Notes under the pieces: generated by a model
What the model was told of the DNA's origin: nothing
The model's input: the letters and a program-made list of their open reading frames with translations, nothing else
Database searches by the model: none
Part shown: positions 1-64,000 of the stretch, piece by piece
How the letters are laid out: each line of letters begins with the position of its first letter
Numbering within the stretch: the stretch's first letter is position 1
Position numbers and translations under genes: made by a program
Assembly: GCA_963931925.1 (NCBI GenBank)
Contig: OZ007570.1
Span: 32,603,295-32,667,294 of the forward strand
Reading direction: 5' to 3'
From: Onchidella celtica
Lineage: Eukaryota > Mollusca > Gastropoda > Systellommatophora > Onchidiidae
DNA: 64,000 nt

Positions 1-3000
1 ATGAAGTGAATCTGTGAGAACGAGCTCCCACTGATGGGTCTCTAGGCCACGAGACCTCAGCGCAAGCGTTATTGTCTTCCAGAGCGTGCCGTTCAATCTT
101 TCCACTTGCCCATTAGCTCTAGGGTTGTACGGAGTAGTCCGACTAGTAGCTATACCTTTGTTGTGAAGGAAGTCCTTGAGCTCACTAGACATGAAGTTAG
201 CGCCCCTATCAGAGTGCACATAGGATGGCATTCCAAACAGAGAGAAGAGTTGACCAAAGCATTTGATTATAGTTGAGGCGTTCATATCAGCACATGGAAA
301 AGCAAAGGGGAAGCGGGAGTACTCATCAATCATTGTCAGAAGGTACTTGTTCCTCGAGGAAGAAGGCAAAGGCCCTTTAAAATCCACGCTAAGGCGTTCA
401 AAAGGCTGAGTGGCCTTGATAAGGTTAGCATCAGTCGATTTGTAAAAGGAAGGCTTTAGTTCACAGCAGATTCTACAGTTTGCACACACTCTCTTCACTT
501 CATCTAGTGAATAAGGGAGGTTCCTGCATTTGATGAAATGCATCATCCTCGTAACCCCAGGATGGGATAGTGTGCTGTGTAGATCTTGCAGTATTTCGGC
601 GTTCGAGTTAGCAGTAGAACAGTACCCCCTCGAGAGAGCGTCTGCTGCATGGTTTTCTTTGCCAGGTCTGTATACTACGTCATAGCTGTAGCACGACAGT
701 TCAATTCTCCATCTCTGGATTTTGTCATTTTTCACCCTTCCTTTCTGAGCGTTATTGTACATAAAAGCGTCGCTTTTCTGGTCAGTCACAAGTTGGAAAT
801 GTTTTCCAAGCAAATAATGTTTCCACTTCCGGAGAGCCTCCACAATGGCATATGCCTCTTTCTCGACAGATGAATGTTTCCTTTCACTATGATTTAGTGT
901 TCTTGAAAAGAAAGCAACAGGTCTCCCATTCTGATTCAGGGTAGCTGCTATCGCTATGTCAGAAGCATCCGTTTCGACCACAAGAGGGATATCCTGGTCA
1001 ATGGTTGTAACAGCAGCATTCTCTATCTCTCTCTTCAACAGTTCAAAAGCACATTTCACTTTCTTTGGTAATGGAAAAGTGTGGTTGTTGACAAGAGGGT
1101 GTATTTTGTCAGAAAAGTTTGGGATCCAAGAAGAGTAGTAGGCAAACATGCCTACAACCCCTCGTTGTGATTTTGCGTCATGAGGATCAGCCAGATCTCG
1201 CAGCGGTTGTATTCTGTCAGGGTCAGGTTTGATGCTGCCCTTGGAAACCAGGAACCCAAGCAGCTTGATTTCTCTGGCGGAAAGGATGCTCTTGTCCTCA
1301 TTGAAAGTTATGCAGTAATCAGTGGCACACTTCATAAAGTGAGAGAAGTTTTCATCATGCTCCTTCTGATTTCTACCGCAAACAGTGACATTGTCTAAAT
1401 GTGCGAAAGTGTCTTTAATTTTCTCATTTCTGACGAGGCCGTCAATGATGCGTTGAAAGCAAGCGACTCCATTAGTGACGCCGAATGGAATACGTTTGAA
1501 CTGGTAGAGGTTTCCACTGGCCTCAAAGGCAGTGTAGAATTACTCTTCCTCCTTTATGGGAATTTGGTGGTAGGCACTGCGAAGGTCTACTGTACTGTAC
1601 ACCTCATATTTCGAGATCTCCTCAATCATCTCATCTATTCGAGGAAGAGGATATGCATCAAGCTGGGTGAAACGATTGATAGTCTGACTATAATCCACTG
1701 CCATTCTTTTCTTGTGCCGGTCATTTGTTGTTACCAGCACTTGCGCTCTCCACCGAGAATCAGAAGGTTCAATCACATCTTCGGCAAGCAGTTTTTGGAC
1801 TTCAGAGTCTATGAATTGTCTATCTGGTGTAGAGAACCGTCTTGACTTTGTAGCTATAGGTCTGCAATCGGGAAGCAAGTTCTTGAACAGAGAGGCAGGT
1901 TCCACCTTTGCAGCAGTTATGCCACAGACAGAGAATGTAGGCTTGAGGCTTTTGAAAGTCATTTCAAGTCCTTTGTGTTGATCTAGAAAGTCGTGACCCA
2001 GTATTAGGTCAGCGCACAATCCTGGTAGAACAGAGAGCTTTATTCCTTGATAAGTTTCGCCATTATATTCCAGAGTAGCAAAACAATGGCCTTTGGTTGT
2101 ACTTGAGAGATTCGTGGAAGCCATGGAGATCTCTTTTCTAGACTTGAAGGTCTTGAACTTCATAAATTGAGCTTTGTCTGCTGAGATAAAACTTTCAGAG
2201 CTTCCTGTGTCCACCAGTGCCCTCAGAGGAGTGTCAAAGACCTTGACTTTTATAATGGCTTTCTGAAGACTTAAGGGGGCCGCAGCAGTGAAGGCCGAAT
2301 TAAGGATGGGATTAGCAGCAGAGGCGAAGTCATTCCGTTTTCCTTTTGATAGGCACACCTTTTGATAATGTCCTTTCTTCCCACATCCTTTGCAAGTTGC
2401 CTCTCGAGCAGGGCATTTTGATCGGGGATGCCGTTGAAAACCACAGAAGAAGCATTTGGAACTGATTGCAGCTGATAGTGTATCACTCTCGTCGATGGCT
2501 GGAGTGGTGGTACTGCCGCAGGGCACTGATGATGAAGCTGGTACATTGTTGTATGTCTGGGATTGTTTTTCGGCCATTTCTAGTGATCTAGCTTGATCAA
2601 AAGCAGTAGACCAGTCTAATGTCTTATTCTCAAGGAGTCTTTGTCTGATTTGACTTGAAGAGAGGCCACAGATGAAAGCGTCTCGGATGAAATCATCCCT
2701 GTTTTTGTCGGCTGAAACAGCTTTGAACTCACACTCTTTTGCAAGAATCTTCAGTCTCTGTAAGAATTGGTCAAGTGTCTGCCCTGGTTCTTGTTTGGTA
2801 GTTGTTAAGATGTGCCGAGCGAATATTTCATTTCCAGGTTTAACATAAATGTTTTTCAGGACTTCCACGGCAGAGGCAAAGGTGGGACAATCGATGATGT
2901 ATTCATATACAAAGGGGTCAACGAAGTTTATCAGCAAGTCAAGTTCATCAAGAGTAGGAGTGGAAGATTGTTGTCGTAGAGATGACAGGAAATTGTTGAA

Positions 3001-3087
3001 AGTTCGCAGCCAGTGATTCCAGCGTTTGGATGCGTCTGGTGTGTTTGGGTCCGCGTTGAACCTCTCAGGTCGGAGAAAACGCTCCAT
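1..3087 (-). pseudogene. gag-pol polyprotein of Ty3/gypsy copy A, one internal stop
   Basis: A single frame encodes gag, protease, reverse transcriptase, RNase H and integrase. Residues 1-200 are gag. Two zinc knuckles lie at about 212-245 (CFFCGFQRHPRSKC and CKGCGKKGHYQKVC). The aspartic protease motif LVDTGSSES is near 291-299, with LILGHDFL further on. Reverse transcriptase starts near residue 395. A TAA stop at 1540-1542 interrupts the reverse transcriptase just after IPIKEEE. Beyond it the same frame is kept at the checkpoints near 1468, 958 and 190, and I see no further break before the edge. The reverse transcriptase active site near 1390-1401 reads HLDN instead of YxDD. Integrase shows an HHCC finger, then DFKGP, SDRGANF and VERLNG for the D,D,E triad. 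Copy B carries different lesions at other places, so both copies decayed independently. Confidence 0.9.
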
Positions 3088-3106
3088 GTTGAAATGTTGA
3101 ATAAAT

Positions 3107-3420
3107 TGATATGAATAAATTGAAAGCGGAGAGTCTGAAGTCTGTTTTAGCCAATTATCTTGGCTTTATTCAACATTCAACTGTAGTAGGATCAGAAGCA
3201 TGATCCAGTTATAATCCTTCTACCGAGCAATGGCGCTAGGAAGGACGAAATCGTTTATTGCAACGTCTGTGTCGTCATCTCTGCACAGTGGTATTCATTA
3301 GTGGTGTGTTATTGTTCAACACAAGCAGATAGCAGATAGTTAGACAAACAGATAAAACAAACAGTACATGACGAGCGATTAAAGTAACACAAAGCACATA
3401 AACATAGCAACATCACGACA
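3107..3420 (-). repeat. 5' LTR of Ty3/gypsy copy A
   Basis: The repeat reads TGATATGAAT...CACGACA on the plus strand. It aligns with the 210-bp LTRs of copy B at both ends but is 314 bp, because it carries about 104 bp extra in the middle (about 3205-3310). Only 19 bases separate the LTR from the gag ATG, an unusually short leader. Confidence 0.85.
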
Positions 3421-3782
3421 GTATAGTTCTTTGATCCGAATTCGGAAATTTGCCTTAGTGCCACCGTCCAGTTACAACTGGAGTAGGCATATCTCGTCGC
3501 CACGGTGCACCACCAGTCGCCTTTTTTTCAGGTGGTGGGGGGGGGGGGGGCTAGGGATTAGTTGGCTCTTTTTTCACTTTTTGCCCCGGCAGCGGCATTA
3601 TTAGGCCTGCTTTTCTCGACTTCCAATTAGCAAGGTATTTTAAACGTGCACACGACCATCAGATTATTTTCGTCCTTATGCGAGAAGTCTAGGTGCTCGA
3701 TTCTACTCATCTAGACCAACGTGCACACCCCCCTCCCCCCCCCCCCCCCCGCCTCCTTACCATTGTAGGTCTAAAACTGATA
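3421..3782. other. no gene seen; G and C homopolymer tracts
   Basis: I see no coding sequence here. There is a poly-G tract at about 3536-3551 and a poly-C tract at about 3730-3752. Both are low-complexity and could form G-quadruplexes. Confidence 0.6.
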
Positions 3783-3790
3783 GGCTAAAT

Positions 3791-4210
3791 CTGCGGTTCT
3801 CAACTTTGCCAGGCAATCGCCCCCTCTAAATTTTCTGTCATTCCCCCCCCCCCCACCCCCCAAAGAACCCGTTGCTCAAAAACAGCAGATACACTTCACA
3901 AGAAGGGAGACTAAATTTAAATTGTGTTGTCACGTTTTTCAAAACCGTTTTAATGGTCATACGCGTTCAGATGATTCATTATAAAACAGAAAGCATTCCT
4001 TATCAGATGCACTAAAAAAAAAGTGTGCCTTTCCTGTTCAGAAAACCCATCTATGCATTCTGTTAAACAAGTCAGTGGTAGCTCTATTTTTCATTTTTGC
4101 CCTCCAAATCGTCGTCCATTCGTGATACCCCCCCCCCCCCTTTTTTTTTTCGCGCCCTTCTCCGTTTTTGCTGCGCTGGAAATCAAAACAGCCCACGTTG
4201 AGAACCACTG
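3791..4210. mobile_element. non-autonomous hAT-like element (MITE)
   Basis: The left end reads CTGCGGTTCTCAACTTT and the reverse complement of the right end reads CAGTGGTTCTCAACGTG. These are hAT-style terminal inverted repeats of about 17 bp. The 8-bp flanks are GGCTAAAT (3783-3790) and GGCCAAAC (4211-4218), matching at 6 of 8 positions, as expected of an old 8-bp hAT target-site duplication. The interior has no coding capacity and contains poly-C tracts near 3843-3858 and 4130-4140. Confidence 0.72.
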
Positions 4211-4218
4211 GGCCAAAC

Positions 4219-5146
4219 AAAATGCCATAGACGGAACTGCTTTGTTAGATTACAAATGCCAATTATCTGTCTCGTACAAAATCCAATTATCGATGGAAAA
4301 TCTAATTCCGAAGGTGTATTGATCACTGTAGGCCTAATGTCCTTTGCGCAGGACACGTTTTGCCAAGATTTCTCCGCTTGTCTTCGGTTATTTTTAGAGT
4401 GAAATTACATGTGTTTGTCTGTCTGTGGTGTGGTGCTCGGTTTTGATGAGATAAAGAGGGTACCTTTCATGAAAAAAAAATTGCCTCCATTCAAGCACAG
4501 CATTATTATTATTATTATAATTATTACATGTATTATTATTATTATTATTACATGCAAATTATCTGTTTTATTATCACACATTAAACAAACGATTAACAAA
4601 GAAACAAGGTCCAGATAAGTTACCTGGCATTGCCTGGGATAAAACTAATAGAAGGAGTGCGATGAGAGGGACACATTTACAGTCGAGCATATAATTCGTG
4701 TTCTTTGTGTTAATCGCTGAGCCGTGTACTAACTATTGAAAATATCCATCAGCAGGATTCATGTTCAAGGCCACCCTGGCGCAGGAAGGCTCCTAAAGTC
4801 ACCTACTTGAAACATCTTTGCCGTGTACGTCATGTGATACCCCTCTCAAACTAATTACGTCCTCCTTCACCACCCATCCTTCTCTCTCTCTCTCTGGAAA
4901 GACACCTTCTCTCAAATCCTCTCCCTCCGTACCATTCTTCGCCTATTCACCAACCCCTCCAAGATCCTCCTCCTCTCTGTACCTTCCCCCATCCAATGGT
5001 GTCTCTCCATCTCCCTTTACCCATCTCTTCCCTCCATCAATCCTCTCTCTCTCGTCCCCTATATCTCCCTCCCATTTCCGTTCTCTCTCTCTCTCCTCCT
5101 CTGTCTTTCTCTCTCTGATCCTATAAAGCATGTCTGGCGATCAGTT
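4219..5146. other. non-coding; ATT microsatellite and pyrimidine-rich tract
   Basis: No gene is visible. An (ATT)n microsatellite lies at about 4501-4551 and a long C/T-rich stretch at about 4862-5118. Open frames across the latter are low-complexity artefacts. Confidence 0.6.
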
Positions 5147-5157
5147 AATACTCAGCG

Positions 5158-6524
5158 TTGATCACATTTGTCAGACACGTTGGTCTAGAGCCAAGGTGCT
5201 CGCCTCTCATGCCAATTCGCCGGGGATCCATCCGCGGTCGGTGCCGGGATATTGGTCGGGGGGAATTCCTATCCTTGATCCTATGGTATGTAGTCTTCTC
5301 GGATAAGGACGAAAGAGCCAGAGGGCCCGTGTGCACGTTGCCCCCCCCCCCCCTGTTGAACAAACCGAAGAAACTCGCTGCTTGGGCAAATTTAAAACAA
5401 AACGAATCTCTACCACAAAAACACACAGAAACAAGAAGAAGAAAAAGAATAACAAGAAAAGTGAGGTGTAAGATTAATGCCAAGATCAGCGAAACCTCCT
5501 AAACTAAACACCTAAACTAAACACCTAAACTAAACACCTAAACTAAACACCTAAACTAAACACCTAAACTAAACAGCTAAACTAAACACCTAAACTAAAC
5601 AGCTAAACTAAACACCTAAACTAAACAGCTAAACTAAACACCTAAACTAAACACCTAAACTAAACAGCTAAACTAAACAGCTAAACTAAACACCTAAACT
5701 AAACAGCTAAACTAAACACCTAAACTAAACAGCTAAACTAAACACCTAAACTAAACACCTAAACTAAACACCTAAACTAAACACCTAAACTAAACACCTA
5801 AACTAAACACCTAAACTAAACACCTAAACTAAACAGCTAAACTAAACACCTAAACTAAACACCTAAACTAAACACCTAAACTAAACACCTAAACTAAACA
5901 CCTAAACTAAACACCTAAACTAAACACCTAAACTAAACACCTAAACTAAACAGCTAAACTAAACACCTAAACTAAACACCTAAACTAAACACCTAAACTA
6001 AACACCTAAACTAAACACCTAAACTAAACACCTAAACTAAACACCTAAACTAAACAGCTAAACTAAACACCTAAACTAAACACCTAAACTAAACACCTAA
6101 ACTAAACACCTAAACTAAACAGCTAAACTAAACACCTAAACTAAACACCTAAACTAAACACCTAAACTAAACACCTAAACTAAACACCTAAACTAAACAC
6201 CTAAACTAAACACCTAAACTAAACACCTAAACTAAACACCTAAACTAAACACCTAAACTAAACACCTAAACTAAACACCTAAACTAAACACCTAAACTAA
6301 ACACCTAAACTAAACACCTAAACTAAACACCTAAACTAAACACCTAAACTAAACACCTAAACTAAACACCTAAACTAAACACCTAAACTAAACACCTAAA
6401 CTAAACACCTAAACTAAACACCTAAACTAAACACCTAAACTAAACACCTAAACTAAACACCTAAACAAAACACCTAAACTAAACACCTAAACTAAACACC
6501 TAAACTAAACACCTAAACACATCG
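5158..6524 (+). mobile_element. tRNA-derived SINE with an expanded 3' tail
   Basis: The body (5158 to about 5500) shares with the SINEs at 37458 and 54951 the tRNA-like head (TTGGTCTAGAG, GCTCGCCTCTCATGCC), the central TTCTCGGATAAGGACGA block, CGTGTGCACGTTG and a poly-C run. It lacks their 67-bp internal duplication and its B-box region is diverged. The flanks AATACTCAGCG (5147-5157) and AATACCCAGCG (6525-6535) match at 10 of 11 bases. I read them as the target-site duplication, so the tandem array at 5498-6517 lies inside the SINE insertion. Confidence 0.75.
5498..6517 (+). repeat. 13-bp minisatellite grown from the SINE tail
   Basis: About 78 tandem copies of CCTAAACTAAACA, with a recurrent variant in which AAACACC becomes AAACAGC. 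The other SINEs end in CCTAAAATAAAGACCTCAAAT split as one near-perfect unit plus a partial one, so the array is an expansion of that tail. The AG variant is common before 6150 and absent after it. A single AAACAAAAC variant occurs near 6466. Confidence 0.95.
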
Positions 6525-6535
6525 AATACCCAGCG

Positions 6536-6957
6536 GCCATTATTCCAAGTACGGTACTACTTTATTATTTGTTGAACACTTTTTAGTGTTTTAATTCTTC
6601 TTTAATGGCGAATCAAGATGAACATCTTAAAGGGATTCTAAATGACCAAAACAGTAAAAAGTATCAAAATGTAGCAGCTCTGTGTCTTTTCATATTACGG
6701 TACATGTATAAATAATTATGTGCATGTAAACCGGAAAGGTAATTTACATCCATATACCAGTTTTCATAATATTCTTCTCTCAATGAGTGGTGTCACAGCC
6801 TTTTCGCTAAACAGATTTATCATTGACCTAGCTCTCTTATATTGAAATTATTATCATTATTAACAGTAATTATTACTTTGCAGTGTTCACCAGCCATCGG
6901 CCCGAAAAGAAAAGGAAAACAAAAATCAAGAACAAGAGAGACAACTGTTAACTAGAA
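6536..6957. other. presumed 5' flank of the CAP gene
   Basis: No coding sequence is seen. It ends directly at the CAP start codon. TATA-like A/T stretches such as TGTATAAATAATTA near 6705 are present, but no promoter can be assigned from sequence alone. Confidence 0.3.
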
Positions 6958-7131
6958 ATGGCTCTTCTTTTATCCTGGTTACTGGTCTTGCTCGAGATGC
7001 TCCAGATTTATCTGCTTTGTGTTTCCGGACGAACTCTTACAGGGGCAGAGAAAAAGGCTATACTTGATGCTCATAATCATTACCGCAGAGTTGTTGCGCA
7101 ACAACATGAGGCGTCAAACATACGGATGATG
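6958..7131 (+). CDS. CAP gene exon 1 (signal peptide and start of CAP domain)
   Basis: The 58 codons begin at the first ATG. Residues 1 to about 24 are a hydrophobic signal peptide (LLLSWLLVLLEML...). The exon then encodes LTGAEKKAILDAHNHYRR, the typical N-terminal helix of CAP proteins including the conserved HNxxR. The donor is ATG/GTAAGG, phase 0. Confidence 0.85.
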
Positions 7132-10100
7132 GTAAGGTGTCTTTTTCAGCATGGATAAATCCTCTGTAATTTGTACAACCTAAAAAATCTACTTGGAGTT
7201 TTGCTGGCATGTATAAATTTACATGTATACGATGGTTCACTTCCGATTTATAACTCATTAAATATATGTGCATGTGTAACTTGTTGTTTCTAAATACATG
7301 CAGTAAACGAATCCTAATGTGTGAATTTAATGATCTCACGTGTATGTTAATTTCTATGCATGGGGGGCCTACCAAATCTGCACTAGTATCCAGTTAGGTC
7401 GGGGGGGGGGGGGGTAGTTGAGATTAGTATAAGCAACACTTTTGCTTTCGGAACTATCGTTCGAAAAATTTTAAATGACAATAAAAAAAAAATAGAAAAA
7501 GAAATGAAATACAAGGAGAGAGAAACACAATAGTCGTATCTCCATTCCTGTGCTTTATTCATTCACATACGACGCCATTTTGTATGGAGGGTGAGTAGTT
7601 CCTGAGAGCTTCTGGTGGGGTCTCCTTCTACTCTCTCATTCTCCTATTTCCTGTCTATCATCTTGCTTTTTTCTAGCACAATATGGCCGTTATCGTGTCC
7701 ACGTGCTTTCTCCCCACTCAAACTGTCTGTGTCCAGGTATGGAACGACGAGCTAGAGAAATTTGCTGACATCTGGGTCAGCCGATGTGTATTCGATCACT
7801 CTCCTCAAGTGGAGAGGACCGACATTGCTGGAGAGGTAAATGCAGGCGAGAACCTATGGATGGGCAGCCCTAGAGGTAATCACAATTTACCTTTGTGCGC
7901 ACACTTTCATCACTGAGTCATTATAATTGAATAAAAAAAAATTATTGCCGGCCGACGCGGGCAAGGGAAATCTTGCAAAATGTTCCTCGTAGCAAGCCCA
8001 GTTGTATATCTAGATCTAATTGGCGGTAATTGATATGGATAAATGAAATTCAGAAAGTCTGAAGTCTGTTTCTAGCCACTTATCTTGGCTTTATTCAACA
8101 TTCAACTGAAGTAACTATGATTAGATGCGTGATCTGTAACACAAACAGATAGCAGACAGTTAGACAAACAGATAAAGCAAACAGTACATGACGAGCGATG
8201 AAAATAATACAAAGTACATAAACATAGCAACATTACAACATTCTTCCCCCCTCAGATAAATGGGGACATCATTAAACACAAGGAATTGTTTTCAAAATTA
8301 CAGTGACCACCAATTAATACTAGCGAACAAAAATGCATTGAAACGTTATTGTCACAAATTGCATCAAGTAGGCATAGAAATAGTCTTGGTGATTGTTTGT
8401 AAAGTTCAAGCTTCTCTGTTCCGTAAGTTATAAGTGTCACGAGCGAGTGAGCGGGGATCAATAGTTACGGGGGAAGGGAGGAGAGTAAAGTTAACCCACG
8501 GCCCACGGGTAATGAAAAGCGTGCATGTTGTGAGTGGGGGGGTCTGCATGCGGCGAGAGCGCTGTACTACTATCACTGCAAGTTAGAAGATCCCAGGGGA
8601 CAGACGTGACTGAGAGTGATATGTTGGGATGTGTTTTCCAGTGATGACTGGTAGGTGGAACGATGATTGATAATTATTATGATTGATGTATTATATTCGT
8701 CTATGACCATGATGTAAGTTAAGTTCATGGATTTGTAGCGAGAGTGAGTATTGTGTACTACGGTGGAGGTGTGTTACCGTAGGATGTGTGGCGAGTGGAA
8801 GGTGGACTATTGTGTGTACGCTTCATGAGTTGTAATGAGGGGTGAAGTGAATAGAAATGGTATGGTATTATACCAATGTAATGTTATTCTTGTAGGTGCC
8901 GGGGTCGGGCCGAAGCGCCGCCTACGGTGAGCACAGGGGAGAGGCCAGCATAGGGCCGAATGCTACACATAGGCCAGGAGGGACGCTGTCGTGTAGGACA
9001 GTCGCAGCACATAAGTCGTGGCAGTCTGGCCACAGACAGGGATGTATATATGATTGTAATGTGCTATTAAGATGTACTACTGTGACATGGATGTATTACT
9101 GTGCGAGTGAGATACTCATGTGAATTGAATTATTAACGTGCTATGGCCACGTGAGGTACTATAGGAGGCTAAGGTGTTATTGCCATAGGGAGGCGCTATT
9201 GAGAGACTGTGGTGCGAAAGAATACTAGTGTGTCATTAAGACCCTGAGTGGAGAGGCTGAGGCCGAAGTGTCTTTAGAAGTAATTACCGGGTTGTGGACC
9301 CGAGGAAGTATGCTTACGGGAAGAAGGCCGTGGACGGCAGTTTAATTAAGTAATATAATGTATGTCATTGCATTTCTATGTTTATCTTATGTTTAATAAA
9401 TGTGTGAGTCTGATGGGTTGTTCTGTTAAGTGTTATACGTGTTCGTTCGTGATTGTTGTCCTGTTATAATTATTACATCTCCCAGTCTGGGATTTGTGAC
9501 AATAAGCCCTGGTCCGAACAAAAGGACGGCATTTTGGACTAGGTCTACTTTCATCAGGTGTTTCAGGTTGAATCTCAGAGTTTTCTTCTCTGAGTGAAGT
9601 TGAAGGGTTACTATCTGGGGTGTTCAGAGAGTCTGTTAGATCCAAGCTACGATTTTGCGTAGCGGTCTGCACAACAGCTGGTGTAGGAACAAGAATTATC
9701 TGATTTGTCTGGTAATTCAGATTTAAGTCATTATTTGTCGGCGGAGGAGCCGTTTCATTCGGAACAGTGTGAGTATGCGGTGTAGTCGTGTCTCCAGGTG
9801 GTGCCAGGTGGCGCAGAGCCACTGTTGTCTCCCTCCCATCACGAAGTCTGACATGAGCATACAGAGGATTGCAATCTAACAATTCAACCTCATCTACTAA
9901 GGGGTCATACTTCGAAGTCCTCACGTTTCTTCTCATGAGCACAGTACCAGGAGTAGTTAACCAGATTGGAAGAGTTATACCAGTTGTGGATTTCCTGTTA
10001 TAGCGAAATATTCTCTCGTGCGGAGTTTCGTTTGCGGCGGTACATAGAAGAGATCTTAGGGAATGAAGTGAATCTGTGAGAACGATCTCCTACTGATGGG

Positions 10101-13100
10101 TCTCTAGGCCACGAGACCTCAGCGCAAGCGTTATTGTCTTCCAGAGCGTACCGTTCAATCTTTCCACTTGCCCATTAGCTCTAGGGTTGTACGGAGCAGT
10201 GCGACTAGTAGCTATACCTTTGTTGTGAAGGAAGGCCTTGAGCTCACTGGACATGAAGTTAGCGCCCCTATCAGAGTGCACATAGGATGGCATTCCAAAC
10301 AGAGAAAAGAGTTGGCAAAAGCATTTGATTATGGTTGAGGCGCTCATATCAGCAGATGGAAAAGCAAAGGGGAAGCGGGAGTACTCATCAATCATTGTCA
10401 GAAGGTACTTGTTCCTCGAGGAAGAAGGCAAAGGCCCCTTAAAATCCACGCTAAGGCGTTCAAAAGGCTGAGTGGCCTTGATAAGGTTAGCATCATTCGA
10501 TTTGTAGAAGGAAGGCTTTAGTTCACAGCAGATTCTACAGTTTGCACACACTCTCTTCACTTCATCTAGTGAATAAGGGAGGTTCCTGCATTTGACGAAA
10601 TGCATCATCCTCGTAACCCCAGGATGGGATAGTGTGTTGTGGAGATCTTGCAGTGCTTCAGCGTTCCAGTTAGCAATAGAACAGTACCCCCTCGAGAGGG
10701 CGTCTGCTGCATGGTTTTCTTTGCCAGGTCTGTATACTACATCATAGCTGTAGCACGACAGTTCAATTCTCCATCTCTGGATTTTGTCATTTTTCACCTT
10801 TCCTTTCTGAGTGTTATTGTACATAAAAGCAACGCTTTTCTGGTTAGTCACAAGTTTGAAATGTTTTCCAAGCAAATAATGTTTCCACTTTCGGAGAGCC
10901 TCCACAATGGCATATGCTTCTTTCTCGACGGATGATTGTTTCCTCACACTATGATTTAGTTTTCTTGAAAAGAAAGCAACCGGTCTCCCATTCTGATTCA
11001 GGGTAGCTGCTATCGCTATGTTTCGTCCACAAGAGGGATATCCTGGTCAATGGTAGTAACAGCAGCATTCTCTATCTCTCTCTTCAGCAGTTCAAAAGCA
11101 CATTTCACTTCCTTTGGTAATGGAAAAGTGTGGTTGATGACAAGACGGTGTATTTTGTCAGAGAAGTTTGGGATCCAAGAAGAGTAGTAGGCAAACATGC
11201 CTGCAACCCGCCGTTGTGATTTTGCGCCATGAGGGTCAGCCAGATCTCGCAGCGGTTGTAATCTGTCAGGGTCAGGTTGGATGCTGCCCTTGGAAACCAG
11301 GAACCCAAGCAGCTTGATTTCTCTGGCAGAAAGGATGCTCTTGTCCTCATTGAAAGTTATGCAGTACTCAGTGGCACACTTCATAAAGTGAGAGAAGTTT
11401 TCATCGTGCTCCTTCTGATTTCTACCGCAGATATTGACATTCTCTAAATATGCGAAAGTGTCTTTGATCTTCTCATTTCTGACGATGCCGTCAATGATGC
11501 GTTGAAAGCAAGCGACTCCATTAGTGACGCCGAATGGAATACGTTTGAACTGGTAGAGGTTTCCACTGGCCTCAAAGGCAGTGTAGAGTTTCTCTTCCTC
11601 CTTTATGGGAATTTGGTGGTAGGCACTGCGAAGGTCTACTGTACTGTACACCTCATATCTCGAGATCTCCTCAATCATCTATCTATTCGAGGAAGAGGAT
11701 ATGCCTCAAGCTGGGTGAAACGATTGATAGTCTGACTATAATCCACCACCATTCTTTTCTTGTGCCGGTCATTTGTTGTCACCAGCACTTGCGCTCTCCA
11801 CGGAGAATCAGAAGGTTCAATCACATCTTCAGCAAGCAGTTTTTGGACTTCAGAGTCTATGAATTGTCTATTTGGTGTAGAGAACCGTCTTGACTTTGTA
11901 GCTATAGGTCTGCAATCGGGAAGCAAGTTCTTGAACGGAGAGGCAGGTTCCACCTTTGCAGCAGTTATGCCACAGACAGAGAATGTAGGCTTTGAAAGTC
12001 ATTTCAAGTCCTTTGTGTTGACCTAGAAAGTCGTGACCCAGTATTAGGTCAGCACACAGTCCTGGTAGAACAGAGAGCTTTATTCCTTGATAAGTCTCGC
12101 CATTATATTCCAGAGTAGCGAAACTATGGCCTTTGGTTGTACTTGAGAGATTCGTGGAAGCCATGGAGATCTCTTTTCTAGACTTGAAGGTCTTGAACTT
12201 CATAGATTGAGCTTTGTCTGCTGAGATAAAACTTTCAGAGCTTCCTGTGTCTATCAGTGCCTTCAGAGGAGTGTCAAAGACCTTGACTTTGATAATGGCT
12301 TTCTGAAGACTTAAGGGGACGGCAGCAGTGAAGGCCGAATTAAGGATGGGATCAGCAGCAGAGGCGAAGTCATTCCGTTTTCCTTTTGATAGACACACCT
12401 TTTGATAATGTCCTTTCTTCCCACATCCTTTGCAAGTTGCCTCTCGAGCAGGGCATTTTGATCGGGGATGCCGTTGAAAACCACAGAAGAAGCATTTGGA
12501 ACTGGTTGCAGCTGATAGTGTATCACTCTCGTCGGTGGATGGAGTGGTGGTACTGCCGCAGGGCACTGATGATAAAGGTGGTACATTGTTATATGTCTGG
12601 GATTGTTTTTCAGCCATTTCTAGTGATCTAGCTTGATCAAAAGCAGTAGACAAGTCTAATGTCTTATTCTCAAGGAGTCTTTGTCTGATTTGATTTGAAG
12701 AGAGGCCACAGATGAAAGCATCTCGGACGAAATCAGCTCTGTTTTTGTCGGCTGAAACAGCTTTGAATTCACACTCCTTTGCAAGAATCTTCAGTCTCTG
12801 TAAGAATTGGTCAAGTGTCTGCCCTGGTTCTTGTTTGGCATTTGCTAAGATGTGCCGAGCGAATATTTCATTTCCAGGTTTAACATAAATATTTTTCAGG
12901 ACTTCCACTGCAGAGGCAAATGTGGGACAGTCGATGATGTATTCATATAGAAAGGGGTCAACAAAGTTTATCAGAAAGTCAAGTTCATCAAGAGTAGGAG
13001 TGGGAAATTGTTGTCGTAGAGATGACAGGAAATTGTTGAAGGTTTGCAGCCAGTGATTCCAACGTTTGGATGCGTCTGTTGTGTTTGGGTCCGCGTTGAA

Positions 13101-16100
13101 CCTCTCAGGTCGGAGAAATCGCTCCATGTTGTAATGTTGAATAAAATGATACGGATAAATGAAATTCAGAAAATCTGAAGTCTGTTTCTAGCCACTTATC
13201 TTGGCTTTATTCAACATTCAACTGAAGTAACTATGATTAGATGCGTGATCTGTAACACAAACAGATAGCGGACAGTCAGACAAACAGATAAAGCAAACAG
13301 TCCATGACGAGCGATGAAAATAATACAAAGCACATAAACATAGCAACATCATAACAGTAATAAGGGCCCTTGGATTTGTTATACCACAATTCCTTGCAGA
13401 ATACACAAATGTGACTGGGTTGACTTTCTGCCGGCAGCCTGTAAAGAGGATTATGGAACGCAATTTCTGCCCACCTTTCTTGATTTTACTGGGCAAAAAT
13501 GGGTCTCTTATTTTTGCCTTTAAAAAGATGGTGAATAAATAATGTTCAAGACTGAATTAATTCCAAAACTGGGATGTCCACGTGACTTATCATCAAAAAT
13601 CGAAGCAGTACACAAAGTTTAAGTAGTCAAAAGTTTTGGGTGCTCATACACTCACCCTCTAACTCCAGTACAGTAAGTCTGGTAGCTGCCCCGTCTCTAT
13701 GAACGGCTGAAGCCAAAAGGCAAAGAGGCGGAAATGATCTATGGAGTATAAGATGGAAGAAGGTAGGCCTTATGTTGACAGCAGGCTACACACTAAACTA
13801 ATGCGCGCAAGCCCAAGGCATGTCAATTCAAATGATGACGTCACGGGCTGATGACATGTATTCTCGATCAGTCATTGACCCAAAGTAACCTCGGAAAGAA
13901 ATTATTTCAAGTCTCCAAATCTAAAAACGAATCCCCACATGTCAAAATGGAAGGCGCCTTCGAAATTTCAGGTAAATCCGAGTTGTATGAGCGGCACTAC
14001 GGCTTGTTAAAACTTGGACAATTTTTTTTTCCTTAAATTAATATAGATTATTCACCAGCAGAGTTCCCGGCGGTGCTCAGAATAATGTGTCTTTATTAAA
14101 TACACTAAACAACCTGTCATCGAGCCAAATAAGTGATATTAACCTTTCCTTGGTGTGAATCAGGACATACTTAATCTTCGGCGACCACCTCGTGTGGTTT
14201 CCGAATAAAATGCACACAAACGTGCAGAGAACTCACGTTGATAATATATAATTTTATATTCGATTTTTTCTCTGCCAATTCGTCGTAGCCGACAAGAATT
14301 GATGGTAAAATAACTGATTGATTTAGTTTATTATCATTATCATTATCATTTCTCCATGATCTACTGTTTTGGGTAATCACATTTCGTCGGACGTGATTCG
14401 CTCAACACCACAGTGACAAGATGGGAGGGTGTACTGCATGGGCGTCAAGCTATTAATTGGACGGGCCTTGCCAGGAAATATTGCAAAATTTGATGACGTG
14501 AAGCAATATTTAGACTATAATTCAATAGTGGAGGTGGGTCGTCTCTCGGTCTTGGGAGAAGGTAGGGGTGGGGGGTTCGAGAGGGTCGTGGCTGTGCAGC
14601 TTCCTATGGGTGCGATTTTAAGTTGTTCCCAGATTGTTAGTTACTGTGTTGTCACACCACGTCAAATTTCATAGGTGGTGAGAATGAAGTGACTAAACGA
14701 TTATAATTTGAATGGATTACACCCAGCATGATAGTTAAAGTAAATCAGTACTTTTTTGTCTTGAAATGTCTTTTAGAATTTAACTACACAGATCTAGTGC
14801 GTAGCTGGTACGATGAAATCAAGAATTTTGACCAGGCTACCATGGAATGCTCTGGTGTGTGCGGCCACTTTACGCAGGTAGGAAAGTTCATAAAATTTCT
14901 TTGGGAAAAGAAATGTATTTTCACTGCGATCCTCTCTAGTGCAAATTTTTCTGTGACACCTATACACTGGTAGGAAAGTTCGTAAAATGTGTTTGGAAGA
15001 AATTTTTGCATATTTCTACTGCATCATTCTGCTATGCTCAGTCTATTGTCTTGCCTCTTCCTAACACGATATGGTCGTTATAGTGTGGACGTGCTTTCTC
15101 CATGTCATAGTCCCAAGTTAGAAACGAACAAATCAAAACAACTCACACAATAAATTCTCAAACTACCAAACTAAAGTAAGCTGCTCCAGCTTTTGGTCAT
15201 TCAGAACCTTCATCAGGCTAGGAGAAACTGGATGAAAATGAAAAGCTTAGATACTTTTAAATGCGTCATTACCAACACGGTTACATCTGTCTTACATCAC
15301 TTTATGAAGATAGGATTAGAGGCCAGAATGCACGTGAGCATACCAGCAACCATCTATTGCTCAAAACATGACTACAGAAAGTTTATTAGATAACGTTGAT
15401 TCAGCATTTACATTCAATATCCCAAAACATAATTATAATCACAATGGACATTGGTACAAAACAATTTGGGTATAATTATATACCTCTTTTCCCCCTGTCT
15501 CTACCGTAGGTTGTCTGGTCTAAGAGTTACAAGTTAGGCTGCGGTATCACAGACAATTCAGGATGTCCCAGTGGTGTAATCTTTTCCTGTAACTATGCTC
15601 CAGCGTAAGTTGGCCTGAATTGCATTAAATCTAGGTTGGTAATGGCGTCAGATAATTATGGTGGCAGCTGAAGACATGGTTCTTGACGACCTTGGTGTAT
15701 TTAATTTTACTGGGAGTCCCTAAAGCCTGAATCCATAGTCACAAATGTATCTAAATGTTTTTATTGCTGTAGATGCTCAGATTGACAGCCTCTGTTCAGG
15801 TCTTTGTTTATGGGGTACCACTACCCTTGGCATTGAACTTGCACCTCTATTTTTCTTGTTTAGTTGTTGTTGTTTCTGTGGTTTTCTTGGCCTTTTTTGC
15901 CCCTAAAAGGGCTTCCAACTGCCTTTGTCCACGTCCTTGTCTTGATCCTCTTTCTTTCGACCTTAGCCCACAAAATGGATCTCCACTGGGCTGCTTTTTT
16001 TTTTTCTTTTCCTTCTTCTGTTTTCTACTAGGCTGCACCGAGGTATAAATAGACAGAACGTTTTCGCATTTTGTAGATTACTGCCAAGTCGTACCTAACT

Positions 16101-19100
16101 GTGTACCCTTGCACAGCCTGTGTTTGGTTCACAACCACTTCATCATGCAAACTTTGAGAAAAGTTCTGTTCAGTACTGCCGTCATTTTTAAAAATACAAT
16201 TTTTGGACAATTTTACAGGAGAGCCAAAAAACTGAATATTGTGACCAAGACAACAAGTTGCACCAGAAGTTATTTTTTACAGGTCAAAGTGATATTTTAC
16301 CGTCTGCTTCAACTCTACATATCGTTTCGTATCGGCTTTAGAGATAATTTAGAAGTTATTATCGAAATTGTATTGTTAAAAATAACGCCTGGTGATGGTT
16401 GCAAATTTAAAAATACAGTATTTTTATGATAACCATTATAACATATCAATTAAAATATCACTAAAAGTACCGTAAATGCCACATACTGCATTTTTCGTAA
16501 GAAAATGCGTAAATAAAGCAAGGTTACATCTTGACAAAAACATCACATATAACTTTCAAATCTCTTTATTTAACTGAAAATACCAACAACGAAGCCTTTT
16601 CTTCAACATAGACGATCAGTATAGGTTAACACATAAAAGTTTTGATTGATCTTAAGCGTATTGCTTTCAAATTCCATAAAACAACTGAAATTTCGAACAA
16701 TGGGGACCTTTTATCCACCAATGGCTGAATCTCTCATTCAGAGGTTAATTGGATTTGCTTAAAGTACAAAACTGGGAAATGAAATAATGAAGAGAGTGAT
16801 GAATAAAAATGATGTATGAGAGTATCTTACTCCGGCAATGCGTGTGTATTTAATTTGTATGCCTGCTTGACAAGATTTAACAGATAGACCTAAATCAAGA
16901 TTTCTGATTGCTGAAAATATAACGTTCAGTCATAGTCAGTAGCCAGATCTTTGCTGGAAGTATTAACAGTCAGATTATGCCAGAACTCGTGTCTGTTCAA
17001 TGGCATGAGTGGCAAGAGTTTGTTAATGATATCAGTTTTCTTGCTTGGGGGCACAACACGTGGCTTTCTCAAACATCTTTCCTCGATCTGAAGCAGGAAA
17101 GACTTCTCCAGGAACTCAAGCCTTGTTTCTTCACCAGCAAATGATGTTTTGTAAAAAAAGACTTTCGCTCCCTCGATGAAAGGCGACAGAAACCATGGAC
17201 GCTAGTTTGGGTCGTTGTTGTAGCTTGTTCAGCACATGGTGGCTCACGCCGGATTGCCAGTCCCGGAAATGATGTGGTTCCATCAAAATGGGTATGCCCT
17301 TTGCCTTTCGCACACAAGAGACGAAGTCATTGAAGTCATATATTTTCCCGAGCCGCTTCATTTCATGTTCTATTCTGGAATGGCAGGCGTCAGCTGACAG
17401 AAAGGTGTGGCCTGGTTGGAAGAATTTGAGGGTGACTTTCTCTGCCTGAACTGCATCGCTGTTCACCAAAACAACAAGCATCGAAAAAAGTGTCCAGTTT
17501 TTATTTTGGCCACTGCAGTTGTCTAACCACAGCACTATTTCATCCTCATCGCGAACTTTCTAGCAAGAATTGATGAAATGCGGATGTTATGTCTTCATTC
17601 TTGCGTGCAGACACACCTTCATGCCACAAAGCAGCAAAATTGGGTTTTCCTTTAGAGACTGCTGCGAATGTCTCGTTGAAAACTGTCAGCCTGCGAGTGA
17701 AAATTGCTGGTTTGAATTGGTCCATACGCGGCAGCATCACTACCTTTTGTAGGTCTGCTGACATGATCAGTTTTCTGGCGGCACCCGAATCTTTCTTGTA
17801 CTTTTGTTGTGCCTCACAGTATTTCTTCTTATGTTGAATGAACTCAGAAATGTCACACACCTCTTCACAAGTGTAAATTCGCTTGTGCAACTCCATCTTT
17901 GAACACATTTCACATTGTTCATGCCCTAAAACATTCATTGATATGTTCATCGCTTTGAAAATTTTTTGGAAGTGGCTGTAAGATAAATATTATCTTAGAT
18001 TAACTGTTTTCAATGTAATGCTTGTGCATTTGTTTAACGGTGATTTCAGGTGGTAAGTACCTGCGCAAAGGAGCATGCTTTCGCCTGTTATGGGAAACGG
18101 TTGGGTTGTAAGTTTCAATATGGGCCTGTACGTCAGCAACGTTGTACACAGGGTTTGATGCTTTTCCTCGCCTGTCTTCCAAAATGGTGTGCGAACGATT
18201 CTGGTCAGATTGTTTTTCTCTAAACATGTGGGTTATCACTATGTCGTTCTTTGGTTTGTAGCCAAGTGTTCCAAAAAAGAAGATTTTGCACACTTCCACT
18301 CTTGTTCCATCCTGTTTCTTTAAAGTATATCTATACGTCGCGGATTTTCTTCCTGGGGCTTTTCTTTTTTGGTGTTGATTTATATAAGAACAGACTCCAT
18401 GATGAACATCTTTTGCGCGCTGTATTCTGGTGCCCAATAACGTTCATTTATCTCTTTTTGCAACGATCCCTGAATCTGCTCGTTGCACTTGAGCTTTCGC
18501 TTGCAGTCGTTGCCGCATCCAGGTCTTACAGCATGAAACAATTTTGTCTTGTTTTCTTTGTTTTCGTTCATGTCGCCGTTCTCCCTTAGATTTTCGCTTT
18601 TTCTGTGGGCAACTGTCACTTTTATTTTGAGTACTCTGGCCTGTGTCTTGGGAGATTCCTTGTGTTGAAGATGATGGAATGCCTGCATTATCTGCACTGC
18701 ATGTGCCACCAACAGGCTGGGTGTCTGTGTCCTTCAATGTGGGTTTGGACTTCTTGCGAGGAGTGCGCTTGGGCGATGGATCGCTTTCATCGGAACTCGA
18801 GGCGAAATCATCTTTCGAAGGTTCCCAGGTAGCATCTCTATCGCTGTTGTCAAGCTCGTCATCTGATTAGTGAATATTCCAGTTTGATTTCAGTGCAGCA
18901 ATACGTTGGATTTTTTGTTGAGCACGTTGACGCTGTGCGTTTACTTGAAAGTTCAACGCTTGCAATTCACTCAAGTTTATGTCCATAGAGTCATCAAAGT
19001 CGTCGCCGCTATTCATCTGCAAAGTAGACGAATAGATTAATTACTGATAAGATGCGTGCTCCTGCAACTTTGTGAATTATTCATTTTCATTTGAATTTGA

Positions 19101-19529
19101 GTTTAATGTCCCTCCTTGCGCAGAATATGTTACTTGAGCGAAAAGGCTATCTAGACATGTTAACATGCTGCCACACATGTGACATACGTCAATATAGGTG
19201 AGCAAAAGCTCGGGGGGAGGGAGAGCCCTAAGATGACAGTTTTAAGAGAAAATAAGTATTAGGCGGACCAAGGTTGTAGTGCCTAGTTAGTGCTCAGGAA
19301 AGCAAAGCGGGAGTGAAAGAAGGAACAAAGAAAAATGATCAAGATGAGACTAGAACCCGCGACCTCTGCTACGGCACCCGTCGCCCTGCCAAGAAGAAAA
19401 CAGATCGCTTAACCGTTCGGCAACTCCGTCTTTCAAAAAAAGAAACATGTGACATACGCATCCTATGCAGCCATAGTGATACTAACACCAAACCTAGCAG
19501 TCCTAGCTGCTCGTTTGTGTCAGGTGCCT

Positions 19530-19563
<34 letters not shown>

Positions 19564-21083
19564 TTTCTTTATCGACTTATTAGTTAATTAATGAATAAAA
19601 TAATAAAAACATACAACTTGCCTCTGCTTGTCCATTCATGTCCTTCACTTCACGAGGATCTGGAGTCAGCGAAACAATGCTTGTCATCGACAGTGATCAG
19701 AACTCAATGGCCGTTTCATCAGAAAGCGCGCGAAATAATAGTTGCTATTTCTAGGGCCTATAGTAAGCCCTAAAAATAGCGACTAAAAATGCCGCATTGC
19801 AGCAATGACAGTATATGCTCATCGTTTTCTTCATTAAATATGATATTTTATTGGGACCGGCAATGGTGTATTCTTTTCAAAACTACAGTATGTGAGCATG
19901 TACTGTATTTTTTATAATACGTATTTCGCAAGTTCTTTTAAAAAATACCGTATGTGAGCATGTACTGTATTTTTGATAATATGAGCTTCACATGATGTCT
20001 TTTTATTGATAACTTTTAAAAAATACCGTATGTGAGCATATACTGTATTTTTGATAATATGAGCTTCACATGCTGTATTTTTATTGATAACTGGTGCACA
20101 ATCTCAAAAACAGTATATATACAAATTCAGACACAGCTATGTCATTGTTAATGATAAAGGGAAGAAACTAAGAGCAAAAAAAATGAGTCATGTCTCGGTC
20201 CTTCACGTGGGTATAAAATGTCAATTTAGCCCCAAACAATATACTGTATTTTTGAAAATGACGGCAGAGTAATATTCATGCTCATTGGTAACAAAGACGG
20301 TTTCTTGTAATTTTATATAACAGATAAAAATAGATTTCAAGTTGGCATGCAGAATTATTTAGCTTGTGAGTGTCAAGATATTTGCTAGTGTCTCTGTTTG
20401 CCTGTACTCCATGGGTGAAAGTGACTTTTCCATTTGTGCGCCGGAGGTTGGTGGGCGCTTCTACTCTAGGGTTTCCTTCTGTCCTATCGTTCTGCTACAT
20501 TTTGTCCACGTCTTCCTTCTTCCTAGCACAATATGGCCGTTATCGTGTCAACGTGCTTTCTCTAAACTTAATCTCGAATTTCATTTGTACATTTCATCAG
20601 AGGCAACATGATGAACGCAAAGCCGTTTACGAGAGGAACACCTTGTGGTGGTTGTGAAGGAGATTGGAAGAAATTCTGTTTTGACGGTTTGTGCAGTAAG
20701 TAACTTGTAGTGTCGTGAGTACATGACATTGTACTTACGGTCGGGAATTGAACATGAGGATTTGATCATCAAGAAGTACTAAGTAGTGATATTTTTACAT
20801 AATTACCTAGTAAGCGATTTGTTGCCCACCAGAATAAGATGGGAAAGCCCCATGCTGTTGGTGGCCAAAGGAAACGTAACAGAGAATTTTCAGGTTATGT
20901 AACCCGGTAAAGCAGTCAATACAAAATAATTATGTCTTTCCGCTTCTTTCAGAAATTATACAGTACATGTATTTTGTCAATGTGCCACTTTGTAAAATCA
21001 TCCAAATTCCTGCCCAACCAAGCACCAACAAGTATACGTACTGGGCAAGAAATACACACCAGACGTGCCAAAGGAAAAAATAA
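6958..21083 (+). CDS. CAP-superfamily secreted protein gene, six exons
   Basis: Six exons join in frame: 6958-7131, 7737-7875, 14777-14877, 15510-15604, 20601-20695 and, less surely, 20953-21083. All introns are GT/AG and the phases 0, 1, 0, 2 and 1 agree. The product is about 247 residues: a signal peptide, the CAP fold, and a short Cys-containing tail. CAP landmarks are AHNHYRR, a DHSP segment with AGENLW, CGHFTQ followed by VVWSKSYKLGCG, and CNYAPAGN. The family comprises extracellular proteins such as venom-allergen-like, CRISP and PR-1 proteins; no specific ligand or activity can be assigned. Introns 2 and 4 hold large transposons without disturbing the exons. A minus-strand paralogue lies at 47261-50778. 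There is no complete CRISP-type ion-channel-regulatory domain. Confidence 0.85.
7615..7722 (+). repeat. dispersed repeat, copy 1
   Basis: This short repeat has the core CACAATATGGCCGTTATCGT followed by a GTCCACGTGCTTTCTCC block, and is preceded by a C/T-rich stretch. It recurs at 15025, 20480, 34300, 45015 (reverse), 47735 (reverse), 49300 and 50420 (reverse). The family is unknown. It abuts the exon 2 acceptor. Confidence 0.7.
7737..7875 (+). CDS. CAP gene exon 2
   Basis: The acceptor is TGTGTCCAG and the donor GAG/GTAATC. The exon encodes VWNDELEKFADIWVSRC, then DHSPQVERTD and AGENLWMGSPR. This gives the conserved CAP pattern W-L-A-W-C, HS and GENL. It ends in phase 1. Confidence 0.85.
8031..8240 (-). 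repeat. 3' LTR of Ty3/gypsy copy B
   Basis: Starts TGATATGGAT and ends TTACAACA. It is nearly identical to the right LTR at 13147-13356. The same length of 210 bp and the flanking GTAAT repeat fix the boundary. Confidence 0.93.
8241..8253 (-). other. polypurine tract of copy B
   Basis: Read on the minus strand the sequence GAGGGGGGAAGAA immediately precedes the 3' LTR. This is the expected position of the plus-strand primer site for reverse transcription. Confidence 0.75.
8435..9501 (+). mobile_element. solo LTR of the Gmr1-like family, nested in copy B
   Basis: The LTR begins TGTCACGAGCG and ends GGGATTTGTGACA. It aligns, in opposite orientation, along its length with the LTRs at 21620-22810 and 28832-30023. 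The 5-bp duplication ATAAG flanks it exactly (8430-8434 and 9502-9506). No internal sequence remains, so it is the product of LTR-LTR recombination. It split the 3' end of the pol frame of copy B. Confidence 0.94.
9433..9942 (-). pseudogene. chimeric frame: integrase C-terminus plus antisense solo LTR
   Basis: The first part, downstream of 9942, encodes the C-terminal integrase segment (RRNVRTSKYDPLVDEVELL and a Pro/Thr-rich tail). After 9502 the frame runs into the inserted LTR in antisense and gains about 22 residues before a stop. The chimera is a by-product of the insertion and has no supported function. Confidence 0.8.
13147..13356 (-). repeat. 5' LTR of Ty3/gypsy copy B
   Basis: Starts TGATACGGAT and ends CATAACA, 210 bp, followed by the GTAAT target-site duplication. 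The leader to the gag ATG is 19 bases. I could not match that leader to a standard tRNA primer-binding site. Confidence 0.93.
13362..14776. other. remainder of CAP intron 2, no gene
   Basis: I see no coding sequence. A degenerate GAGTTCCCGGCGGTGCTC block near 14061-14078 resembles the end of the insertion at 47972-48729. A short ATTATC repeat lies near 14331-14352. Confidence 0.5.
14777..14877 (+). CDS. CAP gene exon 3
   Basis: The acceptor is GTCTTTTAG and the donor CAG/GTAGGA. Joined to exon 2 it encodes EFNYTDLVRSWYDEIKNFD and then ECSGVCGHFTQ. The CGHFTQ box carries the His of the conserved CAP cavity. It ends in phase 0. Confidence 0.88.
15025..15103 (+). repeat. dispersed repeat, copy 2
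   Basis: Contains CACGATATGGTCGTTATAGT and GACGTGCTTTCTCC. It has its homologue at the matching position of the other arm (50420-50505), so it was present before the duplication. Confidence 0.7.
15510..15604 (+). CDS. CAP gene exon 4
   Basis: The acceptor is CTACCGTAG and the donor AGC/GTAAGT. It encodes VVWSKSYKLGCG, a GCPSG turn and FSCNYAP, the last two beta strands of the CAP fold. It ends in phase 2. Confidence 0.88.
15605..16171. other. 5' part of CAP intron 4, no gene
   Basis: No coding sequence is supported. Its last 120 bases (16055-16175) align with the reverse complement of about 48768-48890 and form the left flank of the transposon insertion site. Confidence 0.55.
16930..19016 (-). 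pseudogene. DUF7869-like (DNCxGQNKN) protein, candidate transposase, broken
   Basis: The frame begins at an ATG at 19014-19016 (MNSGDDFDD) and ends at TGA 16930-16932 after LATDYD. In order it shows an acidic/Lys-rich N-terminus, a short Cys block (CGNDCKRKLKCNEQ), RVEVCKIFFFGTLGYK, LRRYLPPEITVKQMHKHYI, a CEMC knuckle, LWLDNCSGQNKNW, PGHTFLSADACH and a C-terminal LLPLMPLNRHEFW. The DNC and GHTxxxxD boxes look like acidic catalytic positions of an RNase H-like fold; that is inference. Breaks: an in-frame TAA near 18869, a frame change near 18500, another between 18437 and 18380, a stop at 18000-18002 with a 27-base gap, a frame change near 17540 and another near 17165. It is the only protein-like content in the TIR element. 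Confidence 0.75.
19345..19440 (-). repeat. tRNA-like SINE head relic
   Basis: Read on the minus strand it contains GTTGCCGAACGGTTAAG, like a tRNA-Leu/Ser A-box region, and GTCGCGGGTTCTAGTC, like a B-box. The spacing suits a tRNA-derived promoter. No clear target duplication was found, and a true tRNA gene is unlikely because the acceptor stem does not pair convincingly. Confidence 0.4.
19528..19571 (+). repeat. CTTT microsatellite
   Basis: An uninterrupted (CTTT)n run, inside the TIR transposon. It may belong to the tail of a small inserted repeat. Confidence 0.85.
19870..20100. repeat. subterminal tandem repeats of the TIR transposon
   Basis: About three copies of a unit near 78 bp built around ACCGTATGTGAGCATGTACT, TGTATTTTTGATAATATGAG and CTTCACATG. 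Single related motifs (ATACAGTATTTTTATGATAA near 16410-16431, TACCGTAAATGCCACATACT near 16470) occur at the other end. Repeats of this kind at both ends are typical transposase-binding regions, which is inference here. Confidence 0.7.
20480..20563 (+). repeat. dispersed repeat, copy 3
   Basis: Contains AGCACAATATGGCCGTTATC and CAACGTGCTTTCTC. It lies 40 bases upstream of the exon 5 acceptor and has its counterpart at 47735-47835 in the inverted arm. Confidence 0.75.
20601..20695 (+). CDS. CAP gene exon 5
   Basis: The acceptor is ATTTCATCAG and the donor TGCA/GTAAGT. After completing the Ala codon it encodes GNMMNAKPF and TRGTPCGGCEGDWKKFC, ending FDGLC. This matches the C-terminal CAP consensus (NYxPxGN...GxPCxxC). 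It ends in phase 1. Confidence 0.85.
20953..21083 (+). CDS. CAP gene exon 6, tentative terminal exon
   Basis: Following the acceptor CTTCTTTCAG the phase-1 frame reads KIIQYMYFVNVPLCKI, continues for 42 residues and stops at TAA 21081-21083. The same acceptor and the start of the same frame (KIIQYMYLV, then CKI) are conserved in the minus-strand paralogue at 47261-47325, which supports it as a real exon. The two tails differ after the second Cys because of indels. Nothing in the family predicts this tail. Confidence 0.5.
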
Positions 21084-21614
21084 CACATGCGAATGATAAC
21101 ACAGGCAAAAACAAATACAAACAACAAAAAAACCCACCCAGTCCTTATTTTAAGACTTTAACTCATTAATTGCATTGTCACCACCTTGTTATCCCTAAGC
21201 TGTTTGTTCTGACGTCAAAAAAGAGCAGTAAAGTTGGACATTTGGACCTGTGGGGTGAATATGATAAAATTAGAATCACCTCCAAAAAGAGCTGGGCGGG
21301 GGGGGGGGGGGGGATGCGATGAAATTTCTGTCATTTCCTACACACACACGAAATAAAAATGGAATCGCCTATCGTTGCATGGAGAAGCACTGAAATTAGA
21401 GACAGAATGCCTCAGCCTCAACCCCAAAGTCTCAGTCTTTGCCGCTGAAAATTCATGTAATTAACTTTACCCTAATTCTGTTTTCAAATTCCCAACCAGG
21501 ACGCCTAATTACCTTCTCTGACTCATTTTCCAGTCACCAGACTTCGAAAAACCCAAAAATGAAAACTCAAAATAACACGTGTTTTTAATTGAACGTGCAG
21601 AGTTCTTGCAGAGT
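21084..21614. other. 3' flank of the CAP gene, no gene
   Basis: No coding sequence. A poly-G tract at about 21298-21314 occurs at the same place in the other arm (46970-46985, as C). The segment aligns with the reverse complement of about 46700-47170. Confidence 0.6.
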
Positions 21615-21619
21615 TAGTG

Positions 21620-22810
21620 TGTCACAAATCCCAGACTGGGAGATGTAATAGTTTATGACAGGACAACAATCACGAACAAACAAGTTTAACACTTAACAAA
21701 ACAACCCATCAGACTCACACATTTATTAAACATAATTATACAGATAATAGCGCAATTACATACATTATATTATGGCAATTAACTGCCGTACAACGGCCTT
21801 ATTCTCACACACACTCTCCCTCGGATCCACAATCCCGTAGTTACTCCTAAAGGCACTTCGGCCTCAGCCTCTCCCCTCAGGGTCTTAATAGCACATTAAT
21901 AATTCACTGGCACCGCAGTCTCTCAATATCACCTTCCTATTGTCATACACCTTAGCACTCCCCTAGCACCTCAGCAGGGCAATAACACATTATCATTTCA
22001 ATAGACATTATCATTTCAATAGTACATTATTAGTTCACTAGCCCCTCAACATGGCAATAGTGCATTATCACATTCACGCTCATATCTACGTCCCTGTCCG
22101 TGGCTGACTGCCACGACTCTATGTGCCTCTACTGTCCTGCACTGACAGCCTCACTTCTGGCCTATGTGTGGCCTCCGGCCCTATGCTGGCCTATCCCCTG
22201 TGCTCATCGAGGTGGCTCTGCGGCCCGTCCTCGACACCTACAAGAATAACATTACATTGGTATAATACCCTACCATTTCTATTCACTCCACCTCTCCTTA
22301 CAACCCACGAAGCGTACACACACTAGTTCACCTTTCACTCACCACACATCTTACGGTAACACACCTCCATCGGAGTACACACTACTCACTCGCGCTACAA
22401 ATCCATGAACTCACTTTCATCTATCGCTCATGGCGCACATTGCTATATCCAATACCAAGGACTTCCACATTCCTCACATATACTTATTTACATCATGGTA
22501 ATAGACGAATATAATATAATACATCAATCATAATAATCAATCAACGTTCTACGTACCAGTCATCACTGGAAAGACTCTCTCACTAGTCTTCCCGACTGCT
22601 CCCCTTATGTCCGCCCGATGGGCTCTTATTCACAGGTCCGTTCCGTAGGACCTTCTAACTTGCAGTGATAGTAATACAGCGCTTTCGCCTCATTCAGACC
22701 CCCCCACTACTCACAACAGCACGCTTAACTTACTTGTCTACCGTGAGCCCTTCTTACTCTACACCCGCTCTGTAGCAATCCCCTTAATTGCACTCACTCC
22801 ACTCGTGACA
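21620..22810 (-). repeat. 3' LTR of the Gmr1-like element
   Basis: Plus-strand sequence TGTCACAAATCCC...CACTCGTGACA with inverted ends TGTCACRA/TYGTGACA. Compared with the other LTR I see one indel (GTGGCTGACT against GTGGCCTGAC) and three substitutions. Confidence 0.96.
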
Positions 22811-22831
22811 TCATCCCCCACCCCAAAAAAA
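22811..22831 (-). other. polypurine tract of the Gmr1-like element
   Basis: On the minus strand a run of T, then GGGGTGGGGGATGA, directly precedes the 3' LTR. The purine block sits where plus-strand synthesis starts. Confidence 0.75.
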
Positions 22832-23165
22832 TTAATGCAATTAATTTCAAATCGCATCAAGATGACTGTCAACGAGTGAGCGTGAGCAATACCTACACTA
22901 AAAAAAAAACCTAGCAGTTCCCCTAGTATATAAAATACCGAAATCAGGGGAAAATATGGGGATCAATATGGCCTGCAATATGCATATATGTGTCACATCA
23001 TGAATAGCTAACTAACCACAATACTTAATACAGAGTCAAAAACCAATCAACCTATCAACCATTCCTCATATCATATTTATAATGTCAATATTTTAAAGTC
23101 GACTCATTCACACAGATCCTGTCAATGTTCCTGTCCTCCGATGTATAAGCTCCTGAAATCTTCCC

Positions 23166-25793
23166 CTAGGCTCGACTAAGGTAGTCGGCGATATGATTGC
23201 TGGTTCCTGGAATTGGTTGAATAGCGAAGGTATACGGCTGCAAAGCCAATGCCCATCTAGACAAGCGTGGGCTGGACGAACGATTCTTCGACAAAAATGT
23301 CAGTGGCTTGTGGTCTGTCTGGATACAAAATTCTCGTCCCATGAGATAACGTCCTAATTTCTGGACGGACCACACAATGGCAAGACACTCACGCTCTATC
23401 ACAGAATACTTTCTTTCTCTCTGCAATAACTTCCTACTGACATAACATACAGGATGGAGACATTCGTTCTTCTCCTGTAGAAGACAAGCGCCGACACCAG
23501 AGTCCGACGCATCTGTTCTGAGGATAAAATTAGATCGAAAATCGGGTAATATCAGAATGGGTGACGATGATAATGCTGTCACCAAATTATCAAATGATGT
23601 CTGACATTCAGACGTCCACTGGACCTTATCGGGTTGTCCCTTCTTAGTAAGGTCAGTAAGAGAAGATGACAAGGAGGAAAAATTTGGAATGAACTTTCTG
23701 TAATAATTTAAAATTCCCACTAAGCTTCTGACTTGTTTCTTTGTTTTAGGGATTTGCAACCCTACTAACTTGCCAATTTTTGTTACTTCAGGTCTCTGAA
23801 CACCTCTACCCACAATGTGTCCTAAGAATATTATCTCTGGACATGCCAAATCCATCTTTGCGGGTTTAGCAGTTAACCCGAAATGACGCAATCGTTGAAA
23901 AATTACTGTTAGTGTCTGAATATGATCAGACCATGTCGACGTATGGCATGCTATATCGTCAAAGAATGACACGACATTAGGTATGTCCTTCAACACTAAT
24001 CTCATTAATCGTGCAAACGTCGCTGGCGCGTTTACCAACCCAAATGGCATGACCTTAAATTGGAATAATCCAATGGGCGTTTGGAACGCCGTGTATTGTT
24101 TAGACTCCTCAGTAAGCGGGATTTCCCAATAACCTTTCGTTAAATCTATCTTGGAAAACCACGTGGACCCGGCCAATGAAGCTATTAATTCCTCCTGAAA
24201 CGGAATAGGCTCCCTATCGCCTACCGTAATAGTGTTCAATCTTCGAAAATCAATACAGAACCGCACCGATCCATCAAGTTTTTTCACGAGGACGATGGGT
24301 GATGAATACGGCGATGTTGATGGTTCTATCACATCTAACTTCAACATTGACTCAACTTCCTTTATGACTCTATCTCTCGAAGAAAAAGGCAACGGATACG
24401 GTCTAAGAAATACTGGCTTATCCGAAGTCAACTTTATTTGGTGCTGGATCACCGTAGTGCGACCCGGAAAATCCGTAACAACATCCGGGAATGACGCTAA
24501 CAGGGTCTCAAGTTCCCTACTCCTTGAACTCGTAAGGTCAGGGTTAATTTTTACGTCCCTGTAACCTTGTGTCGGAGTTAACTCCGGCAATTGAATTTGT
24601 AACTCTTCCTGCGCCTCGGTGTCGCTTACGTCACAGTCCAACTGGTCTACGACCCCCGTACAAGCAGTAGAGAAGACATTCTCCTCTGGTCTTGTCTGTG
24701 CACACAGATACTGTGGTCTCTCATAAAATCTCTGTAGCATATTAACATGGAAAACCTTACTCGTTCCATCAATGTGGATAGCGTAATCTACCTTTGAAAC
24801 AACTCGCTCAATAACATAAGGGCCTTTCCATGTCATCAATAACTTATTATGGTCCGTAGGTAACAACAACAGAACCTTGTCTCCTGGCTTAAAAATTCTC
24901 AGTTTGGAACCTCTATCTTTATAGTCTTTTGCTCTTTTCGAAGCGATACCAGAAGCTTCTTCTGCTATAGTGCGCGCTGAAGATAATCTTTCTCTTAAAT
25001 CAACAAGGTACTGAAACACCGAAATCTGCTCATCGTCTCCCGATGATGGCGACGTCATCATGTCCCGAAGAACATCAGTTGGGCCCCTAGGACTTCGACC
25101 ATACATCATTTCGAACGGCGAGAATCCCGTTGACTCCTGCCGTACCTCTCTGTACGCGAATAACACTGCAGGGATATATCTATCCCAATCTTTAGGGCGA
25201 TCAGCAGCTACCTTACGCAGCATCGACTTTAACGTCGAGTTCAATCTCTCGCACATGCCATTAGCCTGCGGATGATAAGGGGTGGTAGTGATGGGTTGTA
25301 TGCTGAATAAGCGGAACAATTCCTTCATCATCTGCGACGTAAATTGCGCGCCCCTATCAGACAGAATTTGCTCTGGTATTCCTACCCTAGCGAAAATTGC
25401 AAACAACGCTTCCGCGACTGCCTCAGACGTTATGGTCCGCAGAGGAACCGCCTCTGGCCACCTCGTAGCATTACATATGACCGTTAAGAAAAATCGATTC
25501 CCCCTATCGGTCGCTGGGTGAATGGGGCCAACAAGGTCTATCGAGACCTTTTTAAACGGTTCCGAGACCGTGGGGATCTTCTGAAGAGGAGCCTGGGGTG
25601 TACGACCCTTATGCGTCGTCTTTTGGCACGCACTGCACGTCTTACAATAGACTTGCACATCTCTGTGGATCGATGGCCAGTAAAAATTTTTAAGAACCCT
25701 TTCTTTGGTTCTAGCTATCCCCATATGACCCGCTAATGGGACATCATGTGCCAAATGCAATACTGTTGCGATCAGCAACGCTGGCACAACGAC
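23166..25793 (-). CDS. integrase-reverse transcriptase-RNase H polyprotein (Gmr1-like pol)
   Basis: The frame is open for 875 codons after the gag stop, with no ATG required at its start. Counting from the GTG at 25787, the HHCC zinc finger is at about 11-54, and the integrase core has D84, D144 and E180 with 35 residues between the last two. A GPY/F-type module lies near 300-345. Reverse transcriptase follows at about 455-640, with KIDLTKGYW, PFGLVNAPATF and FFDD at 608-611. RNase H begins near 735 (RTDASDSGVG) and ends with HIADYLSRA. The whole stretch has no lesion, so the element may be only one change away from coding-intact. It is in the same frame as gag-protease and separated from it by one TAG. 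Confidence 0.93.
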   Translation of the reverse strand, partial: VVVPALLIATVLHLAHDVPLAGHMGIARTKERVLKNFYWPSIHRDVQVYCKTCSACQKTTHKGRTPQAPLQKIPTVSEPFKKVSIDLVGPIHPATDRGNRFFLTVICNATRWPEAVPLRTITSEAVAEALFAIFARVGIPEQILSDRGAQFTSQMMKELFRLFSIQPITTTPYHPQANGMCERLNSTLKSMLRKVAADRPKDWDRYIPAVLFAYREVRQESTGFSPFEMMYGRSPRGPTDVLRDMMTSPSSGDDEQISVFQYLVDLRERLSSARTIAEEASGIASKRAKDYKDRGSKLRIFKPGDKVLLLLPTDHNKLLMTWKGPYVIERVVSKVDYAIHIDGTSKVFHVNMLQRFYERPQYLCAQTRPEENVFSTACTGVVDQLDCDVSDTEAQEELQIQLPELTPTQGYRDVKINPDLTSSRSRELETLLASFPDVVTDFPGRTTVIQHQIKLTSDKPVFLRPYPLPFSSRDRVIKEVESMLKLDVIEPSTSPYSSPIVLVKKLDGSVRFCIDFRRLNTITVGDREPIPFQEELIASLAGSTWFSKIDLTKGYWEIPLTEESKQYTAFQTPIGLFQFKVMPFGLVNAPATFARLMRLVLKDIPNVVSFFDDIACHTSTWSDHIQTLTVIFQRLRHFGLTAKPAKMDLACPEIIFLGHIVGRGVQRPEVTKIGKLVGLQIPKTKKQVRSLVGILNYYRKFIPNFSSLSSSLTDLTKKGQPDKVQWTSECQTSFDNLVTALSSSPILILPDFRSNFILRTDASDSGVGACLLQEKNECLHPVCYVSRKLLQRERKYSVIERECLAIVWSVQKLGRYLMGREFCIQTDHKPLTFLSKNRSSSPRLSRWALALQPYTFAIQPIPGTSNHIADYLSRA

Positions 25794-27878
25794 CTACTTT
25801 AAAATGGAGGACACCGTTACATACTTACGGAACAGAATGCCCGCCTGAACAACAAAGGAGGACGACCCGTTCTTATATCTCCTCGTTTTCTCGGTTCGCG
25901 CTTCCCCAAAACATGGGTTTAATGATGGGTCCTCCCTTTGTAATCTCGCCAAGCGCTCTGGCGTGATATCTAGTTTGACCGCTGGCGTAGCCAAAGGTCT
26001 AATCTTATCTTTATCAGCTACCCGTCGACGTGTTTCGACCGCGGCGCAAAAGTCAATACCTTTTGATTGCGACCATGCTTGCACGTTCTCATCGGAAGGG
26101 GAAACTACCCGTGATACATTCCCAATGATGAGCTGGGCGCCTGGAAAACAACCAACGACTGCTTCGACTTCCCCGCTAAGGAAAGGTGTATCTATCACTA
26201 TTCTTGCCATGGGTAATTTCTCAATGGCCCCCGAAAATTGGATGCACGGTACAGTCTCACCTGTAAGCTGTGAATCCCGAATGCAGTCTCTATGCACTCC
26301 CACAACGGTAGATCCTGTATCTCGTAAAACCGAGACCGGTTCGTCCCCAACAAACCCCGGATAAACCCTAAGACCACCTCCTGTATGACATGAATTTATA
26401 ACGGGGATCTTTCTCCCACAAGGTAAAACACCGGAAGATAATAACTTCTCACAACTGGGACACTTAGAATACTGTCCGCCTCCGTTGTCCGATGTAACAC
26501 ACGCAGCCGCATGATGAAATTTATTTGGGGAACATGGACTGGAGCTAATGTCCACGTTCGCCGCTATCCTACCTGCAGGGCAGTTCACGCTGATGTGATC
26601 TGCTCTACCGCAGTTCCAACACTTCGCGGCCCTACACTCGCGCGAAAAGTGACCCACGCGTCCGCAAGTCCAACACTCCGCTCCCTGTGCTGCTATAGGC
26701 CTGGGTCCCCGTGACCCATCGCGACCGGAACTAGAGTCCCTATGCCGTCGGTCATCGGCAAAGGTCACAAATCGCCCCCGGCCATTACCGCGACCTAGCC
26801 CTCCTGCTCGGTCAAACTTACCGGATCCATATGCCGGTGATTGGTGATAGCCCCTACGCTGCCCCTGGGCTTGCCCACTATAGGCACCACGCTGACGCGA
26901 CCTGTCCCTAAGTCCTGCCGGCGACCCTTCGACAACGGCGACGTACCCAGCATCTTGGACGTACGCCCTGGCGACTGGTTTGGACGGATGTGCCGTACGG
27001 TATGCTTCCGCCAACTTAGACGCCTCCTGCACCGTCGCGGGTTCGTTTTCTTTCAGGAAAGCCACCAGATCTTTGTGGCACGACGCGTACAGCTGGTCAC
27101 GGATCATTAAGTCTTTCAGTTTAGCAAAATCCGCGCCCACATGCGCCAAGTCTACCCAGTTCGCGAAATAGTCCGTTAGTCTCGCGACGAAGGCAGCAAA
27201 GTCCTCCCTGGTATCTGCACGTGCCCGCCTAAACTGCTCCCGGAAATATTCCTCGGTACGCGCAAATCGGCGAAGCAGCAAAGCCTTCAGCTTATCGTAA
27301 TATTGCACGTCTTCGCGCTGTAGCTCTTTAAAGTAGGTTAACGCTCGCCCCTGCAATAGAGACGCCAGGTACGTGGCCCATAATTCCTTATTTTCCCCCC
27401 ATTGCAATTGTGCGTTCAGTTCGAACCTGTAAAGGAAGGCGTCTATGTCGTCCTTCCGGTCGTCGAACGTAGGGAGCTTAATCCTAACGCCACCTTTATT
27501 GTGTACCTGCCGCTCAACTGTTTCCGTTGGCGTATTCTTTTTGATTTCCAACTCCGCGATTCTTATTCGCGCCTCTCTCTCATGCTGCTTATCTTCTAAC
27601 TCCTTTAACTTAAACTCCCTTTCCTGCTCCTGAGCCTCTAACTCCTTTAACTTAAACTCCCTTTCCTGTTCCTGAGTCTTAGCCTCTCTTTCTTGTTGCT
27701 GAGCCTTAGCCTCTCTTTCCTCTTCTCTCTGTCGCTCTTGAGCCTCTTTTTCTCGCTCTCTATCCTTAGCACGCTCATCGCGCAAATCTGCCTGCTGTTC
27801 TTTAATCCAGCCGCGTAACTCTTCTCCCTCCAGGCCAAGTTCCTTACCCAACTTCATTAGTTGTTGGAGTTCCGCCAT
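25794..27878 (-). CDS. Gag-protease of the Gmr1-like element
   Basis: The protein has 694 residues from the ATG at 27878. Residues about 25-115 are a Glu/Arg/Gln-rich coiled coil with repeated QEREFKLKELE. Residues 130-300 are the capsid; 215-300 resemble the SCAN domain, which is known to derive from Gmr1-like capsids. An Arg/Gly-rich region follows (320-395). Two zinc knuckles are at 402-433 (CWTCGRVGHFSREC, CWNCGRADHISVNC). The protease motif is LRDTGSTVVG at 518-527. The last about 70 residues already belong to the region before the integrase zinc finger. A TAG at 25794-25796 ends it, in frame with pol, so it is either a read-through site or a recent nonsense mutation. Confidence 0.93.
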   Translation of the reverse strand: MAELQQLMKLGKELGLEGEELRGWIKEQQADLRDERAKDREREKEAQERQREEEREAKAQQQEREAKTQEQEREFKLKELEAQEQEREFKLKELEDKQHEREARIRIAELEIKKNTPTETVERQVHNKGGVRIKLPTFDDRKDDIDAFLYRFELNAQLQWGENKELWATYLASLLQGRALTYFKELQREDVQYYDKLKALLLRRFARTEEYFREQFRRARADTREDFAAFVARLTDYFANWVDLAHVGADFAKLKDLMIRDQLYASCHKDLVAFLKENEPATVQEASKLAEAYRTAHPSKPVARAYVQDAGYVAVVEGSPAGLRDRSRQRGAYSGQAQGQRRGYHQSPAYGSGKFDRAGGLGRGNGRGRFVTFADDRRHRDSSSGRDGSRGPRPIAAQGAECWTCGRVGHFSRECRAAKCWNCGRADHISVNCPAGRIAANVDISSSPCSPNKFHHAAACVTSDNGGGQYSKCPSCEKLLSSGVLPCGRKIPVINSCHTGGGLRVYPGFVGDEPVSVLRDTGSTVVGVHRDCIRDSQLTGETVPCIQFSGAIEKLPMARIVIDTPFLSGEVEAVVGCFPGAQLIIGNVSRVVSPSDENVQAWSQSKGIDFCAAVETRRRVADKDKIRPLATPAVKLDITPERLARLQREDPSLNPCFGEARTEKTRRYKNGSSSFVVQAGILFRKYVTVSSILK

Positions 27879-28817
27879 TTCACAGATTTATGGTTATGGT
27901 ATCTATTATAAGACGACCAACCTGTCGGTATGATCACTAACGATACGACCAGAGACCTGAGATCACACCAGATATAACAATACCCAGTTGTCTCAAATAC
28001 AATTCAGAAATTTACCTTTACAGCACAACTAATTCTATATCTATAAAATGTATAGCACTATTAATTATAAAAGAAAATAGAAACGACAAGAATGAAGAAA
28101 TTCAGCAGAAGGACCACAAGTACGTCAAGGACAACGAACCAGACTAGGACAAAGCTTCTACAAAAGAAAATATAATGGAAAAAAATGCAACCTACTACGC
28201 CGATTACACTACAAGCTACGAACAAGAACAGAGTCTGAAAAAAAAGAACGTATCTACAGAAAGGTAAGAGAGGGACAAGAGAGACGTCTTCCTAAAACAA
28301 CGAGGAAGATGGAACGGCACAATCTAAACAAAATTACAGGTCCCTACAGAACTGTTCACTGTGATGAACGAAGTTCCAAATTTAGCCCACCTCCCGAAGA
28401 GGATAAACTACGCTCACCACAGCAAACCCGCACCACCGCCCGTACAATCAATTACAACGAAAACAGCAAAAACAGGGAAAAAGACAGATTAAAGGAACAG
28501 CCCACAATCCAGGGCACACAAATTTTGACTTTTACTTAACTTTCAATCAGCGTTTTATTTAACTTGACGTATGCCGGAGCTCTGGCTGCTTGTCTCCTCT
28601 ACAGGCTGGCACACACACTCTGCAGAAATTTAAGTACACATTAATACATATTCATCAAAATACATGCATCAATACATATTCATAAATATACATAAATCAT
28701 ACCATCATGAAATTCCCATTCATCCCACGAACAAGGACAACAGCACGAATTCCTAGCACAACAGAAAAACAACTAGATATAACGAATACACAATGTCAAA
28801 ATGACCACAGATAAACA
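27879..28817 (-). other. 5' untranslated leader of the Gmr1-like element
   Basis: About 940 bases between the primer-binding site and the gag ATG hold no long frame in the element's orientation. The plus strand is strikingly A-rich, for example around 28070-28540. Confidence 0.7.
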
Positions 28818-28830
28818 GGACGAGCCCCCA
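28818..28830 (-). other. tRNA-Pro-type primer-binding site
   Basis: The minus strand reads TGGGGGCTCGTCC, starting one base after the 5' LTR. These 13 bases equal the start of the well-known proline primer-binding site of gammaretroviruses. The match then stops. Confidence 0.75.
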
Positions 28831-28831
28831 A

Positions 28832-30023
28832 TGTCACAAATCCCAGACTGGGAGATGTAATAGTTTATGACAGGACAACAATCACGAACAAACAAGTTTA
28901 ACACTTAACAAAACAACCCATCAGACTCACACATTTATTAAACATAATTATACAGATAATAGCGCAATTACATACATTATATTATGGCAATTAACTGCCG
29001 TACAACGGCCTTATTCTCACACACACTCTCCCTCGGATCCACAATCCCGTAGTTACTCCTAAAGGCACTTCGGCCTCAGCCTCTCCCCTCAGGGTCTTAA
29101 TAGCACATTAATAATTCACTGGCACCGCAGTCTCTCAATATCACCTTCCTATTGTCATACACCTTAGCACTCCCCTAGCACCTCAGCAGGGCAATAACAC
29201 ATTATCATTTCAATAGACATTATCATTTCAATAGTACATTATTAGTTCACTAGCCCCTCAACATGGCAATAGTGCATTATCACATTCACGCTCATATCTA
29301 CGTCCCTGTCCGTGGCCTGACTGCCACGACTCTATGTGCCTCTACTGTCCTGCACTGACAGCCTCACTTCTGGCCTATGTGTGGCCTCCGGCCCTATGCT
29401 GGCCTATCCCTTGTGCTCATCGAGGTGGCTCTGCGGCCCGTCCTCGACACCTACAAGAATAACATTACATTGGTATAATACCCTACCATTTCTATTCACT
29501 CCACCTCTCCTTACAACCCACGAAGCGTACATACACTAGTTCACCTTTCACTCACCACACATCTTACGGTAACACACCTCCATCGGAGTACACACTACTC
29601 ACTCGCGCTACAAATCCATGAACTCACTTTCATCTATCGCTCATGGCGCACATTGCTATATCCAATACCAAGGACTTCCACATTCCTCACATATACTTAT
29701 TTACATCATGGTAATAGACGAATATAATATAATACATCAATCATAATAATCAATCAACGTTCTACGTACCAGTCATCACTGGAAAGACTCTCTCACTAGT
29801 CTTCTCGACTGCTCCCCTTATGTCCGCCCGATGGGCTCTTATTCACAGGTCCGTTCCGTAGGACCTTCTAACTTGCAGTGATAGTAATACAGCGCTTTCG
29901 CCTCATTCAGACCCCCCCACTACTCACAACAGCACGCTTAACTTACTTGTCTACCGTGAGCCCTTCTTACTCTACACCCGCTCTGTAGCAATCCCCTTAA
30001 TTGCACTCACTCCACTCGTGACA
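28832..30023 (-). repeat. 5' LTR of the Gmr1-like element
   Basis: 1192 bp, nearly identical to 21620-22810, followed by the TAGTG target duplication. Confidence 0.96.
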
Positions 30024-30028
30024 TAGTG

Positions 30029-31604
30029 CATATCCAAAGATGGCACTATGCCTGCCCATCAATGGAAAAATTATTTTCTGACATGGACCTGGAGTGCATC
30101 CTGTCCTTTCTGAGAAAGGCTAAGAAAACTAGATGTAAAAACTTTTATACTCATTTACAAAACTCTTTTCAGATCCATGAAAAATAACTTTTTTACCAAT
30201 ATGATAAAATCTATAGGGAACTGTTTTGTGTTTAAGTCTATTTGTAAAATTTAGAAGCTCCTAACACCAAACATGATAAACTACCCAAATAGACCGTGAA
30301 AACGGCAATGGCCGTTATTGTGCCGACGTACCTTCCTCACCGTGCGAGGGGCGGCAATTGTCGGTATTGACTCGCAAGCGCTCACGCCGCACGGGCGGCA
30401 AAAGTCTGGAAGGTCAAGCTGACCGCGCCATGCGCAAGCCCTATTTTCACGCATCAGGTCACTGACCTTTTTGAGACGTAACCACCATGTTATTTTTCAC
30501 TGTATCTCTTCTAAATCAAACGCATTGTGACATGGACATGTTAACCAGTGAACCACTGGTCGGAATCACAAAGACTAAGCTTTCAAAGGCTCTCCCCACA
30601 CTTTCAAAAGATGTAACATCGACATGCGAACTGTTGTTCAACAAATTTGCAATATTATCTCATTTTCTCACAAACTGACCACCATCTGGAGGTGTCTGTA
30701 TCTAAGAACCAATCAGAAACAAGCTCCAAAATAATCTTTGCCCTAAATGCCCACATTGGTTTATTAGTATGTGTCAATCAGGATGAAACCATTTGTGTAG
30801 GGCTTGGGAGGGCCTGGCTAGTTATCATGCTTCGTTCTCACGAAAACTACAGCTGTCAGTTTGGAATCATAAGTCAGATCATTGGTTAGAGACTGACAGA
30901 CTAAGGTTTTGCTGGTTAATTCATTATCAAGAGTGATTAGGCATAGCAGCGAATGTTTTCATACCGATCTATAAAAACCGAACCACGTGGACAGCGTTTT
31001 TGGTCATCGCATCGCGGCACAGGTCAGTGACCCCAGATAAGATTCTCCGTGAGTAAGGTCACTGACCGTGCAGCGGGCTTTACGGGTAGCACGCGGGGTA
31101 TGGGTTGAAAGTCAAACTCAAGCAAATGTCGATCTAATATTTTGAAGTATATTTTATTTTCTTCCACCTGTTCAGGCAAAACAGAACCAACAAGAACAGA
31201 AACAGGTAAAACAATCAAGCCTAGAGTGCCTTTGTGTCTGTCCCTTACAAGAGGTTCATGAGAACAGTTTGGTGTAGGACATAACCCGGTTAAGAGGCAA
31301 CGCTAAAACAGAACAAGATGGTTTATCCGATCTTGCCTTATCTCTTTAAGGATATTATTGATGTTTGTGGCCCACTTGCTATGACACTTCATTGTCACTG
31401 TAGTCCTTAAGTCTTGCTTTGCACTAATCAATGTCTGTTTTATGTCAATGAACGTTGTCATGGACGTTGTGGGAATTACTTTTAGGTCTGTAGAATGTCC
31501 ATGGATGAAGACATCTCTTCATTAAACATTTATAAAATTATCAAGTTTGGACCAACCCAAGCCATATTAGAGTTTACAACACAAAGATGTCAAGTAAATA
31601 GGCA
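30029..31604. other. duplicated arm sequence, no gene
   Basis: Aligns with the reverse complement of about 45960-46690. A block at about 30300-30470 (CACGCCGCACGGGCGGC and ATGGCCGTTATTGTGCCGAC), rich in G/C, is missing from the other arm and is probably a small insertion. No open frame here looks like a protein. Confidence 0.6.
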
Positions 31605-33485
31605 TGAACATTGTCCCAAGGCGTATAGGTAGAGTGCGCACATCCACCATCTTGTCTGTCCGGACCCACTTAAGCCGTCGCGAACCAATCGGCGGCGAGT
31701 TCACTACTGTAAACAATGACACGTGTATATACGCACATGGGAGACGTCGGTCAATTCTTTCACTTCCTTTCTCTTGTCTACACGGATGGTAGGGAATCGG
31801 ACCAGTTTGGATACATCCTTTCCACCCCTGTCACAACAGTCAACTGCAATGCAACCAGCAGGCATTTTAACTGCTTAGACCATAGATATAGTACACACAG
31901 ATCGCACGCTCAGCGAACCTCGCGCGATGCCACAGTGCGCATGACCGACATAGCGATAAGCCTGAATCGCTGACTGGCTCAGTGTTGCTTGATTGTACTT
32001 TGTAGGGTAGGCTGTTTTACAGTGACGATGCGCAAGAGAATCATTTTTAAAACAAGGGCTAAAAACAAAAAAAAAAAAAGAGGGGGGGGGGGAGGAGGTC
32101 TAAAATGCACCGTATCAAACACCAACAAATATATAACGCTATCAGTATCATGAGATGTTACCAACGATAGTGACTTGGCTAAACAAAAAAAAAAAAAAAA
32201 AAAAGGAAATAAAATAATAATAAATGAAGAATCTGTTAAGACTCGCAACCCTATTAACAAAATAGATATTTCAGGGGGTCTCTGCCTCGGATCCTAGTTG
32301 GTGTTCAGTAGGAAAAAATCGGCATAGATATATATTACAGATATGGCTAAAAACCGGTGTTAGCATCATCTGTGTTAAGGTATGAACACCCCAACCATTA
32401 TTTCACTGTGGGCTATATTAACATTTTCATTTATCCCACATTTTCCAAGATGTCCCAAGTTGAAATATCTCACACACGTTCTTTCACTCTTGCCTCAAAT
32501 TTTGACAACCAGAAACACGCCCTAAAACCAATTAGATTTTGAAAACTTTGGCAGCATACCAGGCAACCTAATATGTTAGATACATTCCTTATCATGCACT
32601 CATAAAAAGGTTAAGAGCCCAGATAGCGTAGCAAAGCATGACACTGAAAGGTCTACACTCTACTTGACTGTTATGGTTGCGGCAAATTAGCAGTAGCAGG
32701 TTAGCCTGATTAGAGTTACTGGCATTCTCCAGGAATAGCATAGCGCTGTGGTACTGAAACCATTCATTTAATCTTAGATGACTTGGTTCAGACCCAAATA
32801 TTGGGGCGGTTCCAAGAGAGTTCTAAAAAAATACATCTTTTTTCGGTTTCAGTTTTAGGTCGAAGTCAACCACACAATGATACATTTATTTCAATAGGCC
32901 TACAATTTAAGTTCTAACAGCAGAAAAAATGGTAAAGCAAAACAACTAAACAACAGTAAACTTACTTAGAACAACAACAACAAACAAAAAAATAATACAT
33001 GAAGATCTACATCCCATCTACTCGATGGGAATATAAAAATTTACGGTTTATCATTGTCTAACTCTGATTGATCTAGTCTAGCAGACTATAATTACTCCCT
33101 GTCTGCACCCATGAAATATCTAAAATAGTTTATTTACGTTTCCAAACAATACTCTGTTGTGTTGTGAAAACTTGCAAAATATGCTGGTCCTCCTAATTTA
33201 ACGCCTCTAAATAAGTAAATATGAACGCGAAAGTAATAGCAGACAACAAAATGTTTACAAGCGGAAGCCCCGCATTCAGGCTTATCGCAATGGGGGGCTA
33301 CTTCCTGGCTGGCATCACTTTTCATTCCACCAGCGGAAGGAGTGCGCGATCTCTGTGTTACTATATCTATGGCTTAGACACATCTCGAAGTTACACTCAT
33401 CAGCTGGTCCACCGGCCATCTCGTTTGGCGGAAGTACAAAACAAAAACTCTGTGATGTCATGCGCATTCTACCCATATCCGTCCG
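31605..33485. mobile_element. insertion with long imperfect inverted ends
   Basis: Absent from the other arm, whose sequence jumps from the equivalent of 31650 to 33540. Left and right portions match in inverted orientation: CCATAGATATAGTACACACA (31882-31901) against ACTATATCTATGGCTTAG (33361-33378); ATAAGCCTGAAT (31957-31968) against ATTCAGGCTTAT (33274-33285); and the outer CGTATAGGTAGAGTGCGCAC against GCGCATTCTACCCATATCCG. I see no coding region and no clear target duplication, so the class is open. Confidence 0.5.
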
Positions 33486-33489
33486 AGTT

Positions 33490-34299
33490 TGACTGTGTAG
33501 AAACATCAACCCTAAAGTTAGTGGTGTACAGTCTAGTTTGTTTTGCCTCGGTTTAGATGCAGACTTGAACTTCCCTTGAGTCACCTAATGAGACAGACAT
33601 TATTTCCGTGTCACTAGTGTGTGAGGCCCCGTTTATCTCCATAGTCTAAATACATCTCACACTAAAGCAGAGACAAAACACACGCGGCCGAGTGCGCTAC
33701 TTGTTGATTAGAATTGCTCCATAATTTTATCCTTTGTCAAAAACCCATTGTCTATTTTACTTTTTCAGGCAACGGGGCCGAGAAAACGACTGCACTTATG
33801 GTTTCTGCCATCATCTTGCTTGCCGCCATGTCTAACCAATGTACTATGTGACCTAGCTCCCATTTCAAAACAATGAATAGCTGTCAGAATCCGGTTAAAC
33901 TTGAAAAAAAAAAAAACACCAATCCAAAAGAACAAAAATTTCCGTTTGAGCAATGATAATAACATCTTAAAAAAAAAAAAAAAAAACCTTTTTAATCGAG
34001 CAATGCTTCAAAAGACTGAATGAATAATTTATTAAAATTGTCTGGTCATTTTCATTTGTAAAAGAAAAGAATGTACCGAACCAATTTAATACTCCAAATT
34101 AGCTATCGTCCACGCATGGATGTAAATCACAGTAATCGTCTGCCCTCGAAGGATGACACTTTTTATTATCTGCACCATGTAAATTATTTTACTCTTTTTT
34201 TTCCTTCTTAAACCCCAGGCCGTTAAACTGTGCGAAAAGTAAAAGAAATACCGATTTTGCATAGATTTTGTGTCCTTTATAAATTCATGGCTGTTGGTT
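33490..34299. other. duplicated arm sequence, no gene
   Basis: Aligns with the reverse complement of about 45150-45860. Poly-A tracts near 33905 and 33970 are not shared exactly with the other arm. Confidence 0.55.
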
Positions 34300-34412
34300 G
34301 GTGAATGCTTTTGGTGGAGCCTCTTCCTTTCCTACGAAACTTCTGTATTTTTCATCTTGCTTCTTCACAACACAATAATGTTGACCTTCTTTCTATAACC
34401 TCAAACTTAAGC
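34300..34412 (+). repeat. dispersed repeat, copy 4
   Basis: A degenerate copy (CTTCACAACACAATAATG followed by TTGACCTTCTTTCT). It pairs with 45015-45125 in the inverted arm. Confidence 0.55.
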
Positions 34413-35574
34413 TCAAACTAAAATCACATTTTCCATCCACTCAATTTATGTAACCACACAAAAAACAGTATAAATGTTCATTCAGTGTTTGCAGTATGAA
34501 TGCAGACAACGGTTGCTGCCAGGCAGGCACAATTTAAATAAACGTTATCGTTCTAACAAGAGATTGTAAGTTGCAGGTGATGGAAAGAGCAAAGCATAAG
34601 CCGTGAGCATATTTCATTTTAGTCTTCACCATAAAGCCCTGGGGCGTGAAGCGATGTACCACCAAACATAGATCAAAGCAGAATCGTGACTGAAACTGTT
34701 GAGAAAAGAGAACATGAACATTGATGGGTAAAATATTTATGTTGTCTTTGTGTATCTTATAATAATAATTTATTTGGCATCCAGCTACCCATGCCCTTTA
34801 TCTAAATCTGCACCCGTTCACCTTGAGAAGGGCGATAACCTCCGTCAATTTATGCAGATAATCAGCTAGCTCAAGCGCTTAAAAACCTATAGTTTTGTTA
34901 GTATAAAGAGTTGGGGATATCAAATTCGATTATAAAACGAAGACAAAACTGAGGTTCCTTAGCCGTTATCATTATTAGGTCAGATTAAAAAAAAAAAATC
35001 ACGAACAGCTGAAACAAAGTGGTACTGACTTAATGTGCGTCGGAAATATTCAGCTGTGTTTTGTGATTTTACCTTATAATAATATTTTAGAGCCATGGCT
35101 ACTCAATTTTTACATCATTGTTTTACAGTACGTAGAGCACCGGTCTTATTCCGTCTGTACAGCAAACTAGTTAAGATCCCCAAGCGGCTCCTTGTAAAAG
35201 AAACATTCTTAGTCACAATACGCAGCAGCCACATAAACTGTGTCAGGGTCACAGAGGTTGGAAGTTTGTAAAAGCAGCAATTTACGACCCAATGTCCTAC
35301 GCTCATTCACCACATCCACGATGGCTATCATTTCATAACGATGTGATACCTGATGCCACATGAGAAAATGAGACTGCATGATTTGACTAGCTATGTTCAT
35401 TGTTGGGAATAAAATTATTGGCATCATTCAAGGTCATTCAAATCTGAAGACAGCAACTCCTGCATACCATTGTATTTATCACGTGAACATTGTCAGATCT
35501 CAATAACAGGCATAGTATATAAAGAAAAAATCGACAAAGAGGGAAAATAAATCTCTGTTCTTGTCTTTATTTAT
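34413..35574. other. right end of the plus arm and adjoining non-coding DNA
   Basis: Homology with the other arm is traceable to about 35345 (equivalent to about 43905), including GTTAAGATCCCCAAG and CAGCAGCCACATAAACTG. No gene is seen. Confidence 0.55.
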
Positions 35575-35763
35575 TTATTTATTATTATTTTTTTTTAAAG
35601 AATGCATTATCTTTTCATATAAATCTTTAACTCTTGCAGTCTTTTGACATTTAACGTCATTTTTTGCTTTGGTGGTAATGGATTCACATTCAGCTGGCTT
35701 ATCTACATTCTGGGCTAATTCACTGCACGTTTGATTGCACGATGCACCTTGGCCCCTAAAGGG
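35575..35763 (-). CDS. candidate terminal exon of an unknown minus-strand gene
   Basis: Downstream of an acceptor-like TTTTTTTCTTCAG (35776-35764, minus strand), an open frame encodes PFRGQGASCNQTCSELAQ, then CESITTKAKNDVKCQK and a Lys/Asn-rich end, followed by a stop. Repeated AATAAA signals follow within 25 bases. The four Cys suggest an extracellular protein. No upstream partner exon was identified and the frame could be chance; the composition is not low-complexity except at the very end. Confidence 0.3.
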   Translation of the reverse strand, partial: PFRGQGASCNQTCSELAQNVDKPAECESITTKAKNDVKCQKTARVKDLYEKIMHSLKKNNNK

Positions 35764-35799
35764 CTGAAGAAAAAAAAATTGAAATATCATTTATTAGAT

Positions 35800-37444
35800 C
35801 TATGTTATTGCTAGAGAGCTGTAGTTTACAGTCCTTCGTGAAACAATATTTCAGCCACAGGGCAGTGTTGAGATGCTACGTTTAACATTATTAGGCTGTT
35901 GGCCATTTAATTGACCATACAGCTGGTCACAACATCATTATAACAAAGCAGTACACAAAATCAGGCCTTGAAAAGAACACATTACACACTGAATTCAAAA
36001 ATTAAAAAATAAAAACAATTGAGAAGTAAGCACAGTAAATCATGGCTCGAACCAATTTCTTATCGGTTGGGGAAGTGCTAAAAACTACGTACTATATTTA
36101 TGAAGCTTTTATATAATTTATATATATATATAGAAACATAATGACGTGTTTGAAGTCTAGCTTGTCTGTACTATTAATATTATATTAAACTACATAAACC
36201 TGACGATGGTATGTGTCCTCCTGAGCACATTTACTGTTAACACTAAGCTGAACTGTGTGGCGATCTAATTCAAGTTAAAAACAAGTGCGCTTCGCTCTTT
36301 ACTTCAACAGACACGGGTAGTGGTGTAACAATGGATTCTTACGTGCTGAGGATTATGTATGCCGATGACTATTTCATATTATGTATGCATGTGAACTATA
36401 ATGTGTGTCCATTATTATTTTTGGACGTCTGTTTTTTTGTTATATTTTTTTGTTTGTTTCAGTATTGTCTTTCTTCATATTGCAATTGATTTGTAAAAAA
36501 CACAATTTGAAAAATCACTTTATGGTACCGATGAGGCAGTGAGCCGGGGACGCCAGTGGCCGGGCTGCACTGGGTTTTTGTTAGTTAGCAACCTTCACTG
36601 GGTTTTAGGCTTTTAGGTTTTAGGCTTTTAAACTTTAAGGTTTTTAGTTTATAGTATCTTTAGGTCTTTATATAGTTTATTGCATAATTATAGTTTATAG
36701 GTCTTAAGAGTTAATTATATTTTTAGACACTAAGTATTTTTCATCACTTGTTATATCAATCCAATCATTGCTGAGCTACATAACCTTTTCAACATTTTTT
36801 ATTTTTTTTGCTAATAAAATGTGGCGCCTGTCGTCAAAATGATACTGGTGTGGTGTAAGATCGTGAGCAAGCACCACGGTGATGATGGTTGAGTGTTGAA
36901 TGTTTGAATATTTAATCCTATTATTATCCACCACAGTTTAAGTCAGTTTCCATTCTATATCATCCCATTCCACAAATCATCACAGTCACACATATTCTAT
37001 TGAAACTGTAGTTTTTCAGAAAAATCTGGGATTGAAACTGAGGGTTTAGATTTGCTGTTCGGGTTCGAAAATATGGCGGCATCCACCGGCTCGTAGTCTT
37101 TGGAACTATATAAATGTTTGTGATCAGGATGTTCATTGAGCATTCGTGTGTAGGTTTCTGGCATGTTGTTGTCCTTTGGACAATCTGTGACATTTGGTAT
37201 TGGTATAATTTTTGGTTTTTGTGTTAGCCATGGTGGGGTGGCAGGAAATGAGACATCTTCATCTTCATGGAATTAGGCGGTCGGATTTTAGCCCGAGCGA
37301 GCAAGGACCGAATCCGAAGGAAAACTGGCGGGGTAGACCTGGGGCAGTTTTGAAATCCTGGATGTCTGCTGTGCCGAACACCACCTAACATTTTGAGGTG
37401 ATGTATGCTGGTTTAGCAGATCCATAAATTATGCTTGCGTAATC
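35800..37444. other. non-coding, low-complexity patches
   Basis: I see no gene. A TTTTAGG/TTTAGGC-rich patch covers about 36600-36670 and a TATA-dinucleotide run lies near 36117-36132. Confidence 0.5.
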
Positions 37445-37457
37445 TAAGCTGGATCTG

Positions 37458-37929
37458 GGGACAAGGTGGTCTAGAGGCAAGGTGCTCGCCTCTCATGCCA
37501 AGGGTCCCGGGTTCTAAACCCGGGCAGTGCAGGCATGTTGGAAAGTGGATTTTTCTCATATTTTCAAGTCCCTGGTCCTATTGGGGGGTAGGATCGAGTA
37601 GTTCTTGGAAATTGGATTTTTCTCATATTTTCAAGTCCCTGGTCCTATTGGGGGGTAGGATCGAGTACCTAGTCTTCTCGGATAAGGACGAAAAAATTCG
37701 GAGGGCCCGTGTGCACGTTGCGCACGTTAAAGATACCTTGGCAGTTGGAAATCGTAAAGAGCAGGCCGAAAGGCCGCTGCCCGGGCAAAATTGAAATTAA
37801 TAGATTAAAATTTATCCATATCATCTCCCCCCCCCCCCCCCCCCCGCCAGAACAAGAAATAATAAAACAAATAAAGTGAGGTGTAAATGCCAAGAGCAGC
37901 GAACCTCCTAAAATAAAGACCTCAAATCA
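37458..37929 (+). mobile_element. tRNA-derived SINE, full length
   Basis: Flanked by TAAGCTGGATCTG (37445-37457 and 37930-37942). The head carries a pol III A-box region (GGTGGTCTAGAGG) and B-box (GGGTTCTAAACCC), closest to a tRNA-Glu type. A 67-bp unit beginning GAAAGTGGATTTTTCTC is duplicated in tandem (37541 and 37608). Then come a central block with CGTGTGCACGTTGCGCACG, a 17-bp poly-C run and the tail CCTAAAATAAAGACCTCAAAT in two pieces. It is nearly identical to 54951-55421. Confidence 0.93.
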
Positions 37930-37942
37930 TAAGCTGGATCTG

Positions 37943-38720
37943 AACAGGGAGAGCGGCAGAGATGTATCATGGAGATTCGACCCGCATCCCACTCTGTTCC
38001 GGAAGTGATCTTTTAGAACATCACTAGTAATATATATCAGGACTTTTTGGCATGACATTTGACAGTTTGAATTGTTTAATGTTAACTTTTTTGTTGAAAA
38101 ATCAGGCCCAGGAATTTGGTGTCGGTTTTCATTAGCATTCGTTGGCTTCAGTTAAAAAAAAGGTCTGGGTCCCTGTGAAATTTTTTTTTATTGCAAAAGT
38201 GGACAGCCGTGGACTTTTGAGGCGAGAATTCAAAAGTATTTGCATCTGCCCACCTCTGGACGGTGTTTAGCGACAGCTGCATTTTTCGTTCCATTCCATC
38301 TATTCTGGGACCCCTGTAGAAAATTACATGTCAAAATTGGGCAAAAAAGAAAAAGTTACATTTAGCAAAGCCCCGTGTAAGAAATAATACACAAGCGATA
38401 CAATGCAAACTAAACGAGAATACAGAAAATCTGTAGTTATCTGCGAGTTCTTGCTTGGTCATCATCACAATAAAGCACGCCTGCCAATGTAACATAATAA
38501 TTCTGTTTTGATTTTATCTTTTATTGTTCGATTGTTTTATCTGTTCCATTTTTTTTTTTTTTTCTGTTTTTTTTTTCTTGATAAAGGCGAAAGCCGAAAT
38601 ATCGGACATTTTCTGTCTTCTCTTTTACTTTGCATTGTACCGTTTGGGTATTATTTCTTACGCAGAGCGTTAATCAAGAGCTGACTCAGTACTATAAATG
38701 CCATGCTAGGCCACGGGTTG
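37943..38720. other. non-coding
   Basis: No gene seen. T-rich tracts lie near 38550-38577. The phrase AAAGGCGAAAGCCGAAATAT near 38585 resembles ends of some Penelope-like elements but is too short to call. Confidence 0.45.
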
Positions 38721-38724
38721 AATT

Positions 38725-39620
38725 CAGAGTTTTTTAAATCTAGTCATAGTGAAGTGTCCTTGAGCTGTTCTCGTGAGCAACATGTTTTGTAGGTAAACTA
38801 GGGACAGAGCAGCTTGAGTCCGTGATTTAATAGCATTGTTAGAGGGTGTGAGGTGGTTGTAATTGACTGTTGACATTCAGTAGTTCGTGAAAGCATGAGT
38901 TTGGATTTAATTTTGATTAACCTATTTAGAAGACGACCTTGTCTGTCTTAGTGCAAGGCGAGATGAGCTCGCATGGCTGCACCAGTCAAATCCAAGGATT
39001 TGGACGGTAGTTACAGGTAGCTAGACATTATAAAAGTCAGCCCATAACCCCTGTCCATCATCACATGCAGAAAAGTATTCACTGCGAAATGGTCGGCTTG
39101 TTCGAGCCAGATCGAAACAGAGACGCAGCAGAGCAGTCCATCTATACGAGGAGCCTAGAAATGACGAGCTCCAGCTAATAGCTGCCCGGACTTTGTCCAC
39201 CATCCAACGCTCTTGTTGATATTCCCTGGTTCTTGATAGCTAGGGAAAAGGGTATGCATTTAATTGTATGTCAGAATTCAGATGTTACCAGCAGTATGGG
39301 AGTCTACTCCTAGAGTCACCGCCAGGCAGTGCCAGAATAATAATATATGACATGAGCCATTGCAATTGATTTGGCGTGTGCTGAGACGGTGAAGACTATA
39401 ATTTGTATTAAATATCCTATGAGTCATTAGTTATATTTGATCCAGTACTAAGATCTTTTTGTCCATTCTAAAAATATATTGCTTTTGCAGTTACCCTGAA
39501 AGTCATTTTATATAATTATATATGTTATCTTTATTTAGCTAAATCAATACATTATTGTGGCCCTACAGGCCTGACAAAACTATTTCATTTGATTTGTTTA
39601 ATTAATTCCAGTACGAAAGT
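38725..39620 (+). repeat. LINE-associated direct repeat, copy 1
   Basis: Parts align in the same orientation with 42440-43640: TCCTTGAGCTGTTCTCGTGA, the CACCAGTCAAATCCAAGG and TTTGGACGGTA blocks, ATGCAGAAAA and GTGGCCCTACAGGCCTG. The two copies flank LINE coding debris, so they may be the 5' untranslated region of one LINE family. Confidence 0.5.
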
Positions 39621-40399
39621 TTAGTGTGTTCGCCGAGTGTTGGTTTTCCTCTTGAATTGCAGTCGTTTGACATAAACCACATTCGCGACAGCGTTGCTAC
39701 ATACACCATTTTCTTTTTGCCCAATTTTGACATTGCTTATAGCCCTTCCGCGACCCAAGAGATTTTCTGTGGTTTTTATAAAATTTCAGCAAATTACATG
39801 GTCTATTGCAACTGCATGTTATTCAGAGACGGTAGCTTTCAGGATAAAAGTCTGCAAACGGACGAGACTGTCTGTTATGGAGGGCTTGGCACGGAACGAT
39901 CTTGAGATGAAGAGAGGGACTGGCTGGTTTCTAAGACGCAATTTTAATGTTTTGTTACCATTCGTTTCACCAGATTGCGGAGGCAGCAGGTGAGAGCCAT
40001 GGGGCGATAATTTTTAGGGTCCAAAATGGTCGTTGTTGGTTTGCAGTATGGGGGTAGTGCTAGATTTAGCTTTCCTTCAGGATAGATAAAGTGACTGATG
40101 GACTGGTGATCGGACCAAAGGATGGGTGGGTGTATGAAAGAATAGGTGAATTGATTTACAAAACTCTCTTTTAGCTGTAAGGGAAATTTGACAAACACCT
40201 GTCGTTTTATTTTATATAAAATTTGGCAGTTTGGTATCACAATTTAAAAATACCTATAACCTAAGTTACTATAGAACGTAGAGAAGTAAATAGAAATGTA
40301 CAATCCTCATTAAACATAAACTGAACTCAAATGCTTGGGTAAAGAAATGTTTTTCCATCTGAAATGACATTTACCTTTCCTTGTTTCATCAAATTTCTA

Positions 40400-40500
40400 G
40401 CCCATCCAGGAGCAATAGAATACATGTCAAAGAAAACAGAGAAAGACACAGAAGATGCTTTTTTACCATCTGTCATTCGCCCCAACGAGGCATTCTAGGT
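40400..40500 (+). pseudogene. LINE ORF2 C-terminal fragment
   Basis: The segment with TCCAGGAGCAATAGAATAC and AACAGAGAAAGACACAGAAG matches the end of the LINE frame at 42270-42370. It is a 3' fragment of a second copy. Confidence 0.55.
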
Positions 40501-40689
40501 AGATGATTGTGTGCCCATAGTTTATTATGCTACTACATGTCTTATGTCTGTTATTGAGGTTTGACATGTTCATGTACTAGTGAAATATACAGTAGTAAGC
40601 ACGAGTTAATGACTCCAGATTTGAATAGCTTTCGATAATGCGAAGAATACTGTCATTTGCATTAGCATTGCTAAACATTTTCCAAATTT

Positions 40690-42390
40690 GGGATCTCGAT
40701 CCCATTTTCTCACGTGACAAAAAGGAGGAAATCCAAAGTAAATTAAAGAAAAAGATAGAAGAATGCAGAAATCAATACAAAAATAAATTGCAGCAGCAAT
40801 TTACATCACACTAAACCAGGCATGTATGGAAATGTATGAACAAGATTGTTGGGTATTTACCAAAATGAACACCTATTGACGTACCAAATGCCAATGTAGA
40901 CCAATGTAGATGTATTGTAAATGATCTCAACGGTTTTATGCCCGTTTTGACGTTCATGATTTCTCGGCTGATATTATGTGATTTGAACTATTCTTTTTTT
41001 AATGATTTTGTCAATGAAGATTCCATTACTGTCAGTGAACAAGACCTCGTAAAACAGTTCACGTTATAATGATGGTCAACAAGAGTTGTGGGCCTGATGG
41101 TATAAAGTGTAACTGTAAGACTCTGAAAATGTGTTCACAACAGATAATACCTGTATCGAAAAAGAACAAAGTAGTAGAAATAAACCATTTAAGGCTGATT
41201 GCACTAACGTCTGTTTGTAGTGAAATGCTTGGAGAGGATTTTTTTGTCACGATATAATTTTAGAGTGTCACCAAGATCCGATTTAATTTGCGTACCGTGA
41301 GAAAAGGGCTGTGGAAGATGCCATTCTATAGTTACTTCAATACTTGACAACGTCTACAAAATCTTGGCATTCCAAAGATCTATGCCTCAATCCTTTTTCG
41401 TAGACTTTTCCAGCGTCTTCAATACCATCCAACAACATCGGTTTGTTTCAACATTGTTGGAAATCAATGCCAACAAAAATGTTGCATCCTGAGCATTAGA
41501 TTTCCTTACAAATCGACCCCAGTATGTAAGTTTGAATGTTGGACAGAGCATTTCTACATCATCAACTCTCTATACGAACACAGCAGCACCTTTACACAGT
41601 GTTTTATCACTTGTGCTCTTCACCATTTATACTATTACTAGTCAATGCAGAAGTGAGTTTAACAATATACATAATAAATTTGCAGATGACATCAGCATCC
41701 AAGGCCTTGTCACTAACTCAGTCGATGAAAAAGCTTCGATCTATATTACAGAAATGGCCAGATTTGTACAATGGTGCCTTGGTCGTTTCCTTGATTGAAT
41801 GTAAAGAAAACAAGAGATATTGTAATTGATTTTAGGACAAAAATACGACACCTTTACCACCATTAGGCGTTGTTAATGAAGAGGTTGATCTAATTGACCA
41901 TTACAAGTATCTGGATATACATATCCACCGCAATCTGATTAGCATACATCTATTTCAAATGTCAATTCAAGAACGATCCAAAGAATGTAATTTTTACTAA
42001 AATTAAGATCTTTTATTGTTGATAAAACAATGCTTTTCCTGTTCTGCAAAGCTGCCATCGAAAGCTTAATAACTTATTTTATTATAACGTGGGGAAGCAA
42101 TTCAAGAGAAAGTGACACGAATCAACTTAACAACACAGTGTTTAAGGAAATATGCCACATGACACTGACAGACACGGCATTTTTCAGTTTTAACCATCTA
42201 TACTCAAATGCGTGTGTGAAGAAATTTATGTCCATCTTAAATGACAGTCACCATCCCCAGTTTCATCTGTTTTCTAGATCATCCAAGAGCAACAGAATAA
42301 TACACATGAAAACAAACAGGGAAAGATATAGAAGATCGTTTTTGCCTTCCGCAATTCGCATGAGCCAGTTATTTTAATTAGATGTGTGCC
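40690..42390 (+). pseudogene. CR1/Rex-like LINE reverse transcriptase, decayed
   Basis: Successive plus-strand frames carry reverse transcriptase landmarks: NKSCGPDGIKCN (about 41075), IPVSKKNKVVEINHLRLIALTS (41144 on, in part), FVDFSSAFNTIQQHR (near 41400), the C-terminal ITWGSNSRESDTNQLNN (42090) and SNRIIHMKTNRERYRRSF (42290) followed by LPSAIR. At least four frameshifts or stops separate them. The C-terminal pattern fits the CR1/Rex1 group. It is non-functional. Confidence 0.75.
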
Positions 42391-42439
42391 ACTGTCAAGG
42401 TTAAAGTTATAATTGTCGTGCTGGGTCACGACTTGATTT

Positions 42440-43640
42440 TTTCACGGTCTCGTTGATTATAGCCAGCGTAAATGTCCTTGAACTGTTCTCGTGAACAGTT
42501 TGTTTTTGTAACGCTTTTTCTTAGAGATGGAAAGAAAGTGGGGCAAGATAGAATAAATGGATGGGTTAGGAGTGACAGTGCGAGTCTCGACCCCGTGACT
42601 TTGATGAACTCTAACAGGGGAAGAGAAGGGGTGAGTAAGGGAGATAGTAAATTCGTACATAAAACGTAGAAAGCACGAGGGTTTAGAGATTTTAGTAAGG
42701 GTTTTGACATGTTAATTTGACCTTGTCTGTTTCTGGTACAAGGCCGTGACCAACTTCCATGCAGAATCTATTAATACTACGAGCTGAGCTCGAAATGGAT
42801 GCACCAATCAAATCTAGGCATTTGGACGGTAATTTGCAGCTGGCCGCACAGTATATAAGCGTAGCCATTCCTATGTTTCATTACTCCATGCAGAAAATTC
42901 CATCTGTGCAGGCGTCGGCGTGATTCTGCCAGAAGAATCAGAAGACTGCTATTTTCATATCTATGTCCATTATAGACACTGAATGAGAACATATGTTCCT
43001 TCGTGATATATACCCACTGCTGTTATCTACTGTTCCCTGATTCCTTATCAGGGACCAAGTGTAAGTGTCTGTCTGTTGATTCAACAATGAACGTGGAGCT
43101 GACCTTAATTTTCCCAGTGGGACAGGATTGCCTCATGGGCTAGGAGTGCTACCGAAGAATGCAAGACAACGATGTATATTAACTTGCAACTAGATCTAGT
43201 ATGAATGTTTGGCATACACATCTGTAAATTGGAATTGATGTGTCTGGATGAGGCTGGGGATTGCCAGCCCATCCTAGAGTAGATCTAGATCTAACTTAAC
43301 TACGTCAGTTTGTATTGACGAGTTTGATCCATTATAAGCGGTAGGCACAAATAACTGAGATAACATTGTCGTCTGAGACATTAGAATATTATTTGATAGA
43401 TAGTAGGCAGACTATATCTGAGAGATAGATAAGTAATACTTAAATTGTGAGTGAGTCAGAATGATATAATCTTTTAGGAATCTAGAGGAGACTTCTAGTG
43501 ACATATTATTGAATTTTCATTTGATGCTGCTGATGTTGTCTTTTTAGTATGTAAAAGCTAGACGAAATTGTTAGGGAATATAAAGTAAATAAATTTGTGG
43601 CCCTGCAGGTCTGTTGATAAAACCATTCAGATTGTTATTA
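42440..43640 (+). repeat. LINE-associated direct repeat, copy 2
   Basis: Counterpart of 38725-39620 as described there. It starts about 50 bases after the LINE frame ends, so two LINE copies may stand head to tail. Confidence 0.5.
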
Positions 43641-43699
43641 GTATGTGGCATGGTATGAAAGAGTAATTCCTAAATACCTCTCGATTTTTAAATGCAGTC

Positions 43700-43898
43700 G
43701 TAACACCTATAATTCCTTAATACCAGACCCGTAACAGCCACATTTCACTAAAGTTCTTGACCATGTCACTTCATGTATGCCTGTTATTCATTTATTGAGT
43801 TTGTTTATATGTACCACATGTGTGCTGTTAAACGCTATGTGAAAGAGAATTTTCCTTATGGGATAATAAATTGATTCTTATCTTATCTTATCCAGGTT
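43700..43898 (+). repeat. LINE 3' end with TTATC tail
   Basis: The segment ends TGGGATAATAAATTGATTCT plus (TTATC)n, a typical short-unit tail of CR1/Rex-like LINEs. It marks the junction with the minus arm of the inverted duplication. Confidence 0.6.
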
Positions 43899-44555
43899 GC
43901 AGATTATAAAGCCATAGCGATTGTGGGTGTAGGGAATTAGGATGGGAAATTGGGGTCGTAAATTTACGAACTTCCCAGTTCTGTGACTTTGACACCGTTG
44001 ATGTGGCTTCTGTGTGCTGTGAGTCAGTATGCAATGTTTTGTTTTGTTTTTTATTTGGGGATCTTAAATAGTATGCTGTAGATTAAGACCGTAATTATTG
44101 TGTATTCAGTGCACAACATTTAAGTAAAAACTCTAAAACAGTTGAATATTTCCGAGGGACACTAAATCAATATCACTTTGTTTCAGCAGTTCTTGATAAA
44201 ATTTAATCTACTGTCGTTGATCTTTTTAATTTGGGGAGGATTGCTGTCCTTGGCATTTACACCACACTCTTCATGCTACTTTTAATTGTTCTTGTTAAAT
44301 CTGATCTACTAAGAGGCCCAACAATCCTCTTTTTATTCTCTTCTTTTTATGAATTTGATAAGCTAAAGCTCTTTCTGCTAACAAAACTGTAGTTTTTTAA
44401 GCCATTGAACTGACTCATTATCTGCATAAACTAAAGGAGGTATCATTCAAGGTGAACAGGTGCAATTTAGACAAAGATCATGGTAGCAGGGTGCCAAATA
44501 AATTATTATTATAAGACACGTACAGACATTAAACCTATTGCCTATTAATGATTAT

Positions 44556-44705
44556 CATAAGATAAGATAAGATAAGATAAATTTTATTCGTCCTTGTACA
44601 AGGAAATTTGTTTTGAACATTGAATACATAACAATACATTTACAGAATCAGAAAGTATGATATATAGCGCGCACACACACATATATACACACACACTAAT
44701 AAATA
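44556..44705 (-). mobile_element. truncated LINE 3' end
   Basis: On the minus strand it ends in CAAGGACGAATAAAATT followed by (TTATC)n. It interrupts arm homology: the sequence on both sides matches 34560-34770 of the plus arm. Confidence 0.65.
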
Positions 44706-45014
44706 AACTCCAAAGCTTCAGTCATCTGTTTGGACATAACTGTTTTGGGCGGCACGTCGTTTCGCGCCACAAGGCTACATGGTAAGGACTTAAAAATGAA
44801 ATAATAATATGGCTCACGGCTTATGCCTTGCTCTTTCCATCACTTGTAACTTACAATCTCTTGTTTGAATGATAACGTTTATTTAAATTGTGCCTGCCTG
44901 GCAGCAACCACTGCCTGTATTCATACTGCAAACGCTGAATGAACATTTATACTGTTTTTTGTGTGGTTACATAAATTGAGTGGATGGAAAATGTGATTTT
45001 AGTTTGAGCTTAAG

Positions 45015-45125
45015 TTTGAGTTTGTAGAACGCACGTCAACACGATAACGGCCATATTGTGTTAGAAAGAAGCAAGACAACAGACAACACACAGAAGTATG
45101 TAGGAAAGAAAGAGGCCCCGCCAAT
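45015..45125 (-). repeat. dispersed repeat, copy 5
   Basis: Contains CACGATAACGGCCATATTGT on the plus strand, so the repeat reads on the minus strand. It is the homologue of 34300-34412. Confidence 0.7.
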
Positions 45126-46654
45126 GCACTCACCAGCCAACCGCCATGAATTTATGAAATACGCATTTAGATCTATGCAAAAAAGGCCTTTGTTTTATTT
45201 TTCACACAATTTAACGGCCCGATGTTGAAGTAGAAAAAAAAAAGTAAAGTAATATACATGATGCAGATACCAAAGTGTCATCCTTCGGGTGCAGGCGACT
45301 ATGGCAATTCACATCCATGAGAAAACAAAAGTTAATTTGGAGTATTAAATTGGTTCGGTACATTCGTTTCTTTTACAAATGAAAATGGCCGGATAATTCA
45401 TTCAATTTTTCAAGCATTGCTCGTTTAAAGACGATTCAAAAAGATCTTTTTTGGAAATGTTATTATCCCTGCTCAGTTTTTAATTTTTGTTCTTTTTCAC
45501 CTGACACTTTTTTTTCCAAGTTTAACCATATTGTGACCAATTCGTTGATTTGTGACGGGAACTAGGTCATACAGTGCATAGGCTATGTGTGATGGCAAGC
45601 AAAATGGCAGGAAAGACCGCATGTGCAGTCGTTTTCTGGGCCCCGCTTGTTAAATCTGAAAAAGTAAAATAGACGATGGGTTTTTGACAAAGAATAAGAT
45701 TATGGAGCAATTCTAGTCTTGGAGCGTACTGAGTCACGAGTGTTTTGTCTCTGTTTTAGTGTGAGATGTAGACTATGGAGACAAATGGGACCTCACACAC
45801 TAGTGACACTGAAATAATGTCTCATTAGGTGACTCAAGGGAAGTGTAAATCAGAATCCAAACCAACTCAAAATTAGCTTAACATTGTGATCTCAAAAGCT
45901 TTACGGTTCACTTTTCTAATACAGACAAACTTATGCGGAAATACGCCCTTTGACAATTGTCATGCTTATTTACTCCACATGTGTATGCTGTGAACTATAA
46001 ATATAATAATGGTTTGGATTGGCCCAAACTTGATAATTCTATAAAGTTAATAAAGAGATGTCTTCATCCATGAACATTCTACAGGCATAAAAGTAATTCC
46101 CATGACGTGACTGACAAAGTTCATTGACATTCAACAGGCATGGCCAGTGCAAAGTAAGACTTAAGGTCTAAAATGACAGTGAAGTGTCACAGGAATTGGG
46201 CTACAAACATCAATAACCGGGTTATGTCCTACACTTAACCTGTTGTAAAGGACAGACACAAAGACACTCTAGGCTTAATTGTTTTACCTATTGTTGTTTC
46301 ATTCGTTGTGCCTGAAAAGGTGGAAGAAAAAAAAATATACTCTAAAATATAATCTTGTCATTGGCTTGAGTTTGACTTTTACCACATGTTTACCACCCCT
46401 GGAATTTTCACCGTCTATTTGGGTAGTTTATTTATGTTTGGTGTTAAGAGCTTCTTAATTTCACAAATAGAAATCAACAGTTCCGTATACACTGTTTCAT
46501 GTTGGTAAATGTTCAAAAGTAATTTTCATGGATCTGAAAAGAGTTTGTAAATGAGTATAAAAGTTTTTACATCAAGTTTTCTTAGTCTTTCTCAGAAAGG
46601 ACAGGATGCACTCCGGGTCCATGTCAGAAAATAACTTTTGCATTGATGGGCAGG

Positions 46655-46700
46655 CATAGTGCCATCTACGGATACACATGAAACCTGCACATTCAATAAA
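46655..46700 (-). other. empty site for the Gmr1-like element
   Basis: On the minus strand TGAATGTGCAGG is followed by ATGTGTATCCGTAGATGGCA in two pieces. The plus arm has the same flanks on either side of the LTR element at 21620-30023. About 10-15 bases at the junction differ, so it supports absence of the element but does not define the break exactly. Confidence 0.7.
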
Positions 46701-47260
46701 AAAAAAAAAGTAATATTGGAGTTTTCATTAAAAAAAAAAAAAAAAGTATAGTGACTGGACAGTGAATCAGTGGGGGTAATAAAGCGTCCTGGTAGGGAAT
46801 TTGATGTCAGATTCAGTTTCACGTTAATTGCATGAATTTTCAGCGTTAAAGATAGAGGCTTTTGAGTACAGGCTGATGCGTTCTGTCTCTACTTTCAGTG
46901 GTCCTCTATGCCCCGGTAGGCGATTCCGCTTTTGTTGGGCGTGCGTGTGTAGGATCTTGCGGAAATTTCACCCCCCCCCCACCCCGGCTCATTTTGGAGC
47001 TGATTCCACTTATATCTTAATAAACATACAAGTTCAAATGATCAACCTCCCTTTTTTTTCCCCCGAAAACATACAGTTGGGAGAAAAAGAGCTGGTGACA
47101 AAGCAAATAATTCAAGGTCTTAAAATAATAAATGGGCGTTTCTTTTTTTTTTTTTTTTATGGAGCTGGCCTGTTTTATCATTAATTGCATGTTTGTTTTC
47201 TTTCTTTGGCACGTCTGGTAAGTATTTCTTGACCAATATATACATTTTTTGTTTCGTTGT

Positions 47261-47325
47261 TTAGGCAGCCATTGAGGTGATTTTACAAAATAGTGTCTTG
47301 ACAAGATACATGTACTGTATAATTT
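47261..47325 (-). CDS. CAP paralogue exon 6, tentative
   Basis: Acceptor CTTCCTTCAG. The frame reads KIIQYMYLVKTLFCKITSMAA in two parts and stops at TAA 47261-47263. It is shorter than in the plus-strand gene by an indel. Confidence 0.45.
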
Positions 47326-50300
47326 CTGAAGGAAGCCGAAAGTCATATTTTGTACTATCTGTTTTGTCAGGTTACATAACTTTAATATTCTCTGTTACAT
47401 TTGCTTTCGTCACCAACGGCGTAGAGCTTTGTCATCTTATTTTGGAGAACAACAAATCGCTTATCAGGTACTTAGGTACTACTTAGTACTTTTTGATGTT
47501 AAATTCCCCATTTTCAATCTCTAAGCATAGGTACACTGTTACTTATTTACTACAAATGCATGTTACTTACTACACCACAAGTACAGTGTTACTTACTACA
47601 CAGACCGTCAAAACAGAAATTTCTCCAGTTTCCTTCACAACCAGAACAAGGAACTCCATCTTTCCACGACGGCATTTCTGATGACGGCTGGATGAATGTT
47701 CTGATGAAATGTGCAAATGAAGTATGAGTTTAAGTTAGGAGAAAGCACGTTGACACGATAACGGCTATACTGTGCTAGGAAGAAGGAAGACGAGGACAAA
47801 ATATAGCAGAACGGCAGGACAGAAGAACACCCTGCAAGAATCGTCCGTCAGTCACCGCGTAGAAATGGAAGGGTCAATATCAGACAAGGGTGGAGGCAAA
47901 CAGATACACTAGCAAACAACTTGATATTCACAAGTTAAACAGTCCTGTATATCAACCTGAAATCTATTTTCATCTATTATATAAAACTAGCTGAGTTCCC
48001 GGCCCTGCCCGGGATAAATCGATTTATTAGTGTCATTTCTGGGTGGTTATTATGGACCTGCTTCATTTTGCCTGTTCCTTTAGCTTTATTTTATTTTTGT
48101 TTGTTTGTTTTTGGATACGTTTTATTGCTCTCCCTTTGCGCGTTGACGTCCTGCGCATCTCGCCAGCAATCCAGCATCCGTCAAAATAAATGGCTCTGAT
48201 TTGCGCACGGGTTAGTTTGTTTGCACATCGCAAGAAGTTATAACGTCATGTGTTAATGGAAAAGAAATATCTATTATTAATATTTTCCTAGGCATATTGA
48301 AAACACAAACCTGTCCTTTAGGCCCTGCTGCGTCAATCTCCCAATTCCAGACCCTTTCTTTTTCATAGTCTAGGCACATTGAGGACACACAAAGTTTCAT
48401 ACTTCATAGACGAATCCTCAATCTCATCATTCAAACTTCAAACTAGTCCTAACCGGAAGTTGTTTTGTGAGTGTGATACAGATACCGGAACCAATCTCAA
48501 TTACGTACATTTGCCGAAAAAATAGACCCGAACGCCAATGTGTCGCAAACTAGAAACTAACACAAACGTTCTGCGAGTTATTAATTATTTTTTTATTTTC
48601 CGTGCCGGCGACACGACGACAGTCTTTACTAAGGGCTGTATAAAATCTGAGGGCCACCGAGTCAGCATTAACAGAGTAGCGAAAGGCGCGCTGCAATTGT
48701 CGTAAGGTTTCACTTTTATTAGTATAGATTACTAGAAAACCACTTTGTTGCTAATGGGCATGAACATTGCTGAACACGTCTTTTCTCAAATTTTTATTTG
48801 GCAGGATAAAATGAATTAAGGTTGCGGACCATACAAGCTATGGCAGAGCGTACAGTTAGGCCCGACATGGGAATAATCCACAAAATGCGGAAACGGTTAA
48901 ACCCTTAACACACGAGAGGTTTAGGCGACATAATACGACGGGGACACCACGATGGGTGCATTCAGTGAACAAATTCTCATTGCGTACTGAATCTTGCCAT
49001 GAAGTCATGGAATTATTCTCCTCTCATTTTACTCTGCGTTGCAAACTTGATTTTTCATACCGTACTACAAAGCGATTTAATCCATCTTAATGGGTTTCAT
49101 ACCAGCATGCCCATAATATACTGCTGCAATGAATTTGTTATCAGTCTGACAAACATTTCTCTTCCCACGCTTCCAAGACTGTAAACCTAAAGCCAAAGAT
49201 TTGATAAAACATTATTAAGAACACCGGCTGGCACAGAATATTTTCCACACCTAAGCTCTATCCTCTATCATTCTCCACTTTGTTGGTCATTGGTGGGAGC
49301 TACGGGAACCTGGTCCTTTTCTCCTATCATTCTGTTACATTCTGTCTGTCGTCTTCCTTTCTCCTTGCACAATATGACCGTTACCTGCTATCTCCCGATT
49401 GAAAGCCAAAACTCAAAACTCCAGTTTTTAAGATAAACAATTCTTGTCGTGACCCCCCCCCCCCGCCCCCCCCCCACTGATCTCCCAAAGTAGGGACGTC
49501 TGTCTCTCACGTTCTCTCTATCTATATCTTGGCGTCAACCTAATAGAAAACAAAAGAAGGAAAAGGAAAAAGCAGTGCCATGGGGAGCCCTTTTGTAGGC
49601 TAGGAGAGAAAGAAAGGAAGAAAGACCGAAGGAACGAAGGTCACATCAAGGACGACGACAAAGACAACATTGTAGGGGGAGCCCTTTTGTGGGCAAAGAA
49701 AGCCTAGAGGACAACAGAAACAACAACACCTAAACACGTGCAAGCTAAACAGAAACAGGAAAAAGAGATGTGCATATTTTATGTCAAGGTCAGTGATCCT
49801 CCATAAACACAGACTTGAACAGAGGCTTTCAATCTGAGCATTTACAGCAATAAAACGTTTGGATACATTTTGCTTATGGATACATCATTTATCTCAATAT
49901 AATTTAAGTCTACTTACCCTGAGGCATAATTACAGATGAAGATTGTCCCACGCTTGGTGGTCCTTTCAAGAGAACACTGATCTTTTTCTGAGACGGCGCA
50001 TCCTACCATGTAACTCTCAGACCAGGCTAGCTATGGCAGGGACAGGGAAAAATAAGGAACATATATTTTATATGAAAAATTTATTATTCTTGGGAAATCA
50101 AACTCAAGCGATGAATCAAAATTATCTAAGACAGTTCGTTAAGTAAAAAGTGCAAGCAAGAGGTGGTTGTTGGTGTACTGGCTTGTATTTCTGGCCACTG
50201 TGCAGATTATAATTAACTCACATCTTGATGTAAAACGAGATATGATATTGTTAATGATGACACATTTAAAAGTATCTTAGCTTTCCATTTTCATCCAGTT

Positions 50301-50778
50301 TCTCCTAGCCTGATGAAGGTTCTGAATGACCAAAAGCAGGAGCAGCTTATTTTAGGTTGGTAATTTGAGAATGTATTGTGTATGTTGTTTTGATTTGTTC
50401 GTTTCAAACGTGGGACTATGACCTGGAGAAAGCACGTCCACTCGATAACGACCTTATTGTGTTAGGAAGAGGCAAGACGATAAACTGAGCATAGCAGAAT
50501 GATAGAGTAGAAATATGTAAGGATTTTCTTCCAAATACTTTTTACGAACTTTCCTGCCAGTGTATAGATGTCACTCTAGTCACAGAAAAATCTGCACTGG
50601 AGGGTATCGTAGTCAAAATATTTTTTTTCCAAAGAATTGTTATGAATTTTTCCTACCTGTTTGAAGTTCAAACAGGTTTTCGGGCAATAAAACTTGGACT
50701 CATCCTTACGGTCTCTATTGTTGCCTTCATTATACCAGGTTTCCACCGCACGGTTTATGTCAATTCTGAGGCGAGAAT
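47261..50778 (-). CDS. CAP paralogue, exons 3-6 (5' exons not found)
   Basis: Minus-strand exons 50657-50778, 49918-50030, 47597-47700 and 47261-47325 join in frame with the same phases (1, 0, 2, 1) as the plus-strand gene. They encode an ETWYNEG helix with CPKTCLNFKQ, LAWSESYMVGCAV, FICNYASG, GVPCSGCEGNWRNFC with FDGLC, and a tail starting KIIQYMY. Exons 1 and 2 were not seen up to the right edge; they may be lost or displaced by the insertions after 50790. The conserved CGHFTQ box of CAP proteins is CLNFKQ here, so the cavity His is gone. Splice sites are intact and no stop is seen before the last exon, so it may still be expressed if a 5' part exists. Confidence 0.75.
47597..47700 (-). CDS. 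CAP paralogue exon 5
   Basis: Acceptor CATTTCATCAG and donor GTA/GTAAGT. The second half (CSGCEGNWRNFCFDGLC) is close to the plus-strand copy, the first half is not. It is 9 bases longer. Confidence 0.8.
47735..47835 (-). repeat. dispersed repeat, copy 6
   Basis: Contains GAGAAAGCACGTTGACACGA and TAACGGCTATACTGTGCTAG on the plus strand. It is the homologue of 20480-20563. Confidence 0.75.
47972..48729. mobile_element. small insertion with ATCTAT inverted ends in the CAP paralogue intron
   Basis: The ends ATCTATTATATAAAACTAG and, inverted, ATCTATACTAATAAAAGTG are similar. The plus arm at 20290-20335 continues across the site without it. Just inside the left end is AGCTGAGTTCCCGGC, a motif that recurs in degraded form at 4620-4640 and 14060, so the family is repetitive. 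There is no coding region; its exact borders are uncertain by about 10 bases. Confidence 0.55.
48761..48775 (-). other. empty target site for the transposon at 16176-20267
   Basis: The minus strand reads GTTCAGCAATGTTCA. The occupied arm has TTCAGTA before the element and AGTAATATTCATGC after it. Removing the element and one AGTA leaves a sequence equal to the empty site except for two substitutions nearby. Homology continues on both sides. Confidence 0.88.
48776..49299. other. intron of the CAP paralogue, no gene
   Basis: No coding sequence. The first about 120 bases align with 16055-16175. Confidence 0.5.
49300..49400 (+). repeat. dispersed repeat, copy 7
   Basis: Contains CTTGCACAATATGACCGTTA and is preceded by the CATTCTGTTACATTCTGTCT leader also seen at 20490. 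Orientation is opposite to copies 6 and 8. Confidence 0.6.
49401..49917. other. intron of the CAP paralogue, no gene
   Basis: Holds a poly-C tract near 49451-49475. A segment at 49540-49830 (GGGGAGCCCTTTTGTAGGC repeated as GGGGAGCCCTTTTGTGGGC) resembles the sequence near 15870-16030 in inverted orientation. I see no gene. Confidence 0.45.
49918..50030 (-). CDS. CAP paralogue exon 4
   Basis: Acceptor CCTGCCATAG and donor AGG/GTAAGT. It encodes LAWSESYMVGCAVSEKD, CSLERTTKRG and TIFICNYAS. It is 18 bases longer than the plus-strand exon, in whole codons. Confidence 0.85.
50420..50505 (-). repeat. dispersed repeat, copy 8
   Basis: Contains GGAGAAAGCACGTCCACTCG and ATAACGACCTTATTGTGTTA. It is the homologue of 15025-15103. 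Confidence 0.7.
50657..50778 (-). CDS. CAP paralogue exon 3
   Basis: Acceptor GTCATTTCAG and donor CAG/GTAGGA. It encodes SRLRIDINRAVETWYNEG, DRKDESKFYC and PKTCLNFKQ. It is 21 bases longer than its plus-strand counterpart, while the flanking intron aligns well. Confidence 0.85.
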
Positions 50779-50790
50779 CTGAAATGACCA

Positions 50791-51115
50791 AAATATTGAA
50801 AAAATATAGATTTTTTTGGGGGGCACTTTTAGACTCCTTAATATGTCTAGAATCCTATGCCGGACATTTGCTATTGGTAAACAAGTTTGTCACGTCTAAA
50901 TGCAACTGTTTTGTATGCAAGATCGGTCCATTTTTGGCCTAGAAATCACAATATTCCTTAGATTTTGCCTAGATTTACAACCTCGTCAGGTGTATTTCTC
51001 GTTATCAATACATGCCATATTTGGTAATGTTGGAAAGGTCATCCTTTTATTTTCGAATACTGTGTTCTGTTTGGTAATAGCTATATTTATATTCGTGTGT
51101 CATCGGCTTTTTCAA
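50791..51115. other. 5' side of the CAP paralogue, no recognisable exon
   Basis: No exon 2-like sequence is visible on the minus strand. I see nothing else assignable. Confidence 0.4.
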
Positions 51116-51801
51116 CCAGTATATGAAAGGATAATGAGGTCACCAGACCTCTTCAATATGTATAGTGAGATGATATCAAGATACATTGAAGATAACAAAG
51201 GATGGAATACGTCTGGGTGGATATAATATCAACAATTTGAGATACGCCGTTGATATTGTTTTAATTATGGAATCAGAACACACCCTTCCGAAAACAATGG
51301 ATGTAGTGGCAGAAGTAAGCACAAAAAAAACAAGGCCTGACACTAAATATCTCAAAAACAGAGAGTATGTCCGTCTCCAAAAAGGCACAGGCCTCACCAT
51401 GCCATCTATAAAGTAACAGGAAACAAGTCAAACAAGTCAACAAGTTTAAATACCTGGGTTACATGATAACATCAGATGGAAAATGTACATCAGAAGTCCA
51501 AAGACGAATGGTCACAGCCAAGGTTACTTTGAAAAGACACACTAAGAAGGCGACAGATGAAATTCATGGGGCATGTTTATAGAAAAAGAGGGGTTGAGTA
51601 ACTTAGTATGACAGGAAAAATCGAAGGGAAGAGAAATCGAGGACACCAACGTGCAACATTCATAAATAGCCTGAACACATGGGCACCCAACAACACAATG
51701 AACAACAACTCATTCATGAGGGCCTCGAGTGAAAGAGTGGGATGGAGAGCCATAGTCGTCAATGTCTGCTCCAGTCAAGGCACTTGATGATGATGATGAT
51801 G
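51116..51801 (+). pseudogene. RTE-type LINE 3' end, decayed
   Basis: Plus-strand frames encode ERIMRSPDLFNMYSEMISRY, then GIRLGGYNINNLRYAVDIVL (the FADD box altered to AVD) and, after a frame change, KFKYLGYMITSDGKC. The fragment ends in a (GAT)n microsatellite, a usual RTE tail. The 5' part is missing and there are several stops, so it is dead. Confidence 0.75.
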
Positions 51802-52422
51802 AGAGGATTTGATTGGCTGCCTCTTGGGTACACAAGCGGTCCTAAAATCCCGGAGAAACGAGCATGCGCAGTGCCTCAAATTAAATGGAAATTTTCTATT
51901 CATCCCGGCGGCATTACTCAAATTTACAATAGACTTCAGACACGTCTGACGTCACGCATGTTTATTTCTGCCTCGGTTCCCCACCGGCTGGGGATTCCCT
52001 TATGCGCGCGCAGCATGCCCTGCTAAACTTCCTTCCCGATCTTTTCGACTTAGACCATGGAGCTATTAATAACATATTAGTAAGTCCATGACTTAGACTG
52101 GCTTTGGTTTGGGGGCAACCGCCAAACTTCTTTTCTGAGATAATAAAAAAGAAAGAAAGAACAAAAAAAAAACAGTGGACTTTCCCTTTAACTAACACGT
52201 GGATGGCAGAACTCCGTTCATTTGAATTGAGTTGAACACCAAGTTCATGTATTTCTAATCCTCTGTTGCAACAGAATTAAAAGCTAAAATGAACGTGATT
52301 TTTGTTTAATAGTTTTTACCCAAGACCCATTAGACCAAGACAGTGCAATCGATCGTTAAATACAAAGGCGAAGAATTCCGCCGCGTGCGTAGTCTGCTAG
52401 ACTGACCGAGTGCGTATGGAGT

Positions 52423-53649
52423 ATTAGTTCATAAACTTCAAGGGATCCTATAATGCAGACTTGAAGTTTATGTCTATTGTATTATAGTAAATTGGACATC
52501 AGACATACACCTTTTCACTCATAGTACAGTCCCAATATTTTTGTGTTTGAACTAATGCATGACTTGTGTGCTATGGAGATCACCTGCTGTGTGTTTGTGA
52601 ACTGCTAATTCAACTTTTTGTATAATAAGGTCAAAGGGTATCGTCTTTTTGTTTGCCTGAAGAAGCCGTAAAACGCCATCGATCAAATACTGATAAACTG
52701 AATTTTATCATGACCCTGCCAATCTTGAATTTGAAGTCTCTGCACATCACCATTCTTTCAAAGCGGCGATTTCCTTTGATCTTTTCTTTGTTTTCAATTG
52801 AATAGGCCCCAAACTTATAGATGTTTATAGTATACATGTGTTCTTAAAGCTAAGGAATCCCATACTATGTACAATCAATCTGTGAATGAAATGTTCCACT
52901 TGATCATCCCGAATTTCTTTTAAAGGAAGTTTTGTTGTTGTTGTTTGTTTGTTTGTTTGTTTGTTTCTTTTTTCTTTTTTAATCTTCGAGCAAATAGAAA
53001 TTCAATCAGAAATAGTGCCCCAAAACAGAAAATTTCAGGGAACATAGTTGGAAAACTGAGGAAGCTGCAACATGAGTAACACATTTTTAACTTTCATTAT
53101 CGTCAGAATACTGCGGCTCGATTTTAGTAAGTTTTTGTTGTTGTTTTTTTAATCGCAGACCTGGTGTCCTTCCTACTTCATTACCCTTTTTCTGCTACCC
53201 TGGTTATCTCTACACTTTTTCATAAAATTAGAAGATGTAAATTTCCTCTCTGGTCTGATGTATGTGAGAACTTCATTCAAAGTTTGCATTTTATACCCAT
53301 TTATTTGCTTTAGTCATTTAAATAATGGCCCATCTGGTGTCTTCTCCTACTTCACTCCTCTTGTTCTCTGGTTATCCTTACACTTCATAAGATCAGAAGA
53401 TGTACATTTCCCCTTTGGTCTTATTAAGAACTTCATTCAAAGTTTGCAGTTTACTCATTTTATTTGCTTTAATCACTAAATTAATTCTTTGAATAGGTGC
53501 TGTATTGTACAGTTCTTGGTAGTCTTGGTAGTCTATTAACCCCATCTCATCCCATGGGAAATAAAACAAAGAAAATATATTTTTGTACAATAATATCACT
53601 GTTTACTTCATGCCACCTTTAAATCCTTGCTTACCGAACCATAACTGGG
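52423..53649. other. interior of the Mutator-like element, no gene
   Basis: A near-tandem duplication of about 165 bp covers 53160-53480 (repeated GTCTTCTCCTACTTCA-like and GAACTTCATTCAAAGTTTGC blocks). A (GTTT)n run lies at about 52946-52966. I see no protein. Confidence 0.65.
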
Positions 53650-53869
53650 CACTCCATACGCACTCGGTCAGTCTAGCAGACTACGCACGCGGCGGAATTC
53701 TTCGCCTTTGTATTTAACGATCGATTGCACTGTCTTGGTCTAATGGGTCTTTTCTTCTTTCTTTTTTTTTTATTATCTCAGAAAAGAAGTTAAGTTTGGT
53801 GGTTGCCCCCAAACCAAAGCCAATCTAAGTCATGGACTTACTAATATATATTAATAGCTCCATGGTCTA

Positions 53870-55510
53870 TGTCACGAGCAGGTGAGCTGGGATCAGTAGT
53901 TACGGGAGAAGGGGGTCGAGTAAAGTTAACCCACGGCCCACGGGTAATGAAAAGCATGCATGTTGTGAGTGGGGGGGGGGTCTGCATGAGGCGAGAGCGC
54001 TGTACTACTATCACTGCAAGTTAGAAGGTCCCAGGGGACGGACGTGAGTGAGAACAGTCGGGAGATTGTGACAGTGTTTTCCAGTGATGACTGGTAGGTG
54101 GAACGATGATTGATAATTATGATTGATGTATTATATTCGTCTACGACCATGATGTAAATAAGTATATGTGAGGAATGTGGAAGTCCTTGATACTGTATAT
54201 AGCAATGTGCGCCATGAGCGATAGATGGAAGTTAGCTTCATGGATTTGTAGCGAGAGTGAGTAGGGTGTAATACGGTGGAGGTGTTACCGTAAGATGTTT
54301 GGTGAGTGAAATGTGAACTATTGTGTGTACGCTTCATGAGTTGTAATGAGGGGTGAAGTGATTAGAAATGGTATGGTATTATACCAATGTAATGTTATTT
54401 TTGTAGGTGCCGGGGTCGGGCCGAAGAGCCGCCTACGGTGAGCACAGGGGATAGGCCAGAATAGGGCCGAAGGCCACACATAGGCCAGGAGTGAAGCTGT
54501 CGGTGTAGGACAGTCGCAGCACATGAGTCGTGGCAGTCTGGCCACAGACAGGGATGTATATAGGATTGTGAATGTGCTATTAAGATGTGCTATTGTGACA
54601 TGGATGTATTACTGTGCGAATGAGATATTCATGTGAATTGAATTATTAACGTGCTATGGCCACGTGAGGTGTATAGGAGGCTAAAGTGTATTCCCATAGG
54701 GAGGCGCTATTGAGAGACTGTGGTGTGAAAGAATACTAGTGTGTCATTAAGACCCTGAGTGGAGAGGCTGAGGCCGAGGTGTCTTTAGAGTAATTACCGG
54801 GTTGTGGACCCGAGGAAGCGTGCTTACGGAAGAAGGCCGTGGACGGCAGTTAACTTGAAGAATATAATGTATGTATGTAATTGCACTGTTATCCTTATCT
54901 TTATATTTATGTTTAATAAATGTGTGAGTCTGATGGGGTGTTCTGTTAAGGGACAAGGTGGTCTAGAGGCAAGGTGCTCGCCTCTCATGCCGAGGGTCCC
55001 GGGTTCTAAACCCGGGCAGTGCAGGCATGTTGGAAAGTGGATTTTTCTCATATTTTCAAGTCCCTGGTCCTATTGGGGGGTAGGATCGAGTAGTTCTTGG
55101 AAATTGGATTTTTCTCATATTTTCAAGTCCCTGGTCCTATTGGGGGGTAGGATCGAGTACCTAGTCTTCTCGGATAAGGACGAAAAAATTCGGAGGGCCC
55201 GTGTGCACGTCGCGCACGTTAAAGATACCTTGGCAGTTGGAAATCGTGAAGAGCAGGCCGAAAGGCCGCTGCCCAGGCAAAATTGAAATTAATAGATTAA
55301 AATTTATCCATATCATCTCCCCCCCCCCCCCCCCCCCCGCCAGAACAAGAAATAATAAAACAAGTAAAGTGAGGTGTAAATGCCAAGGGCAGCGAACCTC
55401 CTAAAATAAAGACCTCAAATTATGGGGTGTTCTGTTAAGTGTTATACTTGTTCGTTCGTGATTGTTGTCCTGTTATAACCATCGCATCTCCCAGTCTGGG
55501 ATTTGTGACA
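53870..55510 (+). mobile_element. solo LTR of the Gmr1-like family with nested SINE
   Basis: Begins TGTCACGAGCA and ends GGGATTTGTGACA. The flanks GTCTA (53865-53869) and TTCTA (55511-55515) match at 4 of 5 bases, and the other TIR shows the uninterrupted sequence. Without the SINE and its duplicate it is about 1150 bp. It is more diverged from the LTRs at 21620 and 28832 than those are from each other. Confidence 0.93.
54951..55421 (+). mobile_element. tRNA-derived SINE inside the solo LTR
   Basis: Flanked by a perfect 18-bp duplication ATGGGGTGTTCTGTTAAG (54933-54950 and 55422-55439). It is almost identical to the copy at 37458-37929, including the 67-bp internal duplication, and has a 19-bp poly-C run. 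The near identity implies recent activity. Confidence 0.96.
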
Positions 55511-55794
55511 TTCTAAGTCGAAAAGATCGGGAAGGAAGTTTAGCAGGGCATGCTGTGCGCGCATAAGGGAATCCCCAGCCGGTGGGGAACCGAGGCAGAA
55601 ATAAACATGCGTGACGTCAGACGTGTCTGAAGTCTATTGTAAATTTGAGTAATGCATCCCGGCACAGGCGTGCATATTATTTGCTTTCCACTTCCGAACC
55701 GGATGTAAACAGAGCAAGTCTTTCACTGGCATAAATATCTTCAGAGCGTTACTGTGTTTGCTAACGATCAGATTTACCACGTGTTACATCCAAG

Positions 55795-56668
55795 ATGGGG
55801 AAACAGAATGTTTCAAAGAGGAAAACTTACAACAGAATTGCCAGAGCACATCCATAAAATCAACAGCTATGGTCGGTAGAGCCAGAAATAGAAGGAACAG
55901 TTGAAGATGATTCTGAAAATAGTGTAACGGTTCTGTTATCAGTAGGCCTAATGGTGACAGTGTTAACCACGTGGAGAATGAAACTGCTCTCAGCCAGAGA
56001 CAACACACACTTTTCAAAAGAAAATTTCCCAGCATGAAGCAGTTCCAACAGCCCGTAAGGATCCAAACACTGTGAACACACACGTGGAAAGAACGATTGC
56101 TGACCTGGATCTGCTATGCAGCTTCATGTCTATTTCACTGTCCTGAATGCCGTGCTGGCTTTGTGCAAGTTACCATCAACCAGCAGAAAAGCACAGGTTT
56201 GGCAAAATGTATGGAGGCCTACTGTGTCATCTGTGACAAAGTTGTCCTATCCACACATACATCACATCGTGATATGACAGCTGCATCAAGACCACAGCCA
56301 TTCCAGGTGCACAAAGACGTTGCTGTGGCCTCAAGGCTGTCAGATCTGAGGCTCTACAAATTAAATAGAATTTCTGAAAACCTGAACATGCCAAGCCTGC
56401 CTCAGAAAAGTTTTGTAAAGACTGTCCAGACAGTGGCTGCCAAAACAACAGATGCTGCTGAAGAAGTTTTTGAATGTGGCTTTTGCCCAAGTGTCCAACA
56501 AACGACAAGGCAGCAACAATGAAGAGCCACTTGATATCGCTTTAAGTTTTGATGGGACATGGATGACTCGTGGCCATTGTTCTATCGTCGGAGTAACCTG
56601 CGTTATTGATGCCACGATTCCACACTAAATTGCCTTTGTTAGAATCCCAAACATGCTTCAACACAGGT
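55795..56668 (+). pseudogene. Mutator-like transposase, N-terminal part
   Basis: Begins MGKQNVSKRKTYNRIARAHP and passes several stops. It then shows DLRLYKLNRISENLNMPSLP, KTVQTVAAKTTDAAEE and, after a frame change near 56475, PLDIALSFDGTWMTRGH. The last box holds the first catalytic Asp of the Mutator-like transposase domain found in invertebrate elements. A further stop follows (56625) and the gene ends at a possible donor near 56668. The catalytic remainder is absent; the DIRS element begins soon after. Confidence 0.75.
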
Positions 56669-56799
56669 AAGTCTTGCATGTTTTATTAATTCTAACTCAG
56701 CCAACCGTCTTTCAATCGGTGCAACATGAGATTTTAGCACAGTGACTTTGAGCTCAGAACATTATGACCTGCGTATTAGCAGGAAAATAGTGATCCATT

Positions 56800-57796
56800 T
56801 TATAAGTGATAAATGAACTGTAGGAAGCGGTCCATCAGGACTTGACCGAAATGGTATGTCTGTCTCTTGTAGAATTTAGAGAAAGTAGACTCAGAGGTCC
56901 ATCCTGCTGATTTCATGATGGTTTCAATTGGGGAGGCATTAGCTTGAGCTACTGCTGATGTGCTGGCAGTCCTAGTGCTATGAGCACTGAATTCTGTGAT
57001 ATCGATGTCCACAGTAGACAATGAGGATTTGATCCATCGAGCTATTGTGTCCTTGCTTACTGCTCCATGTGATTGTATTATGCTAACAAGGAGTTTACTG
57101 TGTGCTTTTTCCGACAATCTGTCGTTCTCAGCAGATACTCATGAAAGGTAGGCACGACACATAAACTAGGGCTTTGCGTAAAAGCCGATATTTCAATCGG
57201 TGATTAATGAGTTCCTCTACGAGAGCGTTTTAATAATGAGGTAATATGGAAAAAAAACTTTGTCATGATTCAATATCATGCAATTAACATCAAGATTGTG
57301 CAGAGTTTGGACTCTTTGTCCTGATAATAAGGCAACAAGCATTACCAATTTAAGTGTAAGTTCTTTGAAAGAAAGACTGGCCAAAGGCATCCACAGTTCC
57401 AACACCTCCAGCACTTTATTTACATCCCGTGTGGAGTGATATCGCGGGAGTGAAGGTTTTGTTTTCAAAGGCTCCTTTCATGAAACGCTTCACTATGTCA
57501 TTTTGGCCAAAAGGTACATTATCATATTTACATATCATATAACATGAGAGTGCCGATCTAACTCTATTCAAAGCACTATAAGAATAACCACCGTGAACCA
57601 GCGAAGCCAAGAAATCTAATGCTGTTGCTAAAGGTGATGAAAGTGAATCCACTTTGTGATGACGAGCGTACCATTGCCATTTCTTAAGGTACACGTTGTA
57701 CATACTTTTGGTTGTAATTCTCCATGAGGACATGATAATGTCGATTGTTTCGGTAGAAAAACCTGATAATGTGTATCTTTTCCGGAGATTTTGCAT
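56800..57796 (-). pseudogene. DIRS tyrosine recombinase remnant
   Basis: The core-binding part includes MSSWRITTKSMYNVYLKKW. The catalytic part includes LSGQRVQTLHNLD (first Arg), SAHSTRTASTSAVAQ (HxxR), SAGWTSESTF and KFYKRQ (final Tyr). The catalytic set R, H-x-x-R, W and Y is recognisable. Frames break at 57416, 57217 and 57117. Confidence 0.82.
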
Positions 57797-58203
57797 ACTA
57801 GCAGTTTCAATTTCTTTCTCTTTGGATCAAGAGCAGCCGGTCGATTGGTAGAGTTAATAATCGCCCCCTTGCCGAGAGTAGCACAGGCCTTTCTATTTAC
57901 ATGCCCAGTAGTTTGGGATAAAATGCTTGGTTTGGCTAAAATGGAACAACTATCACAGCTTTGGCTGTACCTGCCCAAATTTTTTTGCAGGGTTCGTAGT
58001 ATGACACTGAAAGGTGGAAAACAATAGATCATCTCATATGATTGCCAGTCAAGCGCGAAAGCATCAATAGCAAATGCATCAGGCTCTATTCGGAAGGCAA
58101 CAAAGGGGACAAACTGATGATTGATCCGAGATGCAAACATATCTATACATGGTTTGGCATCAAGAATTTTAAGAGAGTGCATCTATAGCTCTCTGTCGAG
58201 CTT

Positions 58204-59774
58204 TCATTCTGTATCAATGTTTAGGATAGGAGAATCGTAATCTGTTTCATTTTGAAGACCTGGTACATGGGCTGCACTGAGCCATAATTTTCTATTAACA
58301 CACCAATCCCAGATTGTGTAAGAAAGAGTATTTAGGGAAACAGATTGACACGTGCCCATATGGTTGATACAAGCCACGGCTGTTGTGTTTTCTGACATAA
58401 CTCTGATATGGGTGTTATTGGTATTGGATACAAAGGCTTTGAGTCCTAAAAATATTGCTGAAGTCCCCAGATAGTTTATTTTGTGGCGCTTTTTTTCATT
58501 ATGGTAAAAAATCCCATGGGCCCGTTGTCTGTTGCATGCAGCTCCCTAGCAAGTAAGACATACATCGGTTGTTATTATAATAGAAGGGTTATCCCGATGA
58601 ATAGGTGCAACTTCATACATACTATTAAAAAAAAATTTGTTATCCACCAATCTAGTTCGAGCTTTGCATCCGCTGATAAAATCATGCTTTTTTTCTCCCA
58701 GTCACCCCTTTGCACTTTAAGTGCTGCATTTTTCTCACGTTCTAGTGTTCTATGATGTGAAAGGACATGCGGTATCGCAATAAAACTGGCAACACGGAGG
58801 CCAATACATGAAGTGACTTGGCGAATCTTACAAGTATGTGATGCCAATAAATCTTGACAGGCTTGAACAATTTTTAACCTTCGATTGGTTGTAAGTGTGA
58901 CAGTCATAGATTGAGATGAAATTACATGTCCCAAAAAGGCGTCGGCACAAACTGATTAGTCGGCATGGATGCAAAAGTTTAAAGTGTCAAACAGATTGAC
59001 GGTATCTACAACATTTGTGATTGCCTCGTTTTCTGACTTAGAAATTAAAAGCAAGTCATCCAGATATGCAGTTATCATGTGACCATACGTATGTAATTTG
59101 TTTAAAACAACCCTTGTTAAGCGGGTAAAGTCTCTCGGACAACTGGACATTCTATTTGGATAGCAAACATAACTGTACTTCTTGTTCCTATGAACAAATT
59201 TCAAGTATTTTTGATAAGTTATTGCAATGGGCACAGTGTAATAGGCATCTTTTAAATCAATGGATGCAAAATAACAACCTGTGCTCACTAGATTCAGAGC
59301 AGTCCGAATTGTTTCCATCTTGAATTTCTTATATGCAATATTATCATTCAGGGTTTTCATGTTAAGTATCATGCGATATTCTCTTGGTTTCAGTGTCATG
59401 TCGCTTTCACTGTCAGTATGGGAGTGCATAGATTCATAAACTCGTCTGGTTCTGTGACCGATTTTTTAAATTTCTCTCTTGGCCAGGAGCTTTTCAATTT
59501 CATCATCAATAATGCAAGCTTTGTATTCTGGTAATGGAGCATTGTGCGACATACTTTGAGACTGACAAGGTTTAGAGGCAAAAACGATCTCAGATCCTTT
59601 GACGATATCAATTATCTCAGCATCGGACGTAAGCTTGAACCATTCACGCAATCTATGCTTTATTTGGCCACTGTAGAAACGTTTTGCTCTCCTTGTAAGG
59701 TACGATTTTAATGAAGGCAATATTGCGCGCAAAGCACTCACCTGGTTCGCGGTGTTTAAAAGTGCAGATAACAT
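58204..59774 (-). pseudogene. DIRS reverse transcriptase and RNase H remnant
   Basis: Landmarks are REYRMILNMKTLNDNIAYKK, FASIDLKDAYYTVPI and ITAYLDDLLLISKSE with an intact YLDD. A thumb region follows (FLGHVISSQSMTV) and then an RNase H part with MSENTTAVACINHMGT and AAHVPGLQNETD. Stops lie after the Ile at 59466, at 58956 and at 58575. The family is clear, activity is excluded. Confidence 0.82.
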
Positions 59775-60439
59775 TCTGATCTACCTAAGGGGTTTGCCTC
59801 CCTTGGCACCGGTCGGGTGTTTCTTCCATGCATGGAAGGCCTGAGAATAGGGTCCGGAAGTCGCGTGGGCTCAAACCGAGTAAATGGAGATAAACAGTGA
59901 AATATCAATATTTTATCCAAATTGAGGTCTATCAGGATTTCATCTCTTCAACCATTTTTCTGACACCTCACAAAAGCCTTTGCATGAGGTCTCCTCCTAA
60001 ATGTGGTTTTGAAAACTTTTAGTCATGTATGTGCATTACTTTTTTTGACAAAATAGCTTTGATTTTTGGCATTTGATCATCCACTCTACCGGACTCTTTA
60101 GCCAAACAATTGGCTTACGAACCGACATCTTGCCGTATATCGTTTTTTTTTCCACAGACATCTCCCCTTTCCACTCTCGGGTACTGCGCATAAATTTGAA
60201 TCAGTTGGCAAGTAATAAAAGTAGGGCGCATACATAACCCTTCTGCTACATTGTTTACCTTACATTTCGCCACTGTAAAACCCATTTCAACTCAGTTCGT
60301 GCAAAACAAGTATCCAGGCTGATTCTTCTGATATTCCTTCATCTTTTTTATCAAGAAGTTTTTCATCTTGTGGCACAAACTTTGCTATATTAGATAAAAA
60401 AAAGAAAGAAATCATTTCCTGGATGCTAAGTCAACAAAA
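59775..60439. other. 5' flank of the DNCxGQNKN gene and DIRS end, no gene
   Basis: No coding region is seen. The left 100 bases, rich in G/C (CCTTGGCACCGGTCGGGTG), may be the DIRS terminus. Confidence 0.45.
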
Positions 60440-63011
60440 ATGGCTGCCAGAACAGCTCATCGGTCCGAGCGAACTCGTGAACAAGACATTGCTGATCACC
60501 TATACTCCCTGGAACGCCTTGGAATGCATGGTATGGCAGCAGAAGAAGCCCTGAGAGGCGTCATTAGTGATTATTTTATTGCTGACACTGAAGGGTATGA
60601 GGAGGAAGAACAAGAAGAACAAGAGACAACCACACTTGCGGAGGGGAAGACGCCCATCTCAGTGAGCCATGAGCCAACAGGTAGACCTCTAGTAAAAAAA
60701 AAAACCAACCTTTCCAATAGTCCCCAAGCCTCACATGTGTGATGCATGAATCATAAGATGTAAACAACAAACTGAGTATTGTCTTTTTCAGTTATATCTA
60801 GATTAGATCTATTACATTCAACAATGGCATGGCTGGTTGTTGTTGTTTTTCATGACAAGTGTTTCACTTTACTAGATCTAGATCTAGCTGGCTTACCCAA
60901 ACATACTTATTTTGCTAGAACTCCATATACAATTAGTATTTGAGAAGACAGTAAAATTATTATTAGGAAGAAATGATAAAATGTCATTTGCTTGTTACAA
61001 ATAGTAAAATAAAGTGGTGACTGACAGGGTATATCAATAAATGAATAATACACCTACGGCATACACCACCACCCAAAATCACTCCCTCGCAGAACTATCA
61101 AGCATCAGTCTTATTTATTGTTGTTGCTTTCTCATCCAGAACCATGTGATGCAGAAGAAGCCCGTGGAGTGATTGAGGATACGTCTGTTCACCTCATATT
61201 TACTCCTTCATCACCCGATGTCTGTCCTGAGGAGAAAAGTTTTGAATGCCTCTGCCGGTATAACAATGGGAAATCCTGTGGCACTCAATTTCAGGAGGAG
61301 GACATTGATTCCATTCATCTGCAATACTTGGGTCTGTCAAAAGATGAGCTGGACATTGCTGTGATGGAAGACATGTCTTCGGGAATGTACATGGGAAATG
61401 TGGCCCAGAAGTCAAAAAGGGGGCAGCAGACCCAACGTAAGGCCAGAAGAACAGACTTCTATGTGCATGGCCAACAAGTATGCAGGGAATTTTTTTTTAT
61501 ATATATACTCACTGTCTCTCCCTAAGACGTCTGAAAAATCTAGTGCAACATTCTAAAGAGAATGGCCTCGAGCCTCGGATACATGGCAACGTAAAGCGGC
61601 AGCCAGCCCATGCTCTGATGTATGATGACATTCAGGCTGTTTTCACTGTTATTTCTAACTTTGCTGAGGCAAACGCAATTGTTTTGCCTGGACGCCAGCC
61701 TTACAGCTGGAAGACAGACTGCAAACTACTTCCTACCAGTTTCCACAAAAGAGCGAGTACAAAGAACTAGACAACAACACACCAGGGATGAGATGTGTCT
61801 CCCACAGATCGTTTCTGCGCATATGGCAACAGTTGTTACCATTTATCACCAACTTGAAGCCTACTACAGACTTATGCTGGTACTGTCAGCAGAGTCTGTT
61901 CAGCTGCATAGGTGCACAGATTTGCCACTGCATAAGAAGAGCAAAGCAGCACAAGAAATGATGAAACATCTGAGTGACGCTGCTGCAGTGAGATCTTTAT
62001 ATAATTCTGTAGTGAAGGAGGTGAGGCGAAAGTTACCTGCAGGTTCCACCCTGGGAAAACATGACTGTTGTTCTCTAAAGGGCCAACTTCATTATAGCTT
62101 CGACATTGTGCAACAGGTTCATTACCCTTGTTTGACAGCAGCCCGACCCAATATTTTTTAAAACTCCTAGAAAGTGTGGTCTTTTTGGTGTGAATGTGAA
62201 GGACTTACAACACAAATTAATTTCTTATTGGATGAAGCCTGGAATTTTGGAAAAGGTGCAAACTGTGTTGTGTCTTTGCTTCATTTTTTCTTTGAGGAAT
62301 ATGGACTTGGTGAGACAATTGTTGTGGCCAGAACAAGAACAACACCATGCTGCAATATCTTTTGTGGCAGGTGTTGACAGGAAGGCACACTAAAATTACT
62401 GTGTCCTTCTTGTTGGCTGGCCACACCAACTTCGCGTGTGATTGGTCCTTTGGTCTCGTCAAGAGATCATTTAGAAAAACTAAAATTGGATGCTTACAAG
62501 ATATTGCACATGTTGTACAGAAATCTTCAGCTGTAAACAGTTCACAGTTTTGCATCACTGAGCAAGGAGAAATGCTTGTCACGGCATATGACTGAACAAC
62601 TTTTCTTGATAAATATTTTACAAAATTGCCCAAAATTTTATCATTTTATCATTTCCATTTTGAGTCAGGATCTGGATTTGTCGGAGCTCAGGATTTTCGT
62701 ACATCACCCATTCAAAATATTGACCTTGTTAGAGCAAATGCTTCCGAAATAAACCCCTCACATCTTCCAACTGCTCTGACAAATGCAGGCCTTGACTTCA
62801 AAAGGAAGTCCTATTAATTTTGTATAAAGAGATTAGGCCTTTTGTTCCATCTGAACACCAAGACACTATTGCCCCACTTCCTGAGGATCCAGAAGAACCT
62901 GGAACTAGTATTATAAGAGAAGAGCCACTGATGAAAGTGCCTCGTGTGGCAGAAGCTACAGGTCAAGGGAAGGGGAAGGGGAAAGGGAGAGGTAAGGGGA
63001 GAAAGCAGTAA
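60440..63011 (+). pseudogene. DUF7869-like (DNCxGQNKN) gene, two exons visible, frameshifted
   Basis: Exon 1 is 60440-60680 (ATG, acidic N-terminus), joined across a GT/AG intron to an exon from 61140 in phase 1. Landmarks in order: DFYVHGQQVCREFFF, GLEPRIHGN, LMYDDIQAVF, LHYSFDIVQQVHYPC, INFLLDEAWNFGKGAN, FFEEYGLGE, DNCCGQNKNNTMLQYLLW, LLAGHTNFACDWSFGLVK, a region aligned to the family's C-terminal part, and a Lys/Gly-rich tail. Breaks: a shift in a T9 run near 61491, one near 61740, stops near 62158 and 62171, a small deletion just before DNCC at about 62315, and stops near 62593 and 62815. A poly(A) signal AATAAA lies at about 63029. I found no TIRs around it, and the right end may be outside the window. 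The presence of Asp in FDIVQQ, DNCC and GHTxxxxD fits an RNase H-like triad; that is inference. Confidence 0.78.
60681..61139 (+). other. intron of the DNCxGQNKN gene
   Basis: Donor ACAG/GTAGAC and acceptor TCTCATCCAG. Joining the two exons keeps phase 1 and gives a continuous SHEPTEPCDAEEARG. No other feature is seen in it. Confidence 0.65.
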
Positions 63012-64000
63012 ATTATGTTCGTCCTTTAATAAAACTAGACTAATGAGTTACATATATAATTGCTGAAGCCTTATGTATAAATTTGCAGACTGGTGCACCA
63101 CAGTATACTCGCATTTATAAACAGTGTCACTGTGATATATCAGTTTTTAGAGTTTATTTGAACGGCCTCTTGAACGCTATTCTAATGTGGGTTTTTTTTT
63201 TTCCTGTTTGAAAATGTATGTATTGTTATTCCCTTTGTTCATTCATTTCTTAACCTTCTTCACAATAATAAACAAGTGTTACTTGTAATTAATGTGTTAT
63301 ATTCTTGAACGTTCATTTGGTATAGTAATAAGAGAAATCATCTATAACAATTTCCCTGTCATTTATTCCTTTGGGAACTTTTGTTTTAGTGACACTTTTT
63401 ACATGCTATGTGTCAAGTGTAATCAATTGTTACTTTGAATGATTGGAGTGCATTGGATGTATTGTGGTGGTTTTTGGATGAGACTTTTGGGAGGCAGGGA
63501 ATGGATGGGTTTCCAATCCAAGGGTGAATTTACACAATTCGGTTTCGTATACCCTTTACATAAAATACTTCATAACTAATTCAATGTTCATGCTATCTAA
63601 GCAATTCAAACGTCATTTTCATCAGAAATTAAAGTCATATACAAATTTGAAACAAACCATTCAATTTGATTATGTCTATGGGTGCTGTATCAAACATTAA
63701 ACTATAAAACTGTTTTTCTCAAAATTTAGCTACCACACCCCCTACTCACAAAAGTGACCATACCTGAAAAAGTAAATCTGAAAATTTTAAGAAGCAGATT
63801 CATCAGAAAATGCCATTCTATGCAGAAATGCAATAAACTGTTGAAGTCAAAATGTGAACTTGTGGACCGTTTTCTCAGGCTTTTCTACGCTTTCCCCTTC
63901 AACGTATGGACTGTAATCGAGCCATTTACACGATGGTCCGCTTTGAGTGAAAATACAAATGGAGGTATTCAGGCAAAGAGCAGCCGCCATAATCTCAGCG
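63012..64000. other. 3' flank, non-coding
   Basis: After the poly(A) signal near 63029 I see no gene and no clear inverted repeat pairing with 59775-60439. Confidence 0.5.

Follow-up and report, generated by a model that had tools for sequence, protein, structure and literature searches.

The window analysed here, a 64,000-nucleotide stretch of the Onchidella celtica genome, contains a transposon with terminal inverted repeats (TIRs) at 16176-20267, within which lies a single broken DUF7869 gene. It is interpreted as a cut-and-paste DNA transposon, of which this copy is dead. The following features were identified (window coordinates, with strand where one applies):

16172..16175: target-site duplication AGTA, left, from flank comparison
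16176..16198 (+): left TIR, CTGCCGTC..., at the gene-3' end; agrees with the right TIR at 22 of 23 bases
16211..16234 (+): conserved one-sided subterminal motif TTTTACAGGAGAGCCAAAAAACTG, 35 bp inside the gene-3' end (42 bp in the C2 relative)
16926..19040 (-): broken gene for the probable transposase (DUF7869, PF25273), split into five collinear pieces by four changes of frame (18535 to 16929), with an uncertain 5' limit (to 19040)
17389..17391 (-): codon of the third conserved aspartate (GHTFLSAD), conserved across groups
17521..17523 (-): codon of the second conserved aspartate (LDNCSGQNKN), conserved across groups
17753..17755 (-): codon of the first conserved aspartate (SADLQKV), invariant across groups
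19175..19458: later nested repeat, body 19189-19444, flanked by 14-bp direct repeats ACATGTGACATACG; foreign to the original element
19873..20090: subterminal direct repeats, three copies of 78 nt, at the gene-5' end
20245..20267 (-): right TIR, the gene-5' end of the element; 22/23 against the left TIR
20268..20271: target-site duplication AGTA, right, from flank comparison

The limits of the element hold as proposed in an earlier sequence-only reading of this DNA. The TIRs are 23 bp long with one mismatch, and the flanks are identical across exactly 4 bp and no further, in agreement with the perfect AGTA duplication claimed there. The subterminal repeats of that reading correspond to the three 78-nt copies, and its one large broken DNCxGQNKN gene to the five pieces with their PF25273 match.

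A tblastn search with a relative from the same genome (L019, on contig C18) placed the gene pieces at approximately 18535-18386, 18350-18015, 17989-17561, 17559-17146 and 17180-16929. As some neighbouring pieces overlap or stand 1-2 bases apart, at least those breaks are frameshifts and not introns, and the damage shown in the gene consists of frame changes, not in-frame stops. The piece at 17131-17559 matched the Pfam DUF7869 model with an E-value of 4.9e-11 (43 bits, curated cut-off 26). All three aspartate codons are intact in this copy. Named protein relatives of the gene include those of the sea slugs Plakobranchus and Elysia.

The nested repeat is a later insertion; it has its own 14-bp direct repeats and is missing from the C2 and C7 relatives. 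Among 40 copies scored in the genome, 39 were further near-full copies with 92-95% identity and common ends. The repeat is SINE-like; a tRNA gene search of 19175-19458 gave none. Separately, an Rfam scan at a permissive threshold gave two matches, which fell far under their gathering scores and were taken as chance.

Related elements in the host genome and in bacteria

The genome searched comprised 1.14 Gb in 43 contigs. The protein search scored 150 of 435 candidate places, giving at least 150 DUF7869 matches. For 12 elements that carry the gene, the analysis looked for both ends (the window element, seven that were extended, two complete in their loci, and the extended C2 and C7 relatives), and the remaining loci were scanned for the 7-base tip only. 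Both ends were found in eight of the 12, with the duplications AGTA (window), AACA (C18), ATCT (C15), AACT (C1), TATT (C9), AATA (C5), ATTT (C7a) and AATA (C7b); the second end was sought and not found in L018, L021, L036 and L039. All eight carry the tip CTGCCGT at both ends, within TIRs of 23-32 bp with 0-3 mismatches. An exact adjacent 4-bp duplication was present in 8/8, compared with 133 of 21,367 (0.6%) at other offsets.

The C18 element (C18:4498454-4502901; 4,448 bp) has a perfect 30-bp TIR and an open frame of 630 codons that spans the whole conserved part, holds all three aspartates and encodes a protein 49% identical to the window piece. A 109-codon frame directly upstream, in another phase, resembles the acidic N terminus of relatives, so the 630-codon frame may lack its N terminus and not represent the whole gene. 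There is no other frame of at least 200 codons in this element; frames of 186 and 127 codons are present on the opposite strand. Since the eight gene-bearing elements with both ends known have common CTGCCGT tips and exact 4-bp duplications, and the C18 frame is open, the gene is not the passenger of a single copy. The genome search with element ends and the test for 4-bp duplications that the sequence-only reading had suggested thus gave exact duplications throughout these eight elements, and no element with the same TIRs and another transposase was found, with 12 elements followed towards both ends.

With the window left (gene-3') end as the query, C2 (88%) was the single long relative, and a further 11 matches spanned just 34-38 bases. 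The right (gene-5') end gave 13 further places, besides itself and one internal repeat of its own. Seven of these 13 were read and have only ~260 bp of the gene-5' end in common. An exact 4-bp duplication was seen in four of the seven short copies (ACTA, TATT, TATA and GATA), which is weaker evidence and partly circular, as the left ends were set partly by the duplication itself; in one copy (L012) the duplication was read by eye and the tip base is altered. Four of the seven short copies look mobilised.

In a second clade, SDGCxxQNKN replaces LDNCxGQNKN in the gene, and the elements are 4,238 bp long with CGTCG tips. The gene of L049 has 766 codons from the first start codon, and the same open frame of 769 codons is present at six places in the genome. 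Among the 40 copies scored per end, identity was 96-100% on the left and 91-100% on the right, with sharp boundaries. Exact 4-bp duplications were present in 9 of 11 copies inspected (six ATAT, plus ATGT, CCAT and AAAT); the two inspected without one were L049 and L084/L085. Ends were also sought for the SDGC-type locus L050, and none were convincing. At that locus (L050:5104-6444), a frame of 447 codons that encodes a hAT dimerisation domain (PF05699, E 5.4e-6) adjoins an open SDGC-type DUF7869 gene and could be a neighbour, a fusion or a nested element.

A scan of prokaryote contigs gave seven loci, and a draw of 389 genomes from one class gave seven with a match, two of them already known, making 12 bacterial loci in all. 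One of these, L102, may repeat L091; each has a 577-codon DUF7869 frame and they are possibly one record. The complete bacterial frames have 635-731 codons, and those scanned match PF25273 (best E 4e-25), a model matched by the window, mollusc and bacterial proteins. Both ends were found at 6/12 loci, with TIRs that mostly begin GGGG. In five of these six elements, a DUF7869 frame of 635-668 codons occupies most of the element; in L089 the frame has only 310 codons. The duplications were exact in three of the six (ATTT, AATT and AAAT), and the flanks were unequal yet AT-rich in the other three (AAAT/ATTT once and AAAT/ATAT twice). These ends were first sought with a duplication required, and the tips scored later were placed by eye at GGG(G); an end search without a required duplication gave TIRs again at L088, L090 and L093, as well as at L103 and L104, and missed L089. 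L092 was excluded from the count as a contig with inverted ends (an assembly artefact), as were L091, L094, L100, L101 and L102, in which no end pair was seen.

A third protein search gave 852 relatives. The 120 listed have 515-664 residues, and most of them sit on contigs of less than 3.1 kb, near the size of one such element; few of the 120 carry an organism name, and where one is given it is a bacterium. The search was partly aimed at a slime-mould Sola2 protein, which among the matches listed was neither found nor excluded. NCBIfam gave no credible model match for the four bacterial and two animal proteins tried.

Bacterial-type genes are also present in the host genome. The loci L106-L111 had no convincing ends, with short inverted repeats only at L108 and L109. 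Six bacterial-type matches (C10:37554816, C1:95406910, C15:22718393, C18:14570730, C13:26731191 and C17:19035269) have equal open frames of 491 codons, which suggests a young family of a bacterial-type element. In a tree of 34 proteins chosen by hand, the window type (15 rows) and the SDGC type (2 rows) were each set off by a well-supported branch, and 14 bacterial-type rows fell on the opposite side of the drawn root together with the host genes L106 and L107; the tree carries a long-branch warning and its inner order is unsure. The window itself holds a second broken DUF7869 gene at 61268-62874 (+), which is of the bacterial type (GHTxFxxDxxFGLxK). A convincing TIR was sought for it across 58.5-64 kb and none was found; it matched a Desulfocicer protein by tblastn with E 6.7e-55, in pieces 25-41% identical.

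Conserved residues and a one-sided terminal motif

In an alignment of seven divergent proteins, four bacterial and three animal, the only invariant aspartates were D356, D435 and D477 of L090 (in SADLQ/SWDF, DNC and GHTxxxxD, respectively); the glutamates E277 and E401 were likewise invariant. A profile-profile comparison of 125 animal-type with 75 bacterial-type proteins aligned the same three aspartates (99.6%, E 8e-25), which are kept from the bacterial to the mollusc elements. At least 90% of the 125 animal-type proteins have a glutamate seven residues past the third aspartate, which the bacterial rows lack, so the residue set is DDD and not DDE. The aspartates of the DNC and GHTxxxxD boxes had been proposed earlier as candidate catalytic positions, and both are conserved; that candidate set was incomplete, as the upstream aspartate in SADLQKV was not listed.

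By their pattern of conservation, the three aspartates would form an RNase H-like DDD metal site, and the DUF7869 core is predicted to adopt an RNase H fold. A sequence search of the PDB with a profile of 125 relatives matched no chain. The ISAzo13 DDE model gave a weak match in 12 of the 75 bacterial-type proteins (best E 0.0019), but it hardly stands out, since 11 and 8 of these 75 proteins also matched two Pfam models that are unrelated to it.

In C15, C1, C5, C7a, C2 and L035, a 24-nt motif, TTTTACAGGAGARSCRAAAAACTG, starts precisely 42 bp in from the gene-3' end, with 0-2 mismatches. The L049 family has it at the same offset with four mismatches, despite TIRs unlike those of the window clade. 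In the window copy it lies at 35 bp with no mismatches, 7 bp fewer than in the C2 relative. The motif was not present in the gene-5' ends of the nine elements tested (best match 10-13 mismatches, 9/9). That two clades with unlike TIRs both have this motif at a set spacing from the gene-3' end is a new observation.

Across the genome there were 1,188 matches at no more than one mismatch, compared with none for the reversed pattern. Twenty sites, hand-picked from the listed places, were read: the base at -42 is C in 17/20, AWWT occupies -46 to -43 in 7/20, and the sequences beyond -46 look unrelated between sites. At six sites read before these (L003-L008, from the short left-end matches), the base at -42 is C in 5/6. 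Given the C at -42 and the unrelated flanks beyond, most of the motif sites read look like transposon ends. The C9/C7b family lacks the motif, as do all seven short copies, including the four that look mobilised, and C18 has it in weak form (offset 42, eight mismatches; shuffles were equally good in 1.4%); it is therefore not strictly required. In the six bacterial elements the best match had 10-13 mismatches, and the motif was not recognised there.

Probable transposase function and relation to known superfamilies

The DUF7869 protein is very probably the transposase of these elements. This is well supported, as the gene-bearing elements have common TIRs and 4-bp duplications, and the frame occupies most of the bacterial insertion sequences. 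The proposal of the sequence-only reading that the DNCxGQNKN protein is the transposase is thus well supported, and its two aspartates are conserved; its label 'unclassified' is not secured. We consider it highly probable that the element is a dead cut-and-paste transposon with the DUF7869 protein as its transposase. In the mechanism proposed, the transposase core would use its three aspartates as an RNase H-like DDD metal site, and the N-terminal half, with conserved cysteines, would bind the element ends. The protein would cut at the CTGCCGT tip and join the tip with a 4-bp stagger. The transposase may also touch the DNA at the motif 42 bp in, approximately four helical turns, and this second contact would distinguish one end from the other.

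That DUF7869 is a passenger gene, with an unrelated or host-supplied transposase mobilising the elements, appears very improbable. This explanation would allow for the broken gene of the window copy and for the short copies that have no gene; however, CTGCCGT elements and the CGTCG clade alike carry the gene, which also takes up most of the bacterial insertion sequences, the proteins have three invariant aspartates, and no other frame of at least 200 codons was seen in the C18 element. A less remote alternative concerns the motif, which we read as a probable conserved transposase contact near one end. It could instead be an mRNA 3'-end signal or an antisense splicing signal, being confined to the gene-3' side, where the gene strand reads TGTAAAA and the opposite strand TTTTACAG|G. 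We regard this as unlikely, given the exact 42-bp spacing from tip to motif in families with differing TIRs, and given that the 1,188 motif sites outnumber the DUF7869 matches scored (at least 150, of 435 candidates). The excess of motif sites over scored genes hints that gene-less copies may keep the motif.

Sola reportedly goes back to Bao et al. 2009. In the available part of a published description (PMC10741241), its elements are DDD, with 4-bp duplications, a length of mostly 2-9 kb and TIRs of 11-1124 bp, and occur in bacteria and metazoans. The elements studied here are similar in their 4-bp duplications (8/8 in the window group, with ends sought for 12, and 9/11 in the second clade), in their apparent DDD set of three invariant aspartates, in their length, and in their presence in both bacteria and metazoans. 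For Sola2, the available part of PMC3627910 gives AWWT duplications and an 888-aa transposase in one family, compared with ~630-850 codons here. The AWWT target fits the second clade (7/9 exact duplications are ATAT or AAAT) and the bacterial elements, whereas only 1/8 window-group duplications conforms to it. The one-sided motif at 42 bp is unmentioned for Sola in the available parts of both papers. By comparison with these published descriptions only, the window element most probably belongs to Sola or is its sister; membership is unproven.

The elements could instead represent a superfamily unnamed in Repbase and linked to an unnamed bacterial insertion sequence family, and not Sola. The word DUF7869 was not found in any paper in the literature search, and the NCBIfam result is likewise in keeping with a family that lacks a name. 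The available part of PMC10045372, which covers bacterial-eukaryotic transposon links, is without the word Sola and describes nothing resembling the DUF7869 elements. Against this, the Sola features above (PMC10741241) and the fit of Sola2 AWWT to the second clade and the bacterial elements (PMC3627910) make a separate superfamily the less favoured, though still plausible, assignment. A broader suggestion, which we put forward tentatively, is that DUF7869 defines one ancient transposase superfamily, unrecognised so far, whose members include both the GGGG-ended insertion sequences of bacteria and several clades in animals. Families of it with changed TIRs and target would keep a 24-nt site for the transposase at precisely 42 bp (~four helical turns) from the gene-3' tip, fixing an asymmetric geometry of the transposition complex.

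Pfam PF25273 is the same family; Pfam assigns it no function, and a transposase role is supported here. A literature search with protein motif strings gave no title on transposons among the matches listed. This 'domain of unknown function', found here in molluscs, insects and bacteria, can now carry the label of probable transposase, and many spurious host genes would thereby drop out of annotations. The elements add to the known connections of animal transposons with insertion sequences of bacteria, and the open frames of the second clade, with the spacing-locked site, make the mechanism directly testable.

Other superfamilies were compared. The target of piggyBac is TTAA, which is not used by the elements here, although the 4-bp duplications are a likeness to piggyBac/IS1380. 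The termini of piggyBac/IS1380 are 5'-CC..GG-3' (PMC10045372, available part), and those here are CTG..CAG (CTGCCGT tips). Zator/ISAzo13, suggested by the weak DDE matches in 12/75 bacterial-type proteins, has 3-bp duplications according to the same source, and the flanks here agree over 4 bp in 8/8. AcademX has 3- or 4-bp duplications and a nuclease encoded beside the transposase (PMC10045372); the 4-bp duplications are a likeness, and no nuclease was recognised here, a second frame of at least 200 codons being absent from C18. AcademX is less clearly set apart from these elements than the other superfamilies compared. Zisupton (KDZ) is likewise a large eukaryotic TIR transposon, with 8-bp duplications in the available part of PMC12730594, compared with exactly 4 bp in the elements described here.
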